DNA from: Vibrio mimicus
GTDB taxonomy: Bacteria > Pseudomonadota > Gammaproteobacteria > Enterobacterales > Vibrionaceae
Assembly: GCF_019048845.1 (NCBI RefSeq)
Contig: NZ_CP077426.1
Span: 791,501 to 855,500 of the forward strand
Length of the DNA: 64,000 bases
Direction: 5' to 3'
The notes beneath the pieces were generated by a model. It saw nothing but the letters and a program-made list of their open reading frames with translations, had not been told where the DNA came from and did no database searches. Shown here piece by piece: positions 1 through 64,000 of this stretch. Within the stretch, counting starts at the first letter, position 1. Each line of letters starts with the position of its first letter. A program made the translations under genes and the position numbers.

Positions 1-982
1 CAACTCAGCACTTCACAGCACAAGACCCAACCCAAGCCACACTCAAGCGCATACAGCCACGTAATCGACCCTTTGACCCACGGAATCCGCGCTCCTCTAC
101 ACCCGCCCGCGCGGTTTTTGGATCACTTTTTTCGAAATTTTGGTTTAGCGAAAAACGCCACACGCCATCGAAACGGCAATAAACCGCAAAACCTTATGCA
201 GCAAGGGGGCTGGACGATACCGCAAACCGCCGAAAGTGCCTTAAAACCACCTTTTTAAAATTTCGAAAATTGAAATTTTTTTCAGTTAATTGCAAAAATG
301 AAGATCAGAAATGATCATGAGATTTTTATTAAGTGATTGAAATATATGAAACGTCGGCGGATTCCGTCACGGTTTTAATGATCATGCGCCAGAAAATGAC
401 GATCAGTTGATAGGCTAGCAAAGCCAAGCACAGCAAGGGATAGAGAGGATTTGACAGCAAAAACCGTTTTTCAAAAAATATCAGTGGCGAGAAGCAAACA
501 GGCCAACAAAAAGGTGGCGGCATAAAAGCCACGAAAACAGGGTTTATTTTGGTTTCTGTCGCCACATTATCGCCATTATGATGATCATTTAAATGTAAGC
601 TATTGTTTTTAAAGTGTATAAAAATACAGATATGAAAAGGGGCTTTTCTTTTTTCTGCATTTGTATCAGCGATTCCTCATTTCTTACTTTAAATCCAGCA
701 TTTATCCGCTGACTAGGTAACGCTTTAGTCGCGTTAGCTACGCTTGTTTATCCCAATCATACAATCAGCCTATCTTCATGGGTATGAATCCACTTGTCGC
801 TTATCTGTAACGCCAAATCACTTAGGTAATACGGTGCTTCATGCGTATAGATTACCTGATTTTTCATACCGACCACCAAGCATAAAACTTAAGCGGATCT
901 CCCTGATATTTATACAACTTGCGTGCTAGCTCTCAAGATGCATAGATTTCATTAGGATTAGAACAAAAAAACATCTTTTTGC
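1..982. other. Long intergenic region upstream of flaC, no convincing gene
   Basis: About 1 kb without a supported gene. The first 130 bases are C-rich and could be the end of the upstream intergenic region. Short open frames at 73-258, 329-565 (minus) and 744-929 have no Shine-Dalgarno sequence and no recognisable product. The 329-565 frame would start at GTG and is hydrophobic, so a small membrane protein cannot be wholly excluded. A short inverted repeat, TAACGC/GCGTTA, lies at about 719-739. In V. cholerae the flaA gene lies upstream of flaC, so this is probably the flaA-flaC spacer. Confidence 0.5.
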
Positions 983-1009
983 TAAAGGATTCATCAGCCG
1001 AGTCGCTAA
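983..1009 (+). promoter_or_regulatory. Sigma-28 (FliA) promoter of flaC
   Basis: TAAA at 983-986, a 15-base spacer, then GTCGCTAA at 1002-1009. This fits the flagellar sigma-28 pattern TAAA-N15-GCCGATAA. The same arrangement and spacing occurs before flaE, flaD and flaB in this window. Confidence 0.8.
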
Positions 1010-1014
1010 TAGAA

Positions 1015-1104
1015 GTAACTTTGAGAGAACTGCTTGGTTTTCCGAGACGTCGGAAACCGTTTTTGGGAATTCCGCACGTCGGAAAATCAATAGGAGATAC
1101 CACT
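1015..1104 (+). promoter_or_regulatory. Structured 5' leader of flaC
   Basis: The leader contains a hairpin at 1036-1058 (arms GGTTTTCCGA and TCGGAAACC around a GACG loop, one bulged T) and a second short one at 1070-1084 (TTCCG/CGGAA), followed by the ribosome binding site AGGAG. A nearly identical leader precedes flaD, which suggests a conserved post-transcriptional control element. The function is inferred only. Confidence 0.6.
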
Positions 1105-2238
1105 ATGGCGGTGAATGTAAACACCAACGTGTCAGCGATGACAGCACAACGGTACTTGACGAGCGCAACAAACGCACAACAATCGTCGATGGAACGTTTA
1201 TCTTCAGGATATAAAATTAACAGCGCAAAAGATGATGCGGCAGGTCTACAGATCTCCAACCGCTTGAACGTGCAAAGCCGTGGTTTAGGTGTCGCCGTTC
1301 GTAACGCCAACGATGGTATTTCGATGGCGCAAACTGCGGAAGGTGCGATGAAAGAGACCACCAATATTCTACAACGTATGCGTGACCTTTCTTTGCAATC
1401 CGCTAACGGTTCGAACTCAAAAGCCGACCGTGTTGCGATTCAAGAAGAAATCACCGCATTGAACGATGAGCTTAACCGCGTAGCTGAAACTACCTCGTTC
1501 GGTGGTAACAAGCTGCTTAATGGAACCTTCGCGACTAAATCGTTCCAGATTGGTGCGGATAACGGTGAAGCGGTAATGCTTAACATCAAAGACATGCGCA
1601 GTGATAACGCTTTGATGGGTGGTAAAACCTATCAAGCGGCTAACGGTAAAGATAAAAACTGGGGCGTGGAAGCGGGTAAAACCGATCTGACTATTACGCT
1701 AAAAGACAAACGCGAAGGCGATGTGACCATTTCTATCAATGCGAAAGAAGGGGATGACATCGAAGAATTAGCGACCTACATCAATGGTCAAACCGATATG
1801 ATTAAAGCATCGGTTGATGAAGAGGGTAAGTTGCAACTGTTCACTGATAACAACAAAGTCGATGGTGCGGCAACCTTTGGTGGTGCACTCGCGGGTGAGT
1901 TAGGTATCGGTGCCGCGCAAGATGTAACCGTTGATACTCTGGATGTGACTACCGTGGGTGGCGCGCAAGAGAGTGTGGCGATTGTGGATGCAGCGCTAAA
2001 ATACGTGGATAGTCATCGTGCTGAACTCGGTGCGTTCCAAAACCGATTCAACCATGCTATCAACAACTTAGATAACATTAACGAAAATGTGAATGCGTCT
2101 AAGAGCCGAATCAAAGATACAGACTTTGCCAAGGAGACGACTGCACTGACCAAAGCGCAGATCCTATCTCAAGCATCAAGTTCTGTCCTCGCACAAGCCA
2201 AGCAGGCACCCAACTCAGCTCTGGCTCTTTTAGGCTAG
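1105..2238 (+). CDS. flaC: Flagellin FlaC
   Basis: Flagellar filament subunit of 377 residues, exported by the flagellar type III apparatus and assembled under the FliD cap. The start is ATG 1105 (MAVNVNTN) with AGGAG upstream, not the in-frame ATG at 979, which lies inside the promoter. The N-terminal D0/D1 domain (about residues 1-170, with [20 protein letters not shown]) and the C-terminal D1/D0 domain (ending [10 protein letters not shown]) match V. cholerae FlaC. The central domain is short, as in other Vibrio flagellins. Transcription should depend on sigma-28, from the promoter at 983. V. cholerae has five flagellins, with FlaA the essential one; FlaC is a minor subunit. Very close in sequence to FlaD at 47760. 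Confidence 0.95.
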
Positions 2239-2252
2239 TTCGAGTTGATAGG

Positions 2253-2281
2253 AAAAAACCCAGCTGCAGCTGGGTTTTTTA
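2253..2281 (+). terminator. Rho-independent terminator of flaC
   Basis: AAAACCCAGCTG followed by CAGCTGGGTTTTTT, a perfect GC-rich stem with a T run, 15 bases after the flaC stop codon. Confidence 0.9.
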
Positions 2282-2504
2282 TTGGGTAAAAATCCATGCG
2301 AGCACCTGATGTATAAGAAACATATGGCCTTGTAGTAGGGATACAACAGATTACTGAGAAGAGTGCTTTATGAGGCGTTAGGAAGGGAGTTCTAAAGCTT
2401 TAATGATTAGTCAGGGAATAAGTAAGTAGGGGCGTTTCTATTCTGATGAAATCTTAACGGCTAAATAGACGCTCGCTAAATCATTTATCGAAAAGAAAAC
2501 GTTC
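2282..2504. other. Spacer between flaC and the tRNA operon
   Basis: No open frame, RNA gene or repeat could be recognised here. It separates the plus-strand flaC terminator from the terminator of the minus-strand tRNA operon. Confidence 0.5.
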
Positions 2505-2537
2505 AGAAAAAACAAAACCTAGCCGAAGCTAGGTTTG
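2505..2537 (-). terminator. Terminator of the tRNA operon
   Basis: On the minus strand AAACCTAGC, TTCG loop, GCTAGGTTT, then a T-rich tail (GTTTTTTC). It lies a few bases after the last tRNA of the operon. Confidence 0.85.
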
Positions 2538-2543
2538 TTTATA

Positions 2544-2628
2544 TGGTGCGGAAGAAGAGACTTGAACTCTTACACCTTGCGGCGCCAGAACCTAAATCTG
2601 GTGCGTCTACCAATTTCGCCACTTCCGC
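2544..2628 (-). tRNA. tRNA-Leu (anticodon UAG)
   Basis: 85 bases including encoded CCA. The acceptor stem GCGGAAG/CTTCCGC is perfect, the anticodon loop is TTTAGGT (TAG) closed by CCAGA/TCTGG, and the long variable arm is typical of Leu. It is the last gene of the 16-tRNA operon. Confidence 0.97.
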
Positions 2629-2669
2629 AAATTGTAGTGATAATTTGATTTCTCAAATCATCGATATAA

Positions 2670-2744
2670 TGGCAGGTCTGCCAGGATTCGAACCTGGGTA
2701 TGACGGGATCAAAACCCGTTGCCTTACCGCTTGGCGACAGACCT
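2670..2744 (-). tRNA. tRNA-Gln (anticodon UUG)
   Basis: 75 bases with CCA. Anticodon loop TTTTGAT (TTG) in the stem ACGGG/CCCGT. The T arm is CCAGG/CCTGG. This copy differs from the other Gln genes by having GTCTGTCGCC rather than GTCTATCGCC near its 5' end. Confidence 0.97.
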
Positions 2745-2785
2745 GCAGTATTATTCTGCACAACGATCGTCGTTGCTTTAAATAA

Positions 2786-2870
2786 TGGTGCGGAAGAAGA
2801 GACTTGAACTCTTACACCTTGCGGCGCCAGAACCTAAATCTGGTGCGTCTACCAATTTCGCCACTTCCGC
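2786..2870 (-). tRNA. tRNA-Leu (anticodon UAG)
   Basis: Same sequence as the copy at 2544-2628, with perfect acceptor stem, TAG anticodon and encoded CCA. Confidence 0.97.
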
Positions 2871-2911
2871 AAATTTTTGTGATAACCCGATTGCTCGACT
2901 TATCGAAATAG

Positions 2912-2986
2912 TGGCAGGTCTACATGGATTCGAACCATGGGATGACGGGATCAAAACCCGTTGCCTTACCGCTTGGCGATAGACCT
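2912..2986 (-). tRNA. tRNA-Gln (anticodon UUG)
   Basis: 75 bases with CCA and the TTG anticodon. The T stem is the CATGG variant, with compensating changes on both sides, unlike the CCAGG/CCTGG type at 3339 and 3567. Confidence 0.97.
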
Positions 2987-3003
2987 GCAGAATTCGATAC
3001 ATT

Positions 3004-3089
3004 TGGTGCGGAAGGAGGGACTTGAACCCTCACGTCCGAAGGACACTAACACCTGAAGCTAGCGCGTCTACCAATTCCGCCACCACCGC
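3004..3089 (-). tRNA. tRNA-Leu (anticodon CAG)
   Basis: 86 bases with CCA. The anticodon loop TTCAGGT (CAG) sits in CTAGC/GTTAG, with a long variable arm. The acceptor strands GCGGTGG and CTTCCGC leave a T-T mismatch at pair 5:68 and a G-T pair at 6:67; this is the same in all three copies. Confidence 0.95.
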
Positions 3090-3111
3090 GTTAAATGCAT
3101 CAAATTGTAAT

Positions 3112-3188
3112 TGGTGGCTACGACGGGATTCGAACCTGTGACCCCATCATTATGAGTGATGTGCTCTAACCAACTGAGCTACGTAGCC
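3112..3188 (-). tRNA. tRNA-Met (elongator, anticodon CAU)
   Basis: 77 bases with CCA. Acceptor stem GGCTACG/CGTAGCC, anticodon loop CTCATAA in CATCA/TGATG. The paired first acceptor base and the anticodon stem without the initiator GGG/CCC pairs make this the elongator form. Confidence 0.95.
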
Positions 3189-3213
3189 ACTCTAAATCTT
3201 TTCAGATTTAATA

Positions 3214-3298
3214 TGGTGCGGAAGAAGAGACTTGAACTCTTACACCTTGCGGCGCCAGAACCTAAATCTGGTGCGTCTACCAATTTCGCCACTTCCGC
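3214..3298 (-). tRNA. tRNA-Leu (anticodon UAG)
   Basis: Same sequence as the copies at 2544 and 2786. The TAG anticodon and encoded CCA are present. Confidence 0.97.
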
Positions 3299-3338
3299 AA
3301 ATTGTTTGATGATTTGAATGCTCAACTCATCGAGATAA

Positions 3339-3413
3339 TGGCAGGTCTACCTGGATTCGAACCAGGGGATGACGGGATCAAAACCCGTTGCCTTACCGCT
3401 TGGCGATAGACCT
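3339..3413 (-). tRNA. tRNA-Gln (anticodon UUG)
   Basis: 75 bases, TTG anticodon, T stem of the CCTGG/CCAGG type. It is preceded on the operon strand by a spacer with the palindrome TGATGATTAATATCATCA, which is repeated before the Gln gene at 3922. Confidence 0.97.
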
Positions 3414-3440
3414 GCAGTGATGATTAATATCATCAAATAA

Positions 3441-3525
3441 TGGTGCGGAAGAAGAGACTTGAACTCTTACACCTTGCGGCGCCAGAACCTAAATCTGGTG
3501 CGTCTACCAATTTCGCCACTTCCGC
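3441..3525 (-). tRNA. tRNA-Leu (anticodon UAG)
   Basis: Same sequence as the other Leu-UAG copies. It starts a block, 3441-3844, that mirrors the block at 2786-3188. Confidence 0.97.
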
Positions 3526-3566
3526 AAATTTTAGTGATGACTCGATTGCTCGACTCATCGAAATAA

Positions 3567-3641
3567 TGGCAGGTCTACCTGGATTCGAACCAGGGGATGA
3601 CGGGATCAAAACCCGTTGCCTTACCGCTTGGCGATAGACCT
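3567..3641 (-). tRNA. tRNA-Gln (anticodon UUG)
   Basis: 75 bases, TTG anticodon, T stem CCTGG/CCAGG, encoded CCA. Confidence 0.97.
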
Positions 3642-3658
3642 GCAGAATTCGATACATT

Positions 3659-3744
3659 TGGTGCGGAAGGAGGGACTTGAACCCTCACGTCCGAAGGACA
3701 CTAACACCTGAAGCTAGCGCGTCTACCAATTCCGCCACCACCGC
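3659..3744 (-). tRNA. tRNA-Leu (anticodon CAG)
   Basis: Same sequence as the copy at 3004, including the T-T mismatch in the acceptor stem. Confidence 0.95.
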
Positions 3745-3767
3745 GTTAAATGCATCAAATTGTATTA

Positions 3768-3844
3768 TGGTGGCTACGACGGGATTTGAACCTGTGACCC
3801 CATCATTATGAGTGATGTGCTCTAACCAGCTGAGCTACGTAGCC
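3768..3844 (-). tRNA. tRNA-Met (elongator, anticodon CAU), variant copy
   Basis: 77 bases with CCA. It differs from the other two Met copies at two places: the T loop reads TTCAAAT rather than TTCGAAT, and the D loop region has CAGCTGG rather than CAGTTGG. Confidence 0.95.
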
Positions 3845-3921
3845 ATCTTTTCGAGCGAGAGACTATAATACAATCTCGCTCTGACTTCCAATGGTTTTTA
3901 CCGTGTTGAAAGTTAAGAAAA

Positions 3922-3996
3922 TGGCAGGTCTACATGGATTCGAACCATGGGATGACGGGATCAAAACCCGTTGCCTTACCGCTTGGCGATAGACCT
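3922..3996 (-). tRNA. tRNA-Gln (anticodon UUG)
   Basis: 75 bases, TTG anticodon, CATGG-type T stem as in the copy at 2912. Confidence 0.97.
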
Positions 3997-4023
3997 GCAG
4001 TGATGATTAATATCATCAAATAA

Positions 4024-4108
4024 TGGTGCGGAAGAAGAGACTTGAACTCTTACACCTTGCGGCGCCAGAACCTAAATCTGGTGCGTCTACCAATTTCGCC
4101 ACTTCCGC
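4024..4108 (-). tRNA. tRNA-Leu (anticodon UAG)
   Basis: Fifth copy of the Leu-UAG gene, same sequence as the others, CCA encoded. Confidence 0.97.
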
Positions 4109-4132
4109 AAATTCTTAACAATCTGATACTTT

Positions 4133-4218
4133 TGGTGCGGAAGGAGGGACTTGAACCCTCACGTCCGAAGGACACTAACACCTGAAGCTAGCGCGTCTAC
4201 CAATTCCGCCACCACCGC
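4133..4218 (-). tRNA. tRNA-Leu (anticodon CAG)
   Basis: Third copy of Leu-CAG, again with GCGGTGG facing CTTCCGC in the acceptor stem. Confidence 0.95.
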
Positions 4219-4247
4219 GTGTTCAAAAGCATCAAATTGTATAAATT

Positions 4248-4324
4248 TGGTGGCTACGACGGGATTCGAACCTGTGACCCCATCATTATGAGTGATGTGC
4301 TCTAACCAACTGAGCTACGTAGCC
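4248..4324 (-). tRNA. tRNA-Met (elongator, anticodon CAU)
   Basis: The first gene of the operon, closest to the promoter at 4376-4404. 77 bases with encoded CCA. The Met-Leu order recalls the E. coli metT-leuW-gln operon. Confidence 0.95.
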
Positions 4325-4375
4325 AAATTTGTTTTTCTACCGAGGCGTTTTGCCTTATCGCTGAGAACGGAGCGC

Positions 4376-4404
4376 ATTATGCGGATATGGGTTAGGAGCG
4401 TCAA
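4376..4404 (-). promoter_or_regulatory. Sigma-70 stable-RNA promoter of the tRNA operon
   Basis: On the minus strand TTGACG (4404-4399), a 17-base spacer, CATAAT (4381-4376), then the GC-rich discriminator GCGCTCCG. Near-consensus hexamers, ideal spacing and a GC-rich discriminator are typical of stringently controlled tRNA promoters. Confidence 0.85.
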
Positions 4405-4548
4405 CAGTTTTTTTGAATAAATTCTTTGAAACCAACCGTTCGAGTTTTTTTTAAACAAAGAGGCGTGTTTATGATCAAAAACCATTACCAAAACAACAAA
4501 TTCATTACGCTTTGAGGATAACAAAGATCATTTTTTAGATGTCCATAA

Positions 4549-4584
4549 ACACCAAAAGCCAACACTTTGGTTGGCTTTTGGTTT
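4549..4584 (-). terminator. Probable terminator or 3' hairpin of ychF
   Basis: ACCAAAAGCCAAC and GTTGGCTTTTGGT form a perfect 13-base stem 16 bases downstream of the ychF stop. The T run after it on the minus strand is weak, so it may act mainly as a 3' stabilising hairpin. Confidence 0.6.
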
Positions 4585-4599
4585 GCAATGAAGCGAGTT

Positions 4600-5691
4600 T
4601 TAAACGTTGAAGCGGAAGTGGATCACATCGCCATCTTTAACGATGTAGTCTTTACCTTCCAAACGCCATTTACCGGCATCTTTCGCACCTGACTCACCGT
4701 TAAATTGGATGTAGTCATCGTAGCCGATCACTTCTGCACGGATAAAACCACGTTCAAAGTCAGTGTGGATCTTGCCTGCTGCCTGTGGTGCTGTAGCTCC
4801 GACAGGGATCGTCCATGCACGTACTTCTTTCACACCTGCAGTGAAGTAAGTTTGCAGGTTCAGCAGATCGTAACCAGAGCGGATTACTCGGTTTAGTCCA
4901 GGTTCTTCAATGCCCAGATCGGCTAAGAACTCATCACGTTCTTCTTCTTCCAGTTCAGAAAGTTCTGCCTCGATCGCAGCACAAACGGCAACGACAGAGG
5001 CATTTTCTTGTGCGGCAAACTGAACTACGGCATCCAGATATGGATTGTTCTCAAAACCATCTTCATTCACGTTAGCAATGTACATGGTTGGTTTGAGTGT
5101 CAGCAGGTTCAAGTAACCGACGGCCAAGAGTTCTTCTTTGCTCAGTTTAACAGAACGAGCTGATTGGCCTTCGCTTAATACTGGTTGCAGTTTTTCCAGT
5201 ACGCTCAGCTCAAATTTCGCTTCTTTATCGCCACCTTTCGCGCGTTTGCTTTGACGCAAAATCGCACGCTCGCAGCTATCAAGATCCGCTAGCGCCAGTT
5301 CAAGGTTGATAACTTCGATGTCTTCCAGCGGTGAAACTTTACCTGCAACATGAACGATGTTTTCATTTTCAAAGCAGCGCACAACGTGGCCAATTGCATC
5401 GGTTTCACGGATGTTGGCGAGGAATTTGTTACCGAGACCTTCACCTTTTGATGCACCCGCAACCAGACCTGCGATATCCACAAACTCCATGGTGGTTGGC
5501 AGAATGCGCTCTGGTTTTACGATAGCGGCTAAGGCATCCATACGCGGATCTGGCACTGGAACCACGCCAGTGTTTGGCTCAATTGTACAAAACGGGAAGT
5601 TAGCTGCTTCGATGCCCGCTTTGGTCAGTGCATTAAAAAGAGTTGATTTACCTACGTTTGGCAAACCGACGATGCCACATTTAAAACCCAT
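4600..5691 (-). CDS. ychF: Ribosome-binding ATPase YchF (OBG family)
   Basis: P-loop NTPase of the Obg group that prefers ATP and binds the 70S ribosome; linked to translation quality and the oxidative stress response. 363 residues from MGFKCGIVG, the normal length. Walker A is GLPNVGKST near the N terminus, the G3-like DIAGLV follows, and a C-terminal TGS domain ends in [13 protein letters not shown]. An upstream in-frame start at 5751 is rejected because it would overlap pth and add sequence absent from the family. It lies 10 bases after pth on the same strand, the usual pth-ychF pair. Confidence 0.97.
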
Positions 5692-5701
5692 GACTGTAAC
5701 C

Positions 5702-6292
5702 TTATTCAGCTTTGAAAGTGTGTAAACGATTTTGTGCTTTGGTGAGGCCATCCTTCATGAGGATCTCAAGGCAGCGAACAGATTCATCCACTGCGGCATC
5801 AAGGCATTCTTGCTCTTTAGCGGGAGCTTTGCCTAGTACATAACCGGCTACTTTGTCTTTATGTCCCGGATGGCCGATGCCAAGCCGTAGACGATAGAAT
5901 TCTTTGTTGTTGCCTAATTTGCTTATGGTGTCTTTGAGTCCGTTATGCCCACCATGTCCGCCCCCTTGCTTGAACTTCGCAATACCGGGAGGTAAGTCTA
6001 GTTCATCGTGTGCCACCATGATCTCTTCTGGCTTAATCTGGTAAAAGTTGGCCAGAGCGGCAATGGCTTTGCCTGAGAGGTTCATGAAAGTGGTTGGGAC
6101 TAATACTCGTAATTCTTGACCATTGATCAACAGTCGTCCGGTAAGACCATAAAATTTGGGCTCATTTTTTAGCGTAACGTTGTGAATACGGGCTAATTCT
6201 TCGACAACCCAAGCACCTGCGTTATGGCGTGTTTTCGCGTATTCAGGTCCTGGATTAGCCAGTCCGACAAGGAGTTTGATTGGTTGACTCAA
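5702..6292 (-). CDS. pth: Peptidyl-tRNA hydrolase Pth
   Basis: Cleaves the ester bond of peptidyl-tRNA released from stalled ribosomes, recycling tRNA. 196 residues, the usual size. The N-terminal GLANPGPEY and KTRHNAG (with the catalytic His of the family), and the FMNLSGKA and [10 protein letters not shown] motifs, are all present. The start is a TTG codon at 6292 (M-SQPIKLL), with GAAGAGA a few bases upstream; no ATG is available before the conserved core. It is co-directional with ychF. Confidence 0.96.
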
Positions 6293-6372
6293 GGCGAATA
6301 TCTCTTCGGAAACTCAAAAGCGCGGTATGATAGCACACATCCGCCGCGAGGTGCGAGTCACGCAAAAGGCAA

Positions 6373-6408
6373 TAAAAAAGCGCTTCATCAAGGATGAAAC
6401 GCTTTCGC
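6373..6408 (-). terminator. Terminator of prs
   Basis: On the minus strand a stem made from GATGAAACGC-type arms (GCGCTTCATC/GATGAAACGC on the plus strand) followed by a run of T (AAAAAA on the plus strand at 6374-6379). It closes the lolB-ispE-prs operon. Confidence 0.75.
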
Positions 6409-6461
6409 ATCATTGATGACCCAACTTATCTGACAGGCAGATAGGTTAGGTTATTCAATGA

Positions 6462-7406
6462 TTAGTTAAACATCGCTGAGATAGACTCTTCGTTGCTGAT
6501 ACGACGAATCGCTTCAGCCAGCATGCTTGATAGAGTCAATTGAGTCACTTTTCCTGTCGCCGCCATCTCTTTCGATAGGGTGATAGAGTCAGTCACAATC
6601 ACTTGATCCAACACGGAATTTTTGATGTTTTTCGCTGCATTGCCAGAGAACACCGCGTGCGTGGCGTAAGCAAATACGCGTTTCGCACCACGTTCTTTCA
6701 ATGCTTCAGCAGCTTTACACAGTGTGCCACCGGTGTCGATCATGTCATCGACAATCACACAGTCACGGCCTTCAACATCACCGATTAGGTTCATTACTTC
6801 TGAAACGTTGGCACGTGGACGACGCTTATCAACGATCGCGATATCGATATCACCCAGTGCTTTCGCCGTTGCACGAGCACGTACAACACCACCAAGGTCT
6901 GGTGATACGACAACAGGGTCTTCCAAGTTACGCGCTTTCATGTCTTCCAGCAGTACAGGTGTACCGAAAATGTTGTCTACTGGAACATCGAAGAAGCCTT
7001 GGATTTGCTCTGCGTGGAGGTCGATAGTCAGAACACGGTCAACACCAACGTTAGAAAGGAAATCTGCAACAACTTTTGCAGTGATTGGCACACGAGCCGA
7101 ACGCACACGGCGGTCTTGGCGGGCATAACCAAAGTAAGGGATAACTGCCGTAATACGGCCTGCAGAAGCACGGCGCATTGCGTCAATCATAACCACCAGT
7201 TCCATCAGGTTGTCATTGGTCGGGGCACAGGTGGATTGAATGATAAATACATCGCTACCACGGACATTTTCATTGATTTGTACTGCTACTTCACCATCAG
7301 AGAAACGAGAAACAGTAGCATCACCAAGGGAAATGTACAGGCGATCAGCAATACGTTGGGCTAGTTCGGGTATTGCGTTACCAGCAAATAGCTTCATATC
7401 AGGCAC
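6462..7406 (-). CDS. prs: Ribose-phosphate pyrophosphokinase
   Basis: Makes PRPP from ribose-5-phosphate and ATP, feeding purine, pyrimidine, histidine, tryptophan and NAD synthesis. 314 residues, the full bacterial length. N-terminal [11 protein letters not shown] matches E. coli Prs. The PRPP-binding loop [12 protein letters not shown] and the flexible loop YARQDRR are present. The start is GTG 7406, as in E. coli; the ATG three codons inside is a less likely alternative. Third gene after lolB and ispE on the same strand. Confidence 0.97.
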
Positions 7407-7435
7407 GGTGGAAACCTCAGGGTTGCGTCCAGTTT

Positions 7436-8308
7436 TTAGTAAGGTCGGATTTTGGCTGATTGATAGTCAGCCAACGTCTTTCTGAGCGGTGAAACATTGC
7501 GGCCTTGGGCTACAAACGCTAAGACGTTGTCAGATAATTGAGCAAAGACTGCCTGTGCATCTTTCCTGCTCGAAAACTCAGCAAAAACGCAAGATCCCGT
7601 CCCGGTCAATCTTGACGGCGCGTATTGTAGCAGCCATGAAAGTTGCTGATCAACCTCAGGGTACAGTGATCGGACAATTTTTTCGCAATCGTTTTCGTAA
7701 GGATTGGCAAGAAGGCTTGCCAGATCACGCTTCGGCGTATTTCTCACTAGGTCAGGATGAGTAAAAATATCTTTTGTCGCGATGCTGACTGCGGGGCGCA
7801 CCACTAAATACCATTTTTCCTCGGGTTCTACCGCGGATAATTCTTCGCCAACACCTTCAGCAAAGGCGGCAAAGCCACGGGTAAAGACAGGGACATCTGC
7901 TCCGAGTACCAACCCAATGTCGGCCAGTTGATCATCGTTAAGCCCAGTCTGCCATAAGTAATTGAGTGCGACTAAGGTGGTGGCAGCATTGGATGACCCC
8001 CCACCAATTCCGCCCCCCATCGGCAAAGTTTTGTGCAGCTTGATGTCCGCGCCGAGTGGTGATTGGCTCGCGTTTTTGAGTGCCATCGCGGCTTTGTAAA
8101 TCAGGTTATCTTCTAACGCGACATCGGCTAGAGCGGGAGAGAGGGTGATGTTGCCGCTGTTGTTGGCGGTAATGGTCAACTCATCACCGTGATCGAGAAA
8201 CTGAAACAAGGTTTGCAGATCGTGGTAGCCATTGGGGCGACGACCGGTAATGTATAGAAACAGATTAAGCTTGGCCGGTGAGGGCCACACGGTAGTACCA
8301 GAGATCAT
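7436..8308 (-). CDS. ispE: 4-diphosphocytidyl-2-C-methyl-D-erythritol kinase
   Basis: GHMP-family kinase of the MEP isoprenoid pathway. It phosphorylates the 2-hydroxyl of CDP-methylerythritol. About 290 residues. The N-terminal [13 protein letters not shown] and the glycine-rich GHMP ATP loop [15 protein letters not shown] are clear. Start ATG 8308 (MISGTT) is chosen over the in-frame codon at 8323 because it gives a four-base ATGA overlap with the lolB stop, a sign of translational coupling. Confidence 0.96.
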
Positions 8309-8922
8309 GGGAGCAGCGTCCATTGTGAAATGACCAGTTGAATCGAGGTTTTATTTTGTTGGAGTTTGAGTTTATCTGGCAACGGGATGAGCTGATTTTG
8401 CCACTCAATGGCTTGGTAACGCTGATACTCCACTTGCCACTCTGCTGTTGACGCCAGTTTGGTGAGAGAGGCGAGGGTGTTTTGTTCGTTTAACTCATAA
8501 TGACTGGCTTGAGTGGGTAAGCCTAAAATCCAATCTTCAAGTTGTTCTACGGGAATATCCAGCCCAGTCAAATTGCGAATCAAGCTTTGCGCATCTTGGT
8601 CGCGATAAATTTGGTCATCATAAGTATCGACCTGCGCGCCCTGCTCATCGACTTGTAGGTTGAGAACGGTTTGGCCGAGGAAATTGCTTAAGCGAAGCGA
8701 GAGTTGCTGCGGGCTTTTTTGCCATTGAAAATTGAACGATTGACGCTGATTAGGCGCGATATAACCGAGTTTTCCCGTGAGTTGATAGGCTTGAATTTGT
8801 TGTAATACGAGCTGATGAGATTGCCACTGAACGTTGATCGGCTGGGGAGGTGTCGTGGCACAACCCGCTAAGAGAAACAGACTCGCCACTCCAGGGAGCA
8901 GGCGACGTACGAGAGAGTTCAT
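8305..8922 (-). CDS. lolB: Outer-membrane lipoprotein receptor LolB
   Basis: Accepts lipoproteins from periplasmic LolA and inserts them in the outer membrane. 205 residues from ATG 8922. The signal peptide ends in the lipobox LLAGC, so LolB is itself a lipoprotein; the residue after Cys is Ala, not Asp, which fits the outer membrane. The rest matches the LolB beta-barrel ([21 protein letters not shown]). The in-frame upstream codon at 8940 is a TTG with no good ribosome site. Divergent from hemA, as in E. coli. Confidence 0.94.
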
Positions 8923-9079
8923 AGTGCGTTTTTTATCCAAAGCGAGAACGAAAACGGACTAACTATATCATTGATCTCACGAACTCAGGAAAACAAATCC
9001 GGTCTGCCCTTTCAATCAAAGAGGGCATCAAGTAAAATTCGGCCTCTAGTTCACCACCATATCTGAGAATCCTCTATAG

Positions 9080-10339
9080 ATGTCTTTGCTTGCTATTGGA
9101 ATCAATCACAATACGGCGTCGGTAGAATTGCGGGAAAAAGTAGCCTTCGGTCCAGAGAAGCTCTCTTTGGCACTGAATCAGCTTTCTAGCAGTTCACACG
9201 TTAAGGGAGGCGTGATCCTTTCAACGTGCAACCGTACCGAAATTTACTGTGATGTGAGATCGTCCAGCAAAAATAAAGTCATCGAATGGTTAGCTCAGTT
9301 TCACCAAGTCAGTTTGGATGAATTAAAACCCAGCCTATACGTCCATGAAGAACAAGCGGCGATTCGCCACCTGATGCGCGTGGCTTGTGGTTTGGACTCC
9401 TTAGTGTTGGGTGAACCACAGATTTTAGGGCAGGTGAAACAGGCTTACGCGGAAGCGCGAGAAAGCCATGCCGTCAATCCCGCGACTGAAAAGCTGTTCC
9501 AAAAAACCTTTTCGGTGGCCAAGCGAGTACGCACCGAAACTGAGATTGGTGGTAGTGCGGTATCAGTAGCATATGCAGCCTGTACTTTAGCGAAACACAT
9601 TTTTGAATCATTGGCGGAAGCCACTGTGCTACTGGTTGGCGCGGGTGAAACCATTGAATTGGTGGCAAAGCATCTGGCTGGACATCATTGCAAGCGGATG
9701 ATTGTGGCTAACCGTACGCGTGAGCGAGCTTTAGGGCTTGCCGAGCAGTTTGGAGCGGAAGTGATCGCTCTTAATGAAATACCAGATTATCTCGCGCAAG
9801 CGGATATTGTGATCAGCTCTACCGCCAGTCCATTGCCGATTATCGGTAAAGGTATGGTCGAAAGCGCGCTTAAAGCGCGCCGCCATCAGCCGATGTTGTT
9901 GGTGGATATCGCTGTGCCGCGCGATATTGAGCCACAAGTCGGTAAGCTCAATGATGCTTACCTTTACTCGGTGGATGATTTGCAGTCGATCGTCGATAGC
10001 AATATTGAGCAGCGTAAAGTGGAAGCGATTCAGGCGGAAGCGATTGTCAGTGAAGAAAGCGCAACCTTTATGAGTTGGATGCGTTCATTGCAAGCGGTGG
10101 ATAGTATTCGTGATTATCGCAAGCAAGCCAATGAAACTCGTGAAGACCTGCTGAGTAAGAGTCTGCAAGCATTAGCGGCAGGCGGTGACCCTGAAAAACT
10201 GCTTATCGAGTTAAGCAACAAGCTGACCAACAAACTTATTCACACCCCAACCCGAGCGTTGCAAACAGCGGCGGAACAAGGGGAACCGGCTAAATTGGCC
10301 GTGATCAGACAAAGTTTGGGTCTTGACGACCTGAACTAA
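9080..10339 (+). CDS. hemA: Glutamyl-tRNA reductase
   Basis: First enzyme of C5 heme synthesis: it reduces glutamyl-tRNA(Glu) to glutamate-1-semialdehyde with NADPH. 419 residues, the usual length. The N-terminal catalytic motif STCNRTEIY contains the active-site Cys; the NADPH-binding [13 protein letters not shown] and the C-terminal dimerisation helix follow. It leads the hemA-prfA-prmC-sirB2-sirB1-kdsA operon with short gaps (27 bases to prfA). The 5' leader has a small GCCCT/AGGGC inverted repeat around 9016-9028. Confidence 0.97.
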
Positions 10340-10366
10340 ATCTCAACTTAGAGTTTAAAGAAAACT

Positions 10367-11455
10367 ATGAAAGCGTCGATTTTAAGCAAGCTTGAATCCC
10401 TTGTTGAGCGCTACGAAGAGGTGCAACACCTCCTCGGCGATCCAGCAGTTATTGGTGATCAAAATAAATTCCGAGCTCTGTCCAAAGAGTATTCGCAGTT
10501 GGAAGAGATCACTCAGTGTTTCCAAGCGTATCAGCAAGCCAAAGAAGATCTGGTTGCTGCCGAAGAGATGGCGCAGGAAGATGACGCTGAAATGCGTGAA
10601 ATGGCGCAAGATGAAATCAAAGCGGCGAAAGAGGCGATTGAGCGTTTAACTGATGAGCTGCAAATCCTTTTGCTGCCAAAAGATCCGAATGATGATCGCA
10701 ACTGTTTCTTGGAAATTCGTGCGGGTGCGGGTGGTGACGAAGCGGGGATTTTCGCGGGTGATCTGTTCCGTATGTACAGCCGTTTTGCTGAGAAAAAAGG
10801 CTGGCGCATCGAAGTGATGTCATCGAGTGAAGCAGAACACGGCGGTTACAAAGAGATGATCGCTAAAGTCAACGGTGATGGTGCTTACGGTACGCTGAAA
10901 TTTGAATCAGGTGGTCACCGCGTGCAACGTGTTCCGGCTACGGAAGCACAAGGGCGTATTCATACCTCTGCTTGTACGGTTGCGGTGATGCCAGAAATTC
11001 CAGAAGCGGAAATTCCGGAAATTAAAGCCAGCGATCTGAAAATTGACACCTTCCGTTCATCAGGCGCGGGTGGTCAGCACGTTAACACCACAGATTCAGC
11101 AATCCGTATCACCCACTTGCCAACGGGCATTGTTGTTGAGTGTCAGGATGAGCGTTCACAGCACAAGAACAAAGCGAAAGCGATGTCTGTGTTGGCCGCG
11201 CGTATTGCACAGGCTGAAGAGTCAAAACGTGCCGCTGAAATTTCGGATACTCGTCGTAATCTTCTGGGTTCGGGCGACCGTAGTGACCGTATTCGTACTT
11301 ACAACTACCCGCAAGGTCGTGTGTCCGATCACCGCATCAACCTGACGGTGTACCGCCTGACGGAAGTGATGGAAGGCGACATGCAATCACTGATTGAACC
11401 GGTTATTCATGAGCATCAAGCGGATCAGTTGGCGGCACTGGCGGATCAAAACTAA
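10367..11455 (+). CDS. prfA: Peptide chain release factor 1
   Basis: Ends translation at UAA and UAG. 362 residues. The GGQ motif that enters the peptidyl transferase centre is in [15 protein letters not shown], and the RF1 codon-reading region lies just before it. The Gln of GGQ is the residue methylated by PrmC, whose gene follows after 3 bases. Confidence 0.97.
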
Positions 11456-11458
11456 TCC

Positions 11459-12319
11459 ATGTCAGTCACCATTGAAGCGGCATTAAAAGCGGCAACCGAG
11501 CAACTGCAGCAAAGCGGCAGTGATTCGCCAGCGTTAGATGCCGCTGTGTTACTTTGCCATGTACTGGCTAAGCCACGTTCCTATTTGCTGACTTGGCCAG
11601 ATAAAACGCTTGAGGAGCCAGCTTTGGTTTCTCTAAACACATTACTTGCTCGCCGCATGGCGGGGGAGCCGATTGCCTACATCCTCGGTGAGCGTGAGTT
11701 TTGGTCGCTGCCGCTGAAAGTTTCCCCTTCCACACTTATTCCCCGCCCAGATACTGAACGTTTGGTTGAGTTGGCGCTTGAGAAAGCGGCGTTGATTGAA
11801 GGTGAACTCCTAGATCTTGGCACTGGAACAGGGGCGATTGCGTTGGCTTTGGCTTCGGAGTTACCACTGCGTCGTGTTACAGGGATTGATTTACGCCCTG
11901 AAGCTGCGGATTTGGCTCAGGAAAATGCTACCCGCTTGAGCATTCTCAATACGCAATTTTTGCAGGGGAGTTGGTTTAGCCCGCTGGCTGACGGTACGAA
12001 GTTTGCTTTGATCGTCTCCAACCCACCTTATATTGAGGAAAATGATCCTCATCTGAATCAGGGTGATGTTCGTTTCGAGCCGAAAAGTGCACTGGTTGCA
12101 CAAGAAAACGGCCTCGCGGATATCCGCTACATCAGCACGCATGCTCCTCGCTTTTTACTTGAAGGGGGCTGGCTGCTGTTTGAGCACGGTTACGATCAGG
12201 GTGAAGCGGTGCGTACGATTTTGCGTGAGCTAGGCTACCAAAGCGTAACGACCGAACAAGATTATGCCGGTAATGACCGGGTTACATTGGGACAATATCA
12301 AACGGAAAGAGAAGCATAA
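11459..12319 (+). CDS. prmC: Release factor glutamine methyltransferase PrmC (HemK)
   Basis: Methylates the GGQ glutamine of RF1 and RF2 with S-adenosylmethionine. 286 residues. The SAM-binding motif LDLGTGTGAIALAL and the catalytic NPPY motif (IVSNPPYIEEND) are present, with the N-terminal helical RF-binding domain before them. It lies 3 bases after prfA and overlaps the next start by one base (TAATG). Confidence 0.97.
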   Translation: MSVTIEAALKAATEQLQQSGSDSPALDAAVLLCHVLAKPRSYLLTWPDKTLEEPALVSLNTLLARRMAGEPIAYILGEREFWSLPLKVSPSTLIPRPDTERLVELALEKAALIEGELLDLGTGTGAIALALASELPLRRVTGIDLRPEAADLAQENATRLSILNTQFLQGSWFSPLADGTKFALIVSNPPYIEENDPHLNQGDVRFEPKSALVAQENGLADIRYISTHAPRFLLEGGWLLFEHGYDQGEAVRTILRELGYQSVTTEQDYAGNDRVTLGQYQTEREA

Positions 12320-12702
12320 TGTACGAAGGCTTAAAACATTTTCACCTGTTCACCATCGGCGTCAGCGCGATGATGTTGTCAATTCGCTATGTGTTGATGA
12401 TGATTAACTCGGCACACTTAGAGCGCAAATTTTTCAAAATTTTCCCGCATGTCAATGACACCTTATTACTGCTTTCCGGTGTTGGTTTAATTTTTATCAC
12501 GGGATTCATCCCTTTTACGGCCGCTGCGCCGTGGATGACAGAAAAATTCACCTGTGTGTTGGCTTACATCGCTTTAGGCTTTTTTACTCTGAAGTTAGGT
12601 CGCAACAAACTGCTGCGTAGCTTTGCGTTTTTTGGCGCATTAGGCTGGCTCGCGATGGCTGGAAAAATTGCGGTAACTAAAGCGCCGATTCTGTTTGGTT
12701 AA
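12319..12702 (+). CDS. sirB2: SirB2 family membrane protein
   Basis: 127 residues with about four hydrophobic segments, matching the SirB2/YchQ family of small inner-membrane proteins always found in the hemA-prfA-prmC-kdsA operon. Biochemical role unknown; the name comes from a historical link with invasion gene regulation in Salmonella. Start ATG overlaps the prmC stop. Confidence 0.9.
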   Translation: MYEGLKHFHLFTIGVSAMMLSIRYVLMMINSAHLERKFFKIFPHVNDTLLLLSGVGLIFITGFIPFTAAAPWMTEKFTCVLAYIALGFFTLKLGRNKLLRSFAFFGALGWLAMAGKIAVTKAPILFG

Positions 12703-12716
12703 TCTTAGGAGCAACC

Positions 12717-14400
<1,684 letters not shown>

Positions 14401-14423
14401 GATCTGAATTGTCGCCGAATTTC

Positions 14424-14447
14424 AAAGCCATCTACGGATGGCTTTTT
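14424..14447 (+). terminator. Terminator of the hemA-kdsA operon
   Basis: AAAGCCATC, TACG loop, GATGGCTTTTT, 24 bases after the kdsA stop. Confidence 0.9.
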
Positions 14448-14798
14448 CATATCTGAACCCTGTGCCTATCCTTGTGCCCCATTCAAGTAAACCAAGCTTT
14501 CTGTAGGTTAAACGCTTGCGTGCACACAATCGTTGAGCATCATCTTCTCTCAGTAAAACGTTTGCCTGTGATCGGCGCAGGTAATCTTCTTAACTCTCAC
14601 TGCTGGTTACATCTTATTGGGGAGTTTTAGGTGATCTATCCTACATAAATATGAAATCAAGCTGTCTCATCAATTTCGTTACTTTAAACTAAATCAAGTT
14701 TTACCCATGCCTCAAGCCGTGCATGTGGGAAGAAGCGTATGCGCCGTTCGAGCGCTTATCAGATCATTTAAAGCAGTGGTTTTCATCAGTTCAAAGGT
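14448..14798 (+). promoter_or_regulatory. Upstream region of the 5'-nucleotidase gene with two PurR-like boxes
   Basis: A 350-base non-coding stretch. It contains TTAAACGCTTGCGT at 14508-14521 and GTAAAACGTTTGCCTG at 14553-14568. They match 11 and 12 of the 16 positions of the PurR consensus ACGCAAACGTTTGCGT, so purine repression of the nucleotidase is possible. The rest shows no clear structure to me. Confidence 0.4.
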
Positions 14799-16466
14799 AT
14801 GACAATGAAACAAGGCCTCATTCTAAAATCCGTACTCAGTGCAGCCATCATTGCCTCTCTGGCAGGTTGTGCAACTCAACCCGCCCATCAGTGGGAAGCG
14901 GACAAAACCTACAAACTCACGATTTTACACACCAATGACCATCATGGTCGTTTCTGGCAAAACCAGTATGGCGAATATGGTATGGCAGCACGTAAGACGC
15001 TGATCGACCAAATGCGTGCTGATATTGAAGCGCAAGGTGGCAGTGTACTTCTGCTCTCTGGTGGTGATATCAATACTGGTGTACCAGAGTCCGACCTGCA
15101 AGATGCAGAGCCAGATTTCAAAGGCATGAGCAAAATTGGCTATGATGCGATGGCGCTCGGTAATCACGAGTTTGATAACCCGCTTGAAGTGCTGTTTAAG
15201 CAAAAAGAGTGGGCGAATTTCCCAATGCTGTCTGCCAACATTTACGATAAAGCAACGGGTAAGCGTCTGTTTCAGCCGTACCACATCTTTGATAAGCAAG
15301 GGATCAAGATTGCCGTCATTGGTTTAACCACCGAAGACACCGCAAAAATTGGTAACCCTGAATACATCGGTGGCATCGATTTTCGTGATCCTAAAGAAGA
15401 AGCGAAGCAAGTGATCGCTGAGCTGAAGAAAAATGAGAAGCCGGATTTGATCATCGCGGTGACACACATGGGGCACTACCAAAATGGCGAGCATGGTGTG
15501 AATGCACCCGGTGATGTGGCATTGGCACGTTTCCTACCTGCAGGTGAGCTGGATATGATTGTGGGTGGTCACTCACAAGAGCCAGTGTGTATGGAAGGCC
15601 CAAATCTGGTGAAAAAGAATTTTGAGCCGGGTGATGCTTGTAAGCCAGACATGCAAAATGGCACTTACATTGTTCAAGCCTACGAGTGGGGTAAATACGT
15701 TGGCCGTGCGGATTATGAATTCCGTAACGGTGAGCTGAACATGGTTAGCTACAACTTGATCCCAGTTAACTTGAAGAAAAAAGTTGAAGTAAACGGTGAA
15801 AGCAAGCGCGTGTTCGCAACGTCTGAGATTAAAGAAGATGCGGCGATGCTCGACTTCCTGCGCCCTTACCAAGAGAAAGGCCAAGAGCAGCTCAACATTA
15901 AGATTGCGCAAAGTAACGGTAAGCTGGAAGGTGATCGTAACGTAGTGCGTTTTGAACAAACCAACTTAGGTCGCATGATTGCGATGGCGCATATGCAACG
16001 TGCTAAAGCCGATTTCGCTATCATGAACTCAGGTGGTGTGCGTGACTCTATCCAAGCTGGCGATATTACTTATAAAGATGTGCTGAAAGTTCAGCCATTT
16101 GGCAACATTCTGACTTATGTGGATATGAATGGTCAGGAAGTATTGGATTACCTAAACGTGGTGGCGACGAAACCGGTTGATTCTGGTGCGTATGCCCAGT
16201 TTGCAGGTATCTCAATGACTGTGGCTGAGGGTAAGGTTTCTAACGTGATGATCGGTGGTAAGCAATTGCGTTTGGATGATACATACCGCTTCACCGTACC
16301 AAGCTTTAATGCGGCGGGTGGTGATGGTTATCCGAAAATCACTGATCTCCCAAGCTTCGTTAACACAGGTTTTGTGGATGCAGAAGTGCTGAAAGATTAC
16401 CTTGAGGCAAACAGCCCAATTGATGTCAACCGTTTCGCGCCATCAGGCGAGATTGTTTATCGTTAA
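14799..16466 (+). CDS. ushA: Lipoprotein 5'-nucleotidase / UDP-sugar hydrolase (UshA/NutA type)
   Basis: Hydrolyses external nucleotides to nucleosides and phosphate. 555 residues. The signal peptide ends in SLAGC, a lipobox, so unlike soluble E. coli UshA the protein is probably anchored in the envelope, as known for the Vibrio enzyme. The N-terminal calcineurin-like metallophosphatase domain has ILHTNDHHGRF, GGDINTG, LGNHEFDN and GGHSQEP metal ligands. The C-terminal 5'-nucleotidase domain (from about 345) has NSGGVRDSI and FNAAGGDGYP for base binding. Start ATG 14799 or the ATG two codons later. Confidence 0.92.
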   Translation: MTMKQGLILKSVLSAAIIASLAGCATQPAHQWEADKTYKLTILHTNDHHGRFWQNQYGEYGMAARKTLIDQMRADIEAQGGSVLLLSGGDINTGVPESDLQDAEPDFKGMSKIGYDAMALGNHEFDNPLEVLFKQKEWANFPMLSANIYDKATGKRLFQPYHIFDKQGIKIAVIGLTTEDTAKIGNPEYIGGIDFRDPKEEAKQVIAELKKNEKPDLIIAVTHMGHYQNGEHGVNAPGDVALARFLPAGELDMIVGGHSQEPVCMEGPNLVKKNFEPGDACKPDMQNGTYIVQAYEWGKYVGRADYEFRNGELNMVSYNLIPVNLKKKVEVNGESKRVFATSEIKEDAAMLDFLRPYQEKGQEQLNIKIAQSNGKLEGDRNVVRFEQTNLGRMIAMAHMQRAKADFAIMNSGGVRDSIQAGDITYKDVLKVQPFGNILTYVDMNGQEVLDYLNVVATKPVDSGAYAQFAGISMTVAEGKVSNVMIGGKQLRLDDTYRFTVPSFNAAGGDGYPKITDLPSFVNTGFVDAEVLKDYLEANSPIDVNRFAPSGEIVYR

Positions 16467-16505
16467 TTAAGGTTTGACTCAGCGAGTTGAATTGCGTTTA
16501 CTGGC

Positions 16506-16533
16506 AGGCGGTGTGAAAACACCGCCTTTTTTG
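16506..16533 (+). terminator. Terminator of the 5'-nucleotidase gene
   Basis: AGGCGGTGT, GAAA loop, ACACCGCCT, TTTTTT. Confidence 0.92.
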
Positions 16534-16605
16534 TTTTTCCATATCGATATGGAACTGAGCTTTCTCTGCCCATCAGCAGTGTGAGTAAATGAGGACACGC
16601 GATTC

Positions 16606-17088
16606 ATGACTCCCGCAATCAACCTTGCAAAGAAAAATAAAATTCCCCATACCATTCATCAGTATGAGCATGATCCTAGCCATGCCAGTTATGGCTTAGA
16701 AGCAGCTCAGGCGCTTGGTCAAGATCCGAAGCGCGTATTCAAAACCTTGCTGTTTTGTATGAATGGCGAGGAAAAAAATCTCGCGGTAGCGATTATTCCT
16801 GTCGATCTAAAGCTGAATCTAAAACTGGCGGCCAAAGCGGCAAAAGCCAAAAAAGCTGAGATGGCGAAACCAGAGATTGCTGAAAAAACCACAGGTTATG
16901 TTGTGGGAGGGATCAGCCCTCTCGGCCAGAAAAAAGCACTCCCCACCTTCATTCATCAAAGTGCCGAAACTCAAGCCACAGTTTGTGTGAGTGCTGGGAA
17001 GCGAGGGTTGGAAATAGAGCTAGCACCGCAAGATTTAGCGCGTTTAACTCGTGGTCAGTTTGTTGATTTGTGCCAAGAAGAGAGTTAA
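16606..17088 (+). CDS. ybaK: Cys-tRNA(Pro)/Cys-tRNA(Cys) deacylase YbaK
   Basis: Trans-editing protein that removes cysteine wrongly attached to tRNA(Pro). 160 residues, the normal YbaK size. The conserved catalytic Lys of the family lies in RVFKTLLF, and GGISPLGQKK is the family's glycine signature. Single gene with its own upstream region, followed by a shared terminator with uraA. Confidence 0.92.
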   Translation: MTPAINLAKKNKIPHTIHQYEHDPSHASYGLEAAQALGQDPKRVFKTLLFCMNGEEKNLAVAIIPVDLKLNLKLAAKAAKAKKAEMAKPEIAEKTTGYVVGGISPLGQKKALPTFIHQSAETQATVCVSAGKRGLEIELAPQDLARLTRGQFVDLCQEES

Positions 17089-17095
17089 CTCTTAT

Positions 17096-17124
17096 AAAAA
17101 CGGCCTCAAAGAAGAGGCCGTTGA
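17096..17124. terminator. Bidirectional terminator between ybaK and uraA
   Basis: AACGGCCTC, AAAGAA loop, GAGGCCGTT. The run AAAAA at 17096-17100 gives a T run on the minus strand, so it acts best for uraA; the plus-strand tail is weaker. Confidence 0.85.
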
Positions 17125-17153
17125 TTCTACAAGTGGTGAGAAGTTAGCGAGAA

Positions 17154-18407
17154 TTAATGACGCGCCTCTTCTTCCATTTGTGCATTATCCACTACGTGGC
17201 TTTCACCCAAGTCTTTTGGCAGCACTAGGTTTAGGATGATCGCAACGATCCCGCATAAGCTTACACCTTGTAGGCTGAAGTCACCCACACCAAATGCCAT
17301 ACCACCAATACCAAATACTAGCGTTACTGCAACAATCACTAGGTTACGAGACTTGTGTAGATCAACTTGGTTTTTGATCAGCGTATTCAGTCCAACGGTA
17401 GCGATGGAGCCAAACAGCAAAATCATAATGCCGCCCATGACAGGTACTGGAATGGTTTGTAGCAGAGCCCCCAGTTTACCGACCAGAGCCAGTACGATAG
17501 CGGTGATCGCCGCCCAAGTCATGATCGCCGGATTAAAGGCGCGAGTTAGCATGACCGCACCGGTGACTTCACTGTATGTGGTGTTTGGCGGCGCGCCGAG
17601 CATGGTCGCGGCCATGGTGGCAACTCCGTCACCCGCGATAGTACGGTGTAAGCCCGGTTTTTTCAGGTAATCCTTGTTGGTCACGTTGGAAATTGCCAGC
17701 ATATCACCCACGTGTTCAACCGCAGGAGCTATCGCCACTGGGATCATAAACAGGATGGCGTTGATGTTAAATTCAGGGAAGGTAAAGTTGGGTAGCGCGA
17801 TCCAAGCCGCTTGTTCGACCGCAGCAAAGCTCACAACGCCCATCATCAGTGACAGGGCATAACCTGTGACAATGCCAGCTAGAATAGGTACTAGCTTGAA
17901 AAAGCCTTTAGCGAATACGCTAAATATCACAGTGACAAGCAGTGAAATGCAGGAAATCCACAGTGCTGCTTGGGGATCAACCAGCTGTACTGAACCATCG
18001 CCTGTTTTGCCGAGCGCCATGTTCACCGCGGCCGGAGCAAGACCCAAACCAATCACCATAATCACAGGGCCGACTACCACTGGAGGCAATAGTTTATGGA
18101 TGATTTCCACACCACGCACCTTGATGATGCCACCGAGCAGAATATACACCGCACCGGCTGCCATCAAACCACCCATAGTGGCAGGAATTCCCCAAGTTTG
18201 AATACCAAACATGATAGGTGCAATGAAAGCAAAAGAAGAGGCGAGGAAGATGGGGACTGAGCGGCGGGTGATCAATTGGAAAAGCAGAGTTCCTAAACCA
18301 GCACCAAAGAGTGCTACGTTTGGATCCAGTCCGGTTAGAAGCGGGACTAGAACCAGCGCGCCGAATGCGACAAACAGCATTTGCGCGCCTTGTATGGCAT
18401 TTTTCAT
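17154..18407 (-). CDS. uraA: Uracil permease (NCS2 family)
   Basis: Proton-linked uracil uptake across the inner membrane. 417 residues with about 14 hydrophobic segments. The family motifs are seen: the PVVVGPVIMVIGLGLAP segment in the middle of the protein, and VEHVGDMLAISN with the substrate-binding Glu. Single gene; a perfect palindrome resembling a PurR box lies about 50 bases upstream (18456-18467). The downstream terminator is shared with ybaK. Confidence 0.94.
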   Translation of the reverse strand: MKNAIQGAQMLFVAFGALVLVPLLTGLDPNVALFGAGLGTLLFQLITRRSVPIFLASSFAFIAPIMFGIQTWGIPATMGGLMAAGAVYILLGGIIKVRGVEIIHKLLPPVVVGPVIMVIGLGLAPAAVNMALGKTGDGSVQLVDPQAALWISCISLLVTVIFSVFAKGFFKLVPILAGIVTGYALSLMMGVVSFAAVEQAAWIALPNFTFPEFNINAILFMIPVAIAPAVEHVGDMLAISNVTNKDYLKKPGLHRTIAGDGVATMAATMLGAPPNTTYSEVTGAVMLTRAFNPAIMTWAAITAIVLALVGKLGALLQTIPVPVMGGIMILLFGSIATVGLNTLIKNQVDLHKSRNLVIVAVTLVFGIGGMAFGVGDFSLQGVSLCGIVAIILNLVLPKDLGESHVVDNAQMEEEARH

Positions 18408-18455
18408 CGTATTTTCCCTGAGCTAAATAAAAATTCGCGGGATTCTATCACTTCT

Positions 18456-18467
18456 GCAATCGATTGC
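18456..18467 (-). promoter_or_regulatory. PurR-like palindrome upstream of uraA
   Basis: The 12-base palindrome GCAATCGATTGC, flanked to give CGCAATCGATTGCAG on the minus strand. It fits the CGCAA-NCGN-TTGC core of PurR boxes and lies 49 bases upstream of the uraA start. Inferred only. Confidence 0.4.
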
Positions 18468-18627
18468 GAGCGGAAGAAGATCAAAAAATAACAGGTTTGT
18501 TGGTTATCGATAAGAACGACGTGGATCTCGTCGCACAAATTCTGACGAACTCCTGTAAGCTCTTGCCTTGCTGAACTTGGGATAGTTGTTTACCATCGTC
18601 GTTCAGTGAACAGAATGAAGGTATGGT

Positions 18628-19752
18628 ATGCGCTATTTAGCTGTGTTAATGATGGGACTGCTTACGTTTCCCGCATTCGCCCTGACTCGAGTCAACTTAT
18701 ATCAGGCTGAAGTTGCGATCGATCCTCAACAAACGAATGCAGACGCAGCAGCGCGTGTTCGTGGTATGGAAGAGGTGATTGTTCGTGCAACGGGTAGCCA
18801 AGACTCTTTGAAGAATGATGCGGTGCAAAAAGCACTGCGCCAAACTAATCAATACGTCACCCAGATCAGCACTCAGCAACAAGGCACTCAGCCTGTGATG
18901 CGTTTACAGTTCAGTGAGCCACATATTCGCTCGTTGCTGACTCAAGCTCAATTACCATTTTGGCCTGAAAACCGCAGTAACTTGCTAGTGTGGTTGGTGG
19001 AAGAGGCGAATTATGATCGTAGCGTCAGTTGGGAACACGCGGATACGCCGTTACTCAACCAAATGAAAAGCCGCGCACGCACACGTGGTTTGCCGTTGAC
19101 GGTTCCGGTTGGTGACTTCGATGATGTCACCGGTGTGCAAGTGTCAGATCTCTGGGGGGGCTTTGTTAACCCGATCAGCACAGCCAGTCAGCGTTATCCG
19201 ACCGATGCCGTATTAGTCGTGCGTGCTCAAGGCTCCGATCTGCGTTGGACGTTGTTTGATCAATCGGCCAATACCATGACAACACAGCCGCAAGCTCCGA
19301 TCTCTGGTCAAGCTTCTGGGGAGCAAGCGGCAAGTGAGATGATTGATGAGATCAGCGATTACTATGCACGTAAGAGTGCAGTGGTTGTGAGTAGCAAATC
19401 ATCCCAATCGGTGATCGCTCAGTTTGGCCCGCTGGATAGTGCGCAAGATTTCTTCGTGGTTGAGAATAAACTTAAACGCTTAAGTTCAGTGGCCTCATTG
19501 GATATTCTGAAAATTCAAGGTACTCAAGTTACCTTTAATGTCCATCTTCTGACCAGTGCGGATGAATTTAAGAATGAAGTGCTGCGTATGGGGCAGGCTG
19601 TGTTGGTGGATGCTCCACAAGAGGAAGTTTTACCTCAAGACAACAGCGGAGCGGAAGCATCAACGGAAAACTCAGGAAGTGAAAACCCAGTGGCAGAGGT
19701 TACTCCGCAGCCTGTTCAGCCAACTACGCTGTATTTCTCCTGGCAAGGTTAA
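18628..19752 (+). CDS. DUF2066 family exported protein
   Basis: 374 residues. The N-terminal signal peptide (MRYLAVLMMGLLTFPAFA, cut after AFA) predicts a periplasmic or envelope location. The core (about 20-320) matches DUF2066, a family of unknown function found in gammaproteobacteria. The last 50 residues are rich in Glu, Ser, Pro and Gln and look disordered. It is a single gene bounded by a terminator. No catalytic motif is recognised. Confidence 0.8.
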   Translation: MRYLAVLMMGLLTFPAFALTRVNLYQAEVAIDPQQTNADAAARVRGMEEVIVRATGSQDSLKNDAVQKALRQTNQYVTQISTQQQGTQPVMRLQFSEPHIRSLLTQAQLPFWPENRSNLLVWLVEEANYDRSVSWEHADTPLLNQMKSRARTRGLPLTVPVGDFDDVTGVQVSDLWGGFVNPISTASQRYPTDAVLVVRAQGSDLRWTLFDQSANTMTTQPQAPISGQASGEQAASEMIDEISDYYARKSAVVVSSKSSQSVIAQFGPLDSAQDFFVVENKLKRLSSVASLDILKIQGTQVTFNVHLLTSADEFKNEVLRMGQAVLVDAPQEEVLPQDNSGAEASTENSGSENPVAEVTPQPVQPTTLYFSWQG

Positions 19753-19780
19753 CACTTACCAATAATCAATCATGCCCAGT

Positions 19781-19813
19781 AAAAAATAGCGCCGACAGTG
19801 GCGCTATTTTTTT
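19781..19813. terminator. Bidirectional terminator between the DUF2066 and DUF2069 genes
   Basis: AAAAAATAGCGCC and GGCGCTATTTTTTT with a six-base loop; A and T runs on both sides suit the two convergent transcripts. Confidence 0.9.
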
Positions 19814-19883
19814 CAGTCGCTTGTGCTTCGAGCGGGTGGTTTTTGTTCTAGTAAACGCTTTAGGTTATCCATAGGTAAAAAGA

Positions 19884-21231
<1,348 letters not shown>

Positions 21232-21254
21232 GGGGGCTCCTTAATCAGATGTTA

Positions 21255-22709
21255 TTATTGGAGGGATAAAAAGCGTTCACGCTGAACCATTAATTGATCT
21301 ATGCGCGCATCATAACGGGCTTGTGCAAGGCTACCCAACTCGACCAACTGGCTAGCTTGAGTATAAAACTGAATCGCTTTGTTCCAGTTAGCTTGCAGTG
21401 CCATGATCTCCGCTCGAGAGGCGAGCTCTTCGGCACTGTTGCCTAGTCGACCGTTCGCTTCAGAAAGAAGCTGCCAACCATTGATATCATTGGGGTTGTC
21501 ATGGGTGTAGCGTTGTAAAATGCGGATTGTGTCATCAAATTTATCTTGTTTGAGCAGTACATTGGCATAGTTGATGGTTAACACGGCATTATTGGGGGTC
21601 TGCTTGAGTGCATCCTCAAGTAATTTCTGAGCTTTATTGGCTTGTTTGGTTTCTAGGTAGAGATCGCTTATCGCATCAAGATAAAAGTGGTTATCGGGCT
21701 GCTCCTTAATCAGTTGAGCGAGCAGGGGGGCTGCTTTATCAAACTGCTTCAGGTCGAGATACACCAATCCCTTACCATATTGAATAGACGGTTGGAGTAC
21801 AGGAGCTATTTTTTTCTCTGTGCGAGCAAACCAATCCAACGCCGCATCCGAATCAATGCCTGCATAGCGAGCGATGACACGGGCGCGCGCCAAATGATAT
21901 TCCAAATGCGGAGCAAGTTTGAGTGGCGGATATTGGCGAGCTCGCTCACGGCTATCGGTGATCCGATCTTCGGGTAAAGGGTGGGTGAGCAGCATTGGTG
22001 GTGGCTTGCTGGCATAACGATATTCATCTGCCAAGCGGCCAAAAAAGACTGGCATGGCGTTCACATCAAACCCTGCCTTCGCTAAGGTACCAATTCCGAA
22101 ACGGTCCGCCTCTTTTTCATTGCTACGGGTGTAGTTGATCTGTCCTTGAATGCTGCCAGCCATAGTCGCGTTGATCGCTGCAATCCCCGCCTCTGGAGAG
22201 GCAATCGCCAATAACAGTGAGCCCGCAAGTGCCGCAATGGTGGCTGGGGAGCGACGGGCTTGCTCTTCCATACTACGTGCTAAGTGGCGCTGAGTGACGT
22301 GAGCAATTTCGTGAGCCATGACCGAGGCCAGTTCACTCTCACTCTGCGCATGCAGAAATAGCCCTGAATGGAGCGCTACATAGCCGCCAAAAAATGCGAA
22401 TGCGTTAATATTGCGATCGCGGATCATAAAAAAGGTGAACGGTGTTTTGACATCATTGGCGCTAGCAACTAAACGATGCCCTATATTATCGATGTACTCA
22501 TTAAGTACAGGATCGTTAATGACAGGTTGGCTATTACGCAGCATGCGCATGTATGCATCACCGTAAATCAGTTCTTGATCTATGGTCAAGGTTGAGCCAG
22601 CCACCGTTCCGATATCCGGCAATTCGATAGGATCATTTTGAGCGATGGCAGGAGAACAGGTAGCCATAATACAGAGGTACAGTAGGGAACGAGTCCGTTT
22701 GAGTTTCAT
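21255..22709 (-). CDS. bepA: Periplasmic metalloprotease/chaperone BepA (YfgC)
   Basis: Helps assemble or degrade outer-membrane proteins such as LptD. 484 residues from ATG 22709, giving a signal peptide MKLKRTRSLLYLCIMATCSPAIA; an earlier in-frame start at 22742 is less suitable. The M48 zinc site is AHEIAHVTQRH with the third ligand in EKEADRFG. The C-terminal half (about 290-480) is a run of TPR repeats. It comes 23 bases before arsC on the same strand. Confidence 0.94.
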   Translation of the reverse strand: MKLKRTRSLLYLCIMATCSPAIAQNDPIELPDIGTVAGSTLTIDQELIYGDAYMRMLRNSQPVINDPVLNEYIDNIGHRLVASANDVKTPFTFFMIRDRNINAFAFFGGYVALHSGLFLHAQSESELASVMAHEIAHVTQRHLARSMEEQARRSPATIAALAGSLLLAIASPEAGIAAINATMAGSIQGQINYTRSNEKEADRFGIGTLAKAGFDVNAMPVFFGRLADEYRYASKPPPMLLTHPLPEDRITDSRERARQYPPLKLAPHLEYHLARARVIARYAGIDSDAALDWFARTEKKIAPVLQPSIQYGKGLVYLDLKQFDKAAPLLAQLIKEQPDNHFYLDAISDLYLETKQANKAQKLLEDALKQTPNNAVLTINYANVLLKQDKFDDTIRILQRYTHDNPNDINGWQLLSEANGRLGNSAEELASRAEIMALQANWNKAIQFYTQASQLVELGSLAQARYDARIDQLMVQRERFLSLQ

Positions 22710-23009
22710 AATAAAGGCGAATACTCCAAGTTTATCTGCCACTAAGACATCACGGATGCCAATTGGTTTCTGAATCCGGCTAACCCTTCCCTACTTGTCA
22801 TTATCTCGTGCGGCTAGGTTTGTGCGCCTCAGGCATCGTGTTACCTGTGTTTACTCGAGGAGGCTCACTGCTTGCCAACAACGCCAAGTTGTTTGGGTAT
22901 CTTCTGTCGTGAATTTCATGTCAAAATTCGTCACCCATCTACGCAGTAGGTGTAACCCTGACCGAAAGCCGATACAATGTGCCACCTATATTAAGGATTA
23001 AGCGGCAGA
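22710..23009. other. Divergent intergenic region between bepA and the TusA-like gene
   Basis: About 300 bases that must hold the promoters of bepA (minus) and of the TusA-like/perM pair (plus). I see no clear operator, repeat or RNA gene. The short frame at 22795-23001 has no ribosome site and is basic and low-complexity, so I do not call it. Confidence 0.4.
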
Positions 23010-23246
23010 ATGGAACCGATTATTCTCGATTTACGGGAGCAACGCTGCCCTCTGGCGTTGCTACTTGCTAAACGGGCGGCAGTAGCATTGTTGCCGAATG
23101 AGTCGCTGACCATTTTGATTGCCGATCCCGCCTCTCAACGTGACATTGAAAACTATTTGGCTCTGCAGCCTTTTATCTATCACTGTATTCAAAATCACGA
23201 TCATTGTTCGCTCAGGGTGAGTAAGGAGACTTCGTCTAATGTTTGA
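23010..23246 (+). CDS. TusA/SirA family sulfur-carrier-like protein
   Basis: 78 residues with the family pattern: LDLREQRCPLALLLAKRA contains the conserved CP dipeptide (Cys-Pro) near residue 13. TusA relays sulfur from IscS for tRNA thiolation; paralogues like this, next to perM, have unproven roles. It overlaps perM by 8 bases. Confidence 0.85.
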   Translation: MEPIILDLREQRCPLALLLAKRAAVALLPNESLTILIADPASQRDIENYLALQPFIYHCIQNHDHCSLRVSKETSSNV

Positions 23247-24309
23247 AATGGTCAATCGGTGGTATAAGCGCCGTTTCTCCGATCCGCACGCTGCCAGTTT
23301 GGTCGCGATTTTGCTGTTTGGTTTTATCATCATTTATTTCTTTGGAAATTTGATTGCCCCGTTGTTGGTGGCGATTGTGTTGGCCTATCTGCTTGAGTGG
23401 CCTGTCGCTCAATTGAGCCGTTTACGAATTCCAAGAACCTTGGCGGTAATTATCGTTATCACTCTGTTTACCGGCTTGATGATCTTGGCCGTGTTTGGCC
23501 TAGTCCCCACGATTTGGAAGCAAGTGGGAAACCTCATCAACGATGTCCCCAACATGTACAGCGGAACCCAAAAATTCATCACCACCTTGCCAGAGCGATA
23601 TCCTGAATTGGCGCATTTTGAAATCGTCGAATCGGTGATCAGCAATGCCAAAAATAAAGTGCTTGGGATGGGGGAGACCGTGGTGAAAGGCTCGTTGGCT
23701 TCTTTAGTCAGCCTCGCAACCTTAGGCGTTTATCTCATTCTGGTTCCACTGTTGGTGTTTTTCTTATTGAAAGATAAGCAAGAGATGCTGCGAATGGCGA
23801 GTGGTATCCTGCCCCGTAACCGCAAACTGGCTACCAAAGTATGGGAAGAGATGAACCAACAAATCTCCAATTACATTCGCGGTAAAGTGTTGGAAATTGT
23901 CATTGTAGGCACGGTGAGCTACATCACTTTCGCGATCTTAGATCTGCGTTACTCCGTATTGTTGGCGGTCGCGGTAGGGCTTTCGGTATTGATCCCTTAT
24001 ATCGGTGCTGCTGCAGTAACGGTACCCGTTGCGATTGTGGCGCTGTTCCAATGGGGGCTGACACCCGAGTTTTACACTTTGCTCATCGCCTACGGTATCA
24101 TTCAAGCTCTGGATGGCAACGTGCTGGTTCCTATTCTGTTTTCTGAAGCCGTGAACTTACACCCCGTTGCCATCATTATTGCGGTACTGGTTTTTGGTGG
24201 TTTATGGGGATTTTGGGGCGTGTTTTTTGCCATTCCGTTGGCGACTTTAGTAAAAGCAGTTTGGAAAGCATTGCCCAGTTTAGATGATGAATCTGAGCCC
24301 ACTCGTTAA
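23239..24309 (+). CDS. perM: AI-2E family permease PerM
   Basis: 356 residues, about eight membrane helices, with the AI-2E transporter family layout: two N-terminal hairpins, a soluble central part (about 85-140) and a C-terminal bundle with VLIPYIGA and GNVLVPILFSEAVNLHP. Members are proposed exporters or sodium/proton antiporters; the actual substrate here is not known. It overlaps the TusA-like gene upstream and is followed by a terminator. Confidence 0.9.
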   Translation: MFEMVNRWYKRRFSDPHAASLVAILLFGFIIIYFFGNLIAPLLVAIVLAYLLEWPVAQLSRLRIPRTLAVIIVITLFTGLMILAVFGLVPTIWKQVGNLINDVPNMYSGTQKFITTLPERYPELAHFEIVESVISNAKNKVLGMGETVVKGSLASLVSLATLGVYLILVPLLVFFLLKDKQEMLRMASGILPRNRKLATKVWEEMNQQISNYIRGKVLEIVIVGTVSYITFAILDLRYSVLLAVAVGLSVLIPYIGAAAVTVPVAIVALFQWGLTPEFYTLLIAYGIIQALDGNVLVPILFSEAVNLHPVAIIIAVLVFGGLWGFWGVFFAIPLATLVKAVWKALPSLDDESEPTR

Positions 24310-24332
24310 AATTTAGCATTCCTTCCAATATT

Positions 24333-24358
24333 AGCCTCACCTTGTCGTGAGGCTTTTT
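24333..24358 (+). terminator. Terminator of perM
   Basis: AGCCTCAC, CTTGTC loop, GTGAGGCTTTTTA, about 20 bases after the stop codon. Confidence 0.9.
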
Positions 24359-24479
24359 AATTTGTGCGTTATCCATCTGATTGTAAATAAAGCCTAAAGT
24401 TTATACTCTCTGCCAACGATATAGTTAAGGTGTCGCATATTTCACCGCAATCATTACCGCGGAATGCATCGGAGTTGGT

Positions 24480-26351
24480 ATGAAATTTAGTTATAAAATT
24501 GTAGCCGCATCCTCATTGCTGCTGTTGGTCGTCCTTTCTTTGCTTTCTTTTCAACAGCAAGCCACTGTGCGCAGCCAAGTTGAATCTTTCGTCAACACTA
24601 GTTTAAAAGAGATGGTGACAGGGGTAAAAAATACCATTGAAGCGGATCTGAGTAGTAAGAAAACCTTAGCTCAGACCACCTCGGAGGTACTGGCTTTAGA
24701 TCCTGATAACCGCGAGTACGTTCATCAAGTCTTAGAAACGCCGAAATTGAAACAGAGCTATATTGCTGTCGGGGTAGGTTATGAGAATGATGGCGGTGTG
24801 GTAGAAAATGATGACGCGTGGGAAGTGGAGGCCGATTATGATCCTCGTACGCGTCCATGGTATATCGATGCAAAACAACAAAGAAAGCTAGTGGTGACTG
24901 AGCCTTATGTTGATTCCACCACCAAAAACACCATTATTTCGATTGGTACGCCACTGGTGGCACAAAACCAATTCAAAGGCGCCATATTCTTTGATGTTGA
25001 ATTAACTGCGTTAGCAGATTTGGTGAACTCGATTAATCTGTTTGATGCAGGTTATCTGTTCATTGTGACCGAAAATGGCACCACCATCGCTCACCCTAAA
25101 GCGGATCTCAATGGTGAACCGTTGAATCGTTATTTGCCCAACGTAACTATCCAGCAAGGTACTCAAACCGTAGAACACAATGGTAAAACCTACCTTGTGA
25201 GCTTCACGCTAGTACCGGAAGAGAATTGGTATATTGGCGCAGTGATTGATGAATCCATTGCTTTTGCCGCACTGACGGAATTACGAAACAGTTCGATCAT
25301 TTATACCTTGATTGGGGTTGTACTTAGTGTGTTGGGCTTGGGACTGCTGATCCGGATCTTGATGAAGCCTCTGGGGGTACTCAATCGTGCCATTCAGGAT
25401 GTGGCATCCGGTCAAGGTGACTTAACCAAACGCCTAGATACCAATACCGATAAAGAGTTTGCAGAACTGGCGACAGGATTTAATACCTTTACCCAGACGT
25501 TGCAGGGGCAAATTCAACAACTTAAGGCGATTGGCGCTGAAATTATGCACGGCACTGAGCAAACCGTTATTGGGGCTCAAGAATCCGCTCGTGCAGTAAC
25601 ACAGCAGCTACAAGAGCTAGAACAGCTAGCAACAGCGGTGCATGAGATGGCGGTTACGGCAACAGAAGTGGCCAATAATGCCCAAGGTGCCGCCTCAGCT
25701 GCCCATGAAGCGGATAAAGAATCCATGGATGGCAGTAAGGTGGTGAGTGATACCACACGTTCGATCGATACGCTCTCGGCGCGCATCGAGCAAGCCGTGG
25801 AAGAAGTGAAAGGACTAGAGGTGGCAACCGGCAACATCGAAACCATTTTAAAAGTGATCAACGATATTGCCGATCAAACCAACCTATTAGCGTTAAACGC
25901 AGCGATTGAAGCGGCGCGTGCCGGAGAATCAGGTCGAGGCTTTGCTGTAGTAGCTGATGAAGTTCGCACACTGGCGCAGCGTACTCAACAGTCCACCACA
26001 GAAATTCGCAACATGATCGAACAATTACAATCTGGTGCGAACGCGGTTTCGGTAGCCATGAATGAGAGCAAATCAACGGCGGAAGAAGCGGTTATCAAAG
26101 CCAAGCGAGCGGATGAATCACTACAACGCATTCGCAGTGCCATCCAACGCATCAGTGATATGAATATGCAAATCGCCTCTGCTGCGGAAGAACAGAGCTT
26201 GGTTGCGGAAGAGATCAACGCCAATACGGTGAAGATTAAAGACCTGTCCACGCAAGTGGCTGATGCTGCGGCAGGAGCCAGCATTGCAATGGAAGTGCAA
26301 ACGGAGAACGTGCGTGAGCAAGACAGTTTGCTGAATAAGTTTATTGTCTAA
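24480..26351 (+). CDS. Methyl-accepting chemotaxis protein with dCache sensor
   Basis: Chemoreceptor of 623 residues. One membrane helix at about 7-24, a periplasmic double-Cache domain (about 35-260, with [11 protein letters not shown] and the ligand-pocket region [10 protein letters not shown]), a second helix at about 273-295, HAMP (about 297-350), then the long cytoplasmic signalling coiled coil with the hairpin tip [26 protein letters not shown] dCache domains often bind amino acids, but the ligand is not known. The C-terminal CheR pentapeptide is absent. Single gene. Confidence 0.93.
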
Positions 26352-26363
26352 TCCTTATGTACC

Positions 26364-26400
26364 AAAGTAAAAGGCCAGTCATTGACTGGCCTTTTACTTT
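26364..26400. terminator. Bidirectional terminator between the chemoreceptor and bcp
   Basis: AAAGTAAAAGGCCAGTC and GACTGGCCTTTTACTTT, a perfect 17-base stem with a three-base loop, placed between two convergent genes. Confidence 0.93.
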
Positions 26401-26447
26401 ATCTTTATCGCGTAGGCATGAAAGCCTTATGTAAACGGTACTACTCT

Positions 26448-26915
26448 CTATTTATTGTTGAGGTAGTGAAGAACCACTTCATGGTGATTGGTAGTTTTAA
26501 ACTTATCGAAAACCTGCTCAATCACACCTTGTTCATTGATCAAAAAGCTAATGCGATGTAGGCCATCGAAAACTTTGCCCATGAATTTTTTCTCGCCCCA
26601 TACGCCAAACTGTTCAGCCACTTGGTGGTCTTCATCAGACAGCAGAGAGAAATTGAGGTTATCACGTTCAATAAATTTCCCTAGTCGCTTCACCGGATCA
26701 ACGCTCACCCCTAGCACCACCACATTGTGCGCTTGAAGTTCCGCTTGAATATCACGCAGACCTTGTGCTTGAACGGTACAGCCGGGAGTCATCGCTTTAG
26801 GGTAAAAGTAGAGCAGCACTTTTTTGCCTGCAAAATCCGCAAGCGTTACAGGATTGCCATCTTGGTCGGGCAAAGAAAAAGCGGGAGCTGGAGTTCCAGC
26901 AGTAAGAGTGTTCAT
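26448..26915 (-). CDS. bcp: Thiol peroxidase Bcp (peroxiredoxin Q), single-Cys form
   Basis: Reduces hydrogen and organic peroxides. 155 residues. The peroxidatic Cys is in TPGCTVQAQGLRD. E. coli Bcp has the resolving Cys five residues later (CTVQAC); here that position is Gln, and I find no other Cys in the protein. It should therefore work as a 1-Cys enzyme that needs an external thiol. It follows gcvR on the same strand with 14 bases between. Confidence 0.93.
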   Translation of the reverse strand: MNTLTAGTPAPAFSLPDQDGNPVTLADFAGKKVLLYFYPKAMTPGCTVQAQGLRDIQAELQAHNVVVLGVSVDPVKRLGKFIERDNLNFSLLSDEDHQVAEQFGVWGEKKFMGKVFDGLHRISFLINEQGVIEQVFDKFKTTNHHEVVLHYLNNK

Positions 26916-26929
26916 AGTGTTCCCTTTGA

Positions 26930-27472
26930 TTACTGACTGTTTTTTATAAAATTAAGTGAACCTTGAACATCAAGTTTTTCACACAATGCATCAAACTCTT
27001 CCTGCAACTGCATTAGGTTACAACCAGAGTCCACACGCGCACTGATCGCGATATGGAACTGATCTTGTTTACTCTGCAGCTTGTCTTTGCTGATGGTTTG
27101 TGCACTGAGTGATGCCATACCGATCTGGCGTTCTGCGAAGAATTGGGTGAATTTCTCAGTGAGTCCCAATTTGTCGTCTGACTCAACGTAGACCTCAACG
27201 GTATAAGCATGACTTTGATGATCATGAGGTGAAGTACGTTTCATCATGGTGATCAGATCATGTTGCAGACCAAGTAAAGGCAGTGTGGTTTCGATGCGAG
27301 TAATATTGCTCGGAGAGCCAGAAATTAACATCAATAGAGTAAATTCTTTGCCAAACAAAGCGATACGGCTATCGATGATATTGCAACCCGCTTGGGTAAC
27401 CAATCGAACCACTTCATTACAAATGCCGGGTCTGTCGGTGCCCACGGCGGTGATCACAAGATGCTGAGTCAT
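26930..27472 (-). CDS. gcvR: Glycine cleavage system transcriptional repressor GcvR
   Basis: 180 residues with two ACT domains (about 1-80 and 90-170), as in E. coli GcvR, which binds GcvA and blocks activation of gcvTHP when glycine is low. TAVGTDRPGICNEVVRLV is a typical ACT start. Divergent from dapA and followed by bcp, the same gcvR-bcp pairing as in E. coli. Confidence 0.93.
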   Translation of the reverse strand: MTQHLVITAVGTDRPGICNEVVRLVTQAGCNIIDSRIALFGKEFTLLMLISGSPSNITRIETTLPLLGLQHDLITMMKRTSPHDHQSHAYTVEVYVESDDKLGLTEKFTQFFAERQIGMASLSAQTISKDKLQSKQDQFHIAISARVDSGCNLMQLQEEFDALCEKLDVQGSLNFIKNSQ

Positions 27473-27749
27473 ACTGTCACTTTAGAGATGATTTTTCGGG
27501 CATGTTAACACAGTTAAAGTGTAGAAAAACCGTGACCAAGTGCGTTTTTCCGTGCTCTCTGCCTGAAAATGACCGCAGTTTGACACCTGTCGAGAAGCTC
27601 GGTGTATAAAGGCGAGATACCCAGATGCCGTTTTAATGAGGGCATCTTATCAATATTCATCCGCATGGCGATTTAAGCCTATTTCTCCGCTTGTCTTTTT
27701 TTAGCGCCATGCATTACCATGCTGAGAGTATCAGATTAGGGAGATAGAC
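27473..27749. promoter_or_regulatory. Divergent intergenic region gcvR/dapA
   Basis: 277 bases between two divergent genes. A stem-loop AGATGCC/GGCATCT lies at 27623-27647 with an 11-base loop. It could be an attenuator-like structure in the dapA leader, or just a hairpin. I see no lysine riboswitch pattern. Confidence 0.4.
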
Positions 27750-28628
27750 ATGTTTTCAGGAAGTATCGTTGCGTTAATTACCCCATTTACACCAGACGGC
27801 GAGGTGGATTACATCAGCCTGAAAAAACTGGTGGATTTCCATGTCGATGCTGGCACTGATGCGATTGTTTCGGTCGGTACCACCGGAGAGTCTGCTACGC
27901 TAACGGTCGAGGAACACGTTAAGGTTGTTGCGAAAACGGTGGAATTTGCTGAAGGCCGTCTGCCGATTATTGCGGGAACGGGAGCGAATGCGACTCACGA
28001 AGCCGTCACCTTTAGCCGTCTACTCCATAATACTGGTATTTCGGGTTATTTGAGTGTGACGCCTTACTACAATAAGCCGACTCAAGAAGGGCTGTTTTTG
28101 CACTACAACGCGATTGCGCAAGAGACTGATATTCCGGTGATCTTGTACAACGTACCAGGACGTACAGCGGTAGATATGCGCCCTGAAACGGTTGCTCGCC
28201 TTTCTGAAATCAAAAATATCGTGGCTCTAAAAGATGCAACGGGGGATTTAAGCCGTGTCGCAAAGCACCGTGAAATGTGCAGAGACGGTTTTGTGTTGCT
28301 CAGCGGTGATGATGCAACGGGCCTTGAGTTTGTGAAACTCGGCGGACAAGGTGTGATTTCTGTGACCAATAATATCGCCGCTGCTGATATGGCAAAAATG
28401 ATGCATTTGGCACTGGAAGGTAAGTTTGAAGAAGCGGCAATCATCAATCAACGTTTGATGACGTTGCATAAAAATCTGTTCATTGAATCTAGCCCAATTC
28501 CAGTCAAATGGGCGGCGCACAAGATGGGACTGATTGCGAATGGTGATCTGCGTCTACCTTTGACCCAACTCTCGGAACAAGCTCGCCCAATTGTTGCCCA
28601 AGCACTGTCTGAAGCCTGTATTTATTAA
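27750..28628 (+). CDS. dapA: 4-hydroxy-tetrahydrodipicolinate synthase
   Basis: Condenses pyruvate with aspartate semialdehyde, the first step towards lysine and diaminopimelate. 292 residues. GTTGES, the catalytic Tyr in [12 protein letters not shown], the Schiff-base Lys in ALKDATG and LLSGDD are all present. A ribosome site GGGAGA precedes ATG. It sits next to bamC as in E. coli (dapA-nlpB). Confidence 0.97.
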
Positions 28629-28645
28629 GGCGCTATCCATTACAA

Positions 28646-28674
28646 TGCCGGGGTATCCTTACCCCGGCAATTTT
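28646..28674 (+). terminator. Hairpin between dapA and bamC
   Basis: TGCCGGGGTA, TCCT loop, TACCCCGGCA, followed by ATTTTTAGG. A strong stem with a short T run; it probably attenuates read-through from dapA into bamC rather than stopping it completely, since the bamC ribosome site follows at once. Confidence 0.75.
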
Positions 28675-28685
28675 TAGGAGTTTCA

Positions 28686-29705
28686 ATGAAGTTTTCTCGC
28701 CAGCTAGTTCTCGGTTCACTGGCTGTTTTGGTTTTAAGTGCTTGCTCCAGCAGCCCGACGCAGCGACGCCAAGCCAAAGACGATTTCGACTACCTCGAAA
28801 CCACAGAATTAAAGCCTTGGGTATTGCCGCAAGGTGCCACCCCGCAGTTTTACCCTAACTATGATATCCCACAAGGTAAATTCCACGGCGGTGTTGGTCG
28901 AGTCGTGGATATTCGTCCGCCACAGCAAGTGTTGGAGTTGATCCCTGGTGCGCGTGCAGAACGCCAAAATGGTGAGGTCACGTTATGGATGCTGCGCCAA
29001 GATGAAGCACAAAAAGTGTGGGATACTGCCTTAAAGATGATTGCTGAGCGGAAAATTCCGCTGCGTAAACAAACGGATTCTATGGTCGAAACCGACTGGG
29101 TAGACTGGGTTTCTGAAGATGAAGACGTCACTATAGGTAGCCGTTACCTAATGTCGATGGTGGAAAGTAATCATCGCTATGGTTTTAAAATCTCGCTGAT
29201 CGGTTGGCGTGAGAATGGTCAGGTGCAAACGGTGACCACCACCAATAAAGAACGTTACAACGCCTTTATGACCAATTTGGTGACCACTCGTTATGATTCT
29301 GATGTTCGTGCTGAAGCTGCGCGTCGTGCTCAAGAGTTGGTGAAGCAGATCCCAATCACCATGGGGGCGGACCGCAGTGGTCTCCCTGTGATAATTGCGC
29401 GTACTCCTTATGAGGTGCTCTGGCAGCGTTTGCCTGAATTGCTTCCTAAAATGGGTTTCACTATTGAAGAACGCAACCAATCACAAGGTACCATCAAAGC
29501 GAAATACGCATCACCAGATGATACCTTCTGGCAAGAGGTTGGTGTTAAGCCGATTGAGCTAAAATCGGGAACTTATACTTTCTTGTTTGGTGATTTAGGC
29601 AACCGTACTTCGATCAACGTGACGGATTCGGCTGGAAAGCCTGTCAATGAAGCGTTACTTAAAGAGATGGTGCCGGTTCTTTCCGCGATGGTGGATAAGA
29701 AATAA
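28686..29705 (+). CDS. bamC: Outer-membrane assembly lipoprotein BamC
   Basis: Accessory lipoprotein of the BAM complex that inserts beta-barrel proteins. 339 residues. The signal peptide ends with the lipobox VLSAC; a low-complexity linker is followed by two helix-grip domains (about 95-215 and 225-335), the BamC pattern. ATG 28686 has TTTAGGAG upstream. Position after dapA is conserved with E. coli. Confidence 0.94.
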   Translation: MKFSRQLVLGSLAVLVLSACSSSPTQRRQAKDDFDYLETTELKPWVLPQGATPQFYPNYDIPQGKFHGGVGRVVDIRPPQQVLELIPGARAERQNGEVTLWMLRQDEAQKVWDTALKMIAERKIPLRKQTDSMVETDWVDWVSEDEDVTIGSRYLMSMVESNHRYGFKISLIGWRENGQVQTVTTTNKERYNAFMTNLVTTRYDSDVRAEAARRAQELVKQIPITMGADRSGLPVIIARTPYEVLWQRLPELLPKMGFTIEERNQSQGTIKAKYASPDDTFWQEVGVKPIELKSGTYTFLFGDLGNRTSINVTDSAGKPVNEALLKEMVPVLSAMVDKK

Positions 29706-29731
29706 TTTGCCAGTGAGTGGTGAAATTTAAG

Positions 29732-29759
29732 ATTTAGGGATGCTTATGCATCCCTAAAT
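29732..29759. terminator. Convergent terminator between bamC and the DUF2897 gene
   Basis: ATTTAGGGATGC, TTAT loop, GCATCCCTAAAT, a perfect 12-base stem between two convergent genes. The flanking A/T runs are short. Confidence 0.75.
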
Positions 29760-29812
29760 TATTTGGCGTATCACTGAATATTGTGATGAAGGAGATTGTG
29801 GTTGGTGTTGGG

Positions 29813-30025
29813 TTACGGTTTTTCTTTGGTGTTGCCAGAGGGTTTCTCTGCATCATTGGCGTGCGGATAGCGCTGCTGATCAATTTCATTGAGTTGATCC
29901 AGTTCGCTTTTTTTATCCATCTGTCCCAATTTCATATTGGCCGTGTATTTCAGCGCCGCAATGTTACCGACAATCACCGCGACCACCACTAAGGAGATGA
30001 CCCAAGGGTTAAACAATATATCCAT
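29813..30025 (-). CDS. DUF2897 family small membrane protein
   Basis: 70 residues from ATG 30025 (MDILFNPWVI). One membrane helix at about 8-27 and a charged, disordered tail with many Lys, Glu and Asp. Matches the DUF2897 family of Vibrio and relatives; function unknown. It starts one base after the M15 peptidase stop, so the two are coupled. The longer in-frame reading from 30127 overlaps that peptidase and is rejected. Confidence 0.8.
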   Translation of the reverse strand: MDILFNPWVISLVVVAVIVGNIAALKYTANMKLGQMDKKSELDQLNEIDQQRYPHANDAEKPSGNTKEKP

Positions 30026-30026
30026 C

Positions 30027-30704
30027 TTATACCTCACAAATGTTTGTGATGAAGCGTTGATAAATTTCCGGCAACATGGCTTGGATCGCCGTTTTACCTT
30101 CCAGCGATACCAGTGCAAGCTGCTCACTCAGTAACGATTCAGAAAGCTGGCTTAGGCACTGCTGTGCTGTCTGCTTATGGCTAATGTGCCAAGGCTCAAA
30201 CCCCACTCCTTGCCCATGCTGGTAAGGCAGGAAAAAACCAAACTGTGCAAGGTTGGCGCTTAACCACTGATAAAACTTGTTTTGATGACCACTTAGGTAT
30301 TCCCAAGGCTCAAGCAGTAAACGAGTGTTTTCAGGTAGAGCATCTCGGTCATAGACATCAAAATCCGTTCCCCAATGGTGACGGCTTGTACCGGGCAGCG
30401 CAGACCAACGTAAAATCGCCAGCACTTTCTCTTTTTCACTCAACGTTGTGATTTCCAGTGGTTGGCTCTGTTCATCCAAGATCGGTTTTTGACCGGTCAT
30501 TTTTTGATTCCAGATGCTCAACTGGCGCTCAAAAGAGCGAAAACCACTCGCGATGCACAAATTAAACCCAGCATCGTGCGCCGCTTGTTTGAGTGCCAAC
30601 AAGTCGGCACTCACCTGCGGATGAATGTGAAACGCTTTTTGTCCTACCAGCACTGACTGCAAATGAGTGTCAGTTTGTCCGGTCAGCTGCTCTGCCGTCA
30701 TCAT
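30027..30704 (-). CDS. M15 family D,D-carboxypeptidase-like protein
   Basis: 225 residues, VanY/LAS peptidase type. The zinc-site motif SRHHWGTDFDVYD and the second part EPWHISH give the His-Asp-His ligands of the family; IASGFRSFERQ is the conserved substrate-binding Arg region. There is no signal peptide, so it may act on cytoplasmic peptidoglycan fragments or be exported another way. It lies 2 bases after dapE, which also belongs to the diaminopimelate/cell-wall theme. Confidence 0.88.
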   Translation of the reverse strand: MMTAEQLTGQTDTHLQSVLVGQKAFHIHPQVSADLLALKQAAHDAGFNLCIASGFRSFERQLSIWNQKMTGQKPILDEQSQPLEITTLSEKEKVLAILRWSALPGTSRHHWGTDFDVYDRDALPENTRLLLEPWEYLSGHQNKFYQWLSANLAQFGFFLPYQHGQGVGFEPWHISHKQTAQQCLSQLSESLLSEQLALVSLEGKTAIQAMLPEIYQRFITNICEV

Positions 30705-30706
30705 AG

Positions 30707-31840
30707 TTAGCCTAGAAGATGGTTTAAGGTTTTTTGGTACATATCGGTTAATTTTTCCAAATCAGTGATCCGCACACATTCGTTAACCTTATGGATAGTG
30801 GCATTGACAGGCCCCAGTTCCACCACTTGTGCACCCATTTGGGCGATAAAGCGGCCATCGGAGGTTCCACCCGTAGTCAGTAGTGCTGGGGCTTGATGAT
30901 TTACTTCTTCAACCGCAGCAACGACAGCGGCGAGCAGTTCACCAGCATCAGTCAGGAAGGGGTGACCACTGAGTGTCCATTTCAGGTCGTAATCCAATCC
31001 GTGAGCATCCAAAACCGAATGTACGCGGCGTTTGATCTCCTCATCAGTCAGTTCGGTGCTAAAGCGGAAGTTGAATTGGACATCAAATTCTCCTGGGATC
31101 ACGTTAGAGGCGCCAGTACCCGCTTGCAAATTCGGGATCTGAAAGCTGGTGGGGGGGAAATACGCGTTGCCTTCATCCCATTGAGTTGCAGCAAGCTCGG
31201 CTAGGGCTGGTAGCGCTTTATGTACAGGGTTATTGGCCAGGTGTGGATAAGCGACATGGCCCTGTGTGCCTTTCACCTTCAAATCCCCCGTGATGGAGCC
31301 ACGACGGCCATTTTTCACCACATCACCGACCGCTAAGGTACTGGATGGCTCACCAACGATGCACATATCGATCATTTCATTACGAGCCATCAGAGTTTCC
31401 ACTACGCGTACAGTGCCGTTGATGAAAGGACCTTCTTCATCGGAGGTGATCAAAAAGCCGATGGAACCTTGGTGATCGGGATGTTCGGCAATAAAACGTT
31501 CCACAGCCACAATCATACAAGCCAGTGAGCCTTTCATATCCGCGGCGCCGCGTCCATGCAGGAAATCATCAATCACTGTGGGTTCAAACGGCGGGGTGTG
31601 CCACTGCGCTAGAGGGCCAGCAGGCACGACATCGGTGTGCCCAGCAAACACAAACAGAGGAGATTGTGTGCCGCGGCGAGCCCAAAAATTGGTGGTGTCT
31701 TCAAACACCATGCTTTCAATTTCAAATCCAAGCGCTTTTAAGCGTGCAATCATTACATCTTGGCAGCCTGCATCTGCAGGGGTCACTGATTGGCGGCTAA
31801 TGAGATCTTTTGCCAGAGCCAGTACAGGGCTATCTGTCAT
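30707..31840 (-). CDS. dapE: Succinyl-diaminopimelate desuccinylase
   Basis: Hydrolyses N-succinyl-LL-diaminopimelate in lysine and peptidoglycan synthesis. 377 residues from ATG 31840 ([10 protein letters not shown]), the usual size; an in-frame extension back to 31921 would overlap yffB. The M20 metal motifs are present: [28 protein letters not shown] and TGGTSDGRF. Between yffB and an M15 peptidase on the same strand. Confidence 0.96.
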
Positions 31841-31868
31841 CCTTGAAATCCTTGTATTCAGAAAAAGC

Positions 31869-32216
31869 TTAAGAAAAAAGAGCGCGGTACTGCGCATCGC
31901 TAAAGCCAAGATACAGATCATCTTGACGTTGTAAAATCGGGCGCTTAATCATCGCCGGTTGTTCCACTAATAACGCCACGGCATTGTCGGCATTCAACGT
32001 GGTTTTTTGCTCATCACTGAGCTGACGGAAAGTTGTTCCGCGTTTGTTGAGCACTTGTTCCCAGCCTAATCGGTCACAAAACCCAGTGACGAGCTCCGGT
32101 GTGATGCCATCTTTGCGGTAGTCGTGAAACTGGTATGAAATACCCTCTTGCTCCAACCACTTACGCGCTTTTTTTATCGTGTCACAGTTGGGAATGCCAT
32201 ACAGAGTGATAGTCAT
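31869..32216 (-). CDS. yffB: ArsC/Spx-family protein YffB
   Basis: 115 residues with the arsenate-reductase/Spx thioredoxin fold; [16 protein letters not shown] has a single active-site Cys without the CxxC of Spx. YffB is typically encoded just before dapE, as here. Glutathione-linked thiol chemistry is proposed for the family; no substrate is established. Confidence 0.9.
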
Positions 32217-32467
32217 GCTTATCCTTACTTTCGTCCTAATTCAAATGCTGAATGGGTTGCTTGGTGAGATATGCTCAATGCAACCTTTGATTATTGTGCG
32301 TTCAATCCTAACAGGAAGGGACTGCTGAGACAAAAGTGTGATGTAGATATTTCACGCAAAGAAAAAATAGCCGACTAGGGGAAATCGATTGGCAAGTTAT
32401 TGATCAAACGCAACACATGGCACAGTAAAACAGAAATAATGGGCACAGCACACTTTAGGAGGTATCA

Positions 32468-32755
32468 ATGGAATTGAGTCCTGTTTTTGCAAGGCGCTTG
32501 TATTTAGCTTTGTTAGTGGAAAGCCTTGAGCGGCCGAATGTCCCTAAACTGATTGAAAAGACAGGCTGGCCCCGTCGCACCATTCAAGATGTGATCAAAG
32601 CTATGCCAGGTATCGGGATTGAGTTGAGTTTCGTACAAGATGGTCGTCGACATAACGATGGTTATTACCAACTCTCTGATTGGGGGCCGTTTGACAGTCA
32701 ATGGGTCACTGAACGCAAGAAAGACATTGCGGCAAGTCTAGGATTTTGTGCTTAA
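32468..32755 (+). CDS. Small winged-helix DNA-binding protein
   Basis: 95 residues. The region KLIEKTGWPRRTIQDVIKAMPGIGIELSF looks like a helix-turn-helix, followed by a wing-like strand pair (VQDGRRHNDGYYQL). ATG 32468 has AGGAGG upstream, a near-perfect ribosome site, and a terminator follows at once, so it is a real monocistronic gene. I do not recognise a characterised homologue, and its target is unknown. Confidence 0.75.
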   Translation: MELSPVFARRLYLALLVESLERPNVPKLIEKTGWPRRTIQDVIKAMPGIGIELSFVQDGRRHNDGYYQLSDWGPFDSQWVTERKKDIAASLGFCA

Positions 32756-32778
32756 AGCCAGCATCGCTGGCTTTTTTC
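32754..32778 (+). terminator. Terminator of the winged-helix gene
   Basis: AGCCAGC, ATC loop, GCTGGCT, TTTTT, overlapping the stop codon of the gene. Confidence 0.9.
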
Positions 32779-32816
32779 TTGGCATCACTAAGCACTGCTT
32801 AGTGTGATTGACTCTC

Positions 32817-33176
32817 TTATAACTGGTTTTGCCAAAGCCAGTATGCAATAAACCCTATCCAACTGATCACCAGTAACCCCCATGCAATTTTGGCTTGGTT
32901 AGCTTGTGGTGCGTCCATGGACTCTGATGCGTAGTCTTCTTCCTCACAAATTTCCGTTGTCGAGGATAGCTTGGCTTTTAAGGCTTTTTTACGCAGCTTA
33001 TCCGCTTGTCTGTGCTTCTCTTTTTGCTGCTTCTTGTACAGGGCAATGCCTTTTTCGATCCCTTGTGCGATAAGTTTTGTCTGCTCTTTAGTTTGTGCTG
33101 GGCGCTGAGTCGCTTTGGCAATTCTAAGGGCTTCTTGTTGGGTTTGTTCGGAAGGAATAGGCGTACTTTTTTTCAT
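32817..33176 (-). CDS. DUF2956 family protein
   Basis: 119 residues. A very basic, Gln- and Lys-rich N-terminal half (coiled-coil-like, 10-75) and one C-terminal membrane helix (about 98-115), so it is a tail-anchored type. It matches DUF2956, known from Vibrio and relatives and without assigned function. Confidence 0.8.
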   Translation of the reverse strand: MKKSTPIPSEQTQQEALRIAKATQRPAQTKEQTKLIAQGIEKGIALYKKQQKEKHRQADKLRKKALKAKLSSTTEICEEEDYASESMDAPQANQAKIAWGLLVISWIGFIAYWLWQNQL

Positions 33177-33320
33177 GCTCTGCTCATTGTGATAACGCTA
33201 GTGGGTTAAGACTAACATGCGAGCCTTAGGGAGAAAAATCGGCGTGAGTAGAATTAGCGGTGGCGATTTGGCTCAATTGCGCTAGAGTGTGAAGCCCGTG
33301 TTTTATCAATAGAGAAAATC

Positions 33321-33785
33321 GTGCGTTACTCGCTAGAACAGTATGATAGTCAAGGATTTTTAAAAGCGCCGATATGGCTGTGGCTAGGATGGCTGTTTCT
33401 TATTCGGGCTTGGGTGATGTTCGTGATGGCGGGAGTGAGCCGTGAACATGGTTCACGTTTGCTCTCTTTAATCTATCCTGATCATTCGTTGCTTTATGTA
33501 GGGTTGGGGATGGGCGTGCCTATTCTGAGCCTGATGTGGTTGATTACTTTGCGTAACCCACAACGTGGATGGGTCAATCGAATCGTGGCTCAAGGTCGTG
33601 CAATGACTTTGTTGACCGTCATCGGTCAGGCTATTCAAACTGCTTTCCATGTCTATTTACAGCAAGGCGCATTTCACTGGGCTAACGCTTTAACGTTAGT
33701 CTTGCTGCTGTGGTTTGGCATTTACCTTGTGCAGAGTCGCCACGTCAAAGACAGTTTACAAACCCCAGTGTTGGAGAAGGCATGA
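33321..33785 (+). CDS. DUF2919 family membrane protein
   Basis: 154 residues with four hydrophobic segments (about 18-38, 60-78, 92-112, 120-138). Matches the DUF2919 family; function unknown. The start is GTG 33321, giving M-RYSLEQYDSQG; GAGAAAA lies upstream as a weak ribosome site. It precedes the DyP peroxidase gene by 65 bases. Confidence 0.8.
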   Translation: MRYSLEQYDSQGFLKAPIWLWLGWLFLIRAWVMFVMAGVSREHGSRLLSLIYPDHSLLYVGLGMGVPILSLMWLITLRNPQRGWVNRIVAQGRAMTLLTVIGQAIQTAFHVYLQQGAFHWANALTLVLLLWFGIYLVQSRHVKDSLQTPVLEKA

Positions 33786-33850
33786 TCGCCATCAACACTG
33801 TGCTATTACTTTTTATTACACTGAGCAAAACCTAAAAGTGAGGACTCATT

Positions 33851-34759
33851 ATGTTTAAGTCACAGACCGCAATCTTGCCGGAAGCTGGCCCGTTTGCCCT
33901 GTACACACTGATTAAAGTTCGCCAGAACCACGCCAATGTTTTGCATGCGCTCAAGGCTTTACCTGCATTAATTGAAGAAATAAATCAAAACCAACCGGGG
34001 GCAGAGCTCACGCTCTCACTGGCATTTAGCAAAGGTTTTTGGGAGCAGCTTGATGTGGCTTTACCGCCAGAATTGATTGACTTCCCAGAGTTAGGGGAAG
34101 GGGATATTCATGCACCGACTACCGATGTTGATGTGTTGATTCACTGCCACTCTACGCGTCATGACTTGTTGTTTTATGCCCTGCGTAAAGGGATCAGTGA
34201 TATCGCTGAAGATATTGACGTGGTAGACGAAACCTACGGTTTCCGTTACTTAGATGCACGAGACATGACCGAGTTCATTGATGGCACAGAAAACCCGAAA
34301 GCTGAGAAACGTGCGGAAGTAGCTTTAGTCGCTGATGGTGAATTTGCGGGTGGCAGCTACGTGATGGTGCAACGTTTTGTGCATAACTTGCCGGCGTGGA
34401 ATCGCCTCAACTTAGCGGCGCAAGAGAAAGTGATTGGTCGTACTAAGCCTGATTCTGTTGAGTTAGACAATGTTCCAGCGGCTTCGCATGTAGGTCGAGT
34501 TGACATTAAAGAAGAAGGCAAAGGATTGAAGATTGTTCGCCACAGCCTACCTTACGGCAGCGTGAGCGGCGATCACGGCCTACTGTTTATTGCTTACTGT
34601 CATACGCTGCATAATTTTAAAACCATGCTGGAAAGCATGTATGGTGTGACCGATGGAAAAACAGACCAATTGCTGCGCTTTACCAAAGCCGTGACAGGGG
34701 CTTATTTCTTTGCACCATCCCAAGCGATGCTACAAGGCTTGAGCTTAAAAGCTGAGTAA
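33851..34759 (+). CDS. DyP-type heme peroxidase (YfeX class)
   Basis: 302 residues, class of cytoplasmic dye-decolorizing peroxidases. The signature GxxDG is in EFIDGTENP with the distal Asp; the distal Arg and the proximal heme-binding His lie further on, in the ferredoxin-like C-terminal half (VRHSLPYGSVSGDHGLLFIAYC). ATG with GTGAGGA upstream. In the V. cholerae genomes I remember, this gene lies close to flaE; here an 11-kb gene cluster lies between them. Confidence 0.92.
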   Translation: MFKSQTAILPEAGPFALYTLIKVRQNHANVLHALKALPALIEEINQNQPGAELTLSLAFSKGFWEQLDVALPPELIDFPELGEGDIHAPTTDVDVLIHCHSTRHDLLFYALRKGISDIAEDIDVVDETYGFRYLDARDMTEFIDGTENPKAEKRAEVALVADGEFAGGSYVMVQRFVHNLPAWNRLNLAAQEKVIGRTKPDSVELDNVPAASHVGRVDIKEEGKGLKIVRHSLPYGSVSGDHGLLFIAYCHTLHNFKTMLESMYGVTDGKTDQLLRFTKAVTGAYFFAPSQAMLQGLSLKAE

Positions 34760-34775
34760 GCGTTGTGCGCTTTTG

Positions 34776-34812
34776 TATTGCCCGAGGCGGGTTGAGTATG
34801 CCTTGGGCAATA
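34776..34812 (+). terminator. Hairpin after the DyP gene
   Basis: TATTGCCCGAGGC and GCCTTGGGCAATA pair over 13 bases with one G-T pair and an 11-base loop. There is no clear T run, so it is a weak terminator or the 3' end structure of the DyP mRNA. It marks the left edge of the accessory locus. Confidence 0.55.
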
Positions 34813-34897
34813 TGTTTAAACTCATAAGGTTTTAGGAGCGGCCTTGGTGATTTTGAGGTTGATAATGTAGGGAAAGCCGCGTACGCCTTAATCTTTC

Positions 34898-35941
34898 TTA
34901 TCGAGAGTTTTGTTCTAACACACAGACTGGGGCATCAACATGACATTGATAGCCACTTGCTTGTAAACGACCATCGCTTGGATTGCGTCTAAAGCTGACT
35001 AAATTATTTGAATGTTGGTTAGCCACTATCAGCCACTGCTCACAAGACGAGAGAGAAAAGTCTCTAGGAAACCTTCCGCCGCACTCCTGCATACTGTGCC
35101 ATTGAATATCAGACCCCTGTATCGCAAAGCAACTGATGGCATTTTGATGCCGGCATGAGACATACACAAAGCGCTCATCGGCAGAGAGCTTGATTGCGCC
35201 TGCAGCCGCACCTTTTGCCTGTTGAGGGAGTAGATCGGCTTGGTGCTGTACTTGCCAACCCTCAGCCGTTTTGGCGATCACCACTAGCGTTTCACTCAGT
35301 TCACACACCACATAGGCCGTATCTTCCGCACGATTAAAGACTAAGTGTCTTGGCCCTGAACCCGTGGGAAGAGGTAAGTCTTGTTGTAGGCTAAACCCTT
35401 GCTCATCGTGATGATAGAAACGTATGGCATCGCAGCCTAAATCAACCGTGACCAATCGAGGTTCTGTGCTCTGAAAAAACACTTGATGAGCATGCGGTGT
35501 GATCGGCCGTTCGGGCGTTGAATCTTGCTCATTCGCGGCTAAGTTGGCCGCTAAGTCTGCGACTACGTGAGTGGGTTTTCCTTGTTGGTCGAGTGTGTAA
35601 ACACAAACATTGCCTGAGCCATAATTCGCCACGGCAAGGTATTTGGCATCCGGAGAGGTTGCCACATGACATGGATAGTCCCCAGCGATAGGCAAGGTAT
35701 GAGTCTGTTGGTCTATGATACTCACTAACTCTGCGCCCTCTTGTTGAGCGACTTCCGAGAAGCTATAGACGGCTTGTGATGATTGCGTCAGGTAGGATGG
35801 ATTACGCAGAGGCGCGAAATCCTCAAGCCTAGTGAGTTCACCTGTGTGTGGATTGAGGCGAATCTGCGCAATACCTCGACTGTGGCTGGGTTCATCGGTG
35901 TAAGTGCCTACGTAAAATGTTAAGTGTCCACTGGTTTGCAT
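34898..35941 (-). CDS. Seven-bladed beta-propeller lactonase family protein
   Basis: 347 residues from ATG 35941 (MQTSGHLTFYVGTYT), with AAGGAT upstream. The repeated blade pattern (FYVGTYT, PDAKYLAVANYGSGNVCVYTL, GSGPRHLVFN, LSADERFVYVSCRHQNAI) is that of the Pgl/YbhE lactonase family, which opens sugar-1,5-lactones such as 6-phosphogluconolactone. No signal peptide, so cytoplasmic. It is last in the minus-strand run symporter-KDG kinase-KDPG aldolase-GH20. In this context I infer it opens the 1,5-lactone of N-acetylglucosaminic acid; the exact substrate is not shown. Confidence 0.85.
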   Translation of the reverse strand: MQTSGHLTFYVGTYTDEPSHSRGIAQIRLNPHTGELTRLEDFAPLRNPSYLTQSSQAVYSFSEVAQQEGAELVSIIDQQTHTLPIAGDYPCHVATSPDAKYLAVANYGSGNVCVYTLDQQGKPTHVVADLAANLAANEQDSTPERPITPHAHQVFFQSTEPRLVTVDLGCDAIRFYHHDEQGFSLQQDLPLPTGSGPRHLVFNRAEDTAYVVCELSETLVVIAKTAEGWQVQHQADLLPQQAKGAAAGAIKLSADERFVYVSCRHQNAISCFAIQGSDIQWHSMQECGGRFPRDFSLSSCEQWLIVANQHSNNLVSFRRNPSDGRLQASGYQCHVDAPVCVLEQNSR

Positions 35942-35977
35942 AGCGATAATTTTATCCTTAAACCTTATCAAATGAAC

Positions 35978-35999
35978 GCCGCCAGTTGGCGCTGGCGGC
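35978..35999 (-). terminator. Intercistronic hairpin between the GH20 gene and the lactonase gene
   Basis: GCCGCCAG, a six-base loop and CTGGCGGC. It lies in the 72-base gap and has no T run, so it may be a processing or attenuation hairpin. Confidence 0.5.
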
Positions 36000-36013
36000 T
36001 CTGTGTATCAAGA

Positions 36014-38461
36014 CTACTTCGCTAAAGTGTGGAGTAAGCTTTGAGTCGGCTTGACGATAGCGATGATGGTTTCATCAAAGATGATGGCATGCGCATCAAG
36101 AATCGCTTGGTATTCAGTGGCTTCTGCCGCCTTCACGGATTTTCCTTGTTTTGCCCGTTCGAGCAAAATGTTGGCGATCTGGGCGACTTTTAGGGTTGCA
36201 TCCGCCACTTTTACCGTCTCAATAGATGCGATGTTATTGGCGAAAATCGGCTTCGCTTGTTGAGCCGCTAACGCGGCCTCTTGATAGTGCATGGTCAATT
36301 TATCCAATGCATCAGTATCACCTTGGGCGAATTGAGTCACCAAGTCATTCATCGTGTAAACCGCCAAACTCTCTACTGGTAAGGCATCGGCAAATCGGTT
36401 TAAGCGCTCATACTGGTTGTAGAGATCGCCTTTGTTGGGGGTTGAAATCCATTTTTCCCAATGGCGAGCATAATACTGAGCGGGCTCAATGTATTTTGCT
36501 AACGTCTGCAATGCGGCAACATCGGCACCATTGGCTAAGCGCTTTAACATGATGCTCTGATTGGCATGATGGCGAAGCCCTAGCGAGATTTCAGACCAAG
36601 TATCCATTACGTTCATGCGTTGATACATGCTGCGCTCATCGGTCAGCGTTTGGCTAGACCATAAGCGTTCTGCAATCGCATAACTACGCGGCCACAACCG
36701 TTGCTCTATGGTTAGTGAGTCTAGGTTTTCCCCCCAAATGGTGATTTCACCGCCTAAAATCAGATTTTTTTCATCGCCTTGCAGCTCGGCAGGGTAGCCA
36801 CCCTCCGGCTTGGGAATGACGCTGCCCTTGATTGCTGTTCCTGCTACCTGCTCACCGGTGGTGGGCCATCGAACATTTCCAATCAGCTGATAGCTGCTCT
36901 CTTTCAACTTACCCTCAGCAAATTCATAGTTGAATTCGGTGTAAGACATGAAGTTGTCCATATGGCCGCGAAATTTAATGCCGGGTTGGTAGTCGAGAAT
37001 GTGGACTTCTTGGCGTGATTTGCCGTTGTAGTCAGTAAATGCACGGAAAGTGCCGTCTTTGGCTTCGATAATGGTTAAATTACCATGACGGGGGCCACCC
37101 TTATTTCTCGGTTTTACCCAGTTGTAAGTTTCGAACTTTTCGCCACTGTGCAGGGTATCATCCACCGTAATGCCCGTTGGCATGGGGTCGTTGCGATAGT
37201 GATAGCTGGTCGGTTGCGGCTGATCGAGATAGTAACCGGTAGACAAAACGCCTCGGTATCCCTGCTTCGCTGCACTGCCAATACTGTCGTGTCCTCGCCA
37301 GCTTTGAATAACAATTGATTTAGGCAGATCCTTATGCCAGATCTCATCCCAGCCGGACATCTTCTTACCACGTTCGGCAAGCATCTGCTCAACCTTGGTA
37401 TTGAGGTAAGATTGCAGGCCACGTTCACCATCGAGGTGATTGTCTTTAATGAATTGCTGGATCTTCGGATTATCTTTCCATTGTTGGTAGTTCGGCTTGT
37501 CTCCCCCAATGTGGAAATATTCGTCAGGGAAGAGTTCTACAACTTCATCGAAAATACGGGCAAGCATGGTGTACAGCTCTGGATTGGTTGGGTCCATCAA
37601 CGGTTCGAAGACCCCCCAAGCCCGTTGCTGAGGGTAAGACTGCTCACCGAGACCAGACATCAGTTCCGGATAGGCATGAGCTACGGCAGAAGCATGACCA
37701 GGTAATGAGATTTCAGGGATCACACGAATACCGAGATTGCGAGCATAGTTGACCACATAGCGAATCTGCTCTTTGGTGTAGTAGTCGCCATCCGAACTTT
37801 TTTCCCAAAGCTTAGGGGAGCTATCCAGTTGGATGCGGATCCCTTGGTCATCCCAAATATGCCAGTGAAACACGTTCATCTTTGCGGATGCCATCGCGTC
37901 CAGTTGGCGCAAAATGACATCGAGTTCGATGAAGTGGCGCGCAGTGTCGTAAGAGACTCCACGCCACTTAAAGCGCGGCGCATCTTGAATTGACACCACT
38001 GGAACCGAATATCCCTTGGCATCGGTTTGCACTAGTTGCAGAAAGGTTTCTAGAGCGTGGAATGCACCATATGGACGGGGGGATGAGATATGGATTTGCC
38101 CATCGCTTACGGTCAGTTGGTATGACTCATCGCTTTCCAGATTCTGCACTTCCTCTTTAGGGCCTTGGCGAATATCAATCACTAATGTCGCCGTCTGTTC
38201 GGACTTCGCTTGCCAGTGCAACATGGGAAGACCAGTTTGGCGGTACAAGCGATCCATCGTACGTTTGGCATTAAATTGCACCCGATCCGAATCGAATCCT
38301 TTGATGTAAATGCTGAAGTTTTTATCAATATTGACTGTGCCAACGCCCAATTCCACGCTTTGTGGATAAGGCATGAGGTTTAAAGGTGTGGAGGGAGCCA
38401 TTGCCATCAGGTTTGTACTTAGTAATCCGGAAATGAATAAAGCAAGCGTTGATCTTTTCAT
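36014..38461 (-). CDS. Secreted GH20 beta-N-acetylhexosaminidase-like protein, catalytic Glu replaced by Lys
   Basis: 815 residues with a signal peptide (MKRSTLALFISGLLSTNLMAMA). A GH20b domain (about 28-160) precedes the TIM barrel: YDTARHFIELD, NVFHWHIWDDQG, IRVIPEISLPGHA and GWDEIW are normal family motifs. At residues 317-322 it reads HIGGDK, where the family has HIGGDE: Asp321 (which orients the substrate acetamide) is kept, but the general acid Glu is Lys322 (codon AAG at 37498-37496). About 120 extra residues lie between barrel strands near 430-560. Expected role: release of GlcNAc or its oxidised form from chito-oligosaccharides outside the cell; the Lys makes activity doubtful. Confidence 0.9.
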   Translation of the reverse strand: MKRSTLALFISGLLSTNLMAMAPSTPLNLMPYPQSVELGVGTVNIDKNFSIYIKGFDSDRVQFNAKRTMDRLYRQTGLPMLHWQAKSEQTATLVIDIRQGPKEEVQNLESDESYQLTVSDGQIHISSPRPYGAFHALETFLQLVQTDAKGYSVPVVSIQDAPRFKWRGVSYDTARHFIELDVILRQLDAMASAKMNVFHWHIWDDQGIRIQLDSSPKLWEKSSDGDYYTKEQIRYVVNYARNLGIRVIPEISLPGHASAVAHAYPELMSGLGEQSYPQQRAWGVFEPLMDPTNPELYTMLARIFDEVVELFPDEYFHIGGDKPNYQQWKDNPKIQQFIKDNHLDGERGLQSYLNTKVEQMLAERGKKMSGWDEIWHKDLPKSIVIQSWRGHDSIGSAAKQGYRGVLSTGYYLDQPQPTSYHYRNDPMPTGITVDDTLHSGEKFETYNWVKPRNKGGPRHGNLTIIEAKDGTFRAFTDYNGKSRQEVHILDYQPGIKFRGHMDNFMSYTEFNYEFAEGKLKESSYQLIGNVRWPTTGEQVAGTAIKGSVIPKPEGGYPAELQGDEKNLILGGEITIWGENLDSLTIEQRLWPRSYAIAERLWSSQTLTDERSMYQRMNVMDTWSEISLGLRHHANQSIMLKRLANGADVAALQTLAKYIEPAQYYARHWEKWISTPNKGDLYNQYERLNRFADALPVESLAVYTMNDLVTQFAQGDTDALDKLTMHYQEAALAAQQAKPIFANNIASIETVKVADATLKVAQIANILLERAKQGKSVKAAEATEYQAILDAHAIIFDETIIAIVKPTQSLLHTLAK

Positions 38462-38497
38462 GGGATTTTTCCTTTGATTTTTATACTCAGCTTGCTG

Positions 38498-39127
38498 TTA
38501 TGCGACTAACTCAACAGCTTCACGAACTAAACGACCAATTTCATCCCATTGTTCGTTCTCAATCAGTTGAGGGGCGACCATCCAAGTTCCGCCACAGCAC
38601 ACCACGCGTTCTAGTGCGAGATAATCATTGATGTTGTTTTTGCCAATGCCACCTGTAGGCATCAGCTGAACATCAACGTACGGTGCGAGCAGGGATTTCA
38701 CCATAGCGATACCGCCCGATGCTTCCGCAGGGAAGAATTTTAACAAGGTCAGGCCGAGTTCAAGCGCTTGTTCTACCTGACTTGGGTTGTTGATCCCCGG
38801 TACAATCGGCATCCCTATGTTATGACAGTAGCGAACGGTATTGGGGTTTAGGCCCGGAGCAACGACAAACTCAGCACCCGCGGCTTTGGCTTGCTCCACT
38901 TGTTCGGCATTCAGCACGGTTCCAGCCCCGATACACATCTCAGGATAAGCTTCACGCATTGCTTGGATTGATGCTGCCGCCGCTGGAGTCCGAAATGTCA
39001 CTTCAGCGACAGGTAAACCATTTTCTATCAGCACCTTAGCCAATGGAATGGCGTGTTCAACGTGGTTGATTTGAATAACAGGAATAATTTTGAACCGCTT
39101 AAGTTTGTTGATAATTTCTGTTGTCAT
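38498..39127 (-). CDS. KDPG aldolase (2-keto-3-deoxy-6-phosphogluconate aldolase)
   Basis: Splits KDPG into pyruvate and glyceraldehyde-3-phosphate. 209 residues. Active-site Glu42 and Arg46 in AEVTFRTP, GAGTVLN, and the Schiff-base Lys130 in LLKFFPAEASGG; the phosphate loop is MPTGGIG. It follows the KDG kinase by 21 bases, so the two make the last steps of one pathway. V. cholerae has another Entner-Doudoroff aldolase elsewhere, so this is probably a second, cluster-specific copy. Confidence 0.93.
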   Translation of the reverse strand: MTTEIINKLKRFKIIPVIQINHVEHAIPLAKVLIENGLPVAEVTFRTPAAAASIQAMREAYPEMCIGAGTVLNAEQVEQAKAAGAEFVVAPGLNPNTVRYCHNIGMPIVPGINNPSQVEQALELGLTLLKFFPAEASGGIAMVKSLLAPYVDVQLMPTGGIGKNNINDYLALERVVCCGGTWMVAPQLIENEQWDEIGRLVREAVELVA

Positions 39128-39148
39128 TGTTTTATACCCAGTAAAAAA

Positions 39149-40099
39149 TTAGCAAAGAGTGAGGTGGGCCATTTCTGCTTTAGGAATGATCGCCCCTGAA
39201 AATTGGATCACAATCGAAGCCAGTTGGTGACCCAACGCCGCTGAAGCTTCGGCACTTTGACCGCTGAGACGTGCCGCTAAATAGCCTGCGGCAAAGGAGT
39301 CCCCAGCCGCGCAGGTATCAACGACATGCGTCACCTGTTGCGCGGCGACAAATGCCTGATGTGGCTCACCATTTTGCTGCCAAATGACTTTACAGGGATG
39401 GCTGCCACGTTTGATCACGATCTCTTTACAGCCAAATCGCGCACAACGTTGCTCGACACTTTCTTTATCTTCTTCATCGCCCCAGATGTGTAGATCATCC
39501 TCTTCTGTGATCAGAGCAATATCGACAAGTGGCAGTAGTTGGCTGTACCAAGTGCGAGCTTGATCCGCACTCCACAATTGGGGGCTGAAATTATTGTCAA
39601 AAATAATCGTGCCACCGCTCTGTGAAAAATCACGTAGGGTGTTGATAAGCTGCTGTTTACTCGTGTCATTGAGGATCGCTAAGCTGATGCCACTGAGATA
39701 CACACAATCGATCTCACCACGCTGGATGGCTTGCTCTAATTTGCTTGGCGCTGTAGCGGTGAAATAACTTTTTGCTGCGGCGCTGTCTCGCCAATACATA
39801 AAACGGCGTTCGCCTTGCGGATCGGTTTCAACCAGATAGAGTCCTGGCAGTTTATCGCTATATTGCTGCACAAGAGTGGTGTGGATCCCTTCTTCTTGCC
39901 AATCGGCAAGTAGCTGCTTAGAAAGAGGATCTGTACCCAATCCAGTAGCGTAACTCACCGTTATTGGACGGTTAGCCGTTAGGCGCGCAAGGTAGAGTGC
40001 GGTGTTGAGTGTATCGCCGCCAAAGCCTTTTTTGAGGGGCAGGCCACTAAGTTCGATCATGCATTCACCAAAGAATGCGATATGAAATGGAGGTGTCAT
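39149..40099 (-). CDS. kdgK: 2-keto-3-deoxygluconate kinase (PfkB/ribokinase family)
   Basis: 316 residues. N-terminal FFGECMIELSG with the GGDTLNTALYLARL sugar-binding region is typical of KDG kinases. The C-terminal signature is DTCAAGDSFAAGYLA; here the anion-hole motif reads AAGD rather than GAGD, with catalytic Asp267 kept. Product KDPG is the substrate of the aldolase encoded next. The gene starts 61 bases after the symporter gene. Confidence 0.92.
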   Translation of the reverse strand: MTPPFHIAFFGECMIELSGLPLKKGFGGDTLNTALYLARLTANRPITVSYATGLGTDPLSKQLLADWQEEGIHTTLVQQYSDKLPGLYLVETDPQGERRFMYWRDSAAAKSYFTATAPSKLEQAIQRGEIDCVYLSGISLAILNDTSKQQLINTLRDFSQSGGTIIFDNNFSPQLWSADQARTWYSQLLPLVDIALITEEDDLHIWGDEEDKESVEQRCARFGCKEIVIKRGSHPCKVIWQQNGEPHQAFVAAQQVTHVVDTCAAGDSFAAGYLAARLSGQSAEASAALGHQLASIVIQFSGAIIPKAEMAHLTLC

Positions 40100-40160
40100 A
40101 AAGAGGCTAACCTTGTCAAAGAAGGTGGCTCATCGAGCCACCGTGTTTGGGAACGAATCA

Positions 40161-41678
40161 TCAAGAATTTTGTGTCACTTTACGGTTTTGCAAAGACAGA
40201 TCTTCTTCTAGCTGGCCGTTATCGGATAACTCCATTTCCATCAGCGCTCGCTCATCATCAAGGATGGCTCTAGCCATCTCAGGGGTGACTTGGTTCGCAG
40301 GAGTTACAAGGCTTACGATAACCCCTAAGGTCAAAGCAAACAGGCAAGAAGGAATGACAGGGTTACCCCAAAAGGCTGTCAAATCAGCGTTGAACATCAC
40401 AGTGAATGAGGCGGCGGAGGCTCCCACGAGCGTGGCGAGTGCACCTTGCCAATTGTAGCGTTTCCAGAAGCGACCGAGCATTCCACACACAAACATGCCG
40501 GACATGACGGTTGAAATCATCTTAGTGATGTAGCCGATGATGTCATTGGAGGTGAGAGCGAAGAGCAAAGCACAACCGATCACGACGACCAACGCAAGAC
40601 GAGAGTAATTCAACATGGACTCTTTGTTTGGTACTCGGCCTGTGAACATGACATAGACATCACGCAGTAAAATCGATACCCCTGCAATTGCGTCTGAACT
40701 CGCGCTAGACATAGTGGCAGAAAGGCCGGCAATCAAAACAATAAGCCCTACACCAACAGGCAGTACGGTGGCGGCAATGTAGGGGAACGAGTAGTTAGGG
40801 TTTTCTAATGTAGGATCAATGGCATGCGCAGCCATACCTATGATTGCAGGGATGATGGAGAAGAACAGATACAAGATGCCAGACCCGACAAATGAGCGAC
40901 GAATCGTTGAGACATCTTTCCCCGAATATATCCGTTGACGGAAAGAGGGCGTTGCCAACACACCCACACCAATCACCACAGAAAGTGAGATAGCCGGCAG
41001 CAGTCCGAGTTTTTTGATCGCGAGGAAGCTGGTGGCGGCGGGATCCATCGCGCTGTAAAGATTGTCTAGGCCGCCGATGTGCTGCACCGAAAGCACCGCC
41101 ATCAAAATAAAGCCCGCAAAGAGGATGATGGCTTGAATCGTGTCTGTCCATACCACGGCGGTATAGCCACCGATGACAACATAAATCGTGAACGCTGCAG
41201 CAATGATGATTTTCGCGGTACTCAGTTCAATATCAGCAATCCATGCGAGGTACATCCCCCCACCAAGGATGTGTGCTCCTAACCAACCGATGGACGCGAT
41301 GAAGATGAGTAAACCCACCACATTCTTCACAATACGATGCGCGCCCACGTAATAAGCCAGCTCTTCACTCATGGTCATGAAATTCAGCTTACGAACTGGG
41401 GCAAACCAGAGAGCCAACAGTAAAATGCCTAGTGCGCCCCCAATACCATAGAGTGCTCCAGCCCAACCATTGGCATAACCAAAACCCACGGCGCCCATGC
41501 TGGAGCCTGTACCGACCATGGTGGCCACCGTGGTACCTAAAACGAGAAATAATGGCAGACCGCGGCCGCCCAATAGGAAATCTTCACCGGATTTTTGGTT
41601 GCGGGACACGACCCATCCAAGCCAAATTAAAAAAAGGACATATATACCAAAACCTGTAAGAAAAAATGTGCTACTCAT
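40161..41678 (-). CDS. Sodium:solute symporter (SSS family)
   Basis: 505 residues with about 13 membrane helices. The SSS pattern is clear: GTTVATMVGTGSSMGAVGFGYANG near the N terminus and the core GLSATMSSASSDAIAGVSILLRDVY with the Na+ site serines. The hydrophilic C-terminal 30 residues are cytoplasmic. Substrate not shown; from the operon it is expected to import an amino-sugar acid such as N-acetylglucosaminate, or a hexosaminide. First gene of the five-gene minus-strand unit. Confidence 0.88.
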   Translation of the reverse strand: MSSTFFLTGFGIYVLFLIWLGWVVSRNQKSGEDFLLGGRGLPLFLVLGTTVATMVGTGSSMGAVGFGYANGWAGALYGIGGALGILLLALWFAPVRKLNFMTMSEELAYYVGAHRIVKNVVGLLIFIASIGWLGAHILGGGMYLAWIADIELSTAKIIIAAAFTIYVVIGGYTAVVWTDTIQAIILFAGFILMAVLSVQHIGGLDNLYSAMDPAATSFLAIKKLGLLPAISLSVVIGVGVLATPSFRQRIYSGKDVSTIRRSFVGSGILYLFFSIIPAIIGMAAHAIDPTLENPNYSFPYIAATVLPVGVGLIVLIAGLSATMSSASSDAIAGVSILLRDVYVMFTGRVPNKESMLNYSRLALVVVIGCALLFALTSNDIIGYITKMISTVMSGMFVCGMLGRFWKRYNWQGALATLVGASAASFTVMFNADLTAFWGNPVIPSCLFALTLGVIVSLVTPANQVTPEMARAILDDERALMEMELSDNGQLEEDLSLQNRKVTQNS

Positions 41679-41893
41679 GGAATACCTCGTTAGAATAATC
41701 CATATTCAGTTTTTATTTATTGCACCAGAGCATCATTCATTATTTGTGCTAATTTAATTAACTGCCATCCAAGAATGTATTTAAATTAACTTGTTGGCTC
41801 TGTTGCTTGATTTGTATTTTGTAGGGTAAGAACGTTGAGATCAGATAATTTGTCTTCAGGATTTATCTCAACGTTAGGTAGATTTAAGTAATC
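41679..41893 (-). promoter_or_regulatory. Promoter region of the symporter operon with an 11-base inverted repeat
   Basis: 215 bases, AT-rich, between ridA and the symporter gene. AACGTTGAGAT at 41831-41841 and ATCTCAACGTT at 41865-41875 form a perfect inverted repeat with a 23-base loop just after the ridA stop. There is no T run on the minus strand, so it may be an operator pair or a 3' mRNA structure. TTTTGTAGG at 41817-41825 resembles motifs in the 43784-43965 region. Confidence 0.5.
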
Positions 41894-42286
41894 TTATCGA
41901 CGATCCTCTCGGTAGCAAGTCACATCGACTTCCACTTTGACGTCCACAACGAGATCACAGACCATGCAAATACGCGCCGGTGGGTGTTCGCCAAAGAATT
42001 CTTTAAATACTTTATTGAACGATTGGAAATAACGAGAGTCGGTGAGCACTACTTTTACGTGCACCACATCTGCAAGGGTGTAGCCCGCCTCGGTCATAAT
42101 GTTGACACAGTTTTGGATCGCAAGACGTGATTGCTCAACGATGCCGCCCTCAACCACTTCACCATCGATCATCGGTGTTTGGCCAGAAACATACAGAAAA
42201 CCGCCGGCTTCGGTGGCTCTTGCAAAAGGTAGGTGTTGACCACCGGTACCTGTACCACCTTCTACACCGTAACGTTTAATAGACAT
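41894..42286 (-). CDS. ridA: RidA family enamine/imine deaminase
   Basis: 130 residues of the YjgF/YER057c/UK114 fold. The family segments GGFLYVSGQTP, a central NCVNIMTEAGYTLADVVHVKV and HPPARICMVCDLVVDVKVEVDVTC are recognisable. RidA speeds hydrolysis of enamines released by PLP-dependent dehydratases. It follows the D-amino-acid deacylase gene by 63 bases, and the PLP enzyme that needs it is divergently encoded at 43966. Confidence 0.9.
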   Translation of the reverse strand: MSIKRYGVEGGTGTGGQHLPFARATEAGGFLYVSGQTPMIDGEVVEGGIVEQSRLAIQNCVNIMTEAGYTLADVVHVKVVLTDSRYFQSFNKVFKEFFGEHPPARICMVCDLVVDVKVEVDVTCYREDRR

Positions 42287-42349
42287 ATTATTCTCCAGTG
42301 TTTAAAAATTATTATTTTAAATTTTTTGATGCATTTATTTGCGATAAAC

Positions 42350-43783
42350 TTATTTTCGATAAATAAATGTACCATTTCTTTTTTTACTCACTTCACCTTT
42401 GAAATAAGATAAAGCACCATTCACAAAAACATATTCGATACCCTTAGCCATAGAAATGGGTTTTTCAAAGGTTGCAGTATCTTTAACTGTTTTTGGATTA
42501 AATATTACTAGGTCAGCATATGCGCCTATTTTAATTTCCCCTCGTCCTTGCAAGTTATATCGCTTGGCCGACATTCCCGTCATTTTATGAATGGCTTCTG
42601 GCAGAGAAAATAACTGCTCTTCTCGGCAGTAATGCCCCAACACCTTGGGGAACGTCCCCCATAAACGAGGGTGCGGCTTAGGATCATTCGGTAAGCCATC
42701 AGAGCCGATCATGGTTAATCTGTACTTAAGCACTCGTTTTACATCGTTCTCATCCATGCAGTGGTAAACCGCTCCGGCAGGTTGAAGTGCTTTTGCGGTA
42801 TCCATTAATGGCATTGCCATTTCTTGGGCAATCTGTTTCAGCATCTTGCCTGCATGTTCTGGATGAGCTTCTGACCAAGTGATGTAAATATCGATCTCAT
42901 CGGATACTTGTTTGAGGTCGAGCGTGGAAGAACTCGCAGAATAAGGATAACAGTCACAAGCCACATCTTGATGCAGAGAGACTTTATCCATCAAGTTCAG
43001 CACTTCAACTGTTCTGCCCCAGTTGCCAGCACCGGCACATTTAAGGTGAGAAATCACCACGGGGACTTTGGCAAACTGACCAGTTTCGAAAGCTTCTTGC
43101 ATCGCAGACAGAATTTCTTCGAACTCAGTACGCATGTGGGTAGTATAAATCCCACCGTGATCGCCCAGTATTTGTGCCAAACGCATCACTTCATCGGCAT
43201 TGGCTTGCTTGGCACTGGCGTAGGCTAAACCAGAGCTGAGTCCAAGTGCTCCCTCTTGCATCGCTTGAGCAAGGGCTAAACGCATTTTCTCGATTTCTTC
43301 ATCGGTGGCCGTGCGCTGTAAATTATCCATCACGTTATTACGTAAAGCGGTATGGCCGACTAAGGCCGCGACATTCACCGCAGGTTGTGCATCTATTACC
43401 GCTTTGGCGTAGCTCGCGAAGGTTGGATATTGAAAATCGCTGCGTTTTCCCAATAAGTTCATTGGGTCGGGCGGATCTCCGGCTAAAACGACGGGGCTAG
43501 CACTAATGCCACAGTTACCCACTATAACGGTCGTGACCCCTTGGCTAATCTTTGGCAAACATTCAGGAAAGCGGATCACATTCGTATCATCGTGCGTATG
43601 TACATCAATAAAACCAGGGGCGATAGCTAACCCGTCTGCCTTAATCACATGCTTGGCTTGTGCGTCATCCAACTGGCCAATTCGTTCAACGCGATCGTGG
43701 CGAATGGCAATATCAGCGTGATAAGGCTGGCCGCCGCTGCCATCGAAAACTTCTACACGTTTGATCAGGGTATCGAACAACAT
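42350..43783 (-). CDS. N-acyl-D-amino-acid deacylase (amidohydrolase)
   Basis: 477 residues, D-aminoacylase family. The zinc motif is GFIDVHTHDD (His62, His64) with Cys91 in GNCGISASP, which bridges metal in known D-aminoacylases. GLSSGLAYA, THMRTE and SHLKCAG carry the other ligands, and MIGSDGLPNDPKPHPRLWGTFPKVLG is the C-terminal family signature. N-acetylglucosaminic acid is an N-acyl-D-amino acid, so deacetylation to D-glucosaminate is a reasonable role here. No signal peptide: it acts after uptake. Confidence 0.9.
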   Translation of the reverse strand: MLFDTLIKRVEVFDGSGGQPYHADIAIRHDRVERIGQLDDAQAKHVIKADGLAIAPGFIDVHTHDDTNVIRFPECLPKISQGVTTVIVGNCGISASPVVLAGDPPDPMNLLGKRSDFQYPTFASYAKAVIDAQPAVNVAALVGHTALRNNVMDNLQRTATDEEIEKMRLALAQAMQEGALGLSSGLAYASAKQANADEVMRLAQILGDHGGIYTTHMRTEFEEILSAMQEAFETGQFAKVPVVISHLKCAGAGNWGRTVEVLNLMDKVSLHQDVACDCYPYSASSSTLDLKQVSDEIDIYITWSEAHPEHAGKMLKQIAQEMAMPLMDTAKALQPAGAVYHCMDENDVKRVLKYRLTMIGSDGLPNDPKPHPRLWGTFPKVLGHYCREEQLFSLPEAIHKMTGMSAKRYNLQGRGEIKIGAYADLVIFNPKTVKDTATFEKPISMAKGIEYVFVNGALSYFKGEVSKKRNGTFIYRK

Positions 43784-43965
43784 GAGTGACCTTTTTCATT
43801 TTTCGTTTGTATGGATGCATCTTAATAATCCCCCACTACAAAATCAGTGATAATCCACACATAAACGCTATTGTTGTTTGATACTTTCTAACCTTGAGTG
43901 TAGTTTTTACAGAGTCAATTGTGATTAATCATAGAGTTAAATCATGTTAGAGAAGGATTTTTATT
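43784..43965. promoter_or_regulatory. Divergent promoter region of the amino-sugar-acid locus
   Basis: 182 AT-rich bases between the deacylase gene (minus) and the PLP-enzyme gene (plus). TGTAGTTTTTACA at 43899-43911 has inverted TGTA/TACA ends, and ACTACAAAATCAGT at 43835-43848 carries the same TGTAGT element on the other strand. MurR/RpiR (HexR-like) proteins bind TGTA...TACA sites, so these are candidate operators of the regulator at 45354. TGATTAATCA at 43922-43931 is a perfect palindrome. Confidence 0.45.
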
Positions 43966-45234
43966 ATGGTTTTAGAAAGTTATCGTGATAAAAACTATCA
44001 TAATGAATGGGTTAACCATCCTGATGTTGGGCAAAAATGCCAAGCCAACTCACGAGAGGTGGCCACAAAATACAGTCTGATCAATGAAGAGGTCAGTTTG
44101 CCCGCGGCGGTAATCCAGCAGTCTAAACTCAACAACAATTTAGATTGGATGCAGCGTTTTGCGCAGCAGCATCAAGTGAAGCTCTGTCCACACGGCAAAA
44201 CGACCATGATCCCGAGTCTCTTTCGTCAGCAGCTTGAGCATGGCGCTTGGGGGATTACGGTGGCCACCGCAGCGCAAGCTGAGGTGGCGGCTAGTACCGG
44301 AGCGACGCAGATCATCATTGCCAATCAACTGGTCGGTAAAGTGAATATGGCCATCGTAGCCAACCTTATTGAGCAGCGTGGAGTGAACATTTATACCTGC
44401 GTTGATTCAACACTCAACGTCAAAGCGCTAGGGGAATATTTTGCTCAGCGCCAGATCCCGCTCAATTTGCTTATCGAATATGGTGTGGAAGGTGGTCGCT
44501 GTGGCTGTCGTGATCAAAGCCAAGTGTTATCGCTTGCCCGTTTCATTCAACAACAGAGCCATCTCATATTACGTGGTATTGAAGTCTACGAAGGGGTGAT
44601 TCATGGCGACAATGCGGAGGAAATGATTCGGCAATTCCTGAACCAAGCCTTGGCGTTAACCCGTGCTTTAAAGCAAGAAGCGTTGATTGCCGATAAACCT
44701 ATGGTGACCGGGGCAGGATCCGCATGGTATGACGTGGTTTCTGAATGCTTTTCAAACCTAGACGATGTGGAGGCGATCATTCGTCCCGGTTGTTATGCAA
44801 TCCATGACACTGGAATCTATTTAGCTGCTCAGAATAAGGTGATGGCTCGCGCAGAAAAAAACCAAGGTGTGGCATGCGATCTGGGGGGCGATCTCCAATC
44901 TTCTCTTGAAGTCTGGGCACACGTTCTTTCTCGACCAGAAAGCAACAGACTGGTGGTTGGGCTAGGTAAGCGTGATGTGGCGTTTGATGCAGGATTACCC
45001 ACACCTGAACGGGCTTATCGTAATGGGCAGCTTATTTCTGTGGGCAATGCGCAGACCATAGCGGTAATGGATCAGCATGCCTTTATTGAGATTGATTCAG
45101 ACAATGAACTCAATGTTGGAGACATCATAGCGTTCTCCACATCGCATCCATGCTTAACGATTGATAAGTGGCGCTCCATCGCAATATGTGATGATGACTA
45201 TCAAGTTACGCATTGGGTTGAGACTTGTTTCTAA
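43966..45234 (+). CDS. DSD1-like PLP-dependent D-amino acid dehydratase (alanine-racemase fold)
   Basis: 422 residues, fold type III. The PLP lysine is Lys78 in LCPHGKTTMIP. The C-terminal SHPCLTIDKW gives the His and Cys that bind zinc in eukaryotic-type D-serine dehydratases. Known relatives remove water and ammonia from D-serine or D-threonine-like amino acids. D-glucosaminate has the same D-alpha-amino-beta-hydroxy arrangement, so conversion to 2-keto-3-deoxygluconate plus ammonia is my inference; the divergently encoded RidA would clear the enamine. Ribosome site GAGAAGGA precedes ATG. Confidence 0.85.
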   Translation: MVLESYRDKNYHNEWVNHPDVGQKCQANSREVATKYSLINEEVSLPAAVIQQSKLNNNLDWMQRFAQQHQVKLCPHGKTTMIPSLFRQQLEHGAWGITVATAAQAEVAASTGATQIIIANQLVGKVNMAIVANLIEQRGVNIYTCVDSTLNVKALGEYFAQRQIPLNLLIEYGVEGGRCGCRDQSQVLSLARFIQQQSHLILRGIEVYEGVIHGDNAEEMIRQFLNQALALTRALKQEALIADKPMVTGAGSAWYDVVSECFSNLDDVEAIIRPGCYAIHDTGIYLAAQNKVMARAEKNQGVACDLGGDLQSSLEVWAHVLSRPESNRLVVGLGKRDVAFDAGLPTPERAYRNGQLISVGNAQTIAVMDQHAFIEIDSDNELNVGDIIAFSTSHPCLTIDKWRSIAICDDDYQVTHWVETCF

Positions 45235-45241
45235 ACCGGAC

Positions 45242-45277
45242 GCCGTGAGTCCGCTCGCTTTAAGGTATACTCACGGC
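45242..45277 (+). promoter_or_regulatory. Inverted repeat upstream of the RpiR gene
   Basis: GCCGTGAGT at 45242-45250 and ACTCACGGC at 45269-45277, a perfect 9-base inverted repeat with 18 bases between, starting 8 bases after the PLP-enzyme stop. It contains a TATACT that could be a -10 element. Terminator, operator or attenuator cannot be told apart from sequence. Confidence 0.5.
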
Positions 45278-45353
45278 AAAAATGGGCGCAGAGCATCTCG
45301 GGTCGGCACGCCGGCCATCGCCGCCCCCCTACAGCAAAAAATAGGACACTAGG

Positions 45354-46217
45354 TTGAGTTTAGACGTCGATATTATTTCTCGGATCACCGAGCGATTCAG
45401 TGCGCTACGCGATGCGGAAAAAAAAGTCGCAAAATTGATCATGGACGATATTGAAACCGCTGCGAATGCCAGTATCACTGAACTGGCAGAAAGCGCCGCA
45501 GTGAGCGAAGCCACTATTACTCGCTTTGCCAAAGCGGTCGGTTGTAAGAATGTTCGTGATATGAAGATCAAACTGGCTCAAACGCTCACTGTTGGTCAGC
45601 GATTTATTCTTGAGCCACCCGATCAAAGCGGCTATCAAGGTATCTATGAGTCGATCAAACAGTCGCTGGATATCAACCGAAATTTGATCAATGAAGCGGA
45701 TATCGCGACTGCTGTTGAGTGGCTGCATGAGGCAAGGCAAGTAATCGCGATTGGCATGGGCGGAGGCTCGACCATTGCCTCGCAAGAGATGCAGCACCGC
45801 TTATTTCGCTTAGGTTATGCTGTCGTGGCTTATAACGATGGCTTGATGTCACGCATGATCGCGTCAACCGCCGATGGTAATGATGTGATTGTGATGCTCT
45901 CGGCTACAGGGTACACACCCGCCATTATTGAAAGTGCAGAGCTTGCCAAAGAATACGGTGTGAAAGTGATTGCGATTACCCCGAAGGCGACACCTTTAGC
46001 AAAAATCGCGGATCTCACTTTGCCAATTGAGCACCAAGAAACCGACTTTATCTATAAACCTTCGGCTTCTCGGTATGCCATGCTGGCCTTAGTGGATGTA
46101 TTGTCTATGGCTTTAGCGGTCAACCACAAACGCCGTTCACGCGATAAACTCCGTCGCTTAAAACTGGCTCTCGACTCGTATCGTGGCGGTTTAGATCGAC
46201 AACCGCTGGGCGATTAA
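45354..46217 (+). CDS. MurR/RpiR family transcriptional regulator
   Basis: 287 residues. N-terminal HTH_6 domain (about 1-77: SLDVDIISRITERFSALRDAEKKVAKLIMD, then VSEATITRFAKAVGCKNVRDMK) and a C-terminal SIS domain (about 120-260: VIAIGMGGGSTIASQEMQHRL, VIVMLSATGYTPAIIESAELAKEYGVKVIAIT) that binds sugar phosphates. The start is a TTG at 45354 with ACACTAGG upstream; no ATG is available in the conserved N-terminal region. KDPG or another pathway sugar phosphate may be its signal, as with HexR. It is likely to control the whole locus. Confidence 0.9.
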   Translation: MSLDVDIISRITERFSALRDAEKKVAKLIMDDIETAANASITELAESAAVSEATITRFAKAVGCKNVRDMKIKLAQTLTVGQRFILEPPDQSGYQGIYESIKQSLDINRNLINEADIATAVEWLHEARQVIAIGMGGGSTIASQEMQHRLFRLGYAVVAYNDGLMSRMIASTADGNDVIVMLSATGYTPAIIESAELAKEYGVKVIAITPKATPLAKIADLTLPIEHQETDFIYKPSASRYAMLALVDVLSMALAVNHKRRSRDKLRRLKLALDSYRGGLDRQPLGD

Positions 46218-46230
46218 ATGCCGACAGCAG

Positions 46231-46268
46231 ATTAAAACGTTAACTGGATCGGTTAGCGTTTTTTTTGA
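46231..46268 (+). terminator. Terminator of the RpiR gene
   Basis: AACGTTAAC, TGGATCG loop, GTTAGCGTT with one G-T pair, then TTTTTT. It ends the accessory locus just before the flaE promoter. Confidence 0.85.
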
Positions 46269-46269
46269 T

Positions 46270-46296
46270 TAAAGAAAAACCACCTCGCACCGATAA
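46270..46296 (+). promoter_or_regulatory. Sigma-28 promoter of flaE
   Basis: TAAA at 46270-46273, 15 bases, ACCGATAA at 46289-46296: one mismatch to GCCGATAA. It overlaps the end of the RpiR terminator. Confidence 0.85.
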
Positions 46297-46334
46297 AAGA
46301 ACAAGTAAGCAATAGTGTGAGGAGTGCAGCAGCC

Positions 46335-47471
46335 ATGGCCATGACGGTAAACACCAATGTGTCAGCGCTGGTCGCACAGCGACATCTCAATTCCGCTTCC
46401 GAGATGCTCAATCAATCTCTTGAGCGCCTCTCTTCTGGCAATCGCATTAACAGTGCGAAGGATGACGCTGCAGGGCTACAAATATCGAACCGTCTGGAAA
46501 CGCAAATGCGTGGCCTGAGCATTGCCGTGCGTAATGCGAACGATGGCATTTCGATCATGCAGACCGCAGAAGGGGCGATGCAGGAAACCACTCAACTATT
46601 ACAACGTATGCGCGATCTCTCTTTGCAATCGGCCAACGGCTCGAACAGCGCCGCTGAAAGAACCGCATTACAAGAAGAAATGGCCGCTTTAAACGATGAA
46701 TTGAATCGAATTGCTGAAACCACCTCTTTTGCTGGGCGAAAACTGCTCAATGGCCATTTTGAAAAGGCCAGTTTCCAGATTGGAGCCAGCAGTGGTGAGG
46801 CGGTACAGCTTTCACTGCGCAATATGCGATCCGACAGCTTGGATATGGGCGGCTTTAGCTACGTTGCCTCCGCAATGGCGGATAAAAAGTGGCAAGTCGC
46901 GAAAGGTAAGCAACAACTCAATATTAACTACGTCAATGCGCAAGGCGAGAATGAGAACATTCAGCTCCAAGCGAAAGAAGGCGATGATATTGAAGAAGTG
47001 GCGACTTACATCAATGGCCAAACTGATAAAGTTTCAGCTTCTGTGAATGAAAAAGGGCAACTTCAGCTTTACATCGCGGGTAAAGAGACTGCCGGAACCC
47101 TATCGTTCAGTGGCAGTTTAGCCAACGAATTACAGATGAACTTATTGGGTTATGAAGCGGTGGATAATCTTGATATCAGCAGTGCTGGCGGAGCGCAACG
47201 CGCCGTCTCAGTGATTGATACGGCACTCAAGTATGTCGATGGGCATCGCTCAGAGCTAGGGGCGATGCAAAATCGTTTCCAACACGCGATCAGTAACCTC
47301 GATAACGTGCATGAAAACCTAGCTGCCTCGAACAGCCGGATTAAAGATGCGGATTACGCCAAAGAAACCACGCAAATGATTAAGCAGCAAATTTTGCAGC
47401 AAGTCAGCACTTCTGTGCTCGCTCAAGCGAAACGCCAGCCGAAGTTTGTGCTGTTTTTGCTGCGTAATTAA
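46335..47471 (+). CDS. flaE: Flagellin FlaE
   Basis: 378 residues. GAGGAG upstream supports ATG 46335 ([21 protein letters not shown]); the ATG two codons later is also possible. The N- and C-terminal D0/D1 regions are those of flagellin ([21 protein letters not shown]). It is the most divergent of the four here: the last residues are [12 protein letters not shown] instead of the ALSLLG ending of FlaC, FlaD and FlaB. Own sigma-28 promoter at 46270. There is no clear terminator between it and flaD. Confidence 0.93.
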
Positions 47472-47649
47472 CGTTGCCTGCTCGACTTCGTCTCTAACTC
47501 ATTGTTCGCCTGACTCAAGATCAAGCTCGCTTTATCGTCCGTGGTAGAAAAACCTTGAGTGCCAAAGTGCACTTTTTGTGCATTTTATGTGTTTGATGCC
47601 TAATTTATCGCCAACCAAACTTTTTTCTTAAAAAATCGAAAATTTTTCC

Positions 47650-47676
47650 TAAAGGATTTAAAAAACGCGCCGTTAT
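47650..47676 (+). promoter_or_regulatory. Sigma-28 promoter of flaD
   Basis: TAAA at 47650-47653, 15 bases, GCCGTTAT at 47669-47676. Confidence 0.88.
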
Positions 47677-47680
47677 AAAA

Positions 47681-47759
47681 GGTAACTTTGAGAGAACTAC
47701 TTTGGTTTTCCGAGACGTCGGAAACCGGATACATCGGAAAATCAATTGGAGAAATCACC
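47681..47759 (+). promoter_or_regulatory. Structured 5' leader of flaD, near copy of the flaC leader
   Basis: It starts GGTAACTTTGAGAGAACT and carries the hairpin GGTTTTCCGA-GACG-TCGGAAACC at 47704-47726, then CATCGGAAAATCAATTGGAG. The flaC leader at 1015-1104 has the same order with a few more bases in the middle. Conservation outside the coding sequence suggests control of translation or stability, for example by CsrA at the GGA motifs or by a small RNA. Confidence 0.6.
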
Positions 47760-48893
47760 ATGGCAGTGAATGTAAATACCAACGTAGCAGCAATGACAGC
47801 TCAACGTTATTTGACTGGTGCAACCAATGCACAACAAACTTCAATGGAGCGTCTATCTTCAGGCTTTAAAATCAATAGCGCTAAAGATGATGCTGCCGGC
47901 CTACAAATTTCTAACCGCTTGAATGTACAAAGCCGCGGTCTGGATGTGGCAGTACGCAACGCGAATGATGGTATTTCAATTGCTCAAACCGCAGAAGGTG
48001 CGATGAATGAAACCACCAACATTCTGCAACGTATGCGTGACTTGTCACTGCAATCTGCGAACGGCTCGAACTCCAAATCTGAGCGTGTTGCGATCCAAGA
48101 AGAGGTCACAGCACTGAATGATGAACTGAACCGTATTGCAGAAACCACTTCATTCGGTGGTAACAAACTACTGAACGGTACTTTCTCAACGAAGTCGTTC
48201 CAAATCGGTGCTGACAACGGTGAAGCGGTAATGCTAACCCTGAAAGACATGCGCAGCGATAACCGCATGATGGGTGGTACTAGCTACGTTGCAACTGAAG
48301 GCAAAGACAAAGACTGGAAAGTACAAGCGGGCGCAAACGACATCACTTTCACGCTGAAAGATATTGATGGCAACGATCAAACCATCACTGTTAATGCTAA
48401 AGAAGGCGATGATATCGAAGAAGTGGCGACTTACATCAACGGTCAAACCGACATGGTGAAAGCGTCTGTCAACGAGAAAGGTCAGCTACAAATCTTTGCT
48501 GGTAACAACAAAGTAACTGGTGATGTAGCCTTCTCTGGTGGTCTGGCGGGTGCATTGAACATGCAAGCTGGCAAAGCTGAAACCGTTGATACTATGGATG
48601 TAACCTCAGTAGGTGGCGCGCAACAATCGGTTGCGGTTATCGACTCTGCACTGAAATACGTAGATAGTCACCGTGCTGAACTGGGTGCGTTCCAAAACCG
48701 CTTCAACCATGCAATCAGCAACTTGGATAACATTAACGAAAACGTTAATGCCTCTAAGAGCCGAATCAAAGACACCGATTTCGCGAAAGAGACAACCGCT
48801 CTTACCAAATCGCAAATCCTGTCTCAAGCGTCAAGTTCAATCTTGGCTCAGGCGAAACAAGCGCCAAACGCGGCACTTAGCCTGCTGGGTTAA
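47760..48893 (+). CDS. flaD: Flagellin FlaD
   Basis: 377 residues from ATG 47760 ([21 protein letters not shown]), the same length as FlaC and its closest match in the window; the in-frame ATG at 47688 lies in the leader. The conserved D0/D1 ends are intact ([21 protein letters not shown]; ends PNAALSLLG). The middle (about 190-290) is where it differs most from FlaC. Expressed from its own sigma-28 promoter and closed by a terminator. Confidence 0.95.
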
Positions 48894-48905
48894 TCCCCAC
48901 ACCAT

Positions 48906-48935
48906 AAAAAAATCCAGCTTCGGCTGGATTTTTTA
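48906..48935 (+). terminator. Terminator of flaD
   Basis: AAAAAAATCCAGC, TTCG loop, GCTGGATTTTTT. Confidence 0.93.
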
Positions 48936-49020
48936 TTTGCATCCAGTTTCATTAATTAGTGTCTAACTTCACGAAAGTGAAGGGGATTTTCTTTTTTTTA
49001 AAAAAAGCCTGAAATTTCTC

Positions 49021-49047
49021 TAAAGGATATGTATTTCTCGCCGTTAC
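49021..49047 (+). promoter_or_regulatory. Sigma-28 promoter of flaB
   Basis: TAAA at 49021-49024, 15 bases, GCCGTTAC at 49040-49047. Confidence 0.88.
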
Positions 49048-49065
49048 AGGATACGAGAGAAATGA

Positions 49066-49103
49066 GGTAAACCGAGGTGAGGTGAGAGACACCGAGGTTT
49101 ACC
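49066..49103 (+). promoter_or_regulatory. Hairpin in the 5' leader of flaB
   Basis: GGTAAACC at 49066-49073 pairs with GGTTTACC at 49096-49103, and GGTG/CACC pair inside. It stands between the sigma-28 promoter and the ribosome site AAGGAG at 49117-49122. It is unrelated in sequence to the flaC/flaD leader. Confidence 0.6.
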
Positions 49104-49128
49104 AACTTATCCGCCTAAGGAGATCAAT

Positions 49129-50259
49129 ATGGCAATTAATGTAAACACGAATGTGTCTGCCATGACCGCACAGCGCTATTTGAATGGCGCTGCTGATGGT
49201 ATGCAGAAATCAATGGAGCGTTTGTCGTCCGGCTACAAAATCAACAGTGCCCGAGACGATGCCGCAGGTCTGCAAATTTCTAACCGTTTAACATCGCAAA
49301 GTCGTGGTTTGGATATGGCGGTGAAAAACGCCAACGATGGTATTTCTATCGCCCAAACTGCGGAAGGGGCGATGAACGAAACGACCAACATCTTACAACG
49401 GATGCGCGATCTTTCGTTGCAATCCTCCAACGGTTCGAACTCCTCTTCTGAACGCCGAGCGATTCAAGAAGAAGTGTCCGCCCTCAATGATGAGCTGAAT
49501 CGTATTGCAGAAACTACCTCATTTGGTGGTAACAAGCTGCTTAACGGTTCATTTGGTCATAAATCGTTCCAGATTGGTGCTGATTCGGGAGAAGCTGTCA
49601 TGCTCAGCATGGGCAGTATGCGCTCGGATACCCAAGCGATGGGCGGTAAAAGCTATCGCGCTCAAGAGGGGAAAGCGGCAGACTGGCGTGTAGGCGCTGC
49701 AACAGACCTTACCCTGAACTACACTGATAAACAGGGTGAAGCACGTGAAGTGACCATTAATGCCAAACAAGGTGACGACTTAGAAGAGCTTGCGACCTAT
49801 ATCAACGGTCAGACCGATGACGTTAAAGCCTCAGTGGGTGAAGACGGCAAAATGCAACTGTTTGCTTCATCGCAAAAAGTGAATGGTGATGTGACGATTG
49901 GCGGTGGACTCGGCGGTGAAATTGGTTTCGATGCAGGTCGCGATGTGACTGTGGCGAATATCGATGTTTCCACTGTAGCGGGTTCACAAGAAGCCGTTTC
50001 AGTACTGGATGGTGCATTGAAAGCAGTGGATAGCCAACGTGCTTCATTGGGTGCATTCCAGAACCGTTTTGGTCACGCGATCAGTAACTTGGATAACGTT
50101 AACGAGAACGTGAACGCCTCTCGTAGCCGTATCCGTGATACCGATTATGCTCGTGAAACCACGGCGATGACGAAAGCGCAGATATTGCAACAAGCAAGTA
50201 CCTCGGTGCTGGCGCAAGCGAAGCAGTCACCATCTGCAGCTCTGAGCTTATTGGGGTAA
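49129..50259 (+). CDS. flaB: Flagellin FlaB
   Basis: 376 residues ([21 protein letters not shown]). AAGGAG is well placed before ATG 49129. The D0/D1 domains are those of the family ([21 protein letters not shown]; ends [10 protein letters not shown]). Compared with FlaC and FlaD, many Lys are replaced by Arg in the C-terminal helix ([17 protein letters not shown]). Own sigma-28 promoter; flaG follows after 70 bases. Confidence 0.95.
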
Positions 50260-50280
50260 CCCTTTGAGCTCACACGAGCT

Positions 50281-50308
50281 AGTAAGTAACATGCAGTAAA
50301 TGTTACTT
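50281..50308 (+). promoter_or_regulatory. Inverted repeat between flaB and flaG
   Basis: AAGTAACAT and ATGTTACTT pair over 9 bases around GCAGTAA, without a T run, so it is not a standard terminator. It could be a partial terminator or an mRNA processing site in a flaB-flaG transcript. Confidence 0.5.
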
Positions 50309-50329
50309 ATAAGGTGGAGGGAGATTGTT

Positions 50330-50791
50330 ATGGAAATACCATCCTACGCATCGAACATCCAGCCTTACGGCTCGCAAAGTGGCATTAAAATTGCTTCAGA
50401 AAACGATAATGCAAAAAGCGTTTCGCTTTCAGGGGATAACAGCCGCTCGGTTTCGCGTGCAGATAAATTATCTGAACACTTTTCTGAGCAGGCCAGGGCA
50501 AAGCAGCAAGAATCGGTTGATACGGCAATGGAGCAAGCTAGACAGCGCCAACGCCTCAACGAGGAGCAGCTTGCCAAAATGGTGGATCAAATGAACGAGT
50601 TCGTGAAATCCATCAACAAAGGCCTGTCTTTCAGATTGGATCAAGAATCCGGGCGTGAGGTGGTTACCATTTATGAAGCCTCGACGGGTGATATCATTCG
50701 TCAAATCCCCGAGGAAGAAATGCTTGAGGTATTGCGTCGCCTTGCTCGTGAACAGGATCATCGATCCGGTTTACTCATGGCAAAGGTGTAA
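50330..50791 (+). CDS. flaG: FlaG family protein
   Basis: 153 residues from ATG 50330 (MEIPSYASNI) with GGTGGAGGGAG upstream. The C-terminal FlaG domain (about 75-150: FVKSINKGLSFRLDQESGREVVTIYEASTGDIIRQIPEEEML) is clear; the N-terminal half is charged and probably disordered. FlaG proteins affect filament length, and their place between flagellin and fliD is typical. An earlier start at 50300 is less suitable. Confidence 0.92.
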   Translation: MEIPSYASNIQPYGSQSGIKIASENDNAKSVSLSGDNSRSVSRADKLSEHFSEQARAKQQESVDTAMEQARQRQRLNEEQLAKMVDQMNEFVKSINKGLSFRLDQESGREVVTIYEASTGDIIRQIPEEEMLEVLRRLAREQDHRSGLLMAKV

Positions 50792-50812
50792 CACGGTTTT
50801 TGAGGTGATTGA

Positions 50813-52813
50813 ATGAGTTTAGGCCCGATGGGGATGAATACTGGCTTTGACATCAATGGCATGGTCAGCAAAATTGTTAGTGCGGAGCGCGTACCTAAGC
50901 AGCAACGCATTGACAATGAGCGCACCAACATTGACACCAGTATCAGTGCCTATGGTCGGCTCAGAGAGTCGCTGGATACGATGAAAAATCTGATGACCCA
51001 GTTTCGTCAGGAGAAGGCTTTTGCAGTACGCAAAGTCGACACCAGTGATGAAAAGGTCGTCTCCGCGACTGCCACCACGGAAGCGATCGCTGGCAACTAT
51101 TCCGTCGATGTGTTGCAGCTTGCTCAAAGTCATAAAATTGCCTCTGAAGTATTAGATAAAGAGGCAAAGTTTGGCCCGGGCAAGCTGCAAATTTCATTAG
51201 GCGATAAGAATTTTACTCTGGATGTACAAGCCAACTCCAAACTGGTCGATATCGTTCGTGGGATCAATGGTGAAAAATCCAACCCAGGCGTGCGTGCTTC
51301 CATCATTAACGATGTTGAAGGGCCACGGCTGATTGTCGCCTCCAACGTATCGGGCAAAGACAACAGTGTAAAAATGTCGGCTCAAGCGGAGCCTGGCAAT
51401 CCACTCAAACAGCTTGAATACAAAACATTAGAACAACGGGTACGTGATTTAGAAAAAGCACGCGCCCAAGCACAGCAATTAATTACCCCTCTGACGCCTG
51501 AGCAACAGAAAGTCGCGGCAAAAGTCGCCGAAAAAATTGGTGATGCGGCACGCGTAGTTGATCAAGAAGTAGCGCAAGAGATTCGTAATGCCGCCCAACA
51601 CGCGCAAGGTGCAGCGGGAGAAGCCAGTAATGCTGGTGAACTCACTGATAGCGCAGTCAAAGCCGCTGCGAGTGCAGCAAGTGAAGCCAAAAAATACCTT
51701 AAACCAGAAGACAGAATTCCCGGCTGGAGTGAAACCGCTTCAGGCACCTTACTTGATTCCTACTGGGAACCAGAGGAAGAGCTTGATGCGAAAGGCAGCG
51801 AGAAAGCGTCTGATGTGCCCGGTTGGAGCAATACGGCATCTGGCACATTGCTTGACTCTTACGTGACGCCTAAAGAAGCACAGCAAAAACTAGAACAAAA
51901 ACTGGCTCAAGAAAAGGCAGATATTGAAGCGGCGATTCGCAGCGGAAAAATGACGCCGGAAGAAGCCAAAGCACAAGCGCGCGCTAGACTCAGCCCCGAA
52001 GAGCGCGCCTACATTGAACAAGTAGAAAAAGCACAAGCCGCCTTGAATGCTGCACAGAGTGCGTTTGATGGCTATGGCGGTATGACCGAAGTGCAATCGG
52101 CGCAAGATTCTATGGTTGTGTTGGATGGGGTAGCCACCTTATCCAGTAACAACAACATCATCGAAAATGCGATTGAAGGGGTCAATCTTACCTTAAAGGG
52201 AAAAACGGAGCGCAACCAAACTCCAGCCGAAATCGGTATCGAGTATGATCGCGATCGGGTACGTACCGACATTGAGCAGTTTGTCGCCGCCTATAACCAG
52301 TTTTTCCAAACCAGCAAAGAATTGGCAGGGGTTGATCCCCGTACAGGACAAGCTGGGCCTCTGGCGGGAGACAGCATAGTTCGAAGTGCTGATTCACGTT
52401 TAAAAACCGTCTTTTCATCGAGTATTGAACAAGCACCAGACAATTTAAAATCGCTTACCGAGTTTGGTATCACCACTACCCGACAAGGGACGCTCGAAAT
52501 CAACTATGATATGCTCAATCGCCAATTAAATAGCAACTTCACCAAGTTGGGTGATTTTTTTGGCGGTAATCAAGGTTTTGCCAAACGCGTTGAAGATGCG
52601 ATTTCGAATATGACTGGAGTAACCGGCTCTATTCGGACACGTGAAAAGAGCTTGAATGAGCAGACTTATCGACTGGATGATGACCAACGTGCGTTGGATC
52701 GCCGCATGGATAGCTTAGAGAAACGCACTCACTCGAAATTCAGTGCTATGCAAGATGCCACCAGCAAAATGCAATCTCAACTTGCTGGCATGATGAACGC
52801 ATTAGGTGGTTAA
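50813..52813 (+). CDS. fliD: Flagellar filament cap protein FliD (HAP2)
   Basis: 666 residues, against about 470 in E. coli. The N-terminal FliD_N domain (about 10-110: FDINGMVSKIVSAERVPKQQRIDNE) and the C-terminal FliD_C domain (about 430-650) are normal. Between them, about 200-425, is an Ala/Glu/Lys-rich insert with two copies of PGWSxTASGTLLDSY at 303-317 and 336-350. FliD forms the tip complex that folds incoming flagellin; the insert should be exposed at the tip. Chaperone fliT-like and fliS genes follow. Confidence 0.95.
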   Translation: MSLGPMGMNTGFDINGMVSKIVSAERVPKQQRIDNERTNIDTSISAYGRLRESLDTMKNLMTQFRQEKAFAVRKVDTSDEKVVSATATTEAIAGNYSVDVLQLAQSHKIASEVLDKEAKFGPGKLQISLGDKNFTLDVQANSKLVDIVRGINGEKSNPGVRASIINDVEGPRLIVASNVSGKDNSVKMSAQAEPGNPLKQLEYKTLEQRVRDLEKARAQAQQLITPLTPEQQKVAAKVAEKIGDAARVVDQEVAQEIRNAAQHAQGAAGEASNAGELTDSAVKAAASAASEAKKYLKPEDRIPGWSETASGTLLDSYWEPEEELDAKGSEKASDVPGWSNTASGTLLDSYVTPKEAQQKLEQKLAQEKADIEAAIRSGKMTPEEAKAQARARLSPEERAYIEQVEKAQAALNAAQSAFDGYGGMTEVQSAQDSMVVLDGVATLSSNNNIIENAIEGVNLTLKGKTERNQTPAEIGIEYDRDRVRTDIEQFVAAYNQFFQTSKELAGVDPRTGQAGPLAGDSIVRSADSRLKTVFSSSIEQAPDNLKSLTEFGITTTRQGTLEINYDMLNRQLNSNFTKLGDFFGGNQGFAKRVEDAISNMTGVTGSIRTREKSLNEQTYRLDDDQRALDRRMDSLEKRTHSKFSAMQDATSKMQSQLAGMMNALGG

Positions 52814-52814
52814 T

Positions 52815-53120
52815 GTGGAAGCAGAACTGCAACGATTGAGTGATCTCGATCAACAAATTGCATCTCTTCTTGCGGAAGACGATATTCATGCTGAAGATAT
52901 TTTGCAGTTGGTCGATAACAGGGAACAGCTATTGCATAGCTTGTTAGGTTATTTAGCTGAGCACCCTGAATTGGCGCAGTCCGATTTATGGCTCAAGGCA
53001 ATCAGTAATACTCAACAACTTGTTGAACAGATGCAGTTAAAAACGGCGGCGATAGGCCAAACACTTTATAAATATCGCCACGGAAATAAATCGGTTCAAC
53101 AATACAAAAAGTTTTTATAA
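52815..53120 (+). CDS. FliT-like flagellar chaperone (FlaI)
   Basis: 101 residues from GTG 52815, with AGGTGG at 52804-52809 giving good spacing; GTG 52806 is an alternative that would overlap the fliD stop. Helical and charged, without a recognised motif. Position between fliD and fliS matches the FliT-type export chaperone called FlaI in V. cholerae. Probable partner is FliD; sequence similarity to enteric FliT is low. Confidence 0.75.
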   Translation: MEAELQRLSDLDQQIASLLAEDDIHAEDILQLVDNREQLLHSLLGYLAEHPELAQSDLWLKAISNTQQLVEQMQLKTAAIGQTLYKYRHGNKSVQQYKKFL

Positions 53121-53130
53121 GAGGAAGACT

Positions 53131-53541
53131 ATGCGTGGTTCTTTACAGGCGTACAAAAAAGTATCAGTGGATAGCCAGCTAAGTGCGGCCTCACCGCATA
53201 AAATCGTCCAGATGTTAATGGCCGGAGCGATCGAGCGCTTGATTCAAGGTAAAGCGGCGATGCAGCAAGGCAATATCCCTGTGAAAGGTGAGCGTTTGGG
53301 TAAGGCATTAGACATCATCATCAGCCTGCGCAGTTGCTTGTCGATGGACGATGGTGGTGATATTGCCAAAAATCTTGATCAACTGTATGACTTTATGGTT
53401 AACCAAATTACTCAAGCCAACCATAAAAATGATCCGCAAATGCTGGATGACGTGATCGAGATAATCCGTGAAATAAAATCGGCTTGGGATCAGATCCCTC
53501 CTGAATTTCACAACTTAACGGCAGCCGAAGTCGGTATTTGA
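53131..53541 (+). CDS. fliS: Flagellin export chaperone FliS
   Basis: 136 residues, the usual size, all helical. The N-terminal YKKVSVDSQLSAASPHKIVQMLM matches the FliS family, which binds the C terminus of flagellin in the cytoplasm and keeps it unfolded for export. AGAGGAAG precedes the ATG; the gene lies 10 bases after the FliT-like gene. A terminator follows at 53621. Confidence 0.95.
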   Translation: MRGSLQAYKKVSVDSQLSAASPHKIVQMLMAGAIERLIQGKAAMQQGNIPVKGERLGKALDIIISLRSCLSMDDGGDIAKNLDQLYDFMVNQITQANHKNDPQMLDDVIEIIREIKSAWDQIPPEFHNLTAAEVGI

Positions 53542-53620
53542 TTTCCGTCAGGGAAACTCTTAACGGATATCACACCCAGCAAATGCTTGGTTGCCTTATT
53601 TGCTGATTTAAATAGAATAG

Positions 53621-53650
53621 AAGCCACTAACTAGCCAAGTGGCTTTTTTT
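53621..53650 (+). terminator. Terminator of the flaG-fliD-fliS run
   Basis: AAGCCACT and AGTGGCTT with a ten-base loop, followed by TTTTT. Confidence 0.88.
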
Positions 53651-53747
53651 GTTGCTGATTTCCACAAATTGTCTATCGTTTATTCAGGTTATATATAAAA
53701 AATCAATCACCTGAGAATGATCTTCAAAAGGTGCAACCACAACTTCT

Positions 53748-53753
53748 TATAAT
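53748..53753 (+). promoter_or_regulatory. Probable -10 element of the flrA promoter
   Basis: A consensus TATAAT stands 20 bases before the flrA start in an AT-rich region. The -35 element is unclear. Master regulator genes at the top of the hierarchy are expected to use sigma-70, unlike the downstream flagellar genes. Confidence 0.5.
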
Positions 53754-53773
53754 AAAGGCAAATAATCTCACCT

Positions 53774-55237
53774 ATGCAAAGTTTAGCGAAACTACTTGTG
53801 ATTGAGGACGATGCCGCTATCCGGCACAACCTTAGTGTCATTTTAGAATTTGTAGGAGAGCAGTGTGAGGTCATTGAGTCTACTCAGATTGCCCAAGTCA
53901 ATTGGTCTGCAGTGTGGGCGGGATGCATTTTAGGTTCATTGTGTGGTCAAACGCTTTCTAAAGAATTAATTCAATCTTTGACCAAGGCAAACCATATTCC
54001 GCTATTGATGGCAAATAAACAGCCATATTCCTTAGAAGAATTTCCCAATTATGTGGGGGAATTAGACTTTCCGCTGAATTACCCACAATTGAGTGATGCA
54101 TTACGTCACTGTAAAGAGTTTCTTGGGCGCAAAGGTTTTCAAGTCCTCGCTACGGCACGCAAAAATACATTATTTCGCAGCCTTGTTGGGCAGAGCATGG
54201 GCGTGCAAGAAGTTCGTCATTTGATCGAACAGGTTTCCACTACGGAAGCGAATGTGCTGATTCTAGGGGAATCAGGTACAGGAAAAGAAGTTGTTGCGCG
54301 CAATATTCATTACCATTCAGGGCGTCGTAATGGCCCTTTTGTTCCTATTAACTGCGGAGCCATTCCGGCAGAACTGCTGGAAAGCGAACTATTTGGTCAC
54401 GAGAAAGGGGCGTTTACGGGAGCAATAACTTCACGTAAAGGTCGTTTTGAATTGGCTGATGGTGGCACACTGTTTTTAGATGAAATCGGTGATATGCCGA
54501 TGAGTATGCAAGTTAAATTGCTGCGTGTACTGCAAGAGCGTTGCTTTGAACGTGTTGGGGGCAATAGCACCATCAAGGCGAACGTGCGTGTGATTGCGGC
54601 AACCCACCGTAACTTAGAAGAGATGATCGAGGAACAAAAATTCCGTGAAGATCTCTACTATCGTTTGAACGTATTCCCGATCGAAATGCCTGCGTTGCGT
54701 GATCGCAAGGAAGATATTCCGCTATTGCTGCAAGAGTTGATGACTCGTATGGAAGCAGAAGGTGCACAACCTATCTGCTTCACGCCTCGTTCAATCAACT
54801 CCATGATGGAGCATGATTGGCCGGGTAACGTGCGTGAACTCGCTAACTTAGTTGAGCGTATGGTCATCTTGTATCCAAACAGTTTGGTTGATGTGAATCA
54901 TTTGCCGACCAAATATCGTTACAGTGATATTCCGGAATTTCAGCCTGAACCTAGCCGTTTTAGCTCGGTTGAAGAACAAGAGCGTGATGTACTGGAAGGG
55001 ATTTTCTCGGAAGACTTTGATTTTGAAGAGCCACATGAGTTTACCGATATTGATGCGCCACAAGCTTTGCCGCCGGAAGGGGTGAATCTGAAAGAGTTAC
55101 TGGCTGATCTTGAAGTGAATTTGATCAATCAAGCGTTGGAAGCGCAAGGTGGTGTGGTCGCTAGAGCGGCAGATATGCTCGGTATGCGTCGTACCACCTT
55201 GGTTGAAAAAATGCGCAAATACAATATGCAACGCTAA
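53774..55237 (+). CDS. flrA: Flagellar master regulator FlrA (sigma-54 activator)
   Basis: 487 residues. N-terminal FleQ/receiver-like domain (1-125) starting [14 protein letters not shown]; at the usual phosphorylation site it reads GCILGSL, so no Asp acceptor is available. Central AAA+ domain (about 140-380): Walker [18 protein letters not shown] that contacts sigma-54, Walker B FLDEIGD. C-terminal Fis-type helix-turn-helix ([16 protein letters not shown]). It activates flrBC and class II flagellar genes in V. cholerae, where cyclic di-GMP inhibits it. Confidence 0.97.
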
Positions 55238-55297
55238 GGAAGACCATAGTCAATATATTGGCATGATTTAACTTGTTGATTTTGAATGATAATGGCT

Positions 55298-55313
55298 TGG
55301 CATGACTCTTGCG
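55298..55313 (+). promoter_or_regulatory. Sigma-54 promoter of flrBC
   Basis: TGGCAT-GACTC-TTGCG: GG at 55299-55300 and GC at 55311-55312, exactly ten bases between, the required -24/-12 spacing. It stands 40 bases before flrB, in agreement with FlrA/sigma-54 control. Confidence 0.9.
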
Positions 55314-55352
55314 TGTCAGGCCATTGTTGCATTTAAATACAGAGAGTGGACG

Positions 55353-56402
55353 ATGAGCGCAGTGCAAGAGCAGCATTCCCATTTGGATTCGTTAGAAGAT
55401 CAAGTTGAGCGCTATAAACAAGTGCTGGATGTGATGCCTGCTGGCGTCATTTTGCTTGATACTCAAGGTATAGTCCGTGAAGCCAACCCTGAGGCGCAGC
55501 GTTTGCTGGATGTTCCTTTAGTTGGTGAGAAATGGTACAGCGTCATTCAAATTGCTTTTGCTCCCCGTGAAGATGATGGTCACGAAATCTCTCTGCGTAA
55601 TGGGCGTAAAGTTCGGTTAGCGATTTCGGCCTCCGCCACAGGGCAACTCATCCTCATTACAGATTTAACCGAGACACGCCTATTGCAGTCGCGGATCAGT
55701 GATTTGCAACGACTCTCCTCGCTAGGGCGTATGGTCGCATCGCTGGCTCACCAAGTGCGCACACCGCTTTCCAGTGCCATGTTGTATGCCGCAAACCTCG
55801 CAGCCCCCAATCTGCCTCCTGCAACGCGAGATCGTTTCCAAAGTAAACTGGTTGACCGATTGCACGACCTAGAAAAACAGGTCAACGATATGCTGCTCTT
55901 TGCCAAAGGGGGCGATAATAAAGTGGTTATGCCTTTTTCGATTGGTGAGCTAGCCTCTGAATTTATGCCTATGGTCGAAACTGCACTGAAAAATAACCAG
56001 ATCGATTATGGGCAAGAAGTCGAAAGTGAAGAAACAATGCTATTGGGCAACGCCAATGCTTTAGCCTCTGCGCTCAGTAACTTAGTGATGAATGCGGTAC
56101 AAATTGCTGGCAAAGGCTCACAAATTGATGTGTTTTTCCGCCCGGTCAATGGCGAACTCAAAATTTCTGTGCAAGATAACGGCCCTGGAGTGCCAGAGGC
56201 ATTACAGCACAAAATTATGGAACCCTTTTTCACCACTCGCTCACAAGGTACAGGTCTTGGTTTGGCGGTGGTACAAATGGTATGTCGCGCCCATGGTGGG
56301 CGGTTAGAACTGATATCCCAAGAGGGGGAAGGTGCTTGTTTTACCATGTGCATTCCTCTGGAACGTCAGGCAGATAGCTCAAACTCAGAAACGGGAGAGT
56401 GA
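55353..56402 (+). CDS. flrB: Two-component sensor kinase FlrB
   Basis: 349 residues from ATG 55353 (MSAVQEQHSH), preceded by GAGTGGA; the earlier in-frame codon at 55302 lies on the promoter. PAS domain (about 17-115), HisKA with the phosphorylated His in SLAHQVRTPLSSA, and HATPase_c with NALASALSNLVMNAVQIA and DNGPGVP, GTGLGLAVV. No membrane helix: cytoplasmic. FlrB phosphorylates FlrC. The stop overlaps the flrC leader. Confidence 0.95.
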   Translation: MSAVQEQHSHLDSLEDQVERYKQVLDVMPAGVILLDTQGIVREANPEAQRLLDVPLVGEKWYSVIQIAFAPREDDGHEISLRNGRKVRLAISASATGQLILITDLTETRLLQSRISDLQRLSSLGRMVASLAHQVRTPLSSAMLYAANLAAPNLPPATRDRFQSKLVDRLHDLEKQVNDMLLFAKGGDNKVVMPFSIGELASEFMPMVETALKNNQIDYGQEVESEETMLLGNANALASALSNLVMNAVQIAGKGSQIDVFFRPVNGELKISVQDNGPGVPEALQHKIMEPFFTTRSQGTGLGLAVVQMVCRAHGGRLELISQEGEGACFTMCIPLERQADSSNSETGE

Positions 56403-56404
56403 AG

Positions 56405-57841
56405 ATGGCTCAAAGCAAAGTCTTAATCGTAGAAGATGACGAAGGTCTTCGCGAAGCATTGATCGACACCTTGGCTTTAGCGGGTTATGAGTGGCTGGAA
56501 GCCGATTGCGCGGAAGACGCTTTACTCAAACTCAAAGCTAACAGCGTGGATATTGTGGTTTCCGATGTGCAAATGGCGGGCATGGGTGGCTTGGCTCTGT
56601 TGCGCAGTATTAAGCAACATTGGCCAAACCTGCCTGTCTTGTTGATGACCGCTTATGCCAATATTCAGGATGCCGTATCTGCAATGAAAGATGGTGCCAT
56701 TGATTACATGGCAAAGCCTTTTGCACCTGAAGTTCTGTTGAATATGGTCAGCCGTTATGCGCCAGTTAAATCGGATGACAATGGTGATGCGGTGGTGGCG
56801 GATGCCAAAAGCCTTAAGCTGCTCGCATTGGCTGACAAAGTCGCGAAAACCGATGCCAACGTGATGATCTTAGGCCCCAGTGGTTCCGGTAAAGAAGTGA
56901 TGTCACGCTACATTCACAACGCTTCCCCCCGTAAAGACGGCCCATTTATCGCGATTAACTGTGCGGCGATTCCTGACAACATGCTCGAAGCGACGCTGTT
57001 TGGTTATGAAAAAGGCGCGTTTACTGGTGCTGTGCAAGCGTGTCCCGGTAAGTTTGAACAGGCGCAAGGTGGTACCATTTTGCTCGATGAGATCAGCGAG
57101 ATGGATCTGAACCTGCAAGCTAAGTTACTGCGGGTGTTGCAAGAACGTGAAGTGGAGCGTTTGGGGAGCCGTAAAAGTATCAAGCTCGATGTTCGTGTGC
57201 TCGCGACCAGCAACCGTGATTTGAAACAGTACGTGCAAGCGGGCAATTTCCGTGAAGACTTATACTATCGCCTCAACGTGTTCCCATTAACTTGGCCTGC
57301 ATTGTGTGAGCGTAGAGATGATATTGAGCCTTTGGCGAATCACCTCATTGAACGTCATTGCAAAAAATTGGGCTTGCCAGTACCGAGCATTGAGCCAAAT
57401 GCGGTGGCTAAACTTCTGAATTACCCATGGCCGGGCAACGTGCGCGAGTTGGATAACGTGGTGCAGCGCGCGCTGATTTTGAGTGAAAACGGCCATATCC
57501 AGAGTGAGCACATCCTGCTCGAAGGGGTGGACTGGCACGATGCGAGCAGCTTGCAACAAGTCGTGGCTGGTGATTCAGTGGTTGCCCCACAGATTAAACC
57601 TGTTGCTGAGCCTGAAGTCTTTAAATCGCTAGCACAAGGTGTAGGCGCGCAAACGGCATCAGCATCTGGTTCTGGATTAGGTGGTGAACTACGTGATCAA
57701 GAGTTTGCCATTATTCTCGATACGCTGGCCGAATGTCAGGGACGCCGTAAAGAGATGGCAGAAAAACTGGGTATTAGTCCAAGAACCTTGCGTTATAAAC
57801 TCGCTAAAATGCGTGATGCGGGAATTGATATTCCCGGTTGA
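56405..57841 (+). CDS. flrC: Sigma-54 response regulator FlrC
   Basis: 478 residues from ATG 56405 (MAQSKVLIVEDDEG). Receiver domain with the phospho-Asp in VVSDVQMAG, AAA+ domain (about 130-370) with [18 protein letters not shown] and ILLDEISEM, and a C-terminal Fis-type helix (MAEKLGISPRTLRYKLAKMRDAGI). Phosphorylated by FlrB, it drives class III genes such as fliEFGHIJ, flaA and motor genes with sigma-54. Confidence 0.96.
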   Translation: MAQSKVLIVEDDEGLREALIDTLALAGYEWLEADCAEDALLKLKANSVDIVVSDVQMAGMGGLALLRSIKQHWPNLPVLLMTAYANIQDAVSAMKDGAIDYMAKPFAPEVLLNMVSRYAPVKSDDNGDAVVADAKSLKLLALADKVAKTDANVMILGPSGSGKEVMSRYIHNASPRKDGPFIAINCAAIPDNMLEATLFGYEKGAFTGAVQACPGKFEQAQGGTILLDEISEMDLNLQAKLLRVLQEREVERLGSRKSIKLDVRVLATSNRDLKQYVQAGNFREDLYYRLNVFPLTWPALCERRDDIEPLANHLIERHCKKLGLPVPSIEPNAVAKLLNYPWPGNVRELDNVVQRALILSENGHIQSEHILLEGVDWHDASSLQQVVAGDSVVAPQIKPVAEPEVFKSLAQGVGAQTASASGSGLGGELRDQEFAIILDTLAECQGRRKEMAEKLGISPRTLRYKLAKMRDAGIDIPG

Positions 57842-57846
57842 GGGCA

Positions 57847-57862
57847 TGGCATATAAATTGCT
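57847..57862 (+). promoter_or_regulatory. Sigma-54 promoter of the fliE operon
   Basis: TGGCAT-ATAAA-TTGCT: GG at 57848-57849 and GC at 57860-57861, ten bases between. It lies 55 bases before fliE and just after the flrC stop. Confidence 0.9.
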
Positions 57863-57916
57863 CTTTAGAGTTAGGAACAGAATTTTTGAGTCAAAGATTT
57901 GGCATCAGAGGTAGCA

Positions 57917-58228
57917 ATGAGACTTGACGGTTTAAATAGCGAAATGCAAGCGATGATGTTTGAGGCAATGAACGCTCAACCGACATCCACAGGTCAGAAA
58001 GTTGGCGCAGACTTTGGCGCAATGCTGAATAACGCGATCAATAACGTGAACGGCCTACAAAAAACCTCAAGCGATATGCAAATGCGCTTTGATCGTGGTG
58101 ATGAAGGTATCTCGCTTTCTGATGTAATGATCGCTCGTAACAAGTCGACAGTGGCTTTTGAAGCCACCATTCAAGTACGTAACAAATTAGTCGAAGCGTA
58201 CAAAGAGCTGATGAACATGCCAGTATAA
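57917..58228 (+). CDS. fliE: Flagellar hook-basal body protein FliE
   Basis: 103 residues from ATG 57917 (MRLDGLNSEM). The C-terminal FliE pattern GISLSDVMIARNKSTVAFEATIQVRNKLVEAYKELMNMPV is complete. FliE joins the MS ring to the rod. First gene of fliEFGHIJ, with AGAGGTAGC as ribosome site. Confidence 0.95.
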   Translation: MRLDGLNSEMQAMMFEAMNAQPTSTGQKVGADFGAMLNNAINNVNGLQKTSSDMQMRFDRGDEGISLSDVMIARNKSTVAFEATIQVRNKLVEAYKELMNMPV

Positions 58229-58243
58229 CTTGGGTAGCAAACT

Positions 58244-59986
58244 GTGGCTGATGATAAACAAACAACCGATCTTGCGTTGAGCAACAGCAGTGGTGAGCAT
58301 GCTTTAATGGCAAGCTCGGATCTTGACCACGATACGCAAAACCCTGACATCAACGAAAAAAGTAGCAAGATGGACTTTACCGTTGGTGATCTCGATTTAT
58401 TGCGCCAAGTGGTGCTCGTACTCTCCATTTCGATCTGCGTTGCCCTTATCGTCATGCTGTTCTTTTGGGTTCGTGAGCCGGACATGCGTCCACTCGGCGC
58501 TTACGAAACCGAAGAACTGATCCCAGTACTGGATTACCTCGACCAACAAAAACAGCAATATAAACTCGATGGCAACACCATTTTGGTGCCAGTCAGTGAT
58601 TACAACAGCCTCAAGTTGTCTATGGTGCGCGCAGGTTTAAACCAAGAGCGTCAAGCGGGCGACGAAATTTTGATGCAAGACATGGGCTTTGGGGTTTCAC
58701 AGCGTTTGGAACAAGAGCGCTTGAAACTGAGCCGTGAACGCCAATTGGCGAAAGCCATTGAAGAGATGCGTCAAATCAACAAGGCGCGCGTGTTGCTCGC
58801 TTTACCCAAGCAAAGTGTGTTTGTTCGCCAAAACCAAGAGGCTTCCGCTTCTGTTTTCTTAAGTCTGCGCACCGGTGCCAATCTGAAACAAGAAGAAATT
58901 GATGCAGTGGTCGATATGGTGGCGAGCGCGGTTCCCGGGATGAAACCAAGTCGAGTCACCGTGACCGATCAGCATGGTCGCTTGCTCAGTTCCGGCTCAC
59001 AAGATCCGGTATCAGCAGCTCGTCGTAAAGAGCAAGAGCTGGAAAAACAGCAAGAAGATGTGCTGCGTGACAAAATCGATTCCGTTCTGATCCCGATCCT
59101 TGGTCTGGGTAACTATACCGCTCAAGTGGATATTGAACTTGATTTCAGTGCTGTGGAACAAACGCGTAAAGTGTTTGACCCGAATACACCGGCAACACGC
59201 AGTGAGTACACATTAGAAGATTACAACAACGGCAATGTTGTTGCTGGCGTACCCGGAGCGCTGAGTAACCAACCTCCAGCTGATGCATCGATCCCACAAG
59301 ATGTGGCTCAGATGAAAGATGGGTCAGTGATGGGGCAAGGTTCAGTGCACAAAGAAGCCACGCGTAACTTTGAGCTCGACACCACCATTAGTCACGAACG
59401 TAAACAGTCTGGAGTTGTTAACCGTCAAACCGTTGCAGTGGCTGTAAAAAGTCGTTCTAACGTAAATCCCGATACGGGGGAAATTACGTATACCCCACTG
59501 AGCGAAGCCGACCTGAATTCGATTCGGCAGATCCTGATTGGCACAGTAGGCTATAGTGAAAATCGTGGCGATCTGTTGAATGTGCTGAGCATGCAGTTTG
59601 CTGAGCCTGAAGCTGAGCAGATTGCCGATATTCCTATTTGGGAAAATCCAAACTTCAACGACTGGGTTCGTTGGCTAGCCAGTGCGCTTGTGATCATCAT
59701 TGTGGTACTGGTATTGGTCCGCCCTGCAATGAAAAAACTTATCAACCCAGCGGCAGATTCGGATGATCAAATGTATGGCCCAGATGGTATGCCTATCGGG
59801 GCGGATGGTGAAACCAGCTTAATTGGCAGCGAAATTGACAGTGGTGAACTGTTCGAATTTGGTTCAGGCATTGACTTGCCTAACCTGCACAAGGACGAAG
59901 ACGTGCTAAAAGCAGTACGTGCTTTGGTGGCAAACGAGCCGGAACTCGCGGCTCAAGTGGTGAAGAACTGGATGCAAAATGGCTAA
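58244..59986 (+). CDS. fliF: Flagellar MS-ring protein FliF
   Basis: 580 residues from GTG 58244 (M-ADDKQTTDL), 15 bases after fliE. Cytoplasmic N tail, membrane helix (about 50-72), periplasmic ring-building motifs RBM1-3 (about 85-440), second helix (about 478-498) and a C-terminal cytoplasmic tail ending with the FliG-binding VRALVANEPELAAQVVKNWMQNG. The N-terminal tail is longer than in enterics, as in other polar-flagellated Vibrio. Overlaps fliG by 8 bases. Confidence 0.96.
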   Translation: MADDKQTTDLALSNSSGEHALMASSDLDHDTQNPDINEKSSKMDFTVGDLDLLRQVVLVLSISICVALIVMLFFWVREPDMRPLGAYETEELIPVLDYLDQQKQQYKLDGNTILVPVSDYNSLKLSMVRAGLNQERQAGDEILMQDMGFGVSQRLEQERLKLSRERQLAKAIEEMRQINKARVLLALPKQSVFVRQNQEASASVFLSLRTGANLKQEEIDAVVDMVASAVPGMKPSRVTVTDQHGRLLSSGSQDPVSAARRKEQELEKQQEDVLRDKIDSVLIPILGLGNYTAQVDIELDFSAVEQTRKVFDPNTPATRSEYTLEDYNNGNVVAGVPGALSNQPPADASIPQDVAQMKDGSVMGQGSVHKEATRNFELDTTISHERKQSGVVNRQTVAVAVKSRSNVNPDTGEITYTPLSEADLNSIRQILIGTVGYSENRGDLLNVLSMQFAEPEAEQIADIPIWENPNFNDWVRWLASALVIIIVVLVLVRPAMKKLINPAADSDDQMYGPDGMPIGADGETSLIGSEIDSGELFEFGSGIDLPNLHKDEDVLKAVRALVANEPELAAQVVKNWMQNG

Positions 59987-61025
59987 AGATGATCAAAATG
60001 GTGGAGAAGTGGTTGAGTCAACCGTTGATGTCAGTGAAATTCCCGGTGAAGAAAAAGCCGCAATTCTGTTGCTGAGTTTAAATGAAGAAGACGCCGCAGG
60101 CATCATTCGCCACCTTGAGCCTAAGCAGGTACAACGTGTGGGTAGCGCAATGGCGCGTGCCAAAGATTTAAGTCAAACCAAAGTGTCAGCGGTGCATCGC
60201 GCCTTTTTGGAAGATATTCAGAAATACACCAACATCGGTATGGGCAGTGAAGACTTCCTGCGCAATGCCTTGGTGGCCGCATTGGGTGCCGATAAAGCCA
60301 ATAACTTGGTGGATCAAATTCTATTAGGCACAGGCTCTAAAGGTCTGGATTCTCTGAAATGGATGGATCCTCGTCAGGTGGCGAGCATTATTGTTAATGA
60401 ACACCCGCAGATCCAAACCATCGTACTGTCGTACCTCGAACCAGACCAATCGGCCGAAATCTTGGCGCAGTTTGCTGAGCGTGACCGTTTAGATCTGCTG
60501 ATGCGTATTGCCAACTTGGAAGAAGTGCAGCCTTCTGCATTGGCTGAGTTGAACGAAATTATGGAGAAGCAGTTCGCGGGTCAAGCTGGAGCACAAGCTG
60601 CCAAGATTGGCGGCCTGAAAGCAGCGGCGGATATCATGAACTATTTGGACAACAACATCGAAAGCGTGTTGATGGAACAGATGCGCGAACACGACGAAGA
60701 TTTGGCGACTCAGATCCAAGATCTGATGTTTGTATTCGAGAACTTGGTCGAAGTCGACGATCAAGGGATTCAAAAATTGCTGCGTGATGTTCCGCAAGAT
60801 GTATTGCAAAAAGCCCTCAAAGGGGCAGACGAAGCACTGCGCGAGAAGATCTTCAAGAACATGTCGAAGCGTGCTGCTGAGATGATGAAAGATGATCTCG
60901 AGGCGATGGCACCGATCAAAGTTTCCGATGTGGAAACCGCACAGAAAGAAATTTTGGCGATTGCCCGCCGCATGGCTGATAACGGTGAAATCATGCTAGG
61001 CGGTGGTGCTGACGAATTCTTGTAA
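59979..61025 (+). CDS. fliG: Flagellar motor switch protein FliG
   Basis: 348 residues. N domain binds FliF, the middle has the EHPQ-type motif (IIVNEHPQIQTIVLSYL), and the C-terminal torque helix has the charged residues facing the stator (ALREKIFKNMSKRAAEMMKDDLE). ATG 59979 lies inside the end of fliF, an 8-base overlap that suggests coupled translation. Confidence 0.96.
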   Translation: MAKDDQNGGEVVESTVDVSEIPGEEKAAILLLSLNEEDAAGIIRHLEPKQVQRVGSAMARAKDLSQTKVSAVHRAFLEDIQKYTNIGMGSEDFLRNALVAALGADKANNLVDQILLGTGSKGLDSLKWMDPRQVASIIVNEHPQIQTIVLSYLEPDQSAEILAQFAERDRLDLLMRIANLEEVQPSALAELNEIMEKQFAGQAGAQAAKIGGLKAAADIMNYLDNNIESVLMEQMREHDEDLATQIQDLMFVFENLVEVDDQGIQKLLRDVPQDVLQKALKGADEALREKIFKNMSKRAAEMMKDDLEAMAPIKVSDVETAQKEILAIARRMADNGEIMLGGGADEFL

Positions 61026-61106
61026 TCGATATGGATCTGCGCGAGCAGATCCGCTTTACATTGATGACGTGATTTACCTGCACTTGTTGCATGATTGAGG
61101 AACCCC

Positions 61107-61907
61107 ATGTCTGGTGAAAGAAAGCGCGGTTTTATTCGCCCAGGCGCCGATGATGCGTCTGTCACTCCTCAACGGTGGGGGCTGCCGGATTACGGCGCCG
61201 ACACACACAAAGCGGCCAAACAGACCGCCTTCAACTACGATCCGGGTTGGGTTCCAAATTTTGAGGAGCCTGAAGCGGAAGTCGAACACGAATTAAGCGA
61301 AGAAGAAATTGCACTTATCCGTTCCGCTGCTCAGCAAGAAGGCTTTGAGCTAGGACAAGCGGAAGGCTATCAGCAAGGTTTGGAGCAAGGCAAAGCGGAA
61401 GGTTTCCAAGCAGGACACCAAGAAGGGCATACACAAGGTTATCAAGACGGGGTTGCTGAAGGACAAGCACTGATCCAAGAGCATGTCAAAACCTTCATGG
61501 CACTCGCTAATCAATTTGCTCAGCCACTGGATTTGCTGAATGCCCAAGTAGAAAAACAGTTGGTGGATATGGTACTCACGCTCACTAAAGAAGTGGTGCA
61601 TGTTGAAGTACAAACCAATCCTCAAGTGATCCTTGATACCGTTAAAGCCTCGGTCGAAGCTTTGCCGATTGCAGGTCACGCAATCACCCTCAAACTTAAT
61701 CCAGAAGATATTGAGATCATTCGCCAAGCGTATGGTGAGCAGGAAATTGAAACGCGCAACTGGACTTTGCTCAGTGAACCGGCTTTGAGTCGTGGTGATG
61801 TGCAGATTGAAGCGGGTGAGTCCAGTGTCAGCTATCGAATGGAAGATCGCATCCGTAGCGTGCTGAAAAGTTTTTGCGGCGTCAATCGTCACCATTCAGG
61901 AGAATAA
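61107..61907 (+). CDS. fliH: Flagellar export regulator FliH
   Basis: 266 residues from ATG 61107 (MSGERKRGFIRP) with TTGAGGA upstream. The segment at about 77-125 (FELGQAEGYQQGLEQGKAEG and after) has Gly every four residues, the GxxxG repeat seen in FliH proteins, followed by the coiled part and a C-terminal domain like V-ATPase subunit E. FliH dimers hold FliI and link it to FliN. The N-terminal 60 residues are longer than in E. coli. Confidence 0.93.
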   Translation: MSGERKRGFIRPGADDASVTPQRWGLPDYGADTHKAAKQTAFNYDPGWVPNFEEPEAEVEHELSEEEIALIRSAAQQEGFELGQAEGYQQGLEQGKAEGFQAGHQEGHTQGYQDGVAEGQALIQEHVKTFMALANQFAQPLDLLNAQVEKQLVDMVLTLTKEVVHVEVQTNPQVILDTVKASVEALPIAGHAITLKLNPEDIEIIRQAYGEQEIETRNWTLLSEPALSRGDVQIEAGESSVSYRMEDRIRSVLKSFCGVNRHHSGE

Positions 61908-61910
61908 CGG

Positions 61911-63230
61911 ATGTTGGCATTAGCGGATCGTCTTGCTCAATACAAAGTGGAAGGGCATACCACCAGGCCGATGGCTTCGGGCAAACTGGTGCGTGTCGTT
62001 GGCCTTACGCTAGAAGCTACTGGCTGCAAAGCGCCTGTGGGGAGCTTGTGTAAAGTCGAAACCATGACCGGTGAGATGGAAGCTGAAGTGGTGGGTTTTT
62101 CTGGCGATAACCTCTTTTTGATGCCTAGCGAACAGATCATCGGCGTTCTTCCCGGTGCGAAAGTGACGCCTATAACTTCTGAATCAGGCTTGCCTGTTGG
62201 CATGGAGCTGCTCGGTCGAGTGATTGACGGGGTCGGAAATCCTCTTGATGGTCTTGGGCCTCTCTACACAGATCAACGCGCATCGTTCAATGCTGCGCCA
62301 ATTAACCCACTTGCCCGTAAACCGATCAGCGAGCCTTTGGATGTTGGTCTCAAAGCCATTAACGGCTTACTGACGGTTGGAAAAGGGCAGCGGATTGGTT
62401 TGTTTGCTGGTTCCGGTGTGGGTAAATCGGTCACACTCGGTATGATGACCCGAGGTACTACCGCTCAAGTCGTGGTGGTTGGATTGATTGGTGAACGGGG
62501 ACGCGAAGTTAAAGAATTTATCGAAGAGATCCTTGGTGTGGATGGCCGTCAGCGTTCAGTGGTGGTTGCCGCCCCAGCTGACTCTTCACCGTTGATGCGT
62601 TTAAAAGGTTGCCAAACCGCACTCACCATCGCCGAATATTTTCGCGATCAAGGTTTAGATGTGCTGCTGTTGATGGACTCGTTAACCCGTTTTGCACAGG
62701 CACAGCGGGAAATCGCGCTGTCTGTTGGCGAACCTCCAGCCACCAAAGGTTATCCGCCTTCGGTATTTGCTAAACTTCCGGCACTGGTTGAGCGAGCCGG
62801 TAACGGTGGACCGCATCAAGGTTCTATCACCGCATTTTTTACCGTATTGACCGAAGGGGATGACTTGCAAGATCCGATTGCCGATGCCTCTCGTGCAATC
62901 CTTGATGGTCACATTGTGCTGTCACGGGAAATGGCTGACGCTGGGCACTATCCTGCAATCGACGTTGAAAAATCGGTGAGTCGAGTCATGCCGCAGATCA
63001 CTACCGATGAGCATTTACTCATGTCAAAAGCGGTAAGACAGATCCTCTCGGTCTGCCGTAAGAACCAAGATCTAGTATCGATTGGTGCTTATAAACCGGG
63101 AACCGATAAGGCGATTGATGCAGCCTTTACTCTCAAACCTAAGTTGGATCAGTATTTGCAGCAGGCGATGAAAGAAAGTGTTCCTTATGACATGTGCGTC
63201 AATATGCTGCGCCATGTGCTCAGTTCGTAA
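61911..63230 (+). CDS. fliI: Flagellum-specific ATPase FliI
   Basis: 439 residues. Walker [13 protein letters not shown] (near 165), Walker [17 protein letters not shown] and the switch [14 protein letters not shown] are those of type III secretion ATPases, related to F1 beta. It forms hexamers under the export gate together with FliH and FliJ. 3 bases after fliH. Confidence 0.97.
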
Positions 63231-63244
63231 CTGCGGAGCTTTAA

Positions 63245-63688
63245 ATGGATAACGCATTAGATTTTCTGCTTGAGCAAGCTCAGGATGGAGAAGACAAAGC
63301 CGTGTTAGCACTGAGTAAAGCGCGCAGTGAACTGGATGGCTATTACCACCAGCTACGCCAAATTGAACAGTACCGCTTAGAGTATTGTCAGCAATTGGTG
63401 GAGCGAGGTAAATCGGGTTTAACTGCCAGCCAATATGGGCACTTAAACCGTTTCCTGACTCAGCTTGATGAAACACTGGCTAAGCAGAAGAGTGCTGAGC
63501 AGCACTTTCTTATGCAAGTGGAAAACTGCGAGCAGCACTGGATGAGCATGCGTCAAAAGCGTAAATCCTATCAATGGTTGCTTGAGAAAAAGCAGACAGA
63601 GCGTCAACAGCTTCAAGAGAAACGTGAACAAAAACAGATGGATGAATTTTCCACACTGATGTTTAACCGTCGTCGCATCTCTTCTTAA
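63245..63688 (+). CDS. fliJ: Flagellar export protein FliJ
   Basis: 147 residues, almost wholly charged coiled coil (two long helices, about 5-60 and 70-140, ending MDEFSTLMFNRRR). Matches FliJ, which sits in the FliI ring and links it to FlhA. 14 bases after fliI. Last gene of the fliEFGHIJ unit here. Confidence 0.92.
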   Translation: MDNALDFLLEQAQDGEDKAVLALSKARSELDGYYHQLRQIEQYRLEYCQQLVERGKSGLTASQYGHLNRFLTQLDETLAKQKSAEQHFLMQVENCEQHWMSMRQKRKSYQWLLEKKQTERQQLQEKREQKQMDEFSTLMFNRRRISS

Positions 63689-63755
63689 TCTTCCCTTTAC
63701 CACCTAAGCGAAATTTCTTCTTTCCCCCTCTTCTAAGTGACGTAAAACGGCTACT

Positions 63756-63771
63756 TGGCGTGTTTCTTGCT
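63756..63771 (+). promoter_or_regulatory. Sigma-54 promoter before fliK
   Basis: TGGCGT-GTTTC-TTGCT: GG at 63757-63758 and GC at 63769-63770, ten bases between. It lies 111 bases before fliK, so fliK can be transcribed separately from fliEFGHIJ. Confidence 0.8.
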
Positions 63772-63881
63772 AGATTTTCTCTAAACGGGGTTAATAGCCC
63801 ATGGTTACTGATGAGTTGAATTGCATGGGGTTGCCGCTATGGTAGCACCTGAACTCCCATTCCACTGTGCGAGTAGCGAAT

Positions 63882-64000
63882 ATGAATGTGAATCTCACAC
63901 CTCCGGTTGAACCGGGTAAAGTGACCACCGTAGGTAAAAACGGTACGGTCGGCGCAGAAGCGGCAGAAGCCGAATCGTCCGGTGGCTTTTTTGCTCAGTT
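63882..64000 (+). CDS. fliK: Flagellar hook-length control protein FliK, N-terminal part
   Basis: Starts at ATG 63882 (MNVNLTPPVEPGKVTTV) and runs off the window after about 39 residues. The call rests on position after fliJ and on the low-complexity N terminus usual in FliK; only the start is visible, so no domain can be checked. Confidence 0.75.
   Translation, partial: MNVNLTPPVEPGKVTTVGKNGTVGAEAAEAESSGGFFAQ

What the first reader, a model, noticed from the sequence alone, without database searches (positions are those of the whole stretch)
34898..46217. Nine-gene locus for catabolism of oxidised amino sugars (chitin-derived N-acetylglucosaminic acid)
Seen: lactonase, secreted GH20, KDPG aldolase, KDG kinase, SSS symporter, RidA, N-acyl-D-amino-acid deacylase, DSD1-like PLP enzyme and RpiR regulator, in two minus-strand groups and one plus-strand group around a shared region. 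Known: each family's general reaction; chitin-oxidising enzymes (LPMO) leave GlcNAc-1,5-lactone and then GlcNAc aldonic acid ends; a marine bacterial oxidative chitin pathway of this logic has been published, as I recall. Inferred: aldonic acid uptake, deacetylation to D-glucosaminate, dehydrative deamination to KDG, phosphorylation, aldol cleavage. Every step has a gene here and no gene is left over.
Basis: partly seen in the sequence, partly recalled or inferred. Interest (0 to 1): 0.8.

Follow-up and report, generated by a model that had tools for sequence, protein, structure and literature searches.

The report
Vibrio oxidised-chitin sugar gene cluster
This is a Vibrio copy of a published gene cluster for using the oxidised sugar ends left on chitin, so the pathway is already known, but in this genome two of its enzymes lack key residues and one gene (a lactonase) looks like an older neighbour.

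Summary
The locus is the ong cluster published in 2022 for N-acetylglucosaminic acid (GlcNAc1A), in its Vibrio form with a KDPG aldolase. The deacetylase keeps the two residues that separate GlcNAc1A deacetylases from D-aminoacylases. It is not a new pathway.

'Every step has a gene and no gene is left over' does not hold. (1) The secreted GH20 (OngA) has lysine where 157 of 157 other OngA sequences have the general-acid glutamate; a sister genome has a frameshifted ongA. (2) KdgK has serine where 35 of 35 others have arginine. (3) No outer-membrane uptake gene is present; in 16 of 196 genus genomes a KdgM-type porin gene lies within 6 kb of ongB. (4) The lactonase is not in the published description and occurs without ong in 8 sampled genomes, 3 of them with the same flanking genes that enclose ong plus lactonase in relatives. 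A near-palindrome between ongB and ongC (39 of 40 regions examined) is a candidate OngR operator.

Novelty: new member of a known kind; modest interest.

The parts
34898..35938 (-). lac: lactonase, 7-bladed propeller (PF10282); ORF opens at a TTG at 35971, likely start ATG at 35938; no signal peptide seen in the sequence
   Evidence: adjacent to ong in only part of the genus
36014..38461 (-). ongA: GH20 hexosaminidase-like protein with signal peptide; general-acid Glu of the D-E pair is Lys (residue 322), so probably inactive
38498..39127 (-). kdgA: KDPG/KHG aldolase
39149..40099 (-). kdgK: PfkB-type KDG kinase; residue 172 Ser for Arg in the DNNxRPxLW motif, plus a 3-residue insertion
40161..41678 (-). 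ongIT: SSS-family symporter
41894..42286 (-). ongD: RidA family
42350..43783 (-). ongB: GlcNAc1A deacetylase (subtype V amidohydrolase)
43845..43861 (.). second conserved block (CAGTGA...CACACA) in the ongB-ongC divergent region; regulator unknown
43877..43893 (.). candidate OngR operator, TTTGATACTTTCTAACC (inferred)
43966..45234 (+). ongC: fold-type III PLP enzyme, D-glucosaminate dehydratase/deaminase
45354..46217 (+). ongR: MurR/RpiR-family regulator

Best explanation
The locus is a Vibrio ong cluster. GlcNAc1A from chitin ends oxidised by LPMO enters through OngIT; OngB deacetylates it to D-glucosaminate; OngC removes water and ammonia by PLP chemistry to give KDG, and OngD (RidA) probably clears the enamine/imine intermediate; a KdgK phosphorylates KDG and KdgA splits KDG-6-phosphate to pyruvate and glyceraldehyde 3-phosphate. 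These reactions were measured in Pseudoalteromonas by others (except OngD's role and the aldolase step) and are inferred here from gene content and residues. OngR is inferred to repress the divergent ongB-ongD and ongC-ongR units from a conserved near-palindrome between them. In this genome OngA probably cannot cut oxidised chitobiose, because its general acid is lysine, and the cluster's KdgK is doubtful; free GlcNAc1A could still be used if the second KdgK on the other large contig phosphorylates KDG (inferred). The lactonase is an older neighbouring gene beside which ong sits in part of the genus (inferred).
For: Gene set equals the published one plus kdgA. OngB is closer to PpOngB (554 bits) than to the D-aminoacylases AfDam (444) and BbDam (363) and has the zinc, catalytic, carboxylate and specificity residues, including Ser292 and Gln298. 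Two AA10 LPMOs elsewhere in the genome. OngA Glu to Lys against 157 of 157; KdgK Arg to Ser against 35 of 35. Second KdgK-KdgA pair on C1. Lactonase with the same flanks but no ong. Near-palindrome in 39 of 40 regions.
Against: No activity, growth or expression was measured. No tree of OngB was built here. The closest solved structure to OngB is an amidohydrolase of undescribed function, 9g5m (637 bits). dN/dS of ongA between window and sister genome is low (0.083) and the window's count of singleton residues in OngA is not extreme (5; three other sequences of 29 have 5 or more), so any loss would be recent or the change an error. Two other GH20 genes with intact motifs could replace OngA.
Confidence: 0.85

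Rival explanations
1. The cluster serves N-acyl-D-amino acids or D-serine: the deacylase is an ordinary D-aminoacylase and the PLP enzyme a D-serine dehydratase.
For: Both enzymes belong to those superfamilies; the best PDB match of OngC is called D-serine deaminase; published OngC also deaminates D-serine and D-threonine.
Against: OngB has Gln and Ser at the two positions that are Leu/Arg and Thr in D-aminoacylases; linked KDG kinase, KDPG aldolase and GH20 have no role in D-amino acid use.
Confidence: 0.04
2. The lactonase is a working part of the pathway, opening GlcNAc-1,5-lactone in the cytoplasm.
For: It lies next to ong in 25 of 79 ongB genomes, on the same strand right after ongA in most of those laid out; in the window and G088 ong and lac sit together at another place; a 6-phosphogluconolactonase gene of the other family is present elsewhere, so this one is free for another lactone.
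Against: 54 of 79 ongB genomes lack it next to ong; 8 genomes have it without ongB; the published pathway works without it; PpOngB has similar Km from pH 6 to 8, read by its authors as similar affinity for lactone and open form.
Confidence: 0.3
3. The OngA and KdgK changes are sequencing or assembly errors.
For: Only one assembly of this strain was available; the other seven cluster proteins depart at none of 682 invariant columns.
Against: Both ORFs are open throughout; both changes fall in active-site motifs; sister G088 has a different ongA lesion; the window's KdgK also has a 3-residue insertion that G088 and nearly all relatives lack.
Confidence: 0.2
4. OngA with Lys keeps enough activity, or another GH20 does its work, so the strain still uses oxidised oligomers.
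For: Two other GH20 genes with intact D-E motifs.
Against: In P. prydzensis deletion of ongA alone abolished growth on GlcNAc-GlcNAc1A; the Glu is the general acid/base of the family (passage).
Confidence: 0.3

Closest known systems
ong cluster of Pseudoalteromonas prydzensis ACAM 620 (PMC9537276; results section read whole)
   Same: ongA, B, C, D, IT, kdgK and R all present; ongIT-kdgK-...-ongA in one run; LPMO elsewhere in the genome
   Different: kdgA present (reported for Vibrio, Klebsiella and Serratia clusters); no TonB-dependent receptor; ongB-ongD divergent from ongC-ongR instead of one ongCRBD operon; lactonase at the end; OngA general acid and a KdgK arginine replaced
PpOngB, GlcNAc1A deacetylase (PMC12017989; abstract, parts 1-2 of section 3 and section 10 read; PDB 9kb1, 9kb3, 9kb4)
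   Same: metal, catalytic, carboxylate-binding and specificity residues
   Different: Cys instead of Gly at the cavity position 348, as in 44 of 50 relatives
D-aminoacylases AfDam (1m7j) and BbDam (3gip)
   Same: superfamily and metal site
   Different: lower scores; Leu/Arg and Thr at the specificity positions
KdgM-family porins (PF06178)
   Same: a member lies within 6 kb of ongB in 16 of 196 genus genomes; directly upstream of ongA in the 6 loci (5 genomes) laid out
   Different: absent from the window's genome

Membership tests
ong cluster (oxidative chitin utilisation) | genes for OngA, B, C, D, IT, KdgK and R together | tested here: met
ong cluster (oxidative chitin utilisation) | OngOT-1 TonB-dependent receptor (stated by the authors not to be highly conserved) | tested here: not met
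   no such ORF in the cluster or beside it; the rest of the genome was not searched for TonB receptors
ong cluster (oxidative chitin utilisation) | AA10 LPMO in the genome | tested here: met
   two, both over the cut-off
ong cluster (oxidative chitin utilisation) | growth on GlcNAc1A and induction by it | not testable with these tools
   no experiment
GlcNAc1A deacetylase (OngB) | zinc site Cys97/His222/His252, Asp368, His68/His70 | tested here: met
GlcNAc1A deacetylase (OngB) | Ser292 and Gln298 instead of Thr and Leu/Arg | tested here: met
GlcNAc1A deacetylase (OngB) | separate clade from D-aminoacylases | not tested
   only pairwise scores; no tree built
GH20 hexosaminidase (OngA) | GH20 catalytic and b domains | tested here: met
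GH20 hexosaminidase (OngA) | Asp-Glu catalytic pair | tested here: not met
   Asp-Lys; 157 of 157 other OngA have Glu
6-phosphogluconolactonase, propeller type (lac) | curated NCBIfam cut-offs | tested here: not met
   170.8 bits against 500 and 97.9 against 370; Pfam Lactonase met
HexR (OngR) | curated NCBIfam cut-off | tested here: not met
   198.8 bits against 296

The most novel reading that the evidence does not exclude
This lineage is turning into a scavenger: it has lost the periplasmic step that frees GlcNAc1A from oxidised chitobiose but keeps the importer, deacetylase and deaminase, and so lives on GlcNAc1A released by other chitin degraders. Around it, ong behaves as a cassette that docks beside an older lactonase gene, and in other Vibrio a KdgM porin takes the place of the TonB receptor for oxidised chitin fragments.
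Probability: 0.22. Interest if true: 0.5.

Novelty: new member of a known kind. Interest (0 to 1): 0.27.

Why it matters
The pathway is published, so the locus mainly adds a genome. Three points are testable additions: a candidate OngR operator; a KdgM porin as a candidate outer-membrane route for oxidised chitin fragments where the published TonB receptor is missing; and ongA lesions in two closely related Vibrio genomes that would separate use of the monomer from use of oxidised oligomers. They also warn against calling a pathway complete from gene names alone.

Tried and rejected
HexR control of the ongIT operon: an AT-rich stretch upstream of ongIT resembles the HexR consensus (recalled), but the 34 other upstream sequences show no shared site, and none of the 13 genome places with at most one mismatch lies in the window. 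Rejected.

OngR regulon: the strict palindrome TGNTAGNNNCTANCA occurs at one other place in the genome (control pattern: three places), and the window's own operator is two bases off it, so no regulon could be drawn. Upstream of ongIT, none of 35 sequences had a site with at most one mismatch; three had a two-mismatch site.

KdgM porin in the window's genome: none.

Papers: PMC11906056 (V. parahaemolyticus on chitin) had 0 hits for six terms on oxidised chitin, LPMO, ong, lactonase and KdgM. PMC11653859 (Aeromonas; passages) reports only distant or no OngB and OngC alignments. A search for the KDG kinase arginine gave nothing useful, so the role of that arginine is recalled only.

Gene labels were wrong (shifted); the corrected layout is.

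Full report
WHAT IS THERE. Nine ORFs fill 34898-46217 as described, and Pfam supports each family assignment. Gaps are short (21 to 75 bases) within ongB-ongD and within ongIT-kdgK-kdgA-ongA-lac; 215 bases precede ongIT and 182 bases separate the divergent ongB and ongC (from the coordinates, with lac taken from 35938). The genome has three contigs (4,347,065 bases) and the window lies on the 3.26 Mb one. The nearest proteins (98-99%) carry the label Vibrio cholerae in public sources; the species was not established here.

WHAT IT IS. The published ong cluster (PMC9537276, results section read whole) converts GlcNAc1A to KDG-6-phosphate by OngB, OngC and KdgK, with OngIT, OngA, OngD, the repressor OngR and a TonB receptor. 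Its authors state that all genes but ongOT-1 are highly conserved and that Vibrio clusters carry kdgA. The window has this set without the receptor. OngB scores 637 bits to an amidohydrolase of undescribed function (9g5m), 554 to PpOngB, 444 to AfDam and 363 to BbDam. With a constant offset of six residues it has the zinc, catalytic and carboxylate-binding residues and the specificity residues Ser292 and Gln298. Of 19 such positions counted in 50 relatives (some genomes held twice), 17 are invariant; position 290 is Ser in 49, and position 348 varies. Two AA10 LPMO genes are present. All reactions are inferred from these matches; none was measured here.

RESULTS AGAINST COMPLETENESS. In OngA the H-x-G-x-D-E motif reads D-K. 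All 157 other OngA sequences compared (37 from fetched loci, 120 from the protein database, partly the same organisms) have Glu. Of 267 near-invariant columns the window departs at two: this one and one Leu to Ile. [quoted passage not shown] The sister genome G088 (OngB 99%) has the Glu but a frameshift about 70% along ongA. An intact close copy exists (P0001, 99%). KdgK has Ser for Arg in DNNxRPxLW (35 of 35 others Arg; the genome's own second KdgK also has Arg) and a 3-residue insertion absent from G088 and, by position, from 34, 33 and 33 of 34 others. The Arg aligns with an Arg of the T. thermophilus KDG kinase 1v19; that it contacts substrate is recalled, not looked up. The other seven proteins depart at none of 682 invariant columns. 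Against a picture of general decay: dN/dS between window and G088 is 0.083 for ongA, though 0.25 for kdgK, the highest in the cluster; and in a leave-one-out count, on a set without most of the doubly held loci and without truncated ORFs, the window's OngA has 5 singleton residues (median 1; three others of 29 have 5 or more) and its KdgK 1 (median 0; several others have as many or more). The number of changes is not unusual; their places are. A second KDG kinase-aldolase pair on C1 and two other GH20 genes with intact motifs could keep the pathway running.

THE LACTONASE. In 196 genus genomes, 79 have ongB (E <= 1e-60) and 114 a lactonase homologue (E <= 1e-10). The two lie within 12 kb in 23; in two more (G030, G109) a contig break hides ongB but ongA and lac are adjacent: 25 of 79. 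These 25 lactonases are 46-100% identical to the window's. Eight genomes have a 48-59% lactonase and no ongB; lower-identity lactonases (38-45%) at other places are common in genomes with and without ong. Same flanks with and without ong: L142 against L123 and L125, and L145 against L126, apart from a second RidA-like gene after lac in the ong-bearing ones; in L006 against L124 the ong-less genome has three other genes between. No ong remnant was found in the eight ong-less stretches or in five stretches around lower-identity lactonases (E < 0.1). So ong was either inserted beside lac or cleanly lost; the direction was not determined. In the window and G088, ong and lac sit together elsewhere, between a DyP-like gene and flagellin-like genes. 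A 238-aa Pgl-type gene lies between genes that look like zwf and gnd (PF01182 match; names read from the sequences), so 6-phosphogluconolactone has another enzyme.

UPTAKE AND REGULATION. A KdgM-family porin (PF06178) occurs at 59% identity or more in 18 of 196 genomes: within 6 kb of ongB in 16, 107 kb away on the same contig in G076, and in G117 (79% complete) without an ongB match. None of the 16 is among the 25 genomes with lac next to ong (compared by eye); these may simply be different lineages. The window's genome has none. A near-palindrome, TGATASTTTCTAHCA with few exceptions, is present in 39 of the 40 divergent ongB-ongC regions I could extract (some genomes held twice; the missing one is Grimontia, L016; part of the motif was used to find it). 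Loci with another ongC-ongR layout were not examined for it. It is not found upstream of ongIT, in keeping with the report that OngR represses ongCRBD but not ongIT-kdgK-ongA in P. prydzensis. That OngR binds it is inferred.

PRINT CHECK. 'GlcNAc1A' occurs in 8 library papers, 7 listed. Searches for ong cluster with lactonase, KdgM and LPMO, KdgM with chitin, porin and Vibrio, and ongA/ongB with Vibrio listed no paper whose title or abstract start describes a lactonase, a KdgM porin or an operator in this cluster; in the main text of PMC9537276 'lacton', 'KdgM' and 'operator' occur 0 times. Supplements could not be read and figures are not held.

VERDICT. A known pathway; a new member with an added lactonase and two probable lesions. 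I put the cluster identity at about 0.95 and OngA being inactive in this genome at about 0.7.

Noticed in passing
L007:15539-16234 and 16 of 196 genus genomes: A KdgM-type outer-membrane porin gene lies by ong in many Vibrio that lack the TonB receptor in the cluster.
   Followed up: partly
L006:18875-19264 (cluster c9): A second RidA-like gene directly after the lactonase in many ong loci, and beside it in the ong-less L127.
   Followed up: partly
window 43845-43861: A second conserved block between ongB and ongC; it loosely resembles a CRP site (consensus recalled).
   Followed up: no
window 43986-44000: A one-mismatch copy of the palindrome just inside ongC, possibly a second OngR site or chance.
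   Followed up: no
window 33851-34759 and 46317-50259: Neighbours: a gene that looks like a DyP-type peroxidase (read from its sequence only) and three flagellin-like genes in a row.
   Followed up: no
L022-L085: Many Betaproteobacteria and others hold an OngB relative (about 60%) with OngC, OngD and OngR relatives but no match to ongIT or ongA in the stretch held, so a different transporter may serve there.
   Followed up: no
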